The notes under the pieces: generated by a model
What the model was told of the DNA's origin: nothing
What the model saw: the letters and a program-made list of their open reading frames with translations, nothing else
Databases searched by the model: none
Shown: positions 1 through 33,936 of the stretch, piece by piece
How positions within the stretch are numbered: position 1 is the first letter of the stretch
How the letters are laid out: each line of letters begins with the position of its first letter
Position numbers and translations under genes: made by a program
Assembly: GCF_000269805.1 (NCBI RefSeq)
Contig: NZ_JH711481.1
Location: 34,006 to 67,941, forward strand
Origin: Actinomyces massiliensis 4401292
GTDB lineage: Bacteria > Actinomycetota > Actinomycetes > Actinomycetales > Actinomycetaceae
Reading direction: 5' to 3'
Length of the DNA: 33,936 nucleotides

Positions 1-1313
1 GTTCTGCACGGGGCGTATACCCGCCTGGGACTGGGCGAGGCGGTCGGTGGTGATCGGGCCTTTGAGCAGATGGTTCTGGCGCGCTTGATCGAGCCGACCT
101 CCAAGGCCCAGGTGCCCTGCATGCTGGCAGACCTGGGCCTGGAGTCGGCTAGCGTGCGGACCTTGTTCCGCTCCCTGGGTCGCTGCATCGAGCGCGACTA
201 CCGCCAGGCCATCAGTGCCGCGGCTCTGAAGCACGCCATGGCCGCCGGCGACGTGTCACTGTGTCTCTACGACGTCACCACGCTCTACTTCGAGACCGAG
301 AAGGAGGACGAGCTGCGCAAGGTCGGCTACTCCAAAGAGAGAAGGGTCGACCCCCAGATCATCGTCGGGCTGCTGGTCGACCGGGCCGGCTTCCCCCTGA
401 GAATTGGTTGCTGGGAGGGCAACCGGGCTGAGACCACCACGATTGTCGGTGTCGTTGAACAGTTCCGCCAGGCCGCCAAGGTCGAGCCCCTGGTCGTAGT
501 CGCTGACGCCGGCATGCTCTCGGCCGCCAACCTGAACGCCCTGGATGAGGCCGGAGTCGGCTTCATCGTCGGTTCACGCACCACCCGCGCCCCGGGGGAC
601 CTGGAGGCCCACTTCCACTGGCACGGGGACGCCTTCACCGACGGCCAGGTCATCGACACCATCACCCCCAGAAGAGGCTCGAACACCGAGCGGGACAAGA
701 GCCGCAAGGCCGAGCCGGTATGGGCCCCGGAGACCCATCCAGGCTCATGGAGAGCGGTATGGGCCTACTCCAAGAAACGCGTGGCCCGGGACAACCAGAC
801 CCTCACCGCTCAGGCCAATCGCGCCAGGGCCGTCATCGCCGGCGAGAAGCGTCCCAAGTCCACACGTTTTGTCACCACCCGCAAGGGAGACCAGGTCCTC
901 GATGAGGCATCCATCGCCAGGGCCAGGTCCCTGGTGGGTCTCAAGGGCTACGTCACCAACATCCCCGCACGCTTGATAGACGCCGGTGAGGTCGTCTCCT
1001 CCTACCACGAGCTGTGGCACGCCCGAGCAGTCCTTTGCGGATGAGCAAGCACGACCTGCCAGCCCGCCCCGTCTTCCACCACACCCGAGACGCCATCGAG
1101 GCCCACCTGACCATGGTCATGGCCTCCCTGGCCGTAGCCCGCCACCTCCAGGAGGCCACCGGGATCAGCATCAAACGCATCATCCGCACCCTTAAACCCC
1201 TCCAGGAGGTCACCATCAACCTCAACGGCCACCACCTCACCGCCGCACCACAACTAACCCCCAAGGCCGAGCAAATTCTCACCGCCCTGAGCACCCCACC
1301 CCCAGCACACTAA
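1..1313 (+). pseudogene. IS1634-type DDE transposase, frameshifted, 5' end outside window
   Basis: The frame is open from base 1, so the gene starts before the window. It encodes a transposase of the IS1634 type (IS4-like DDE fold): the YDVTTLYFE segment near base 270 carries the first catalytic Asp, and ADAGMLS near base 505 looks like the second-Asp region. The frame reads to about 1020 (SYHELWH) and stops at 1044. The expected C-terminal part (RMSKHDLPARPVFHH and onward) continues in another frame from about 1041 to the stop at 1313. Comparing the two parts suggests two separate one-base insertions, one in GCCCGAG (about 1021-1027) and one in TTTGCGG (about 1034-1040). The element is therefore probably inactive unless ribosomes shift frame. 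Its right terminus must lie between 1314 and 1358, directly against the protease stop codon. Family call is confident; exact group less so. Confidence 0.8.
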
Positions 1314-1358
1314 CCGTCATGAGTCAGGTCCATGGTCGGAATCGGTAGTACAAATACG

Positions 1359-3578
1359 TTACCCTCGCACGCGCTCCTGAGCTCGCTCGCGTGCGCGTTG
1401 ACGGAGTCTCACTCTAACCTCGTCATGAATAGCTGTTGACACTCCTTCGGCCGTTTCGACGGATACCACGAGTGCGTATCGAACCTTATCATCCTTAGCG
1501 AGATGTTTGGCGTCATCCATGCACTCAACGTGGACCGGAAAAATATCGCCATCTTCAAAGGTCATCGCTCGTGAACCTTGAACGATCTCATGTTGGAGGC
1601 TTCCGCGTCTCACGGCATGGCGTTCCCCTTCTATCCGATCGCCTGCTGCAAGCTTTGTGTCTGGGGTGTCGAAATATACCTTCGCCCTGCGATAACGGCT
1701 TAGTTCTCCTACCGTCGGAGCCGCATAGGCCAGTGTGATGGTGAAGCAGTGCCACTCTGCTCGTGATCGGAGCGACGGTGGTAGCGGTACCTCGTAAGTG
1801 TGACGCTCATTCCCACCAATACGGCCACCGGAGACCAATACCGCACGATTGGTGGCGGCTGTACCGAGGCGCGCAGGATCGAGCTTGCCGTATCCGAGCA
1901 GTGCGGAAAGCTTTCGGCGGACATCCTTTCGAGGGATGTCTAGCTCCCGGCAGAACTGTGCCTTCCATCCTCCCCAACTGCTTTCGTGCGCAAGAAGAGC
2001 TCTTACAAGCAGGGGGTGATATTGAGCGTCCGGCATGCGCGATTCTTCAGGCTCCGCTATGCCGGATTCAAGGATATCGAACAACCGGCTTGCTTCGCGC
2101 GTCACCAGCGCGGTGGCGTTGCTGGTACCGAACGTGAAGGCTGTCTTGTTCTTAGCACCATCCTTGGCGGGCGCTGCAACTTGAAGTCCTGGGCCGGTCT
2201 GAGCTGTTCGAGCTAACTCTAAGTCCACCTGGTCTTCATCCGACCCGATAATGGGGCGAACGTAAAGCGCTCTACCCCCAATATAATGCAGGTCGGGCTT
2301 GATCGAACGACCTACGCCGGGCCCGGTTGCCCCATAGTAGGCCGGTACCCCACGACTGGTGATATCCCACACCGAGTCGGCTACTTCGATACAGCCCAGT
2401 CCGTCGTCATGGGTAGCGCCGACCGTCAGCGCGTTGAGCGCGTCGCCGGGAGGTAGAATTCCCTTAAGAATGCTGTCGCTATAGGTGGCATGCACGGCCG
2501 CACGCTGCGCGTCCTCCACCGTCTTTGCGGATGTCGCCGGGATTGTAATTGGGTCGGTATGGTTTCCGGCGCTAACGATAAAAAGCAGATTATAGCTCTG
2601 AGCAAGCCAATCCAGCAGCCGACCAACAGGGCTCATCCGACGGGTAAGAGCTCGCACTTGTGCCCCGATGGAGAGATTTATAATCCTGACGCTGGGAGCG
2701 GTGGCTTCGTGGCCGCCTTCACCTTCCTGGATGCGTCGAATAGCACGATGGAGCAGGTCTGGGAATAGCTGGTCGGGATACACCCGCTCGGCTGTGCTTG
2801 AAAACTCGTCAGGACGCATTATTGGTCGTACATATAGTGGACGATCAAGTGGATCGCCTGCCGATGACAGATCGCCGTGAATAATTAGTGACGCCATGGC
2901 TGTACCGTGATTACGGGCAGTGATCGGGTAGTCGTCGGCAACGCCGTCGGGGTCATCGATCAGGAGCCGACCTGCCAATGCATCATGGTTTTGGAAGGGC
3001 AGTCCATCCAAAAGCGCTACACGCGGAGACCCCTCAACCCGTATATCTGCCCGTAGGCGTACTTCCGCCACCGGGTTCTGAGCCACTGGGGTTATGGTCA
3101 TTGGGGTGAACGGACTGACGAACATCACGTCATCGGCGGTGAGCAAATGGATTGCCTCAGCTCCGTCCCTGAGCACCGCTTGTACCTGCTGGATCGGAAG
3201 CTCTACAAGGAGGGCGTGATATGAGATACTGCCAATTTGTGAGCTGTCGAGAATACGTCCACCAGTCGCAACTATGATCTGTTCGACATGGGATTCGGCC
3301 TCGGCTCGTTCCGCTTGCTCACGCCGGTACCAGAGTTCCACCTCAACTTTCACGGTGTTGATGGATTGACCGATCATCGTGAGAGTTTCCTGCCAGTGTT
3401 TGCGAAGACCAGTCTCGCGGATGCGGTCTTCTGACCCCCAGCGCCTGATCGAGGTTAGCTGCTGGAATGCATATTTGAATTTTCCGAGTCCGTGCTCCAA
3501 TTTTCTTGCCGGGTCTTGTTGCCAGAGCGCGAACAGTCGAATCAGCTCATCAATCGCTTTGGAGCTCGACATCACCAT
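1359..3578 (-). CDS. S8 subtilisin-like protease (Y4bN-like), catalytic C-terminal part of a split gene
   Basis: This 739-residue frame holds a whole subtilisin catalytic domain: Asp191 (LLDGLPF), His224 (RNHGTAMAS), oxyanion Asn339 (SAGNH) and nucleophile Ser486 (FGTSNATA). Residues 1-170 match the N-terminal region I know from Y4bN-like subtilases (LWQQDP, IRRWGSEDRIRETG, VEVELWYRR). Residues 590-739 form a C-terminal beta-rich extension ending in an Arg-rich tail. The start shown is only the first Met after a disruption. The true N-terminal 130 residues lie at 5405-5793, beyond a 1,819-bp insertion, and rejoining them gives one 870-residue protein. The partner is the AAA+ ATPase at 5790-6746. 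Such ATPase-subtilase pairs recur in mobile islands; a role in defence or protein quality control is inference. Codon use is less GC-biased than in the core genes, fitting transfer. No signal peptide is visible, so it should be cytoplasmic. The fragment may still be translated, but is probably non-functional. Confidence 0.8.
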   Translation of the reverse strand: MVMSSSKAIDELIRLFALWQQDPARKLEHGLGKFKYAFQQLTSIRRWGSEDRIRETGLRKHWQETLTMIGQSINTVKVEVELWYRREQAERAEAESHVEQIIVATGGRILDSSQIGSISYHALLVELPIQQVQAVLRDGAEAIHLLTADDVMFVSPFTPMTITPVAQNPVAEVRLRADIRVEGSPRVALLDGLPFQNHDALAGRLLIDDPDGVADDYPITARNHGTAMASLIIHGDLSSAGDPLDRPLYVRPIMRPDEFSSTAERVYPDQLFPDLLHRAIRRIQEGEGGHEATAPSVRIINLSIGAQVRALTRRMSPVGRLLDWLAQSYNLLFIVSAGNHTDPITIPATSAKTVEDAQRAAVHATYSDSILKGILPPGDALNALTVGATHDDGLGCIEVADSVWDITSRGVPAYYGATGPGVGRSIKPDLHYIGGRALYVRPIIGSDEDQVDLELARTAQTGPGLQVAAPAKDGAKNKTAFTFGTSNATALVTREASRLFDILESGIAEPEESRMPDAQYHPLLVRALLAHESSWGGWKAQFCRELDIPRKDVRRKLSALLGYGKLDPARLGTAATNRAVLVSGGRIGGNERHTYEVPLPPSLRSRAEWHCFTITLAYAAPTVGELSRYRRAKVYFDTPDTKLAAGDRIEGERHAVRRGSLQHEIVQGSRAMTFEDGDIFPVHVECMDDAKHLAKDDKVRYALVVSVETAEGVSTAIHDEVRVRLRQRARERAQERVRG

Positions 3579-3582
3579 ATAT

Positions 3583-3585
3583 AAG
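3583..3585. repeat. left copy of 3-bp duplication (AAG) flanking the insertion
   Basis: AAG at 3583-3585 matches AAG at 5405-5407. Deleting 3583-5404 joins the two protease fragments in the same frame through codons for Leu-Tyr-Met, as expected for an insertion that duplicated 3 bp. A 3-bp match alone could be chance; the frame restoration is what supports it. Confidence 0.5.
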
Positions 3586-3692
3586 CTGGATAAACAACGC
3601 AGCTCCCGACCCGCACCATCTGACCGTGAGGCTGGCCTGTCTACTCATGATCGCAGACCCTCCCGAGAATGCCAGGCGCCAAACGGTCCTTG

Positions 3693-4397
3693 TCATGCCG
3701 GATAGCGTTCCTCGAACCATGCCACCACGGTGTCAAGATACGGGGGTCGGCCAAGGAAGTGCTGGCCACCCTCGATCTGGACGAGTTCGACCCCGGGTGC
3801 GCCGACGAACCGGCTGAGGGTGCCCAGAGGGACCATTTCATCCTGGTCGCCGCGAATAATCCAACTGGGAATGTCCAACCTCGCCGGATGCTTCTCGACA
3901 AAACGTAAGTAGGGCCATTCGAGCACCCCACGAGGCGTGTTGATCTCGGTCTCTGCCTCCAGCTGCTCATCGGTCACCGAGTACTCGGCCATCATGTCCC
4001 GGATGTAGTACTCGAGGTCAAGAAGCGGTGACACCAGCCAAGCGCGCTCGAAGGTCCCGGCAGGCGTGTCGCACAAGGAGAAGTAGGCCCCAATACTGTT
4101 CGCAAGCAGACCGATCTCAGTCGACTGGCTGCGGGCCAGCTGTGCGAACGTTCGTACCTCGGGACTCGCCTCCATGGGGTTGAAGGCCTTGTCGTCCCGA
4201 CGATTACCGTGGGTGGGCAGATCGAAGGTGAACAGCTGGTCTCCCCGCGACGCAATCACGTCGCCGCACTGTGCCATGATGGGATCACGCTTGTTCGAGA
4301 ACTGGCCGTGCACACCGATAACGGCCCTCCCACCGGGCTCTCCCCACCTCAAGGCGGGAATTCCGTCGAGGACGAGTTCCTCCGGCTCACAGCTCAT
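3693..4397 (-). CDS. alpha/beta hydrolase
   Basis: A 234-residue protein with the order of motifs expected of a small alpha/beta-fold hydrolase: an HG oxyanion segment (VIGVHGQF, residues 27-34), the nucleophile elbow LLANSIGAY with Ser101, a candidate acid at Asp184 or Asp186 (RGDQDEMVP), and His213 (EGGQHFL). The elbow reads A-N-S-I-G instead of the usual G-x-S-x-G. A 'cap' segment rich in acidic residues follows (about 126-170). There is no signal peptide or membrane segment, so it is probably a cytoplasmic esterase, lipase or peptidase-like enzyme; the substrate cannot be read from sequence. A GGAGAG ribosome site precedes the ATG. It sits alone, as a passenger inside the insertion that splits the subtilase gene, next to the IS5-type element, and is not obviously part of the ATPase-subtilase operon. 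Confidence 0.8.
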   Translation of the reverse strand: MSCEPEELVLDGIPALRWGEPGGRAVIGVHGQFSNKRDPIMAQCGDVIASRGDQLFTFDLPTHGNRRDDKAFNPMEASPEVRTFAQLARSQSTEIGLLANSIGAYFSLCDTPAGTFERAWLVSPLLDLEYYIRDMMAEYSVTDEQLEAETEINTPRGVLEWPYLRFVEKHPARLDIPSWIIRGDQDEMVPLGTLSRFVGAPGVELVQIEGGQHFLGRPPYLDTVVAWFEERYPA

Positions 4398-4491
4398 GGA
4401 TCATCTCTCCTTCAGAACCAGAATCCCGTGAACAGCAAAGGCAGCAGTGACTCCTATGAGGAAACCTTCGTCTTAGGCATACCATGCCATA

Positions 4492-5404
4492 GAGGCTTAT
4501 TCATAGGGGTGTTTAGGGTGTTTTGTTGGTAATAGCGTGTCGCTAAGCAGGGTGGCGGCTTGCTCTTGAGAGAATCTTTGGTGCTTAAGCCAATCCAACC
4601 AAGAAGCAAACCGCCATGACGAATAGTAGCACGAGAATCCCTCGGTGTGAGGTTATGGGCCTGTGCGAGGCCATTTTCGCCGAGAACCCCGATCTGCCGG
4701 TCTTCGGGGCGAGGGTGCTGGGGCTGTTCCTGTGCGTGCGCCTGACCCTGACCTACCTGCGGCACAACCTGCCCCAGGAGCTGCTCGCCGAGCTCTACGG
4801 CGTCTGGCAGGCCACCGTCTCCCGCGTCATCAGCACCTACACGCCCCTGATCGCCGCATGCCTGAACGGCAGTGTTCCAACGGTGGAGGACCTGGACCCC
4901 ACGGCCCAGCTGATCATCGACGGCACCCTGCTTCAGTGCTGGTCCTGGAAGGACCACCCCGAGCTGTACTCCGGTAAGCACAAGACCACGGGGCTGAACG
5001 TCCAGGTGGCCTGCACCCTGTCAGGGACCCTGGCCTGGATCTCCGACCCCCAGGACGGATGCACGCACGACGCTCAGGCCCTGCGCCGCAGCGGCCTGCT
5101 CGACGTCCCCGCCACCGACCTGCCCGACGGGGCGTCACCACCCAGGCATATTGGCGACAAGGGATACATCGGACTGGGCATGATCACCCCGAAAAGAAAA
5201 CCCGCAAAACTTCCCCTCCACCCAGACGACAAGGCCTACAACCGGGCCGTCAACCAGATCCGCTACAAGATCGAACGAGTCATCGCCAACATCAAGACCT
5301 GGAGAGTCCTGCACACCGGCTACAGAAGACCACCGGAAACCTTCCCAGAAACCATCACCGCAGTCCTCGGACTCATATTCACCTACACCCTATGAATAAG
5401 CCTC
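4492..5404 (+). mobile_element. IS5-family insertion sequence, complete
   Basis: The element is 913 bp long. Its ends are perfect 17-bp inverted repeats, GAGGCTTATTCATAGGG at 4492-4508 and its reverse complement at 5388-5404. The outermost two bases (GA) may be flank, making the minimum element 4494-5402. It encodes one intact transposase, whose stop codon lies within the right inverted repeat. The bases immediately outside the two ends do not match each other, so this copy is not flanked by its own target duplication. The wider 1,819-bp segment has one instead. Confidence 0.85.
4616..5395 (+). CDS. IS5-family transposase
   Basis: A 259-residue transposase with an N-terminal helix-turn-helix (about 35-80; LPQELLAELYGVWQATVSR) and a C-terminal DDE nuclease domain of the DDE_Tnp_4 type. 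Catalytic residues visible are Asp102 (LIIDGTLL), Asp181 (HIGDKGYIG) and Glu220 (YKIERVIAN). It catalyses excision and insertion of the element by cutting at its inverted repeats. Length is normal for the single-ORF IS5 subgroups such as IS427/IS1031, and there is no frameshift, so it may be active. An alternative start is Met14 at 4655. The TGA stop (5393-5395) lies within the right inverted repeat, leaving no non-coding DNA at that end. Confidence 0.92.
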   Translation: MTNSSTRIPRCEVMGLCEAIFAENPDLPVFGARVLGLFLCVRLTLTYLRHNLPQELLAELYGVWQATVSRVISTYTPLIAACLNGSVPTVEDLDPTAQLIIDGTLLQCWSWKDHPELYSGKHKTTGLNVQVACTLSGTLAWISDPQDGCTHDAQALRRSGLLDVPATDLPDGASPPRHIGDKGYIGLGMITPKRKPAKLPLHPDDKAYNRAVNQIRYKIERVIANIKTWRVLHTGYRRPPETFPETITAVLGLIFTYTL

Positions 5405-5793
5405 AAGGAGTGCTGCACATACTTGTCGGTACGGCCCGCTTCACGCTCTGTCATATGGAAGTCGTCATTGGGCTCCGCAGTGTCACCGAGAAACTGGGAT
5501 AGGAACTCAAATCCGTCGATCTTGTCGATCGCGTTCTGAAAATCCTGTACTGTCCCCGCTAAATCGAAAACGACGACCAACGCGGGGTCTACCTCATCCG
5601 GTGAATCTGCAGCAAGGCGCGCTCTTTCAGCTTCAAAAGCTGCCGCAAGTTTCCGAAACTGGGGCAAGAGTCTCGTGCTCTGGCGGGCGCCAGTCGGCTT
5701 CGAAATGCGCGGCATATCTCGCGGACGTTGTGAGGGCCGATCACCTACGACTGGCGGTCCGAACGCCAGGAGTGGCCTACGCTCTGCAGTCAT
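5383..5793 (-). pseudogene. N-terminal fragment of the split S8 subtilase
   Basis: The first 130 residues are protease sequence and the last six (RLIHRV) are read from the IS end. The fragment resembles the start of Y4bN-like subtilases: a basic leader, then LLPQFRKLAAAFEAER, a segment VVVFDLAGTVQDFQNAI, then GFEFLSQFLGD and DDFHMTE. This N-terminal part is conserved in the family. I infer a prodomain-like or partner-binding role. The gene starts with ATG at 5793 that overlaps the ATPase stop as ATGA, so the two were translationally coupled. Joining 5793-5405 to 3582-1359 gives 2,613 bp, 871 codons, with no internal stop. The ending KYVQHSL flows into the LYMVMSSSKAID start of the other fragment. 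Confidence 0.85.
5405..5407. repeat. right copy of 3-bp duplication (AAG) flanking the insertion
   Basis: Second copy of the AAG found at 3583-3585, placed directly outside the right inverted repeat of the IS5-family element. Together the two copies bracket the 1,819-bp insertion. Confidence 0.5.
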
Positions 5794-6746
5794 TCCGTTC
5801 CCTGATCGCGCCTGTGTTCGAGTCGTTCTTGGACGATTCGACGCAGGTTATTGTCTGGGAGTTCAAGAATTGCCCGACGACGCACATCCAGTGCAAATTC
5901 TTCCAATTCCGCGTAACTTGCCCCGGCTAGCTTATCCGCTAGCGTTCGGGGAGCGAAGCCGAGATCACCGCCGAGACGAGCAGCGAGTCGTTCTAGGAAG
6001 CGTGTCGCTTGCGTGCGGCTAGGCGCATCAAGCTCGGCACGAATTTGGAATCGGCGCCATGTTGCACGATCTAACAGTTCACTGTGGTTCGTGGCACCAA
6101 CGAAAATGACGTGTGCGGGGAGACGATCGACTTGGAGCAGCAACGTGGATACGACTCGTTTGATCTCTCCGGTTTCGTGTTCATCAGATCGCTCTTTAGC
6201 GATGGTGTCGAGTTCATCGAAGAAGAGCACGCATCGACGCGTGCGAGCGAATTCGAAGGCGCTATCAAGCCTAGCCGCGGTCTCCCCCAAGAAGCTGGAC
6301 ACCACACCCTCGTACCGGATGACGTAGAACGGGAGCATGAGTTCTGCCGCAATGGCCTCCGCGACGCTGGTCTTACCGTTGCCTGGCGGGCCCGACAAGA
6401 GAAGCCGGTTACGGGGTTCAATCCCGTAACTGCGTAGGAGATCGGCCCGCTTCTGCTCCTCGATAAGTTCTGTGACGACTCGACGCGGCACGGGCGCTAG
6501 TTCGATGTCGCTTAAACGGCGACTTGGGACGATTTCCTGAACCAAGTCTCGGATCGCTGCTGATTGTTCATCCCGCACATGGCTTTGGCCAGTCGTCGTG
6601 ATGAGCTCAGAAAGGCGGTCGGCCACCAAGTGGTGCTGATTAGCTCGTTCCTCAGCGATGACCGACTCGACCAGCACTCGGAAGCGGTCTCGATCGCCCC
6701 GACGCTCTGCTTCGACCAGGTCAAGGAGCAGGTCTGCTCGCGCCAT
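5790..6746 (-). CDS. AAA+ ATPase, partner of the subtilase
   Basis: A 318-residue single-domain AAA+ ATPase. Walker A is GPPGNGKT at 119-126, Walker B VLFFDELD at 173-180, sensor 1 GATN at 217-220, and the RRF at 231-233 may hold the arginine finger. Residues 1-90 are helical and charged and lack a recognised domain; they may bind the substrate or the protease. The fold is like the classical FtsH/proteasomal ATPases, which assemble as hexamers and move proteins. Its stop overlaps the ATG of the subtilase N-terminal fragment (ATGA, 5790-5793), so both were one operon. A plausible model is an ATPase that recognises or unfolds targets and activates the protease. With the protease gene broken, the ATPase may now act alone or be a relic, though its own frame is intact. 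A GGGAGG site precedes the ATG. Confidence 0.88.
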   Translation of the reverse strand: MARADLLLDLVEAERRGDRDRFRVLVESVIAEERANQHHLVADRLSELITTTGQSHVRDEQSAAIRDLVQEIVPSRRLSDIELAPVPRRVVTELIEEQKRADLLRSYGIEPRNRLLLSGPPGNGKTSVAEAIAAELMLPFYVIRYEGVVSSFLGETAARLDSAFEFARTRRCVLFFDELDTIAKERSDEHETGEIKRVVSTLLLQVDRLPAHVIFVGATNHSELLDRATWRRFQIRAELDAPSRTQATRFLERLAARLGGDLGFAPRTLADKLAGASYAELEEFALDVRRRAILELPDNNLRRIVQERLEHRRDQGTE

Positions 6747-7060
6747 GTCCTGCCTCCCAGCCTCGCGTCAAAATCGTCAACAAGATTCTACCGTGGTTGG
6801 CTCTGAAGCATGCAGAGACCGCGCCGACAGTAGGGGGCTGCACCACGGCACAGGTGCGGTCGCACGAGAGCACCGCTACCGACGTCGACCGCTGAACCCA
6901 TCAACTCGAACGAGGATCACGGTATGCCCGCTGCGCTAGCAGCTTCTACCCGCACACGGGTTGCTGGTCGCCTTCGCCATCGACCAGGTCGCCCAGCGGA
7001 AAGTCGCCGAAAACGCGTTTTACGCCGGAGCCGCCCCGAGAACGGAGAGGTGACCGGCTG
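6747..7060. other. intergenic stretch with possible coding remnant
   Basis: No complete gene is convincing here. On the plus strand a frame at 6940-7053 encodes QLLPAHGLLVAFAIDQ and then VAENAFYAGAAPRTER, whose composition looks like the end of a real protein. The frame is closed upstream by a TAG at 6937-6939, so it may be a remnant of a deleted gene. A 45-codon Arg-rich frame (6924-7061) overlaps the next ATG but looks unnatural. The segment 6747-6920 holds the upstream region of the ATPase gene and nothing else I can recognise. Confidence 0.35.
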
Positions 7061-7261
7061 ATGGTGCGCACCTACCACCACAAGACCACCCGACCCTTTG
7101 CAGTCCGGAAACTGCACGTCACCTTCACCCATCGGGAGGAGATCGATGCGGAGAAGATCGCCGAAGTCCTCATTCGCGTGGTGCTGCGCAACGCCGGGCG
7201 GCGCACCACCATCGTGACCGCCGGCGCCCTTCTACAGCAGCTGCTGGCCGCTCAGCGATAG
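7061..7261 (+). CDS. small protein of unknown function upstream of recombinase
   Basis: A 66-residue basic protein (MVRTYHHKTTRPFAVRKLHVTF...). I do not recognise it. The composition is balanced and the C-terminal half (EKIAEVLIRVVLRN, then VTAGALLQQLLAAQ) looks helical, so it is more likely a real gene than a random frame. A GAGAGG sequence about 11 bases before the ATG could serve as ribosome site. It is 159 bp upstream of the truncated serine recombinase on the same strand, so it may be an accessory protein of that mobile element. Confidence 0.5.
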   Translation: MVRTYHHKTTRPFAVRKLHVTFTHREEIDAEKIAEVLIRVVLRNAGRRTTIVTAGALLQQLLAAQR

Positions 7262-7420
7262 AATCATCTTGCATGTCCATTGGGCGCTACCGGCACCTTT
7301 TCGAAAGGCTCGACCGAATTTGTTACGGCCGGGACGCACCTTTTTCTCCTGCACGTGACCGCCACCCGGGGCCCCACACCCACCCCCTAGCGGGTCAGCA
7401 CCGGAAAGGCAGTCACGACC

Positions 7421-7942
7421 ATGAACATCACAGAGCCCGCAGGCATCGACCTCGCCGCGCTCCGCGCACTCGTCAACTCATTCCTACACGAAGAACGAGA
7501 CAAGATCCTGCCGGACGGGAAGTCCCCCGCTATCTCCTACTTGCGGGTCTCCGCCAAGGACCAGGCCGCTCGCAACGGCCTCGCAGAAGGCCTCCCGATC
7601 CCCGCGCAACGCGAAGCCGCCGACCGGAAAGCCGAGCAACTGAACGCGGTCATCATCGCGGAGTTCATCGAGCCCGGCGAGTCCGCGAACTCCGCCCACC
7701 GCAAAGCACTCCAGGAAATGCTCGACTACATCGGCGCGCACGAGGTGAAGTACTGTATCATCAACAAGGTCGACCGGCTGGCCCGCAACCGTCTCGACGA
7801 CGAGGAACAGGTCATCATTGAGGCCACCAAGCCCGTCGCGACGATCCTCGACACGGCCGCGAAAACGAAGAACGGCAACGCCCGAACCCCATCCGCATTG
7901 AAGCGGGGCAAGGTTCGAACGTTGCCGATTACGTGGAGCTAG
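7421..7942 (+). pseudogene. serine recombinase (resolvase N-terminal domain), C-terminally truncated
   Basis: Residues 36-127 form the catalytic domain of a serine recombinase: YLRVSAKDQ contains the nucleophile Ser44, followed by PIPAQREAA and the KVDRLARNRLDD helix at 117-127. These enzymes cut and join DNA at attachment sites. Large serine integrases are 400-550 residues long and carry zinc and DNA-binding domains. Here the homology ends near residue 130, and the remaining 45 residues read into the 3' end of the tRNA-Ala gene, where the TAG stop (7940-7942) is located. The gene is therefore cut off, probably by deletion or an earlier recombination at the tRNA. A 44-residue N-terminal extension precedes the domain. 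It cannot be a complete integrase, although the small catalytic domain might still fold. Confidence 0.75.
7907..7926. repeat. 20-bp near-palindrome next to tRNA 3' end
   Basis: GGCAAGGTTCGAACGTTGCC is palindromic except at one symmetric pair (position 6 and its partner). Its GTTCGAAC centre echoes the T-loop of the adjacent tRNA. It lies 7 bp beyond the tRNA 3' end and next to a serine recombinase remnant. It may be an attachment half-site, or a hairpin that helps end tRNA transcription. Confidence 0.45.
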
Positions 7943-8006
7943 GGGGATTCGAACCCCCGACCTTCTCATTGCGAACGAGACGCGCTACCAACTGCGCCAT
8001 AGCCCC
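7934..8006 (-). tRNA. tRNA-Ala (anticodon CGC)
   Basis: Read on the minus strand, 73 nt fold as a cloverleaf: acceptor GGGGCTA pairs with TAGCTCC (one G-T), D-arm GCGC-AGTTGGTA-GCGC, anticodon stem TCTCG/TGAGA around loop TTCGCAA giving anticodon CGC (decodes GCG, alanine), and T-arm GGGGG-TTCGAAT-CCCCC with a standard T-loop. The discriminator base is A, and CCA is not encoded. The accessory island begins immediately beyond the 3' end, so this gene probably served as its integration site. Confidence 0.97.
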
Positions 8007-8178
8007 AAGTGCGGGATGATCGTAGCACCGCAGCGGCCAGTGCCCGCAACCCGGCACCCCGTGAACCGCAACACCGCCGTCATCGGGCCGGGCAAGCCAA
8101 ACGCCGAGCAAGCACGGGCCGAACAAACACCGAGCCAGGCAACGCGGCCAACGCCCGCTGCGCCACCGCCGCGCCCGC

Positions 8179-8246
8179 CTCAGGCGCCGGCTGCGCGGCG
8201 CTTCCCCAGGACCTCAGGCGCCGGCTGCGCGGCGCTTCTCCAGGAC
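8179..8246. repeat. 34-bp tandem duplication over the glpR stop codon
   Basis: Two head-to-tail copies (8179-8212 and 8213-8246) differ at one base. Each encodes, on the minus strand, the end of GlpR (VLEKRRAAGA then stop, or VLGKRRAAGA then stop). Only the upstream copy is translated, because its stop comes first. Confidence 0.85.
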
Positions 8247-9845
8247 CGCGTCGAGGTCGATGGGGTGGAACTCGATCTCCTCATTCTCCACGCCCTCGGT
8301 CGGCAACCGGCGCACGCTGGTCGGCCGCTCGGGCACGGGCGCGGAGGGGAAGGACGTCTCCTCCAGGTCCTCCAGCGCGCGCCGCGGCGCACGGGCCGCG
8401 AGCGTGTACGTGGGAGCCGGCACATGAACCGGTCGCCACCCCTGCGGCGGAGTCGCGGGCGCGGCCTCCTCGGACGCAGCAGACCCCGCAGGCCCAGCAA
8501 ACGCAGCAGGCTTCCGCGCGGACGCCCCGCCCCGAACCGAACCGGCCGACGCGCTCAAGGGAGCCCGCCGCGGCGCGGCGTCGTCCTCGCCCTCCAACTC
8601 GGAGACCGGCCACGCCACAGCCATGAGAGCGCGCTGAGCCGCTGCCCCCTCGCTGATCTCACTAACGGCCGCAGGCCGCTCCGCCGCAGGCCGCTCCGCC
8701 GTCGTCTTAGCAGACGCAGCAGGCTCAGCAGCCTCCCGGTCCGCCACAGGGCTCGAGTCCACCGACTCCGACCGCGCAGCCCGCTCCTCGCTCGTCGATG
8801 ACACTAACCACGCCGACGCCTCAGCCGCCTCGGCCGCGCTCACCGACTCGCGCTCGACCAGCCGCCCCTCCTCGGACACCCGAGCAGAGGGCTCGGCGAC
8901 AGGCCGCACAGCGGCCCCGCCCCGGTCCTTCTTCTTGGCCCTGTCCGCGCGAGCCTCCGCACGAACCTCTGCGTGAGTCTCCGTCTCCCCCGCAGACGTC
9001 CGCCTCCGACCGACCGGTGCCGATCGCGCCGCCTCAGCGGCGGGCGTCGCAGAGGCCGAACGCCTCTTCGAGGACGTCGCGCCGACGCCGGCCGCTTTCC
9101 TGTCGCCCCCGGCCGAGAAGCGATCGGCCCGCCCATCCGCACGAGCCGCGGTGGCCGACTTAGCGGCAGCCGGCTTAGCCGCGGCCTCAGCCGCCGTCGA
9201 TTCGGCCTCCTCCGGCTCGGCCTCCCGCAGATCCTTCGGCTTGATGGGCCAGACCGGCGTCGCAGCGACGGACCGCTCGCCAGTCAGATCGGTCAGCTCA
9301 TTCTCAAGATCGGCGATCCGACGCCGCTCATTCCGATCGAGCTCGGCCGAGGCGCGCGCGGCACGGCGCCCCGCGCCCATCGACACCATCAGAAGAGCCC
9401 CGGGAACGGCGATACTCAACCACGGCAGAGCAGTCAGAACGCACACCACCACCAGGCCGAGCATGATGCCCACCAGGGTGCAGGCGACGGCAGCACGATG
9501 GGATGCGGCAACACGGCGACGCTCGCGCGCCTCGCCGTGGGCCTGACGCGCACGGGTCAGTTCACGCTCAATGCGCAGCGCTCGCACGTTTCTCACTGCG
9601 GGCCTGTTCATGGCCTTGACCTCCGGTCGACGTCGAAAGATCTGCGCGCGCCCACTGCTGACGCAGGCCTCATCGGAGGATTCGGAGGCGACGGCATCGC
9701 CCGTGGCCAGAACCCGCAGCTCGGATGAGTAGCGATCCTCGGCGTTGGACAGGCGCATCACCTCTCGACGTCCGACCAGGAATGGCAGAAGGTACACGGC
9801 GAGAATCGCCACGAGCGCCACCAGCACCCACACTTCGATTCCCAC
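8214..9845 (-). CDS. glpR: GlpR-like membrane receptor of gephyrin-like Glp
   Basis: A 543-residue membrane protein. A transmembrane helix at 5-24 is followed by a basic cytoplasmic segment, two further helices at about 118-138 and 143-158, and a long Ala/Glu/Arg-rich region of low complexity (about 190-500). It ends in a short tail, DLDAVLEKRRAAGA. Topology and gene order (receptor, GNAT, MoeA paralogue, with 5-FCL divergent) match the Corynebacterium/Mycobacterium locus in which GlpR anchors the gephyrin-like protein Glp and links it to the divisome. Here the low-complexity part is much longer than I would expect. The start codon is GTG at 9845 with no ribosome site but a -10-like TACGGT six bases upstream, suggesting a leaderless mRNA. 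It is unrelated to the glycerol regulator also called GlpR. Assignment rests on architecture and context. Confidence 0.75.
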   Translation of the reverse strand: MGIEVWVLVALVAILAVYLLPFLVGRREVMRLSNAEDRYSSELRVLATGDAVASESSDEACVSSGRAQIFRRRPEVKAMNRPAVRNVRALRIERELTRARQAHGEARERRRVAASHRAAVACTLVGIMLGLVVVCVLTALPWLSIAVPGALLMVSMGAGRRAARASAELDRNERRRIADLENELTDLTGERSVAATPVWPIKPKDLREAEPEEAESTAAEAAAKPAAAKSATAARADGRADRFSAGGDRKAAGVGATSSKRRSASATPAAEAARSAPVGRRRTSAGETETHAEVRAEARADRAKKKDRGGAAVRPVAEPSARVSEEGRLVERESVSAAEAAEASAWLVSSTSEERAARSESVDSSPVADREAAEPAASAKTTAERPAAERPAAVSEISEGAAAQRALMAVAWPVSELEGEDDAAPRRAPLSASAGSVRGGASARKPAAFAGPAGSAASEEAAPATPPQGWRPVHVPAPTYTLAARAPRRALEDLEETSFPSAPVPERPTSVRRLPTEGVENEEIEFHPIDLDAVLEKRRAAGA

Positions 9846-9851
9846 GACTCA

Positions 9852-9882
9852 ACCGTATGCAGGCGGGGGTATCCCTTGTAAA
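9852..9882 (-). promoter_or_regulatory. candidate leaderless promoter of glpR
   Basis: On the minus strand TTTACA (9877-9882) and TACGGT (9852-9857) are 19 bp apart, and the GTG start lies six bases after the -10. The spacing is slightly long. A separate promoter would fit the 116-bp gap between the GNAT stop and glpR. Confidence 0.35.
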
Positions 9883-9961
9883 CAGATACCGCGGCGTGTT
9901 GGCTCAAGGGGGACTGAAATCGCAATCTTAAAAACCACTTGCACCCCTTGAATATCAATAG

Positions 9962-10657
9962 TCACATTCGCCTCAGACGCTGCACGAATCCGGGTCCGTC
10001 TGCGACCTCCTCCGCCACGACCGCGAAACTCAGGTGGTCCGCCCAGGCGCCGTCGATATTCATCAGCCCCCGACGCAGGCCCTCCTCGCGCAGCCCCAGG
10101 CGCCGGCACAGCGCGAGACTGCGCGCATTCTCCGGCCGGACGTTGATCTCGACCCGATGCAGCCCCACCTCGGGACCCAGCAGATGATCGAGGACCATCG
10201 CCACGGACAGGGCCATCACGCCCCGCCCCTCCCAGTGGCTGCCGATCCAATAGCCCACGCTCGCCGAGGACAACGCATCCCAGTGGATCGGCGCGGCCGT
10301 CACCTGACCGGCGAGCGCGCCATCGACCTCGACGACGAAGGGCATGGCCATCCCCCTGTGCGCCAGCCGATTCTGCTCATGCGCATACGTCGAGAAGGAC
10401 CGCAGGGTCTCGGGACTGCCCGCCGGCAGAGTCGCCTCCCACGGCGATAGTCGCGCGGCGTCGGCCAGGCGCAGCGCATACCACGCCTGCGCATCCGCGC
10501 GCCGTATCGCGCGCAGGGCGACCGTCTCGGCTCCGGCGGCGAGCCCACGCGATGCGACCGCCGGAGTCGTCAGCGTCACCGGCCAGGCGAACCGCTGCCG
10601 GCGCGCTCGTTGCGACAGGAATGCGGCGCGCACCCCGGCCCCCAGGGAATGGAGCAC
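9962..10657 (-). CDS. RimJ-like GNAT N-acetyltransferase
   Basis: A 231-residue protein with a GNAT domain of the RimJ/RimL type from about residue 45: VALRAIRRADAQAW, then LADAARLSPWEAT, the acetyl-CoA loop HWEGRGVMALSV, and VEINVRPENARSLALCRRLG with the conserved Asn of motif B. It transfers acetyl groups from acetyl-CoA to an amine, probably a protein N-terminus as in RimJ, but the target is unknown. The start is GTG at 10657, three bases after the glp stop, so the pair is translationally coupled. This GNAT gene lies between glp and glpR in the corresponding actinobacterial locus (Rv0995 in Mycobacterium, from memory). A link to cell division is contextual only. The N-terminal 40 residues are basic and variable. 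Confidence 0.82.
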   Translation of the reverse strand: MLHSLGAGVRAAFLSQRARRQRFAWPVTLTTPAVASRGLAAGAETVALRAIRRADAQAWYALRLADAARLSPWEATLPAGSPETLRSFSTYAHEQNRLAHRGMAMPFVVEVDGALAGQVTAAPIHWDALSSASVGYWIGSHWEGRGVMALSVAMVLDHLLGPEVGLHRVEINVRPENARSLALCRRLGLREEGLRRGLMNIDGAWADHLSFAVVAEEVADGPGFVQRLRRM

Positions 10658-10660
10658 GGC

Positions 10661-11872
10661 TCAGGCGTCCAGCAGCAGGCAGTGCAGCGTCTCCCCGGCC
10701 ACCACCGTGTGAGTGGTCTCCGGCACGACCGCAATCGCATTGGCGCGCGCCAGACCGAGCAGCCGGGTCGCGCCGGGCGGAGAGGTCGGCACCGCCGTGT
10801 AACCGCGCGACGGCGAGCCCGTCAGGCGGACCGGGACGAATTCGCGTTTGCCGGGCGGCGAGTGCCAGCCCGTCGAGATCGACGCCGGCAGCGAGGACCG
10901 GTGCAGGTTCCGCCGGCCCGCGATCTGCCGCAGCACCGGGCGCACGAAGGTCTCGAAGGCGATCTGCGCGGTCACCGGGTCCCCCGGCAGGCAGAAGATC
11001 GGAGTGTCCTCGACAGTGCCGAGCCCCAGTTGACGGCCCGGCACCATGGCGACGGCGTCGAAGCGCACCGAGCCCAGCGGGGCCAGGACCTCCTTGACCG
11101 TGTCCCCCTGACCGGCGCTCAGACCGCCGGTGGTGATGACGAGATCGGCGCGCACGAGCTGATCCTCGATGGTCTCGGCCAGGGCGCTCAGCTCGTCCGG
11201 CACGGCGGCCACGCGGAAGGCCCGGCCACCGGCGTCGGTGACGGCCGAGGCCAGGGCATGGCCGTTGGCGTCGAAGACATCGCCCGGATCTCGCGGCTGG
11301 CCCGGCTCGACCAGCTCGTCGCCGATCGAGACGATGACGACCCGGGGCGCCGGCATGACCTTGACGCGGTAGCGCCCGATACCGGCCAGCAGGGCGATCT
11401 GGCGGGCCGAGACGCGTGAGCCCCGCGGCAGCACCGTCGTCCCGGCGGCGACGTCTGCGGCCCGGCGCCGCACGTTCTGGCTGGCGCTGACGGCGGCGCG
11501 GACCTGCACCCGGGACTGCCCGCGGTCGGTCAGCATCCAGGGCACGACGGCGTCGGCCCCCAGCGGTAGAGGCGCGCCCGAGTCGATCAGGACGGCGGCC
11601 CCGGGCACGAGCCGAGTCGGGCGCACGTCCCCCGCGCGCACGGCGTCCATGACCTCCAATGCCACCGGCGTCGCCTCGGCGGCTCCGGCAAGGCCCGCGC
11701 TCATCACGGCATAGCCGTCCAGTCCCGCCAGGTCGGCGCTCGGCAGATCGATGTCCGCGACGACGTCCTCGGCCAGCACACAGCCGACGGCGTCGAGCAG
11801 GACGACGTCCAGCGGCGCGGCGGGCCTGGCGATCTCGAGGCACGCGGCCAGGTGCTCGGCTACGGTGCGCAT
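10661..11872 (-). CDS. glp: gephyrin-like MoeA paralogue Glp
   Basis: A 403-residue MoeA/gephyrin-family protein. Domains in order: MoeA N-terminal part with GLDGYAV (usual MDGYAV), the MoCF/MogA-like domain with SIGDELVEPGQPRDPGDVFDANG and TTGGLSAGQGDTVKEVL, the VPGRQLGLG and FCLPGDPVTAQ motifs (usual PGKP and LPGNPV), then the C-terminal barrel. MoeA inserts molybdate into molybdopterin. In Corynebacterium a paralogue, Glp, instead binds FtsZ and the receptor GlpR. The adjacent GNAT and glpR genes, the lack of other molybdenum-cofactor genes here, and the Lys-to-Arg and Asn-to-Asp changes in MoeA motifs favour the Glp role. I chose ATG 11872 because GGAGGAG lies seven bases before it; an upstream ATG at 11941 lacks this. 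Confidence 0.85.
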   Translation of the reverse strand: MRTVAEHLAACLEIARPAAPLDVVLLDAVGCVLAEDVVADIDLPSADLAGLDGYAVMSAGLAGAAEATPVALEVMDAVRAGDVRPTRLVPGAAVLIDSGAPLPLGADAVVPWMLTDRGQSRVQVRAAVSASQNVRRRAADVAAGTTVLPRGSRVSARQIALLAGIGRYRVKVMPAPRVVIVSIGDELVEPGQPRDPGDVFDANGHALASAVTDAGGRAFRVAAVPDELSALAETIEDQLVRADLVITTGGLSAGQGDTVKEVLAPLGSVRFDAVAMVPGRQLGLGTVEDTPIFCLPGDPVTAQIAFETFVRPVLRQIAGRRNLHRSSLPASISTGWHSPPGKREFVPVRLTGSPSRGYTAVPTSPPGATRLLGLARANAIAVVPETTHTVVAGETLHCLLLDA

Positions 11873-12145
11873 GATTGAGCTCCTCCGTGTCCTGCCGGAA
11901 CCTGGTTGGACCCGGGCGAGTGCGCCCCAGGCTACGCGCATGCGCCCTCCACACTCAGGCAGGCCCGCCGAACGGGAGGCGATCGCAAGCCGACCGTGTC
12001 CTGCCCCTGCTCTCCCCTGCCCCTCGACAGGGGAATCGGCGGACCGGCAGACGACCGGGGACAGTTGAGAATATTGAGGATAATGGGAGCTGATTGGAGA
12101 TATTATTGCCCCTGCCCCGCTCCCGCAGTCTGCGAAGAGGACTCC
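11873..12145. promoter_or_regulatory. divergent intergenic region, AT-rich promoter-like patch
   Basis: The region separates glp (minus) from the cyclo-ligase gene (plus). Around 12063-12110 a short AT-rich patch stands out in GC-rich DNA, with TTGAGA, TTGAGG, GATAAT (12079-12084) and TATTAT (12101-12106). It probably contains the cyclo-ligase promoter, but no hexamer pair has ideal spacing, so the exact site is uncertain. The glp ribosome site is at the other edge. Confidence 0.35.
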
Positions 12146-12871
12146 ATGACCGACTCCGCGACCATCGCCGCGATCACAACCACGTCCGCACCAGCCTCAC
12201 GAGCCTCCACCCCCTCTTACTCACCCGCCGAGACCGTCGCCCTGCCCGATACCGCATCACTGGGAGCCGAGGATGCCAAAGAGCAGCTGCGCACGGTCCT
12301 GCGCTCTCACCGACGATCCCGGCATCGTCACAGCGGGCACGGGCACAGCTCCGTGTGCAGGGCATTCACCGAGCGCGCCCTTGAGGCCCTCGGCGGGGCC
12401 AGAAGCGTCGCCGCATACGTCTCGGTCGGGCACGAGCCCTGCACCCGGCAACTGCTCGACCGCCTGGCGGAGCGGGACATCGAGGTCCTCCTGCCGGTGC
12501 TCGGCCCGCACCTGGCGCGATCGTGGGGAGATTTCCGCGGTTCGCGCGACCTCGCGGAACGGGCACCGGGGCGGCCCCCCGAGCCCAGCGGCGACGCCCT
12601 GCCCGCCGAGGCGATCACCCGGGCCGACGCCCTCATCATCCCGGCGCTGGCCGTGGATCGCGGTGGCCGCAGGCTCGGCCAGGGCGGGGGCTGGTACGAC
12701 CGGATGCTCCCGCTGCGCCGCGACGACGTCAGCGTCTTCGCAATGGTGTACGACGACGAACTCGTCCCCGGGCCGCTGCCGACCGAGCCGCATGACGAGA
12801 TCGTCGACGCCGTCATCACCCCGGACGCCTGGTTCCTGCTGGAGGGCTCGGCCTTCGCCGCCGGCGGCTGA
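12146..12871 (+). CDS. 5-formyltetrahydrofolate cyclo-ligase
   Basis: A 241-residue enzyme that converts 5-formyltetrahydrofolate to 5,10-methenyltetrahydrofolate using ATP, returning stored folate to one-carbon metabolism in the cytoplasm. The diagnostic nucleotide-binding loop LGQGGGWYDRML is present near residues 176-187, preceded by ALIIPALAVDRGGRR. AAYVSVGHEPCTRQLL and VLLPVLG are the earlier conserved strands. An N-terminal extension of about 45 Ser/Thr/Ala-rich residues precedes the domain, so the true start could be further inside. I kept ATG 12146 because GAAGAGGA lies just before it. The gene is divergent from glp, the same arrangement as in mycobacteria. Confidence 0.9.
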   Translation: MTDSATIAAITTTSAPASRASTPSYSPAETVALPDTASLGAEDAKEQLRTVLRSHRRSRHRHSGHGHSSVCRAFTERALEALGGARSVAAYVSVGHEPCTRQLLDRLAERDIEVLLPVLGPHLARSWGDFRGSRDLAERAPGRPPEPSGDALPAEAITRADALIIPALAVDRGGRRLGQGGGWYDRMLPLRRDDVSVFAMVYDDELVPGPLPTEPHDEIVDAVITPDAWFLLEGSAFAAGG

Positions 12872-13146
12872 AGCGAGCTGCAGCTGAAGCGAGCGGCAGC
12901 GCCGAGGCTCAAGACGCCCTACTGAGGCGGTCCGGGGTCGGTCTGGGACCGGTCTGGGGCTGCTTCCGAGCACCATCAGGTCCGTGCAATCGGATCCGCG
13001 AGAGCGCCCACCCGTCAGCGCCGAATCGGAGCAGCTCGCGCGCTCCCGGGCTCCACAGGCATCACCCGCGAGCGCGGCTTGCGGAGCTGTCCACAGGATT
13101 CGTGACCGCGCGTGCGGCAGCCGGCCCGGGATCTCATTCTGAATGC
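12872..13146. other. intergenic region without recognised feature
   Basis: This 275-bp GC-rich stretch holds no convincing gene. A few short direct repeats (GGTCGGTCTGG, then GACCGGTCTGG near 12937-12957) are present. The sequence CTGTCCACAGG at about 13088 resembles a DnaA box only weakly. Confidence 0.4.
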
Positions 13147-13923
13147 ATGTTCCGACGCAGCCGCACCTCCCCCGACAAGCCCTCTCGCACCCCACGCACA
13201 CACTCCCGCCGCGGAGCACGACGTCCGTCTCTCACCCTATGGCGGCACCGTCATCTCGTGATCGCCCTGTGCCTCGGCGCCGCTGCGACCCTGGCTCTCA
13301 GCGCGCTTCGCCCCGGAGCCGAGACGGGCCAGGAGGCGCTCGTCATCGCGCGCACGGTCGGCGCGGGCGAGGTCATTACCGCCGACGACCTCGCGACCCG
13401 CTCGATCCCGTCCAGCGCCCTGCCCGCCGACGGCATGGCAGGCTCCGAGGTCATCGGCTCGCGCGCAGCGATCGAGCTGGAGAAGGGCACAGTGCTCACA
13501 GCCTCGATGACGAGCGCAGCGATCGCGGCCGACCTGGCCGCCAACGAGCGGCTCGTACAGGTCCCCGTGGAGGTCGGGGCGCAACTTGCCGTACCGGGAG
13601 CGCATGTGGATGTGATAGGCGAGGCCCCGCCCCGGGAGACGAACGAATCCGCCGGGTCCAGCGAGTCCGCCGAATCCCCTGGACCTGCCGGAGCCGGCGA
13701 ATCCCCCAGCTCTGCTAGCGCGAGCACATTCAATGTAAGTCCTAGCACGGAGGTTTTATGTCGCGATGCTCGCGTGGTGCTTTCTACATCTGAAGGAGAG
13801 GACACCAAGTGGGCAGCGGGGAGGAAGGTCACACTTATAACTCTTGCCGTTCCTGCTGCAAACGCTAGCCTTATTGTTGGCGCGGCCACAAACGGCGCTC
13901 TTGGTGTCGTACTGAGCCCCTGA
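13147..13923 (+). CDS. SAF-domain (CpaB/RcpC-like) membrane-anchored protein
   Basis: A 258-residue protein with a basic N-terminus, one transmembrane helix (HLVIALCLGAAATLALSAL, about 37-55) and an extracytoplasmic SAF domain. The SAF core reads ALVIARTVGAGEVITADDLATRSIPSSALP and ends RAAIELEKGTVLT; I give these as two separate matches. Such proteins are related to CpaB/RcpC and FlgA, which act in pilus or flagellar assembly. In actinobacteria a stand-alone copy often precedes mscL, as it does here, with unknown role. A Ser/Glu/Pro-rich insert (about 160-195) is followed by a C-terminal segment (about 196-258). From base 13730 onward, codons change to AT-rich ones (AGT, GTA, TTA, CTT, ATA). 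The start is uncertain because no clear ribosome site is visible; ATG 13102 is possible. Confidence 0.75.
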   Translation: MFRRSRTSPDKPSRTPRTHSRRGARRPSLTLWRHRHLVIALCLGAAATLALSALRPGAETGQEALVIARTVGAGEVITADDLATRSIPSSALPADGMAGSEVIGSRAAIELEKGTVLTASMTSAAIAADLAANERLVQVPVEVGAQLAVPGAHVDVIGEAPPRETNESAGSSESAESPGPAGAGESPSSASASTFNVSPSTEVLCRDARVVLSTSEGEDTKWAAGRKVTLITLAVPAANASLIVGAATNGALGVVLSP

Positions 13924-14039
13924 ATCTTGTTTCGGTGCCACCTGTGCCGCGGCGGCAACCCTTTCAGGTTGTCGGGTTCCAAACCACCCTCCACGCGAGT
14001 GGCCTCAATTTGCCCTCGCCCAGCAAGGAAAGGACTCCC

Positions 14040-14435
14040 ATGCTCAAGGGATTCAAGGAGTTCATCTCGCAGGGCAACGCCCTCGAGCTCGCCGTCGCTG
14101 TCATTATCGGTGCTGCCTTCAAGCCGATCGTCGACGCGATCACCAAGGTCATCCTGGACATCATCGGCCAGGTCGTCGGCCAGCCGAACTTCGACTCGGT
14201 CGGTCAGTTCAAGATCTTCGCCTCCTCCGAGGACTACATCCAGCCCGGCACGATCGCCACCGCCGTCGTGAACTTCTTCCTCGTCGCCGTCGCCGTTTAC
14301 TTCTGCATCGTCATGCCGATGAACAAGCTCAAGGAGCGCATGGCCAAGGCCGAGGCCGAGAAGCCCGCCGAGCCGACCGACGTCGAGCTGCTCTCCGAGA
14401 TCCGCGACCTGCTCGCCGCCAAGCCGCAGGCCTGA
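14040..14435 (+). CDS. mscL: large-conductance mechanosensitive channel MscL
   Basis: A 131-residue homopentameric membrane channel that opens under membrane tension and releases solutes during hypo-osmotic shock. The N-terminal MLKGFKEFISQGNALELAVAVIIG is the family hallmark in two pieces: amphipathic helix then the Gly/Ala-rich first transmembrane helix (about 15-40). The second helix is at about 75-95 (AVVNFFLVAVAVYFCIV), followed by the charged cytoplasmic helix with PTDVELLSEIRDLLA. Length is normal. An AAGGAAAGG ribosome site lies before the ATG. The gene follows the SAF-domain gene after 116 bp and is followed by a strong hairpin terminator. Confidence 0.97.
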   Translation: MLKGFKEFISQGNALELAVAVIIGAAFKPIVDAITKVILDIIGQVVGQPNFDSVGQFKIFASSEDYIQPGTIATAVVNFFLVAVAVYFCIVMPMNKLKERMAKAEAEKPAEPTDVELLSEIRDLLAAKPQA

Positions 14436-14480
14436 TCAACAGCACGCGATCGGCTCACGCCCTCACCTTCACACTCTCAT

Positions 14481-14520
14481 AAGCCGATCTCGACCCGGCT
14501 CCGGGCCGAGATCGGCTTAT
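14481..14520. terminator. hairpin terminator after mscL
   Basis: TAAGCCGATCTCG (14481-14493) pairs perfectly with CGAGATCGGCTTA (14508-14520), a 13-bp stem with GC-rich complementary bases inside the loop. There is only a short T-rich tail, as is common in actinobacteria. The right arm is also the first unit of the 22-bp repeat array. Confidence 0.8.
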
Positions 14521-14594
14521 TTCCGCCTCGAAATCGGTCGCACTCCGCACCGAGATCGGTCCACTTCCGCCTCGAGATCGGTCCATCTCAGAGC
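14508..14594 (+). repeat. 22-bp tandem repeat array, 4 units
   Basis: Units start at 14508, 14529, 14551 and 14573, with spacing of 21, 22 and 22 bp. Each begins CGAGATCGG (one has CGAAATCGG), continues with T/C-C and four variable bases, then TTCCGC or CTCCGC. The same family occurs at 15107-15150 (reverse) and 31996-32083. Confidence 0.85.
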
Positions 14595-14599
14595 AATTC

Positions 14600-14950
14600 T
14601 CGGCAATCGCGCAGCACGCAGACCATTGAGAATAACGACGGCCTCAACTATCCCCTGAATCGACTCAACGGCGGCCGGTCTCCCATCGCGCTGCCGAGGG
14701 CCATCACCGGGACAAGAGCCTGCATCATTAATGCCGTCGCCATTCATCGCTATAGCCCCGCCCCATCGCGCGACGGATATGCAGGCGGATATTCGCCGTC
14801 TTATCCATGTTTATCCATGGGAAGCCGCCCGGCAATACCGGCGCAACCAGCTATAGCATGCGCGGCGGCCCCGCCAATCAAGACGCCGATGCCTGAGGCC
14901 TCGCCGGCATTCCCCATCAGGAGCGCTCTGACCCCAGCAAGACCGCTCCG
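14600..14950 (-). pseudogene. relic of a heavy-metal P-type ATPase
   Basis: Minus-strand translation shows two pieces of a P1B-type metal ATPase in the right order. The first (about 14944-14804) reads GLAGVRALLMGNAGEASGIG then VLIGGAAAHAIAG and MDKHG, matching the region from the GLATP helix to the DKTG phosphorylation motif. The second (about 14747-14600) reads MNGDGINDA, matching the GDGIND hinge, then, after small frame changes, ALVPVMALGSAMG and AAVESIQGIVEAVVILNG. The roughly 200 residues between these motifs are missing and frames are broken. It is a non-functional remnant flanked by repeat arrays of opposite orientation. Confidence 0.65.
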
Positions 14951-15106
14951 ACGACGGCGGTTAAGCCCCGCCCCCAGCCGCAGCATGTCCGGTCCATCGA
15001 GCCGACCACGCCTCAACGGCGGCGGACGACCTCATATCGATTTCGCCGTACATCGAGATACCGAGGACGTCGGTGCATCGATAGGCGCTTCCGGAAGCCG
15101 CGTCAG

Positions 15107-15150
15107 GAGCCGAAGTGAACCGATCTCGACGCGGAGTACGACCGATCTCG
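15107..15150 (-). repeat. 22-bp repeat, 2 units in reverse orientation
   Basis: On the minus strand CGAGATCGGTCGTACTCCGC (from 15150) is followed by CGAGATCGGTTCACTTCGGC (from 15128), each 22 bp with its last two bases. It lies just beyond the end of the TPR-like gene and faces the array at 14508-14594. Confidence 0.8.
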
Positions 15151-15167
15151 GCGATCAGTCAGTCCAG

Positions 15168-16184
15168 TCACCACTTACGGCCGTTACCGCCGCTCTTACC
15201 TTCACGACCGCCATTGGCCTGGTCATTCCGGTCTTCGAGCTTGCCGCGCTGGGCGTCGCTGGGTGACGGGGAGGGCGAAGGCGTACTACTGCTGCTATCG
15301 CTCGACGAATCACCCGGCGTCGGAGTCGGCGATGCCGAGGATTCCGAGTCGGTCGGCTCCGAGCTGGGCTCATCCGAGGAATCCGAACTGGGGTCCTCCG
15401 ACGGCTCGGAACTGGGGTCCTCCGAGGGATCCGGACTCGGCGAATCCGACGGCTCCGAACTGGGCGGGGGCGACTGGTCATCGGACGCATCATCGGACGG
15501 CGGCGGGACCGGGCACTCCCCCGCAGCGGTCGTCGCCTCGTCCTTGGCCGCCTGGGCACCCGCCTCGTCACCGGCATCGGACGCATTCTGCGCACGTGTG
15601 AGGTGGGCGCTGTAGAGATTGACGCGCACCAGGCACTCGGGCGCCTTGGGGTCGCGGATCTGCGCGGTGGTCCCATCAGGTAGCTGACCATCAACCATGT
15701 CGGCCTTGGGCGCGGTCGTCAGAGCCTCCTCCAACTCGGTCACAGCGCCATCAGCATCGTCCGCCAGCAGGCGGGCCGTCCCCAGGTTGTAATGGACCCT
15801 CCACGTGGACAGCACGGGATCGACCTTCGCCACCGTCCCATAACGGCTCACCGCCGTGGGATAGTCCTCGGCGACAATCGCTCGATTGGCCATGATCGTC
15901 ATGAGGAAGATGAAGCCCATCCAGACCGACACAGCCGTCACCAACAGGGCCGGCGCCGCTCCCCAGGCGAGCAGACGCCGCCTGCGGCGGAGCCGAGCCG
16001 CCTTGCGACGCGGATCCTCCGCTCCATCATGAGACTCATCAGCCGCCGCGGAGACGGCCTGTGCGCTCGACTCGCCCCCCGCGACGCCGTCGGTCCAGTT
16101 GGCCTCGTCAGCCCTGCTGATCTCGTTGGTCCCGCCCTCGCCGGTCTCACTCCCGGGCGCGGAGGGCACTGGCGGCACACTCAT
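15168..16184 (-). CDS. TPR-like membrane protein of the MoxR/VWA cluster (BatC-like position)
   Basis: A 338-residue protein. An acidic N-terminus and an Arg-rich stretch lead to one transmembrane helix (about 78-100; WGAAPALLVTAVSVWMGFIF). A TPR-like part follows (about 105-175; DYPTAVSRYGTVAK, then YNLGTARLLADDADGAVTELEEAL). The tail (about 220-310) is a Ser/Pro/Asp/Glu low-complexity region. It probably acts as a scaffold at the outer face of the membrane, like BatC-type TPR proteins in Bat operons. The start is ATG 16184, overlapping the preceding VWA gene's stop (ATGA, 16181-16184). The frame is open further upstream to 16640, but that part is Cys/Arg-rich shadow sequence of the VWA tail. 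It is the last gene of the cluster. Confidence 0.78.
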   Translation of the reverse strand: MSVPPVPSAPGSETGEGGTNEISRADEANWTDGVAGGESSAQAVSAAADESHDGAEDPRRKAARLRRRRRLLAWGAAPALLVTAVSVWMGFIFLMTIMANRAIVAEDYPTAVSRYGTVAKVDPVLSTWRVHYNLGTARLLADDADGAVTELEEALTTAPKADMVDGQLPDGTTAQIRDPKAPECLVRVNLYSAHLTRAQNASDAGDEAGAQAAKDEATTAAGECPVPPPSDDASDDQSPPPSSEPSDSPSPDPSEDPSSEPSEDPSSDSSDEPSSEPTDSESSASPTPTPGDSSSDSSSSTPSPSPSPSDAQRGKLEDRNDQANGGREGKSGGNGRKW

Positions 16185-17611
16185 CGCATTCCTCCCATGG
16201 GCGCTCCCGATCCGGGCACGCCCCGGCTCCCGCCGTATCCGGGCACGGCACTGCCCGGCACGGCCCCTCCAGGCACAGCTCCTCCAGGCGCAGTCGCACC
16301 CGGCACAGCCCCTCCGGGAACGATGCCGCCCGGCACAACCGCTCCGGGCACGGCCCCTCCAGGCACAACCGCTCCGGGCACAGCCCCGGGCACGGCCCCA
16401 CCCGGCACAGCCGCAACCGGAATCGGCATACTCCCGCCGCCCCCCGGCGCACCGACAGCACCGGCAGCACCAGCGGCACCAGCGGCACCCCGCGCAGAGC
16501 CGCCCGAAGCACCAGCAGCGTCTCCCGACGGGCCTGTGTCGGCCGCGGGCCGGGTCACATGCGCAGCGGCCCGATCGGCGCGCACCAGCGCAGCCAGCTC
16601 CCAGATGAGGAGCACCGCGGCGGCGAGCCCGAGAGGCCACGTGAAATACGTGTATCTGTTCGAACGCTCACGCCCATCCGAGAACACCTCTTGGACATTG
16701 ACATCGGTGAAGTCCTTCGTCGGCACATCATCACTGCCGCCGGTGCGCTGGAAATAGGGAAGCCCCATGTCGGAGGCCACGGTCTGGAGCTCTTTGGTAT
16801 CAGGTACGGACACCGCCGGCTGGCTCGTACCGGGCTCCGTGATGTATTTGGGCTCATCATCAGGAGCGGGGGTCTGCCCGACCTCGAATTCGCGCATGTG
16901 AGCACCCTCGGACGTCCCGTAGCCGAGAACGGCCCCGCCATCGACCACAGCACTCAGCTGACTCCACGACACCCCGGCCGCCTTGGCCTCGGAGGCGCCC
17001 ACGCCGTCGTCCGTGGCCTCCCCGTCGGACAGGATGTAGACGATCCTGGCCGCCTCGGGAGTGTTCTCCGAACTGGACTTCAGATCCTGAGTGAGCTGCG
17101 GCAGGGCGCGCTCCAGGGATGACCCGCTGGACTTGGTCGTCGGCTCCTGCTGCAAGGAGTTGATCCACGACGTGACGGCATCGAAGTCGGAGGTCAGTGG
17201 AAGCTCACGGGCGGCAGCCGAATCCAGGGCGATGATGGAGAAACGCGCGGCGGGGAAGGCGTCGCGGATGGCCGTGAGGTCCTGCCGCACGCCGTCGAGC
17301 CTCGTGCCCCCGCCGTTGTCCGGGCCGCCGGCCCAGTCCTCCGCCGCCATCGACCCGGTGCGATCGACGACGAGGTAGATCTCGATATTCGACATGGGGC
17401 GCGTCTCGGTGACGGGCACACTGGGACCGGACAAGATCAGGACAGTCACCATCGCCAGCGCCGCGCGCCTGCCCCATGTCCACCTCGACCCAGGATCGGC
17501 ATCGGCCCGCAAGAGCCAGTACCCGGACCACGCCAGCGCGCCCGCGAGCGCCACGGCGATGAGGACGACCAGGGGCCAGCCCCCGGCATTGAGCATCGGC
17601 TCGAAGCTCAT
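16181..17611 (-). CDS. VWA-domain membrane protein with elastin-like tail (BatB-like)
   Basis: A 476-residue protein. Transmembrane helices at about 11-33 and 49-65 precede a von Willebrand A domain with the MIDAS motif DRTGS (83-87), LDSAAAREL and ILSDGEATDD. A C-terminal helix follows (about 322-342; WPLGLAAAVLLIWELAALV). VWA domains bind metal and partner proteins; with MoxR and DUF58 neighbours this is a BatA/BatB-type envelope protein. The last 80 residues are a repeat tail of VPGG, VPGAV and APGG units ending GAPMGGMR, reminiscent of elastin. I selected ATG 17611 because GGAGG lies seven bases before it and it forms an ATGA overlap with the upstream gene; an ATG at 17623 is less likely. 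Confidence 0.85.
   Translation of the reverse strand: MSFEPMLNAGGWPLVVLIAVALAGALAWSGYWLLRADADPGSRWTWGRRAALAMVTVLILSGPSVPVTETRPMSNIEIYLVVDRTGSMAAEDWAGGPDNGGGTRLDGVRQDLTAIRDAFPAARFSIIALDSAAARELPLTSDFDAVTSWINSLQQEPTTKSSGSSLERALPQLTQDLKSSSENTPEAARIVYILSDGEATDDGVGASEAKAAGVSWSQLSAVVDGGAVLGYGTSEGAHMREFEVGQTPAPDDEPKYITEPGTSQPAVSVPDTKELQTVASDMGLPYFQRTGGSDDVPTKDFTDVNVQEVFSDGRERSNRYTYFTWPLGLAAAVLLIWELAALVRADRAAAHVTRPAADTGPSGDAAGASGGSARGAAGAAGAAGAVGAPGGGGSMPIPVAAVPGGAVPGAVPGAVVPGGAVPGAVVPGGIVPGGAVPGATAPGGAVPGGAVPGSAVPGYGGSRGVPGSGAPMGGMR
16190..16440 (-). repeat. coding repeats for VPGG/VPGAV tail
   Basis: Imperfect DNA repeats of 12-15 bp (forms of GGCACAGCCCCTCC and GGCACAACCGCTCC on the plus strand) encode the Val-Pro-Gly tail of the VWA protein. 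Such arrays can change length by slippage. Confidence 0.75.
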
Positions 17612-18660
17612 GCGCGCCTCCAAGCAGTCAGCAGCAACAGCGCGGCCACCACTGAGACCAGCCAGACCGCGTAGACCTGAGGCTTATCGGTGATCCGCAC
17701 CTCGGTATCGCCCTCGAGCACGGTGGCCTGGTCGGCCTCCAGCTCCTTGACGATCCCATCGACGGCCTTGGGATCATCGACCTCGTAGAAGAAGCCGCCA
17801 TGATCCTCGGTCACGGTCCTGAGATCCTGGCGAGCCTGGTCCAGGGTCATCCCCGACAGCTTCGGGTCCACGGTGGTGGGATCGGAGCCGAACAGCGAGA
17901 ACAGGCGGATGTTCTCCTGGGAGGCCAGATCGGCGGCCTCGGCCAGGGAGTAGACCTGCTGGTGCTCCGGGTCGACCGCCTGGTTATCACTGGCCAGGAC
18001 GATCGAGCGCGAGCGATCCTCGACCTTGTTGGTGTCGAAGGCGAGGCTGCACGAGGCCAGGCCGTCGCCGATCAGAGAGGACGCCCTGACCTCGTTCAGC
18101 AACGTACCGCCGAAGGTGGTGATGTACTTGCTCGACATGGGATTGGCGTACGTCGGATTGAAGTCGAGAGCACTGGCCGCCTCCTCGAACTGCGATCGCA
18201 GGAGGTCGTAGTCATCGGTGAGCGGCACCATCGTCTGAGCAGTCGTATTCCAGACGACCAGCGCCACGCGCTCGCCCTCGAAGGTGTCCAGCATCTTGGT
18301 GAAGGTATCGAGGATCTCGACATCGGTATCGAGCATCGAGGTGGACACGTCCAGACACAGAACGATGTCCCGGCTGGCCAGAGCGTTGCTGCGCACAGAG
18401 CGATCCACCGGCCGCCCCGCGATCACCGAGGAGCAGACCAGACCGACAACGATCAGGACGCCCAGAGCCGCATGCAGAAAACGGCGTTGACGCACCCGGC
18501 GGCGCACCAGCGGGCTGGACAGGAGCACTGCGGAATTGGCGATGCGCCTCGGCCTCGCCCCACCCGCACGCCACCATCGAAGCGCCTTTCCCCTGGCGGC
18601 GAGCACGCCGACCAGCACGGCCAGCACAAGCAGAGCCACTGAGAGCCAGATCATCACCAT
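17608..18660 (-). CDS. VWA-domain membrane protein (BatA-like)
   Basis: A 350-residue protein with the BatA layout. Helices lie at about 4-21 and 61-80, then a VWA domain with a complete MIDAS DVSTS (104-108), TTFGGTLL and IVLASDNQAVD, and a C-terminal helix (about 328-346; VYAVWLVSVVAALLLLTAW). The VWA domain faces outside if the first helices form a hairpin. It is expected to work with the following VWA protein and the MoxR ATPase. The start overlaps the previous gene by 7 bp (AATGGTGATG at the junction); ATG 18654 is an alternative. Its stop overlaps the next gene as ATGA. In Bat systems these proteins are linked to stress resistance and envelope integrity, but the molecular role is unsettled. 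Confidence 0.88.
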   Translation of the reverse strand: MVMIWLSVALLVLAVLVGVLAARGKALRWWRAGGARPRRIANSAVLLSSPLVRRRVRQRRFLHAALGVLIVVGLVCSSVIAGRPVDRSVRSNALASRDIVLCLDVSTSMLDTDVEILDTFTKMLDTFEGERVALVVWNTTAQTMVPLTDDYDLLRSQFEEAASALDFNPTYANPMSSKYITTFGGTLLNEVRASSLIGDGLASCSLAFDTNKVEDRSRSIVLASDNQAVDPEHQQVYSLAEAADLASQENIRLFSLFGSDPTTVDPKLSGMTLDQARQDLRTVTEDHGGFFYEVDDPKAVDGIVKELEADQATVLEGDTEVRITDKPQVYAVWLVSVVAALLLLTAWRRA

Positions 18661-19184
18661 TGGGTCACCACCTCCCTCGCATTGTTCACGGCCTCCTCGG
18701 CCGCGGCCTCGGGATCACGGTCGAAGGAGGGCTGCTCCCAGACGGCCAGGAGCTCGCCCACATACCCCAGCGGGTTGGTGTCGAGCGGACGCCGGTGACG
18801 GCGCACGAGCTCGAGTCGGTCCTCGACGTCGATCGGGCCTGCCGTATCGGACATGTCCAGGATCTCGCGCACCGTGGCGGTCGTAATGTCCTCGCCGCTG
18901 CGGGCGGCCGCGAAGCCGCGCAGGACTGAGGCGAGCTCCAGGTGAAGACCCCGCAGGTCGATCTCACCGGCGGCGAAGCGCTTCTGAGCGGCCTCGACGC
19001 GGTCGCTCCACCGATTGCGCTCGGACGGCGCCATGGGGATGTCGCCGACCTCACGGCTGCGGTCGCGCCGAGTGACCAGCAGGGAGCGCAGCAACCACGC
19101 CGCGACCAGCACCAGGCCGATAATGGCGACGATGATCATCCACACCGGCATGAGCACGGGGGGGTTGAGCTGCATGGTCCTCAT
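18654..19184 (-). CDS. small membrane protein between DUF58 and VWA genes
   Basis: A 176-residue protein with one N-terminal transmembrane helix (about 13-33; VWMIIVAIIGLVLVAAWLL), then a soluble helical domain containing ERNRWSDRVEAAQKRFAAGE, LHLELASVLRGFAA and DPEAAAEEAVNNAREVV. I do not know a function. The position between DUF58 and VWA genes is typical of small helper proteins in MoxR/Bat clusters, sometimes containing DUF4381-like sequence. Its ATG overlaps the DUF58 stop (ATGA, 19181-19184), and its end overlaps the next gene by 7 bp, so production in fixed ratio with its neighbours is likely. The soluble part probably faces the cytoplasm. Confidence 0.8.
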   Translation of the reverse strand: MRTMQLNPPVLMPVWMIIVAIIGLVLVAAWLLRSLLVTRRDRSREVGDIPMAPSERNRWSDRVEAAQKRFAAGEIDLRGLHLELASVLRGFAAARSGEDITTATVREILDMSDTAGPIDVEDRLELVRRHRRPLDTNPLGYVGELLAVWEQPSFDRDPEAAAEEAVNNAREVVTQW

Positions 19185-20203
19185 CGCCCCCTTCTCGAGG
19201 AGGCCAGGCGCTGGCGGGCGAGCAGCTCGGCGATGCGATCGATCAGGGAGGCGTCGTCGGTCACGGAGACGTACTCGATGTGGCGGGCGTCCAGCGCACT
19301 GGTCACGGCCATGCGCCTGGCCCGGATCTGCCGAGCGAGGCGGGTGACCAGCATCTTGTCCTCGCGCAGGAAGGCGGGCACCTCTCCGGAGAGCTCGATG
19401 TCCTGGGCGCGCCCGCGCCCGGGCACCAGCGGATCATCGTCCTCGACCTGGATGACGATGAGCTCGTGCTGGGCCGACAGGCGGCGCAGCAGATCGACGA
19501 CGCGCGGAGCGAGAACCGGATCCGGATGGGCGGTATCGGTGATGAGCACGACGAGACTGCGCCGGCGATGCCACACCGAGACTCTGTCGAGAAGAGTGAC
19601 CAGATCCGAGGGGGGAGCCCCGGGGACGAGCCTGCCGGCATCCGGCCCCGCGCCCTCGGAGCCGGTCAGCTCCTCGAAGAGGTGGGCGAGCTGAGTCAGC
19701 AGGGTCTCGGCGTGCTCCGAGCCGGACCGCGGAGGACGCGAGACCCGGCGGGAGGAGTCGGCGGCCACGAGCGCGACCGGATCGCCCCGCATGCGCGCCA
19801 GATAGGCGAAGACCTCGGCGACCGCCAGAGCGAGCTCGCGCTTGTCCTCACCGGCCGGCGTCTGCGCCGCCATGGTGCGCCCCGTGTCGACCGCCAGCAC
19901 GAGGGGGAGGTTGGCCTCCCGCTGATAGCGCTTGATGACGGGCTGGCCGATGCGCGCCGAGGCCTTCCAGTCGATGTCGCTCACATCGTCCCCGGGCCGG
20001 TACAGCGACAGATCGTCGAAATCCTGGCCGTGCCCCAGAAGCACCGACTTGTGGCGCCCGTCCAGCAGACCGGTGGCGCGCCGCAGCGTGGGCAGCGCCA
20101 GCCGACCGCGCACGCGCGCCACCCTGGAGCCGCGCCCCATGGATGGCGAGGGCGCCGCGTCAGGAGTCTCCGACGAGGACTGAGAACTGGACGTCTTCAT
20201 CAC
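19181..20203 (-). CDS. DUF58 domain-containing protein of MoxR cluster
   Basis: A 340-residue protein with the DUF58 signature YRPGDDVSDIDWKASAR at 68-84, preceded by GHGQDFDDL. The rest has a VWA-like fold: LAVDTGRTM (near 100) resembles a degenerate MIDAS and LVVLITDTAHPDP forms a second strand-loop. No membrane helix is seen, unlike some family members. DUF58 proteins are found with MoxR ATPases almost everywhere and are thought to link the ATPase to its VWA partners. The gene follows moxR after 32 bp and overlaps the next gene by ATGA. Start could be either of two adjacent Met codons (20203 or 20200). The N-terminal 25 residues are Ser-rich. Confidence 0.9.
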   Translation of the reverse strand: MMKTSSSQSSSETPDAAPSPSMGRGSRVARVRGRLALPTLRRATGLLDGRHKSVLLGHGQDFDDLSLYRPGDDVSDIDWKASARIGQPVIKRYQREANLPLVLAVDTGRTMAAQTPAGEDKRELALAVAEVFAYLARMRGDPVALVAADSSRRVSRPPRSGSEHAETLLTQLAHLFEELTGSEGAGPDAGRLVPGAPPSDLVTLLDRVSVWHRRRSLVVLITDTAHPDPVLAPRVVDLLRRLSAQHELIVIQVEDDDPLVPGRGRAQDIELSGEVPAFLREDKMLVTRLARQIRARRMAVTSALDARHIEYVSVTDDASLIDRIAELLARQRLASSRRGR

Positions 20204-20235
20204 CGCGACCGCTGCAACCGTAGCCCCGCGCCCTC

Positions 20236-21549
20236 TCAGGGCGTCGGCACCGCCGCGAAGATCGCATCGATGATCGCCTCGGGGGCGATGTCATCGGCGA
20301 GGGCGTCGTAGGTCAGCACCAGGCGGTGACGCAGAACGGCGTGGCGCAGGAGGCCGACGTCGTCAGGGGTCACATAGGTGCGATCAGCCTGCAGGGCCAC
20401 GGCCTGGGCGATCTTCATCAGGGCGATGCCGCCGCGCGGGGAGGCGCCCACGCGCACGTGCTTGTCCAGGCCGGGTACGGGGCGCGGGCCGCCGCCGCGG
20501 GAGGTGTTGACCAGGGCCACGATGTACTGCCTGATGACCGGGTCCACATAGACGCGCTCGACGGCGCCCTGAAGCCACTCGACATCATCGGTGCTGATGG
20601 GCTGGGTGGTGATGGCCTCCTCGAAGGCGCCCGACGAGATGCGATCCAGGACATCGGCCTCCTCGACCGGCTTGGGGTAGGTCAGCACCTCCTTCATCAG
20701 GAAGCGGTCCATCTGCGCCTCGGGCAGGACGTAGGTGCCCTCCTCCTCAATGGGGTTCTGAGTGGCCAGGACCATGAAGGGCTCGGGCAGGGGGTAGACG
20801 ACGCCGCCGATGGAGGTCTGCCGCTCCTGCATGGCCTCGAGCATGGCCGACTGGGTCTTGGCGCTGGAGCGGTTGATCTCGTCGAGCAGGACGATGTTGG
20901 CGTGCACCGGCCCGAGCTGGGTGGTCATCTCGCCGGTGGCGTAGTTGAGGACCTGCGTGCCGACGATGTCGTTGGGCATGAGGTCGGGCGTGCACTGGAT
21001 GCGGTGGAAGGAGCCGGAGACGGCGGCGGCCAGGGTCTGGGCGGCGGTGGTCTTGGCCAGGCCGGGCACGGATTCCAGCAGGATGTGACCGCCCGCGATG
21101 AGCGTGGACGTCAGCGCCAGGCGCAGGCGCTTCTGGCCGACCACGCGCTGCCCGAAGGTGTCGGCCACGCGACTGAGGAGTCCGGAGGCGCGCTCGATGT
21201 CGGCCTTGGGAGAGGCATTGGACCGGGAGGCGCGCTCCGCCCTGCGCGCGAGTGCCTTGTCGCTGGGCAGGGAGGCCGTGGGAGCGGGATAGGAGGCGCC
21301 GGACGGGTTGGAGGACAGACCACCGGGGGCCACAGGCTGGGCAGGCTGGGCGGACTGGGAGGGCTGGGAGGTTCGCGACCGGCGCCCGCTGCGGGAGGGC
21401 GCCTGGGGTACTGGTGGTACTGCCGGCCCCGAGGATTCCGCCGGCGGAGACGTCGTCCCGGGAGTGACGGATGGCGGCATGCCGGCCTGACCGCCCTGGT
21501 CGCCGTAGGCTCCCATATGGCCGTAGGACTGCATTGGCTGGTTGCTCAT
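20236..21549 (-). CDS. MoxR-family AAA+ ATPase
   Basis: A 437-residue protein. Residues 1-115 are a Pro/Ser/Gln/Gly-rich tail, unusual in length for this family. The AAA_3 ATPase domain follows: Walker A ESVPGLAKT (159-167), Walker B VLLDEIN (220-226), sensor-1 ATQNP and the AAA lid with VGASPRGGIALMKIAQ near the C-terminus. MoxR ATPases are chaperone-like machines that mature or insert cofactors into partner proteins, commonly VWA proteins encoded next door. The ATG at 21549 has AGGAG just before it; an ATG at 21609 is open but lacks a site. It is the first gene of the moxR-DUF58-VWA segment, preceded by a 246-bp gap with 11-bp repeats, so a promoter may lie there. Confidence 0.92.
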   Translation of the reverse strand: MSNQPMQSYGHMGAYGDQGGQAGMPPSVTPGTTSPPAESSGPAVPPVPQAPSRSGRRSRTSQPSQSAQPAQPVAPGGLSSNPSGASYPAPTASLPSDKALARRAERASRSNASPKADIERASGLLSRVADTFGQRVVGQKRLRLALTSTLIAGGHILLESVPGLAKTTAAQTLAAAVSGSFHRIQCTPDLMPNDIVGTQVLNYATGEMTTQLGPVHANIVLLDEINRSSAKTQSAMLEAMQERQTSIGGVVYPLPEPFMVLATQNPIEEEGTYVLPEAQMDRFLMKEVLTYPKPVEEADVLDRISSGAFEEAITTQPISTDDVEWLQGAVERVYVDPVIRQYIVALVNTSRGGGPRPVPGLDKHVRVGASPRGGIALMKIAQAVALQADRTYVTPDDVGLLRHAVLRHRLVLTYDALADDIAPEAIIDAIFAAVPTP

Positions 21550-21669
21550 GAAACTCCTCGTGCGCCGGAAGGGTGACCGCGACGCCACCGGAAGGCTATT
21601 ACGAGACACCGGGTCGAGCCCAGGCGGATTAATGGGGAGCCCGACACCCCCGGCTCATGGCCCGACCAG

Positions 21670-21724
21670 AGCCTGGCCAAAGCCTGACCAAAGCCTAGCC
21701 GGAGCCTGATCAGAGGCTGACCGG
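21670..21724. repeat. 11-bp tandem repeat, 5 units, upstream of moxR
   Basis: Five consecutive 11-bp units: AGCCTGGCCAA, AGCCTGACCAA, AGCCTAGCCGG, AGCCTGATCAG, AGGCTGACCGG. The period is close to one DNA helical turn. It lies in the 246-bp gap (21550-21795) between the LmeA-like gene and moxR, the only large gap in the cluster, so it could serve as a regulatory array. Confidence 0.8.
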
Positions 21725-21795
21725 CGGGCGGTCCGGGGCCGGCTGGAACTGGTTGGAAAACTGGAGAATCGGGCGGCAGATGGGGGCAGATGGCG

Positions 21796-23040
21796 TCAGA
21801 GGTTGGCCAGCTCGACGTCGGAGCCGGACAGGGTCAGGCTCAGCCCCGTATCGGTCACCGAGACCCTGTCCAGACTCAATCCCTGCGGCAGTTTGTCGGC
21901 GCCGATCGAGATCTCGGGCGTCTCCAATCCGAGATAGGACAGAACGGGACGGCCGTAGAAGGTGGAGTTGACGTCGAGCTCGGTTCCGCGAATCGTGACT
22001 GATGTAACAGTCAAGAGCAGTCCCCCATCATCGGCGACCGCCGGTGCGATCGTCATGGACGCATCGATCCCGAACACCTTGGTGGAGGCGATCATGGTTC
22101 CGGGGTCGTCGGCGGTTCCCAGGTCACCCGCCTGCACGCTCAGGGCCGGCGCGCTGGGCTTCGCGGCCTCGACCATGGTGGTGAGCTGGTCCCACCCGAC
22201 CGAGGCCGTGGCGTCCATGCTGCCCGCGGGGAAGGGATCCGACAGGCCGATCGCCGTCAGGGCGACGTCGACGCCGAGCAGCTCCAGACCGCCCTGCTCC
22301 GCGTCGTCGTCCCCGTCGGCCGAGTCCTGCCCGTCGGCGCCGCCCGCGGAGGGCAGATCCAGCTCGGCGGCGGTGACCTCCAGGGAGTCCAGCTCGCCAT
22401 TGAGAACCTGGGGCAGGACGAGGCCCCTGGTGGTGACCTCGGCATCGGAGGACAGGCCCGGCATCGCCGAGCGGACGGCGGAGGCGATCTGGGAGCGCAC
22501 ATAGAACTCGGCGCACACGCCGACTCCCCCCGCCGCGAGCACGAGTACGAGCAGGACCACGACGACGATCACGCGCCCCCGGCGCCGACGACGACGCACC
22601 CGAGCGCGCTGCTTGGCCACGACGGCCCGGACGATGTCGCTGTCGTCATCCGGAGCCTCGGGAGCTCCCGCAACTTCCGCCGCCTCAGGAGCTCCCGCAA
22701 CTTCCGGAGCCTCCGCCGCCTCCTCAACAATGGGAGCGGCCGAGCCGCCATCGGGGGCGGCGAGATCCGGGGTGATGGCGCTCGCGGCCGCCCCATCGGA
22801 CTCAGGCAGGTCCTGACGGCCCCGCGCACCCGCGGCCGGCAGGGCTCCGTCCTTCGGAGCCGCCGGAGTGACAGCAGCGCCCTCGACAGGCGCGTTCGAG
22901 GACCGCTGCCCCGCAGGGGTCTCGCGTCCCGCCCCCAGGGGCTTCCAGTGCCCCGAGGCCCCCGGGAGCCCTGAGAGCCCCGAGCCCCCTGTGCGGGCGG
23001 TGGTCCCGCCGCCCGCCCCGGTCTCGTCGTCGTCCGCCAC
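21796..23040 (-). CDS. DUF2993 (LmeA-like) membrane-anchored protein
   Basis: A 414-residue protein. Residues 1-150 are an acidic/Ala-rich cytoplasmic region ending in an Arg-rich stop-transfer block (about 145-156). One helix (157-176) anchors it. The C-terminal 235 residues form a DUF2993 domain outside: EFYVRSQIASAV, EVTTRGLVLPQVLNGELDSL, FPAGSMDATASVGWDQL and a DKLPQGLSLDRVSVTDTGL ending. Mycobacterial LmeA, of the same family, is a periplasmic protein needed for lipomannan mannosylation and binds phosphoinositides. That role is family knowledge; here only envelope localisation is safe. The start is GTG 23040, two bases after the preceding stop. An Ala-Pro-Glu repeat (AGAPEA) is present at about 114-130. 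Confidence 0.78.
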   Translation of the reverse strand: MADDDETGAGGGTTARTGGSGLSGLPGASGHWKPLGAGRETPAGQRSSNAPVEGAAVTPAAPKDGALPAAGARGRQDLPESDGAAASAITPDLAAPDGGSAAPIVEEAAEAPEVAGAPEAAEVAGAPEAPDDDSDIVRAVVAKQRARVRRRRRRGRVIVVVVLLVLVLAAGGVGVCAEFYVRSQIASAVRSAMPGLSSDAEVTTRGLVLPQVLNGELDSLEVTAAELDLPSAGGADGQDSADGDDDAEQGGLELLGVDVALTAIGLSDPFPAGSMDATASVGWDQLTTMVEAAKPSAPALSVQAGDLGTADDPGTMIASTKVFGIDASMTIAPAVADDGGLLLTVTSVTIRGTELDVNSTFYGRPVLSYLGLETPEISIGADKLPQGLSLDRVSVTDTGLSLTLSGSDVELANL

Positions 23041-23042
23041 GC

Positions 23043-23876
23043 TCAGTCCTGTCCGCCCTCTGCACCGGTGTGCTTGTCGGCCCCGATCGAGGCCGTGTTC
23101 GTATCGGCCTCGCGCGCGGCGCCCCTGTTGGCGGCGTGCTCCTGGTCGAGCATGGGCAGATCCTCTGCGGTCACCATGAGGGTGGCCACGGCGTGCTCGA
23201 CGAGAGCCGTGCGGCGGTTGGAGGCGGCCCCTCCCGCGCGTCCGCCGCGCAGGCCCCGCACGCCCACACGATCGAGCTTCTCGCAGACATTGTCGAGCTT
23301 GCGGTTGAACTTGGTCAGGGGCCAGCCCAGGCGCGCGGCCGCCGCGGCCGATGAGGGGATCTCGGCGGCGCCGGTGCCCGCGCGCCGCAGCACCGGCTCG
23401 GACAGGGCGAGCACGAGCAGCAGCTGCGATTTGGTCATCGGAGTCACCCCGATGGTCGTCTGGCCGGTGGCCTGGTGAACGCCGTCGATCCCCGAGAAAT
23501 GGTCCTCCCCCGCGGTGATGAGATCGATCTCGTAGGTTGTGGGCCCCGCAGAGAAGGTGAGGATGATGCGCCGGAAGACCAGGGGCAGGCGCGCCCCCGG
23601 AGCGAGCCGGGACTGCACCAGCCCGTCCCCATCGGTCAGCGTCGCCGATAGACGCGTGCCCTCATTGGCGATCCACCACAGGCCGCCCTCATGCGCCAGC
23701 ACGAGAAAGCGGCGGTGAAGGTAGGGATTGTCATCGATGTCGAGATCCCCGCCACGGCCGATGACGAAGGTCTCGTCGATGCCGATGCGGTGCACCTCGC
23801 CGGAGAAGTCGAGGACCAGCTCGTCAGGCCGGTCCGGATCGATCTCAGGGCGTTCAGTCCAGGTCAGATCGCTCAT
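23043..23876 (-). CDS. FHA-like domain protein with winged-helix-like C-terminus
   Basis: A 277-residue cytoplasmic protein. Residues 15-100 form an FHA-like beta sandwich: FVIGRGGDLDID (37-48) fits the GR motif, but the Ser-x-x-His motif is replaced by NPYLHRRFLVL. Residues 145-212 (MTKSQLLLVLALSEP, GWPLTKFNRKLDNVCEKLDRVG) resemble a winged helix. The C-terminal 60 residues are disordered. FHA domains bind phosphothreonine peptides; replacement of the classical Ser suggests altered binding. The combination suggests a signal-reading adaptor or transcription factor. It lies 69 bp after the larger FHA gene and is directly followed by the LmeA-like gene (two-base gap). This type is seen in actinobacteria next to PP2C/FHA genes. 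Confidence 0.78.
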   Translation of the reverse strand: MSDLTWTERPEIDPDRPDELVLDFSGEVHRIGIDETFVIGRGGDLDIDDNPYLHRRFLVLAHEGGLWWIANEGTRLSATLTDGDGLVQSRLAPGARLPLVFRRIILTFSAGPTTYEIDLITAGEDHFSGIDGVHQATGQTTIGVTPMTKSQLLLVLALSEPVLRRAGTGAAEIPSSAAAAARLGWPLTKFNRKLDNVCEKLDRVGVRGLRGGRAGGAASNRRTALVEHAVATLMVTAEDLPMLDQEHAANRGAAREADTNTASIGADKHTGAEGGQD

Positions 23877-23945
23877 GTGAAGCCTCCTTACTGTTCAGGA
23901 GCGGTGTGAGGGGTTTCGTGCGCGCGGGCGCCGAGACTAGCGAGA

Positions 23946-25523
23946 CTAGATGGGAGGCTCGACCCGCAGTATGACGCCGTCCCCGACATCCAACAAGTCT
24001 CCCACGTACAGCGGCGTCGGCAGGGCGGCTGCGAGCAGGACCGCGGGCATCCCGGGGCGCAGGAGCACCGTGCCGTTGTTGGAGCTCAGGTCGCAGGTGA
24101 GCACGTTCCACCCCGCCGTGGTGATCGACAGGTGCGAGCGCGAGACCAGATGGGTGGGACTGGGCACCTCCAGAAGAAGGGCGCCGGGCTCGCCACCGGG
24201 CTGCGCGCTCGGCGCGCGTCCGATGACGATGTCGCCGCGCACGGGAACGCTCACCCCGGTGGACAGGGTGAGCATCGCCAGAACAGGCCGCGGAACGGGA
24301 ATCAACTGCCCGCTCAGAGGCGCGGGGCAGCACAGGCAGACATGGGCGTCCGGCGGATTGGCATGGCCCACGACGCAGATGGCCGCGGTCACCATCGGGA
24401 TCGGCACGGCCTCCTGAGGCAAGGCCCCCGTGGCGCTCGAGGAGGACGGAAACGGGTCCGAGGCCTCAGGACCCGGCGCACCCGCAGGCGTCAGGGCCCT
24501 GGTGAAGGAGGCCGGGGACGGGTCCTGGTCGAGGCCATCGGCCGCCACCCCCGCGGTGCGGGCGGGCTCACCCGATTCAGCGGCCCCGGACACGGTCGAT
24601 TCAGAAGAATCGGAAGAAGACGCGTCCGCGACAGCGCGCCGGCGGCGGCGCCCCGACCCCGGCTCGGGCTCGGGGTATCGCGCGAAGAAATCCGACAGCA
24701 CGGAGGCGGACTCCGCAGGGCCGTCAGGGCCATCAGCCCCGTCAGGGCCGGCCCCCGGAGTCCCGCGATTCGCGAGCGCATCAGCGATGCCGGGGCCACC
24801 GGGATCACCAGAGCCACCGGGATTACCGGGCTCGATGCCCATCGGCAGGTCGTCGGGATCGACCCACACGCCGGTCTCGGCCCCGCTCGCGCAGCTGGGA
24901 GCGGGGGACGCGGAGGACTCAGCGGTCTCGGGCGTGGGCGGCCCGGCGGACAGTGGTCCCGTGGCGGCATCGGTCCGCGCACCGCCATCGGTATCGCCAT
25001 CGGCATTCGGCCGCAGGACTGGCGGCAACTGCTCGACGGGAAGCGCCGATGCCGGATTCAACGTGGTCTGCGGAGGAAATGTCGGCGGGATCGCAGTCTG
25101 GTACGTCCTGGCGGACCCCGCCGTCTCGGAGGCGACCACCGGCGACGGCGCGTCCTCCGGGCGTCGGAGCCGAGTCGTGTTCACGGGCTCGTCCGCGGTC
25201 GTGGCGGAGGCGGACGTCGGGCAGGCGAGATCGGCCGGACCCCAGGCGCGCCGGTCGCCCGGAGCCAGCGGTCCGGTCGGGCCCCCGAGGGACTCGAGCA
25301 CCGCCTGCGCCACCTCCGAGGGGGCGTCCGGAGCCAGCAGCGCCTCGCCCCAGCGCCCGACAATGCGCTCGGGAGCCCCCTTGGCCCCCTCGGGGCCGCT
25401 GGAGGCCGAGCTCGCAGGGCTCGCAGGGCTCGTAGGGCTCGCAGGGCTCGTAGGGCTCGCAGGGCTCGCAGGGCTCGCCGTGCTCGCAGTACTGGCAGGG
25501 TTCGCGGGGCTCACAGTACTCAT
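23946..25523 (-). CDS. FHA-domain protein with zinc-ribbon-like motif and long disordered region
   Basis: A 525-residue cytoplasmic protein. Residues 1-45 are Ser/Pro/Ala repeats; up to about 375 the chain is low-complexity Ala/Pro/Ser/Asp. A zinc-ribbon-like element follows (AAICVVGHANPPDAHVCLCC, about 376-395). The C-terminal FHA domain (about 415-510) has GDIVIGRAPS, LVSRSHLSIT and SSNNGTVLL, all key residues for phosphothreonine binding. It probably reads the action of a Ser/Thr kinase, opposed by the PP2C phosphatase encoded just upstream. The ATG at 25523 lies in the second copy of a 20-bp duplication that separates it from the phosphatase stop; an in-frame ATG at 25598 would overlap the phosphatase extensively and is unlikely. 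Confidence 0.82.
   Translation of the reverse strand: MSTVSPANPASTASTASPASPASPTSPASPTSPASPASSASSGPEGAKGAPERIVGRWGEALLAPDAPSEVAQAVLESLGGPTGPLAPGDRRAWGPADLACPTSASATTADEPVNTTRLRRPEDAPSPVVASETAGSARTYQTAIPPTFPPQTTLNPASALPVEQLPPVLRPNADGDTDGGARTDAATGPLSAGPPTPETAESSASPAPSCASGAETGVWVDPDDLPMGIEPGNPGGSGDPGGPGIADALANRGTPGAGPDGADGPDGPAESASVLSDFFARYPEPEPGSGRRRRRAVADASSSDSSESTVSGAAESGEPARTAGVAADGLDQDPSPASFTRALTPAGAPGPEASDPFPSSSSATGALPQEAVPIPMVTAAICVVGHANPPDAHVCLCCPAPLSGQLIPVPRPVLAMLTLSTGVSVPVRGDIVIGRAPSAQPGGEPGALLLEVPSPTHLVSRSHLSITTAGWNVLTCDLSSNNGTVLLRPGMPAVLLAAALPTPLYVGDLLDVGDGVILRVEPPI
25425..25512 (-). repeat. 9-bp coding repeats near start of the FHA protein
   Basis: About nine near-identical 9-bp units (plus strand GCAGGGCTC and variants with GTA or CCG) encode Pro-Ala-Ser and Pro-Thr-Ser triplets. 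Nine is a multiple of three, so copy changes keep the frame. Confidence 0.8.
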
Positions 25524-25557
25524 AGCGCCGACTCCGGACTCATAGCGCCGACTCCGG
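25518..25557 (-). repeat. 20-bp tandem duplication at PP2C stop / FHA start
   Basis: Two identical 20-bp copies, 25518-25537 and 25538-25557. Each contains ATGA on the minus strand. The first copy read carries the phosphatase TGA (25540-25542); the second carries the ATG of the FHA protein (25523). Between them, a 7-residue frame MSPESAL (25543-25520) starts in one ATGA and ends in the other. Confidence 0.9.
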
Positions 25558-26316
25558 GACGAGATCGACGACCAGAGCGGTGGTGTTGTCGTGCCCACCG
25601 GCCTCGAGCGCGGCGGCGACCGCCGCCTCGGCGGTGTGCTGCGGGCGCATACCGGCGTCGAGAACAGTGGCCAGGGCCTCGTCGTCGAGCTCGTCGCTCA
25701 GCCCATCGGAGCAGATGAGCAGCCGGTCGCCGCACTGGGCGTCCACTGTGCGGATGTCGGGAACGGCCTCCTGGTCCAGGCCGGCCCCCAGCGCCCGGGT
25801 GACGACGTTCTTCCTGGGATCGCGGCGGGCCTGAGCCGGTGTGAGCTGACCGGCGTCGATGAGCGCCTGAACCTGCGAATGGTCGCGGGACATCTGGGTG
25901 AGGACTGCGTCACGCAGAAGATAGACGCGTGAATCGCCGATATTGAAGATGATCCACGTCAGCGACTCGGGCCGGCGGGCCAGGACGGCGCCGGCGACGG
26001 TGGCCCCGGGGCGGTGAGCCGCGTGCGAGGGAATGGCGGCGACCGCCTCGCCGGCCGCGAGCACGGCCTCGACAATGTCCTGCTCACCGGTGATATCGGC
26101 GCCCGCCAGAGGCGCCAGAGCACTCAGGGCCGCCCGGGTGGCGGCGCGTCCGGCGGCGTGCCCGCCCATGCCGTCCACGACGACGAATGCGGGGGCCATG
26201 GCGAGGTAGCCGTCCTCATTGACGGTGCGCAACCGACCGACATCCGTGGCCGCACCGACGACGGGTACGACGAGTGCGTCGCCCTGCGGCCGGGTTGTGG
26301 CCAGGATCTCGCTCAT
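25540..26316 (-). CDS. PP2C-family Ser/Thr protein phosphatase
   Basis: A 258-residue metal-dependent phosphatase (PPM/PP2C, PstP-like, catalytic domain only). All metal-binding motifs are visible: RTVNEDG with Glu35/Asp36, VVDGMGGHAAG with Asp48, NIGDSRVYLL with Asp128, CSDGLSD with Asp204, and GGHDNTT with Asp243. It removes phosphate from Ser/Thr of proteins, opposing a PknB-type kinase that is not in this window. Unlike PstP it has no transmembrane helix after the domain. GAGGAG precedes the ATG. It is the first gene of the minus-strand cluster, divergent from the LRV-domain gene, and ends within the 20-bp duplication coupling it to the FHA gene. FHA proteins downstream are its probable functional partners. 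Confidence 0.93.
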   Translation of the reverse strand: MSEILATTRPQGDALVVPVVGAATDVGRLRTVNEDGYLAMAPAFVVVDGMGGHAAGRAATRAALSALAPLAGADITGEQDIVEAVLAAGEAVAAIPSHAAHRPGATVAGAVLARRPESLTWIIFNIGDSRVYLLRDAVLTQMSRDHSQVQALIDAGQLTPAQARRDPRKNVVTRALGAGLDQEAVPDIRTVDAQCGDRLLICSDGLSDELDDEALATVLDAGMRPQHTAEAAVAAALEAGGHDNTTALVVDLVPESAL

Positions 26317-26533
26317 TGACGTCTCCTCGATACTGGTTCGGCGGTCGGGGCCCGGCTCACGACCGACGCTTGAATGGCGCAGACGATACCTGTACAGGCA
26401 CGACTCGGCTCACCTCAGGTAGGCTCATGGGGACCGGTACCCACCGGCACCCCGCCCCGTCTCCCTAAGAACAACATCCATATGGCACCAGGTGTACACG
26501 GCGGGAACCGCGAACTTGTGGAGGACTCACCTC
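26317..26533. promoter_or_regulatory. divergent intergenic region with 10-bp palindrome
   Basis: This region should hold promoters for the PP2C cluster (minus) and the LRV gene (plus). A perfect palindrome CCTGTACAGG lies at 26389-26398. A -10-like TAGGCT (26420-26425) faces the plus strand. The palindrome might be an operator; no known regulator can be named. Confidence 0.4.
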
Positions 26534-27781
26534 ATGTCTCAGGCTCAGGACGACCTCGTCGCCGCGGCGAGCAACCCCAATGCGGAGCTCGCGACGCTGC
26601 ACGAGCTCGCGAATAATTACCCGGGTCTGCGCCCCTACATCGCGGCGAACCCGCGTACTTATCCGGCGCTTCTGGAGTGGCTCGGCACACTCGGCGACCC
26701 CGCCGTTGATGCCGCCCTGGCGCGTCGCTACGGTCCCGCGCAGCCCCTGACCAGCGCGCCCGCAGACGGATCGACCCAGGTCCTGTCCGGCGAGCAGATC
26801 GGATCCCAGTCCCCGCAGGCCGCGCCCCAGCAGCAGTCGGCCGTCGAGACGCAGCGCCAGCAGCCCGTCCAGCCGGAGTACGCACAGGTCACCCAGTCCA
26901 TTCAGACCGGTCAGGCCACCCAGTACCAGCAGCCTGTCCAGGCGGGCCAGCCCACCCAGGCCGTTCAGACCGGCCAGGCGACCCAGTACCAGCAGCCCAT
27001 TCAGGCGGGCCAGGCGACTCAGTACCAGCAGCCCGTCCAAGCCGGCCAAGCCGTACAGGCAGGCCAGCCGCAGTACCAGCAGCCCGTCCAGGCAGGCCAG
27101 CCCGTTCAAGCCGGTCGGCCCACCCCGGAAGGCCTATTCGGCATCGGCGAGCAGGCCGAGGAGGAGGCCGGACCCCGCCCGACCCTGTGGCTGTGGATCC
27201 TCGGGGCCATCGCCATCGTCGCCGTCGTCGCTCTGATCGTGTGGTTCGTCCTGTCCAACCACGGTGACGGCGGCGATGACACCGCCGCCAACGATGACCC
27301 GGCGGGAAACAGCCAGCAGAACGAGCAGCCCAAGCAGCCGAGCCAGACCCCATCGGAATCGCCCTCCCCGAGCGCCTCGGCCAGCGCGAGTCAGAAGCTC
27401 ACCGCCCCCGCTCCGCCCAACGCCATCGAGATGAGCGCCTTCAGCTCCCCCAGTGGCAATATCAGCTGCACGCTGGCAGACGACTCGGTCACCTGCACGA
27501 TCAATGAGCACAGCTTCACGCCCTCGGACGCCTCCTGCAAGAACTCATCCAGCTCGCCGGTCACCTGGACCGTCAAGAAAGACGGCACCGCCACCAGCAG
27601 CTGCGGCACCTCCTTCTCCAGCACCGGCGCACAGCTCGCCTACGGATCGGCCGCGAAGAACAACAGCTTCGCCTGCACGTCGGCGGACAACGGCATCGAG
27701 TGCTGGAGCCAGGTCAGCGGCCAGGGATTCACCCTGTCCCGCGAAGCGTCCAACACCAAACAGCAAACCGGCCAGAACTGA
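26534..27781 (+). CDS. LRV-domain membrane protein with Gln-rich repeat linker
   Basis: A 415-residue protein. Residues 3-65 form a variant leucine-rich repeat-like helical domain (DDLVAAASNPNAELATLHEL, then YPALLEWLGTLGDPAVDAAL), found at the N-terminus of several actinobacterial proteins. Residues 95-200 are Gln/Ala/Val/Pro repeats (QYQQPVQAGQ). A transmembrane helix lies at about 216-238 (LWLWILGAIAIVAVVALIVW). The outside part starts with an acidic/Ser linker and ends in a domain with six cysteines (ISCTLADDSVTC, ASCKN, SSCGTS, FACTSADNGIECW), likely disulphide-bonded. Function is unknown; it joins a cytoplasmic binding domain to an exported domain. The ATG at 26534 has GTGGAGG before it. 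Divergent position to the PP2C gene suggests shared control. Confidence 0.8.
   Translation: MSQAQDDLVAAASNPNAELATLHELANNYPGLRPYIAANPRTYPALLEWLGTLGDPAVDAALARRYGPAQPLTSAPADGSTQVLSGEQIGSQSPQAAPQQQSAVETQRQQPVQPEYAQVTQSIQTGQATQYQQPVQAGQPTQAVQTGQATQYQQPIQAGQATQYQQPVQAGQAVQAGQPQYQQPVQAGQPVQAGRPTPEGLFGIGEQAEEEAGPRPTLWLWILGAIAIVAVVALIVWFVLSNHGDGGDDTAANDDPAGNSQQNEQPKQPSQTPSESPSPSASASASQKLTAPAPPNAIEMSAFSSPSGNISCTLADDSVTCTINEHSFTPSDASCKNSSSSPVTWTVKKDGTATSSCGTSFSSTGAQLAYGSAAKNNSFACTSADNGIECWSQVSGQGFTLSREASNTKQQTGQN
26905..27115 (+). repeat. coding repeats in the Gln-rich linker
   Basis: Imperfect repeats of about 36-50 bp built from CAGTACCAGCAGCCC and CAGGCGGGCCAGGC blocks encode the QYQQPVQAGQ linker. 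Unit number probably varies between strains. Confidence 0.8.
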
Positions 27782-27794
27782 TCACGACTGATCA

Positions 27795-27840
27795 CGGTCG
27801 GCCGCCGCCGCGCCCCGCGCGGACCCGCGCCCGCCGACCG
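27795..27840. terminator. possible terminator hairpin after LRV gene
   Basis: CGGTCGGC (27795-27802) and GCCGACCG (27833-27840) are perfectly complementary, separated by 30 very GC-rich bases, 14 bp after the stop. No T-tract follows, so this is tentative. A 10-bp repeat TTATCCGCGC follows at about 27890-27910. Confidence 0.35.
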
Positions 27841-27958
27841 CCGACGGCGTCGCTCCCGGCAGCGGCGCCGTCCTCCGCGTTCATCCGTGCTTATCCGCGC
27901 TTATCCGCGCTTAATTCCGTGGGCCCATCCCACGGCCGACCAGACAGGCCACCGACTC

Positions 27959-29236
27959 ATGTCCTCCACCTACGGGCACATCCTGCGCATTCCCGGCGCG
28001 GCCGCCTTCTCCATCGCGGGGCTCCTGGCGCGCTTCCCCATGTCGATGCAGGGGATCTCGACCATCCTCGCCGTCCAGGCCCTGTACGGCAGCTACTCCG
28101 CGGCGGGCGCCGTCGCCGCGGCCAACATCGTCGCGGCCGCCCTCGGCGCGCCCGCGCTGGCGCGACTGGTGGACGAGCGCGGACAGTCCAAGGTGATGCT
28201 GCCGGCGCTGGCGGCCTCGGGAACGGCCCTGTTCGGGCTCATCCTCGCCACCAGCGCGCACGCCGATCTATGGCTGCTCATGGCGCTGGCGGCGCTGGCC
28301 GGCGGCCTGTCCGGTTCGATGGGCTCGCTCGTGCGATCGCGGTGGACCACGATCGTCACCCGCCCGGAGGACGTGCACACCGCCTTCTCCCTCGAAGCCG
28401 CATTCGACGAGGTGGCCCTCATCATCGGCCCGGTCCTGACAACGGCCCTGTGCACCTCATCAATGCTGCCGGTCACCAGCGGTTGGATCGCATCGCTCAG
28501 CCTCCAGCTCATCGGCGGGCTGTGGTTCCTGTTCCAGCGCGGAACCGAGCCCGAGCCCCACCCGCGGCGCCGTCGCGGGGGCGCACCGGACGGGTCGCCG
28601 GGAGAGCCGCAGGAGGGTTCCGCCCAGGACGACGACGCCCAGCCCCACAGGCCGGTACTGAGCCATGGCGCCGCGTTCGCCGTCCTCGTGGCCTTCCTGT
28701 TCTCCGGGGCCCTGTTCGGCGCGAGCGACGTCGCCTCGGTGGCCTTCGCCACCGAAGCGGGGCGCAAGTCGGCGTCGGGCGCGCTACTGGCGGCGTGGTC
28801 CGTCGGGTCCCTCATGTCCGCGCTCATCTACGGATCACGCTCCTGGAGGTGGCCGCTGTGGAAGCAGTTCCTCGCGGGCACGACGACGCTCGCCATCGGC
28901 GCCTCGCTCCTCCCGCTCGCGCCGGGCCTGGTGGTGCTCGGGGCGCTCATGGCCACTACCGGCATGGCGATCGCGCCGACCATCACCACCGGGAACAACA
29001 TCGTCCAGGCCACCGTGGCGCCCTCCCAGCTCACCGAGGGACTGGCGTGGATCAGCACGTCTCTGAACGTCGGAGTATCGCTGGGCTCGATGCTGGGCGG
29101 GCGCGCGGTCGACACCGGAGGCAGCCGGGGCGGGTACCTGGTGGTGGCCGTCTGCGCCTGGTTCGCCGTGGCGGCGACTCTGGCGGGACTGCGGGTGCTG
29201 CGCCGAGCCCACGCGCACGCCAGTCTGCCCCACTGA
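27959..29236 (+). CDS. MFS transporter
   Basis: A 425-residue membrane protein of the major facilitator superfamily with about 12 predicted helices. The loop between helices 2 and 3 reads GAPALARLVDERGQSKVM, matching the MFS motif A position (G-x-x-x-D-R-x-G). A long hydrophilic central loop (about 195-235; EPEPHPRRRRGGAPDG) separates two halves. It probably exports a small molecule, using proton exchange; the substrate cannot be predicted. The start ATG 27959 was chosen because the protein then begins directly with the first helix region; the ribosome site is weak. A strong inverted repeat lies after the gene. It does not clearly form an operon with the next gene. Confidence 0.85.
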   Translation: MSSTYGHILRIPGAAAFSIAGLLARFPMSMQGISTILAVQALYGSYSAAGAVAAANIVAAALGAPALARLVDERGQSKVMLPALAASGTALFGLILATSAHADLWLLMALAALAGGLSGSMGSLVRSRWTTIVTRPEDVHTAFSLEAAFDEVALIIGPVLTTALCTSSMLPVTSGWIASLSLQLIGGLWFLFQRGTEPEPHPRRRRGGAPDGSPGEPQEGSAQDDDAQPHRPVLSHGAAFAVLVAFLFSGALFGASDVASVAFATEAGRKSASGALLAAWSVGSLMSALIYGSRSWRWPLWKQFLAGTTTLAIGASLLPLAPGLVVLGALMATTGMAIAPTITTGNNIVQATVAPSQLTEGLAWISTSLNVGVSLGSMLGGRAVDTGGSRGGYLVVAVCAWFAVAATLAGLRVLRRAHAHASLPH

Positions 29237-29291
29237 TTCACTCGCGCGCACGGCGTCGGGCGGGTATATCGCGTATACACAGCATACACAG

Positions 29292-29364
29292 CGTCGAGAT
29301 CGACATTCTCGAATGAGATCGACGGTGACACCGTCGCCTTCGTTCGAGAATGTCGATCTCGACG
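29292..29364. terminator. 22-bp-arm inverted repeat between MFS and GT87 genes
   Basis: The arms 29292-29313 and 29343-29364 are perfectly complementary over 22 bp (core CGAGATCGACATTCTCGAA). The 29-base loop has its own inner hairpin, GACGGT/ACCGTC. It lies 56 bp after the MFS stop. It may terminate transcription; the arm is longer than usual and shares the CGAGATCG core with the 22-bp repeat family. Confidence 0.65.
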
Positions 29365-29418
29365 GGGCAGGGCGTGCGGAACCGGGCCACGGGGAAGCGG
29401 CGCCGTAGACTCCAGCGG

Positions 29419-30744
29419 ATGAACGAGAGCACCGAGAGCACTGAGCGCACCGGAAACGTGACGACCGGTCTGCGCTTCAACACCGCCCGGCTGCTGATCT
29501 CAGGCCCGGCCCAGGCCCTGGGCTGGGCCGCCCTTCTGGCGAGCGTCTACCCCTGGCTGTGGAACGCTGAAGGCATCCCGGCGTTCAAGCTCGACGCATG
29601 GATCTACTACCACGGCATCGCCCAGTGGCACGCGGGCGGAAGCCTGTACGACTGGTGGGCCAATCCCCGCGAGCAGCTGTGGCCCTTCACCTATCCGCCC
29701 TTCGCGGCCTGGGCGCTGACCCCCCTGACCTGGGTCGACGACCGCACGGCCCAGGTGCTCATGGTCCTGGCCACCCCGGTGTGCACCGCGGTGACGGCGT
29801 GGGCGACGGCGCTCGCCCTGGGGGCCAGACGGCGAGCGGCGCAGGCCATGGCGCCCTGGCTCGCGCTGGCCGGCGTGCTCTTCCTGGAGCCGATCTACAA
29901 GACCATGGAGTACGGGCAGGTCAATGCGATCCTCATGATGCTGGTCGCCGTCGATCTGTTGGCCGTACCGGCCAAGTCGCCCTGGCGCGGCGTGGGGGCG
30001 GGGCTGGCCGCCGCCTTCAAGCTGACGCCGGCGATCGCCGTCGTCGTCCTGCTGGCGCGCCGCGAGTGGCGGACCGCGGCGACCATGACCGGCACGGCCA
30101 TCGGAGTCACGGCCCTGTGCTGGATCGTCTCCCCCGCCGAGTCCGCGCGGTTCTTCCTGTCCGCCATGCTCGATCCCTCCCGGGCGGGCTTCCCCGAGTA
30201 CGCGGGCAACCAGAATCTCAAGGGCGCGATCGCCCGGTGGCTGCCCGAGGGGGCGTGGACGCCGGTATGGGCGCCGGCCGCCATCGCGGTCTGCCTGGGG
30301 ACGTGGCTGCTGCTGCGCAGATTGACGGCGATGGCGCGCGATACAGAGGATCAGCACGACAACAAAAATGACGGCGCCTCCCCGCACGACCGTCTCATCC
30401 TGTCTGCGCAGGTGGGCGTCGCCATGATGGCGGGCCTGCTGATCTCCCCGATCTCCTGGTCTCATCACTGGGTGTGGTGCCTGCCCATTCTCATGACCCT
30501 GGCGACGGCCGCATGGCGCTGGTACTCCCCCGCGCTGGCGGTCACTGCGCTGGCGGGCGCGGCCGTGTTCGCGCTGGCGATGCAGTGGTGGTTCCCGGGG
30601 CAGAACCATGCGGAGCGGAACTGGCCCTTCATCGCCACGGTCGTCGGCTCCTCCTACACCTGGTGGGCGCTGGCCGCCGGAGTCGCACTGTGGACGGCGG
30701 GGGGGACGCGTCGCACACCACGAGATCCGCATCGACGGGCCTGA
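29419..30744 (+). CDS. GT87-family (DUF2029) polyprenol-phosphate mannosyltransferase-like protein
   Basis: A 441-residue integral membrane protein with about 10 helices. FKLDAWIYYHG carries Asp59, at the position of the catalytic Asp of GT-C enzymes such as mycobacterial PimE. Further family marks are FTYPPFAAWALTPL, YGQVNAILMMLV, ESQ-like segment GNQNLKGAIARWLP and ISPISWSHHWVWCLP. GT87 proteins add mannose from polyprenol-phosphate-mannose to lipoglycans at the outer face of the membrane. Donor and acceptor here are inferred from family. The chosen ATG 29419 has no ribosome site but a TAGACT -10-like element (29406-29411) seven bases upstream, suggesting a leaderless mRNA. The next gene starts 29 bp after the stop with its own promoter-like element. 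Confidence 0.88.
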   Translation: MNESTESTERTGNVTTGLRFNTARLLISGPAQALGWAALLASVYPWLWNAEGIPAFKLDAWIYYHGIAQWHAGGSLYDWWANPREQLWPFTYPPFAAWALTPLTWVDDRTAQVLMVLATPVCTAVTAWATALALGARRRAAQAMAPWLALAGVLFLEPIYKTMEYGQVNAILMMLVAVDLLAVPAKSPWRGVGAGLAAAFKLTPAIAVVVLLARREWRTAATMTGTAIGVTALCWIVSPAESARFFLSAMLDPSRAGFPEYAGNQNLKGAIARWLPEGAWTPVWAPAAIAVCLGTWLLLRRLTAMARDTEDQHDNKNDGASPHDRLILSAQVGVAMMAGLLISPISWSHHWVWCLPILMTLATAAWRWYSPALAVTALAGAAVFALAMQWWFPGQNHAERNWPFIATVVGSSYTWWALAAGVALWTAGGTRRTPRDPHRRA

Positions 30745-30767
30745 CGAGGACCCCGAGACCGTAAGAT
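30741..30767 (+). promoter_or_regulatory. candidate leaderless promoter of the App1-family gene
   Basis: CTGACG (30741-30746) and TAAGAT (30762-30767) are 15 bp apart, with the GTG start at 30774 six bases after the -10. No ribosome site precedes the GTG. The -35 is weak and partly overlaps the end of the GT87 gene. Confidence 0.45.
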
Positions 30768-30773
30768 CGGCCC

Positions 30774-31979
30774 GTGCCACTTTTCGACGTCATCCGCGCC
30801 GTTGAGGACCAGTTCCACCGGGACGTGATCCCTGTGCTCAAGCGGCGTGGCTGGCGCCCGCGCGTCATCGCCTACGACGGCTACGGCTCGGCCTGCCCCG
30901 CCCCTGCGAGCCGCGGTTCCGTTCATGCGCGATCCGACGGCGGCAGGGCGCCCTCCGACATGGCACGGGTACTCGCCCGCATGGTGCTGCGCCCGCACGA
31001 CGCCCCCGCCGAGGGGCCCCTGTTCCGCTCCCTTCCCGAGGAGGTGCCCACCACCGCCCGCGACGTGCGGGACGTGCGCGAGCTGGCCGCCACCAACCTC
31101 CTGGAGGCCCAGCGCGGGTGGCGCCTGTTCGTCGACGCCCCCGTTCCCTACCTGCCCGTGACGATCCGCTTCGGGGCGGTGAGTGTGCGCACGCGGGCGG
31201 ACCAGGACGGTTACATCGACGTCGTCGTGCGCGGTCACGGCCTGAGGGCCGGCTGGCATGAGGCCCGCATTGAGGCGACCGGGGCCGGCACGGTCACCAC
31301 CAGGATCCTGGTGGTGGAGCCCGGGCCGCGCCTGGGCGTCGTCTCCGACATCGACGACACGGCCATGGTCTCGCACGTGCCGCGCATGTTCGTGGCGGCC
31401 TGGAACCAGCTGGTGAAGTACACCTCCTCGCGAGAGCCGGTTCCGGGCATGGCCGAGCTGCTCACCCGGATCAAGCGGGCGCACCCGGGCACGCCCGTCA
31501 TCTACCTGTCGACCGGCGCGTGGAATGTCGTGCCCACTCACCGGTCCTTCTTCAAGCGACACGGCTTCCCCGCGGGCCCGATGCTCATGACCGACTGGGG
31601 ACCGACCAATACCGGCCTGTTCCGCTCCGGCATCGAGCACAAGCGCACCGAGCTGCGCCGCCTCATGATCGACCTGCCCGACGTGACCTGGCTCCTGGTG
31701 GGCGACGACGGTCAGCACGACCCGCTGATCTACGGGGAGGCGGCCCGTGAGCACTCCGACCGGGTGGCGGCGGTGGCAGTGCGCCGGCTGACGCCGACCG
31801 AGCAGGTGCTGGCGGGGACTCAGCTGGCCCATCCCATGGGTCTGGGGCCGGAGGCGCGCACGCTCGCGGAGGCGGACGTGCCCGTGGTCGTCGGCGCAGA
31901 CGGCTACGAGCTGGCCCGCATGCTGCCGTCCGAGTTGGTCCCCCCGGATCCGCTGCCGGCCGATCCGGAGCCGGCCTGA
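30774..31979 (+). CDS. App1-family (DUF2183) phosphatase
   Basis: A 401-residue protein with a catalytic domain like that of yeast phosphatidate phosphatase App1. The HAD-like motif DIDDT (192-196, in VVSDIDDTAMVS) supplies the two catalytic Asp; YLSTGAWNV, RHGFPAGPMLMTDWG and LLVGDDGQHDPLIY are the later HAD motifs. The N-terminal half (about 60-180) holds an Arg-rich region and a beta-rich region. It should hydrolyse a phosphate ester, perhaps of a phospholipid; the substrate is not certain. The start is GTG 30774, probably leaderless. No signal peptide or membrane helix is visible, so it is cytoplasmic or peripherally bound. A 22-bp repeat array follows directly after the stop. Confidence 0.88.
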   Translation: MPLFDVIRAVEDQFHRDVIPVLKRRGWRPRVIAYDGYGSACPAPASRGSVHARSDGGRAPSDMARVLARMVLRPHDAPAEGPLFRSLPEEVPTTARDVRDVRELAATNLLEAQRGWRLFVDAPVPYLPVTIRFGAVSVRTRADQDGYIDVVVRGHGLRAGWHEARIEATGAGTVTTRILVVEPGPRLGVVSDIDDTAMVSHVPRMFVAAWNQLVKYTSSREPVPGMAELLTRIKRAHPGTPVIYLSTGAWNVVPTHRSFFKRHGFPAGPMLMTDWGPTNTGLFRSGIEHKRTELRRLMIDLPDVTWLLVGDDGQHDPLIYGEAAREHSDRVAAVAVRRLTPTEQVLAGTQLAHPMGLGPEARTLAEADVPVVVGADGYELARMLPSELVPPDPLPADPEPA

Positions 31980-31995
31980 GCGACGCCGCATTCGC

Positions 31996-32083
31996 CGAGA
32001 TCGGTCGTACTCCGCGCCGAGATCGGTCCAATTCCGGCTCGAGATCGGTCGTACTCCGCGCCGAGATCGGTCCATGTCCGCGA
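31996..32083 (+). repeat. 22-bp tandem repeat array, 4 units
   Basis: Units start at 31996, 32018, 32040 and 32062, exactly 22 bp apart. Units 1 and 3 are identical (CGAGATCGGTCGTACTCCGC and two more bases); units 2 and 4 have CCAATTCCGG or CCATGTCCGC after CGAGATCGGT. The array lies 16 bp after the App1-family stop codon. Confidence 0.9.
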
Positions 32084-32199
32084 TGGCAGCGATTCAGCAC
32101 AGTGCTGCAGTGCGGCACCCCTACGCCGCCCCGCAAGCCGGGGAATGAGCCGCGGCGAGGCACTCGACGCGCCCTCGTCATGGCAAATGTAGGGCCGAC

Positions 32200-33249
32200 A
32201 TGAACAGCGAGCAGAACTTATTATTGGGCCCGGTCGAGTGGGCGGTGGTGACGAAGTACCTTTTCACGCCCGGCTTCTTCCTGCATCTGGAGGACAGCGG
32301 CGACGAGGTATTCATGGACAGCATGTCCTTCTCCGATGATCCGGCGTGCTGTCAGTTCGAGTATTGGCCAGACCTGGGCGAGCGCATCCGGGTACGCAGG
32401 TTTCCCGACGACGGCCGCGGCCAGATCCGAGTCACGGGCAAAGCGAGTCGATTGGCGGGCCTCACCCGCGGATACCCGACCAGGGAACTGGGGCTGCCCG
32501 CCGGTCTGGGGCCGATCGAGCTGGGGCGCGTCATCGAGCACCGCGACCGAGACATCCTGGTGCGACTGGAGGACTCGGACCGGATCGGCGTCCTGTCCGA
32601 GCAGACCCTGCTCTACGAGTCTGGTCGCCGCGTTCACGAGCGCCTCACGACCTATGAGGACGGCGAGTACCGGAAGCACTGGCCGGCAGTGGGTGCACGC
32701 ATCCAAGTGCAGCGCCTGGGAGTGTGGCCCAACGGCGAGCTCCGACTGGCCGGCAGGAGCATGGTGTCTGCTCCCGGATGGCCGCTGCACTCACGGGCCG
32801 ACCGCTCCTGGAACTGGAGCACCGAGTACACCCGGGCGCTGCCACCGCAGGTGGTGGATCGGGTGCGGGCGGTCGCCGACGCCGTCTCGCTGCGCGACTG
32901 GGGCCAGGCCGAGGAGCTGACCAGCGACAATCGTCTGGACTGGGAGCAGGCGGACGCCTTCATGACCACCTACGGCGGGGGGACCTACACCGCCGTGCCC
33001 GACGAGTTCACCCAGGACATGTTCGCCTCCCCATTCGAGGACGGCGGCGACTGGATCGACTGCCTGCTGTGGACCGAGCGCGAGCGCCCCAGCGACGTCG
33101 AGATCTCCCTCACGATCATCCCCGACCCGGACGCCCCCGACGGTCTGAAGGCCAGCCTGGTGCGCATGCGCGCCATCGGCCTGCGCTACCCCGGCTGCTG
33201 CGATCAGCGCCCCCGGCCCGCAACACCCGCTTGGACCACGCTCATATGA
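32200..33249 (+). CDS. hypothetical protein with duplicated OB-like motif
   Basis: A 349-residue soluble protein that I do not recognise with certainty. Two similar segments, about residues 50-80 (YWPDLGERIRVRRFPDDGRG, then QIRVTGK) and 162-188 (HWPAVGARIQVQRLG, then NGELRLAG), look like an internal duplication of an S1/OB-like beta barrel. The C-terminal third (about 210-330) has AVADAVSLRDWGQAEEL, WEQADAFMTTYGGG and DWIDCLLWTERERPSDVEI, resembling immunity-type small domains such as DUF7668; this is a weak match. No signal peptide or helix in the membrane. The start ATG 32200 has only a weak ribosome site (AGGGCC). GC content and codon use are like its neighbours, so it belongs to the core genome or an old acquisition. 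Confidence 0.7.
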   Translation: MNSEQNLLLGPVEWAVVTKYLFTPGFFLHLEDSGDEVFMDSMSFSDDPACCQFEYWPDLGERIRVRRFPDDGRGQIRVTGKASRLAGLTRGYPTRELGLPAGLGPIELGRVIEHRDRDILVRLEDSDRIGVLSEQTLLYESGRRVHERLTTYEDGEYRKHWPAVGARIQVQRLGVWPNGELRLAGRSMVSAPGWPLHSRADRSWNWSTEYTRALPPQVVDRVRAVADAVSLRDWGQAEELTSDNRLDWEQADAFMTTYGGGTYTAVPDEFTQDMFASPFEDGGDWIDCLLWTERERPSDVEISLTIIPDPDAPDGLKASLVRMRAIGLRYPGCCDQRPRPATPAWTTLI

Positions 33250-33576
33250 CCGGCGGCCCGCTGGGCGGCCCCTCTGAGCGCCTTCTGAGCGCCTTCTGAA
33301 CACCCTCCGAGCGCCCTCCAAGCCGAGCACTGCACGACCTTGCATACCCGCCTCCAGCGTCGCATCGAAAGAACCCCGTCATTCCGCGGAAAAAGATGTC
33401 GGCGGCACACAATTAATCTCTCCCATGTGCAACCCGTCCCGACTCACGGCACGGCAAGCCGCTCGCATCCGAATGACGCCTCCGCCCACCGCGCAAATCC
33501 CCCGCATCCCGGGGCCGGAGCGCTTCGCGCCCAGTAGGCTCTGGCCCAGTACCGCCACCAGCGTGAGGAGATCGCC
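33250..33576. other. intergenic region with 11-bp repeats and promoter-like element
   Basis: Four 11-bp units lie at 33276-33319 (GAGCGCCTTCT twice, GAACACCCTCC, GAGCGCCCTCC). An AT-richer patch follows at about 33385-33425 (GGAAAAAGATG, CACAATTAATC). TAGGCT at 33535-33540 is a -10-like element for the downstream small gene. I see no further gene. Confidence 0.5.
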
Positions 33577-33903
33577 ATGGCCAGCAAGCTGCCCTTCATC
33601 ATCGGCCTGGGAGCCGGCTACGTGCTGGGAACGCGAGCCGGCCGCGCCCAGTACGAGCGCATGAAAACCGCCGCCTCCCACGCCGCCTCGCGGGTCGCCG
33701 AGCGCCCCTTCGTCAAGGACAAGGTCGACGCCGCCTCCACCCGGGCCGGCCAATTCATGCGCAAGCAGGGGGAGGTCGTCACCGACAAGGTCGCCGACGC
33801 CGTCAAGGACCGCCTCTTCCGCGGCCCGGCCGACAGCGCCGCCTCGTCCTCGCCGGCTCGCGCCGTCCGCGTCGACGACGCCGAGGTCCGGCCCATCGAC
33901 TGA
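33577..33903 (+). CDS. small YtxH-like membrane protein
   Basis: A 108-residue protein with a short N-terminal membrane segment, FIIGLGAGYVLGTRAGRAQYER (in two parts: glycine-rich helix 7-20, then the RAGRAQYER basic segment). This GxGAGYxLGxRAGRxxYE pattern is typical of actinobacterial small membrane proteins that databases sometimes mislabel as protoporphyrinogen oxidase; a YtxH-like stress protein is a better description. The rest is amphipathic helix (KDKVDAASTRAGQFMRK, VTDKVADAVKDRL) and a short acidic tail. Function unknown. GAGGAG lies before the ATG. It stands alone on the plus strand near the window end. Confidence 0.85.
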   Translation: MASKLPFIIGLGAGYVLGTRAGRAQYERMKTAASHAASRVAERPFVKDKVDAASTRAGQFMRKQGEVVTDKVADAVKDRLFRGPADSAASSSPARAVRVDDAEVRPID

Positions 33904-33936
33904 GGGGAGGCACCCCGGAGCACCCAGAGCCGCCAG

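Follow-up and report, generated by a model that had tools for sequence, protein, structure and literature searches.

IetAS was reportedly described by Yamamoto in 2009 on the Agrobacterium plasmid pTiC58, as an AAA ATPase antitoxin paired with a subtilase toxin. The pair described here has the same two partners, and the PADLOC models that match it bear the pTiC58 gene names; unlike the pTiC58 pair, however, it is found on a chromosomal contig, the genome being high in GC and probably actinobacterial, and its ietS is split by an insertion. In the relatives that have been tested, the toxin role falls to the protease and the antitoxin role to the ATPase (PMC5006074, PMC8562856). SgiAT of Salmonella genomic island 1 shares with our pair the protein families, an operon with the antitoxin gene upstream of the toxin gene and a genomic-island setting, but its genes are uninterrupted and E. 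coli served to test which partner is toxin and which antitoxin; with sgiAT under its own promoter, no post-segregational killing is reported (PMC5006074). The AAA-ATPase/subtilisin-like pair TA132/133 of Mycoplasma mycoides has the same two-protein design with the antitoxin gene first, although its protease is smaller (757 aa) and intact, and the TA132/133 paper cites the lethality of deleting the ATPase alone (PMC8562856). IetAS also appears among listed anti-phage systems, its mechanism being given as unknown (PMC11878078, PMC9958689). A pair on a Pseudomonas Pf phage resembles ours in its location on a mobile element and its link to phage resistance but is phage-borne, occurring in one of the 12 Pf phages of that report (PMC11878078).

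Measured against these systems, the pair in the window (the whole 33,936-nt stretch of DNA that was analysed) is IetAS, with IetA as the predicted AAA ATPase antitoxin and the S8 subtilase IetS as the predicted toxin. The system itself is an ordinary member of an already-known kind of two-gene conflict system, and with this name no new system need be postulated. We consider it highly probable that the window holds an IetAS toxin-antitoxin/phage-defence pair on DNA that was probably acquired recently, that its ietS is interrupted by a single insertion of an IS together with 906 bp of adjacent chromosomal DNA, and that this copy is most likely inactive. The features are collected in Table 1.

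Table 1. Coordinates of the IetAS genes and of the inserted DNA in the window
Feature	Position	Strand	Basis
ietA, AAA ATPase (predicted antitoxin), 318 aa	5790..6746	-	PDLC04232, PF00004, sequence
N-terminal part of ietS (129 codons plus two bases)	5405..5793	-	PDLC04233; alignment with relatives
C-terminal part of ietS, encoding a prodomain-like region, the S8 catalytic domain (D/H/S) and a C-terminal beta domain	1359..3582	-	PDLC04233, PF00082, invariant residues; domain order from weak model
Inserted unit, 1,819 bp, 3-bp direct repeat AAG each side (3583-3585, 5405-5407)	3586..5404		
IS element of 913 bp with perfect inverted repeats of 17 bp; the genome has two more full copies	4492..5404	+	
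IS transposase, 259 aa	4616..5395	+	DDE_Tnp_4 E 2.1e-24, HTH_Tnp_4 E 2.3e-11
Captured chromosomal piece, 906 bp	3586..4491		88% identical to the G010 locus, without the IS there
Alpha/beta-hydrolase-like gene in captured piece, 234 aa	3693..4397	-	PF12697 E 2.8e-5, 25.3 bits, just under cut-off 26.3

Identity of the ATPase and the split protease

The ATPase matches the IetA model PDLC04232 at E 5.2e-145 and PF00004 at E 8.9e-31, and it contains the stretches GPPGNGKT and FFDELD, which we take to be its Walker A and Walker B motifs. The C-terminal piece of ietS matches positions 125-853 of the IetS model PDLC04233 (E 5.2e-270) as well as PF00082 (E 8.8e-17), while the N-terminal piece matches positions 2-125 of PDLC04233 (E 1.5e-30); the three PADLOC values lie far beyond chance. 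At E 1e-40 the IetA model also matches 4 of 14 named control genomes, and some weaker IetA matches may therefore be other AAA proteins. With the IetS model, none of the 14 gives a match at 1e-15 and one does at 1e-3. The window thus holds an IetA-type AAA ATPase and, in two pieces, an IetS-type S8 protease with Asp/His/Ser, the ATPase gene lying directly upstream of the protease gene. The uninterrupted ietS frame of a working system is missing, its place being taken by the 1,819-bp insertion.

The stop of ietA overlaps the start of ietS by four nucleotides (ATGA), as a sequence-only reading of this DNA had described, and frame calls agree. That reading had also proposed a protease split by an insertion with the triad-bearing part beyond it, which the profiles and alignments confirm: D191, H224, N339 and S486 of the C-terminal piece are invariant in 11 aligned IetS, and in eight intact relatives, onto which the pieces were placed separately, the end of the N-terminal piece and the start of the C-terminal piece fall on neighbouring residues with no residue missing. 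Since these relatives align across the break without loss, the 739-aa open frame of the C-terminal piece (1359-3578, minus strand), whose Met-start form the same reading had named as a possible objection, was rejected as the normal protein; all eight have the N-terminal 130 residues. The N-terminal frame (5383-5793, minus strand, 136 aa) reads its last six residues from the IS end. The earlier suggestion of a conflict or defence module likewise stands, now as IetAS by profile and by published relatives, although it had included neither the family name nor the antitoxin polarity.

A sequence search for a solved structure of an IetS relative returned none at E 0.001. The structure model is weak (mean pLDDT 58.3, pTM 0.65, 7 sequences), and its best Foldseek match, ProN-Tk-SP (3afg; E 2.1e-12, TMq 0.37, rmsd 12.5), is read only as support for a putative prodomain-protease-beta-domain order. 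No promoter-like sites were found at 3400-7300.

The window IetAS probably sits on recently acquired DNA. GC3 of its genes is 0.56-0.58, versus mostly about 0.7-0.9 in neighbouring frames. A search of G000:C1:24000-67941 for a tRNA-Ala end repeat as an island border yielded none longer than 14 bases.

The inserted DNA and the interrupted copy

The insert that had been placed between the two ietS pieces is real, and its limits and composition are now refined to an IS and a captured chromosomal piece, with the repeat on each side. The IS, which we take to be IS5-like, has the corresponding features: a DDE_Tnp_4/HTH_Tnp_4 transposase, terminal inverted repeats and a short target duplication. In the window, this duplication surrounds the whole unit (AAG/AAG) and not the IS, which alone is flanked by ATA/AAG; the two other IS copies, both on contig C3, have perfect 3-bp repeats, TCA/TCA and TAG/TAG. 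A 3-bp repeat at a given place is expected by chance in 1 of 64 cases. One insertion of the IS carrying 906 bp of adjacent chromosomal DNA into ietS is part of the best explanation, and would be a case of an IS taking 0.9 kb of flanking chromosomal DNA along.

By analogy with the published relatives, in which these roles were shown, IetS of an intact system would act inside the cell as a subtilase that is poisonous unless restrained. The restraint would come from IetA, a classical AAA ATPase whose gene lies immediately upstream and shares the 4-nt overlap. Once IetA is lost or disturbed, through loss of the carrying element or phage takeover, IetS would be freed; sensing or gating of the protease by the ATPase, as proposed earlier, is likewise an inference. 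The window copy should still yield IetA, but its catalytic part stands behind foreign DNA, the first ATG preceded by no ribosome-binding site recognizable by eye. Judged from the sequence, this system is in all likelihood inactive.

We think it unlikely that the 739-aa frame instead yields a functional protease without its N terminus, its expression driven from the hydrolase gene that runs in the same orientation, in which case the copy would be altered and not dead. The frame is open with an intact triad, the hydrolase gene ends 114 bp upstream of it, and the weak model places a beta-alpha-beta-beta-alpha-beta unit immediately ahead of the catalytic domain, an arrangement known from subtilase prodomains; because the prodomain-like region and the triad are kept, the piece might act if translated. 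Nevertheless, it lacks the 130 residues common to all eight aligned relatives, and visual inspection shows no Shine-Dalgarno-like sequence ahead of the ATG at 3578, although one precedes the starts of both the hydrolase gene and ietA.

Persistence of IetA beside a broken IetS

Besides the most likely inactive window copy, the same genome carries a second, divergent IetAS (G000:C1:324152-327706) with both frames intact (IetS 854 aa, IetA 328 aa). The window locus is thus a natural toxin-minus, antitoxin-plus state beside an intact divergent pair, and therefore a usable case for whether antitoxins outlive toxins. It is doubtful, in our estimate, that IetA is kept here as protection against IetS on incoming plasmids or phages, persisting as a ready antidote that would allow a cell to retain or lose plasmids, islands and phages bearing IetS, and that IS-broken ietS loci mark a general anti-addiction state. 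Such a role is consistent with two separate loci, the window and G028, in which IetA is intact and IetS is broken next to IS DNA, and with the IetS-bearing plasmid pairs of Kocuria and Gordonia (IetA 89-91% identical). For the IetS C-piece, dN divided by the dN of IetA is 3.1-3.8 in the window versus 2.1-2.9 in the three intact pairs that belong to the window's group, but in G028 it is 2.6-3.2, not above the 3.2-4.7 seen in the three intact pairs grouped with G028, and the window N-piece ratio overlaps the window's intact pairs (2.6-3.5 versus 1.8-3.5), all compared without statistics and with most synonymous distances saturated. Moreover, gene length alone would explain both IS hits falling in IetS (probability about 0.54 for 2/2), and three further decayed loci have likewise lost IetA or keep it in fragments. 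With the relative rates mixed and gene length sufficient, the earlier proposal that IetS was lost by selection against a toxic effector was not borne out.

The pair in relatives and on mobile elements

The sequence-only reading had staked its case on adjacency of the two genes, and this mostly holds: a same-strand IetS frame adjoins IetA in 38 of the 44 IetA loci of the sampled relatives, the other six comprising one divergent subtilase, one orphan-like locus, two broken in IetS and two at contig ends. No full IetS without IetA was found among the loci examined. G110, listed as an IetA with one TGA, was rejected as a counter-example; its stop-free frame of 335 aa covers profile positions 1-318 of 320, and the TGA is therefore taken as its own stop. 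G337, which looked like an orphan IetA in the profile search, has a divergent subtilase about 390 bp away. G122 has an IetA with altered Walker B and no IetS beside it, and looks like a true orphan, or not IetA at all. The 4-nt overlap (ATGA or GTGA) was present at all nine junctions checked closely (the window and 8/8 relatives); a loose scan of ten further pairs for the word ATGA, GTGA not being sought, found it in four, and in the first frame calls of G059 the overlap is 34 nt. Although subtilases are common, and this genome holds three others besides the two IetS, it is scarcely credible that a housekeeping or extracellular subtilase was adjoined by an unrelated ATPase by chance, a reading contradicted by the IetS-specific profile, the 4-nt overlap and adjacency across genera.

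The phage collection gave no IetS match at 1e-10. Both IetAS genes occur on 5/5 viral contigs; plasmid records with a match numbered 106, and all four of those opened carry both genes. No defence-model match was found among the few neighbours tested of the window, G028, G034 and G005; such matches lie near three of the five intact relatives tested.

An interrupted IetAS pair

The window locus is a real, already known system, IetAS (IetA, AAA ATPase and antitoxin; IetS, S8 subtilase and toxin), interrupted by a real insertion. The sequence-only reading had described an ATPase/subtilase module with the protease split by an insertion, and its three minus-strand frames were all recovered in this 3.37-Mb genome, in which the window spans C1:34006-67941. 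Peptidase_S8 (PF00082, E 8.8e-17) is matched in the subtilase. An alignment of 11 IetS proteins shows no variation at C-piece residues D191, H224, N339 and S486; by subtilase motifs, we take them to be the catalytic triad and oxyanion residues.

The two ietS pieces were placed separately on eight intact relatives, from genomes G034, G022, G005 and G021 and from plasmids of Kocuria, Gordonia, Rhodococcus and Mycolicibacterium. On all eight, the N-piece end and the C-piece start are adjacent residues, and IetS is a single frame of 858-877 aa, counted from the start overlapping ietA (the Mycolicibacterium plasmid record annotates a later start). A 4-nt ietA/ietS overlap, ATGA or GTGA, is found at 9/9 closely checked junctions, the window among them; for ten further pairs, loose stretches were scanned for the word ATGA alone, which is present in four. 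Given the abutting pieces, the single frame and the overlap with ietA in intact relatives, we conclude that the 739-aa frame of the C piece is a remnant. That this Met-started form is the normal protein is ruled out by the single long frame in 8/8 intact relatives. The window IetS is cut after residue 130; IetA is probably still made.

Features of the window locus and of the second IetAS copy (C1 coordinates are contig positions and span the pair)
Feature	Coordinates	Strand	Details
Transposase frame	70-1044		One side of window pair
Subtilase C piece	1359-3578	-	PDLC04233 (PADLOC IetS, 855 positions), profile 125-853, E 5.2e-270
IS element, 913 bp	4492-5404		17-bp perfect inverted repeats; DDE_Tnp_4/HTH_Tnp_4 transposase
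Subtilase N piece frame	5383-5793	-	PDLC04233, profile 2-125, E 1.5e-30
ATPase frame	5790-6746	-	PDLC04232 (PADLOC IetA), profile 1-319 of 330, E 5.2e-145; AAA PF00004, E 8.9e-31
Resolvase N-terminal fragment	7421-7942		Other side of pair; PF00239, E 3.1e-12
tRNA-Ala	7933-8006		Same side as resolvase fragment
Second-copy IetS, 854 aa	C1:324152-327706		Best model PDLC02198, E 5.2e-39
Second-copy IetA, 328 aa	C1:324152-327706		PDLC02196, E 1.3e-69

The inserted unit

Two more full copies of the IS lie on contig C3 of the same genome (C3:113986-114898 and C3:117052-117961, 99% and 97% identical), each bounded by a perfect 3-bp direct repeat (TCA at one, TAG at the other). The window IS itself has unequal flanks (ATA versus AAG). 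The larger unit, 3586-5404, begins and ends next to AAG, and the 3-bp target repeat thus encloses the unit and not the IS. The 906 bp of the insert outside the IS carry an alpha/beta-hydrolase-like gene, are single-copy in the window genome, and are matched in 8/49 genus genomes, the window's own included (ten candidates scored per genome). The match in G010 covers nearly the whole length at 88% identity, while six other genomes match part. Similarity to G010 begins at, or a few bases from, 3586 and stops within one base of the window IS start; no IS was found in 3.9 kb at the G010 locus. The simplest reading is that the insert represents one transposition event, with the IS taking flanking DNA along. 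The unit shows no second IS end, from which we infer one-ended transposition as its possible origin.

Pairing and decay among relatives

PDLC04233 matches 17/99 relatives at E 0.001, near full length and with at least 830 bits in five genomes besides the window's. In the order sample, it matches at least 14/396 genomes at 1e-15 (two candidates scored per genome at first look), seven of them, the window's included, at 795 bits or more; at that level IetA adjoins IetS in every case. IetA was found at E 1e-40 in at least 30/396 order genomes (33 loci; five candidates per genome) and at least 13/49 genus genomes (14 loci; 34 candidates), giving at least 44 distinct loci. Among 14 named control genomes, the IetA model matches four at E 1e-40 and the IetS model none at 1e-15.

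The neighbours of 44 IetA loci were checked by local profile search, each profile resting on six seeds, of which four belong to these loci; G051 C8 and G054, pairs reached via IetS, were excluded from the count. At 38/44, IetA is adjoined by a stop-to-stop IetS frame on the same strand, 679-913 aa long; four of these frames (G403, G101, G127, G291) score weakly at 29-49 bits. IetS is broken at two loci (the window and G028), and two others are at contig ends (G205 C44 and G003). Adjacency of the two genes hence stands for most loci. In G337 (L122 3-2524), the subtilase is divergently oriented and there is no operon; in G122 (L143 1571-2578), an IetA-like ATPase with FDNLD replacing the usual Walker B has no protease neighbour. 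Both genes are present on 5/5 viral contigs with IetS or IetA, and the pair on 4/4 inspected plasmid records out of 106 with an IetS match.

In G028 (L050 8500-10672), ietA is intact (E 3.4e-145), ietS ends after 193 aa, and the sequence that follows belongs to a broken transposase of ISL3 type (PF01610, E 3.4e-28); the element and the insertion site in ietS both differ from those of the window. With ietS at ~2.6 kb and ietA at 0.96 kb, the chance of 2/2 hits in ietS is ~0.54 by length alone. IetS:IetA dN ratios, as plain ranges, are 3.1-3.8 for the window C piece versus 2.1-2.9 in three intact pairs of its group, 2.6-3.5 for the N piece versus 1.8-3.5 in its intact pairs, and 2.6-3.2 for G028 versus 3.2-4.7 in intact pairs. 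Given this mixed picture, with most synonymous distances saturated or undefined, the ratios are as compatible with selection on IetA after IetS loss as with its absence.

No full IetS without IetA was found among the loci examined, which fits an antitoxin role for IetA. Three further loci, in G041, G069 and G143, are decayed. At G069 C109, fragments of IetS are spread over two frames, with no IetA within the 9 kb read; in G143, the IetS C-terminus is encoded by a single isolated frame of 129 aa, and the 10.5 kb read there contains no IetA. A weak match in G051 C22 (E 9.6e-4) was not confirmed by the profile made for this analysis. It should also be noted that G041 carries a decayed second IetAS on C56 (L166 3915-5903), with both genes in pieces (IetS pieces and a 201-aa frame weakly similar to both proteins), and an intact pair on contig C67.

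Control of IetS and genomic setting

For relatives, PMC5006074 describes the subtilase SgiT as toxic and neutralised by the AAA ATPase SgiA, with no post-segregational killing from the native sgiAT promoter. Earlier work on a minimised mycoplasma, as cited in PMC8562856, found that cells tolerate deletion of the protease, or of both genes, but not of the ATPase by itself, which is lethal. PMC11878078 and PMC9958689 list IetAS among anti-phage systems, mechanism unknown. In a weak structure model (pLDDT 58.3), the C piece has a beta-alpha-beta-beta-alpha-beta block at residues 75-159, ahead of the catalytic domain. Among known structures, the model matches a pro-subtilisin best; together these suggest a prodomain in intact IetS. 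Speculatively, IetA might act on this prodomain. Among the open-licence papers reached, no account of IetA control over IetS was found.

GC3 is 0.56-0.58 in the window ietA/ietS versus mostly 0.7-0.9 in neighbouring frames, which suggests that the pair was recently acquired. The resolvase fragment running into the tRNA-Ala gene end (7421-8006) is a possible island edge; within the 44 kb read, no matching repeat of the tRNA-Ala end was found as a border. PADLOC neighbour scans covered some flanking frames per locus, and some matches are to broad enzyme classes: 3/5 frames match in G021 (MADS-like twice, type IIG enzyme), 1/2 in G022 (type IIG enzyme) and 4/4 in G059 (RecD-like, weak restriction enzyme, ShosA, methylase), with 0/10 in G034, 0/5 in G005, 0/2 in G028 and 0/2 for the window with its upstream side. 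Finally, the window genome has a second, intact pair of another subfamily, whose IetA is 34% identical to the window IetA; it is bordered by an arginine repressor gene on one side and a deaminase gene on the other.
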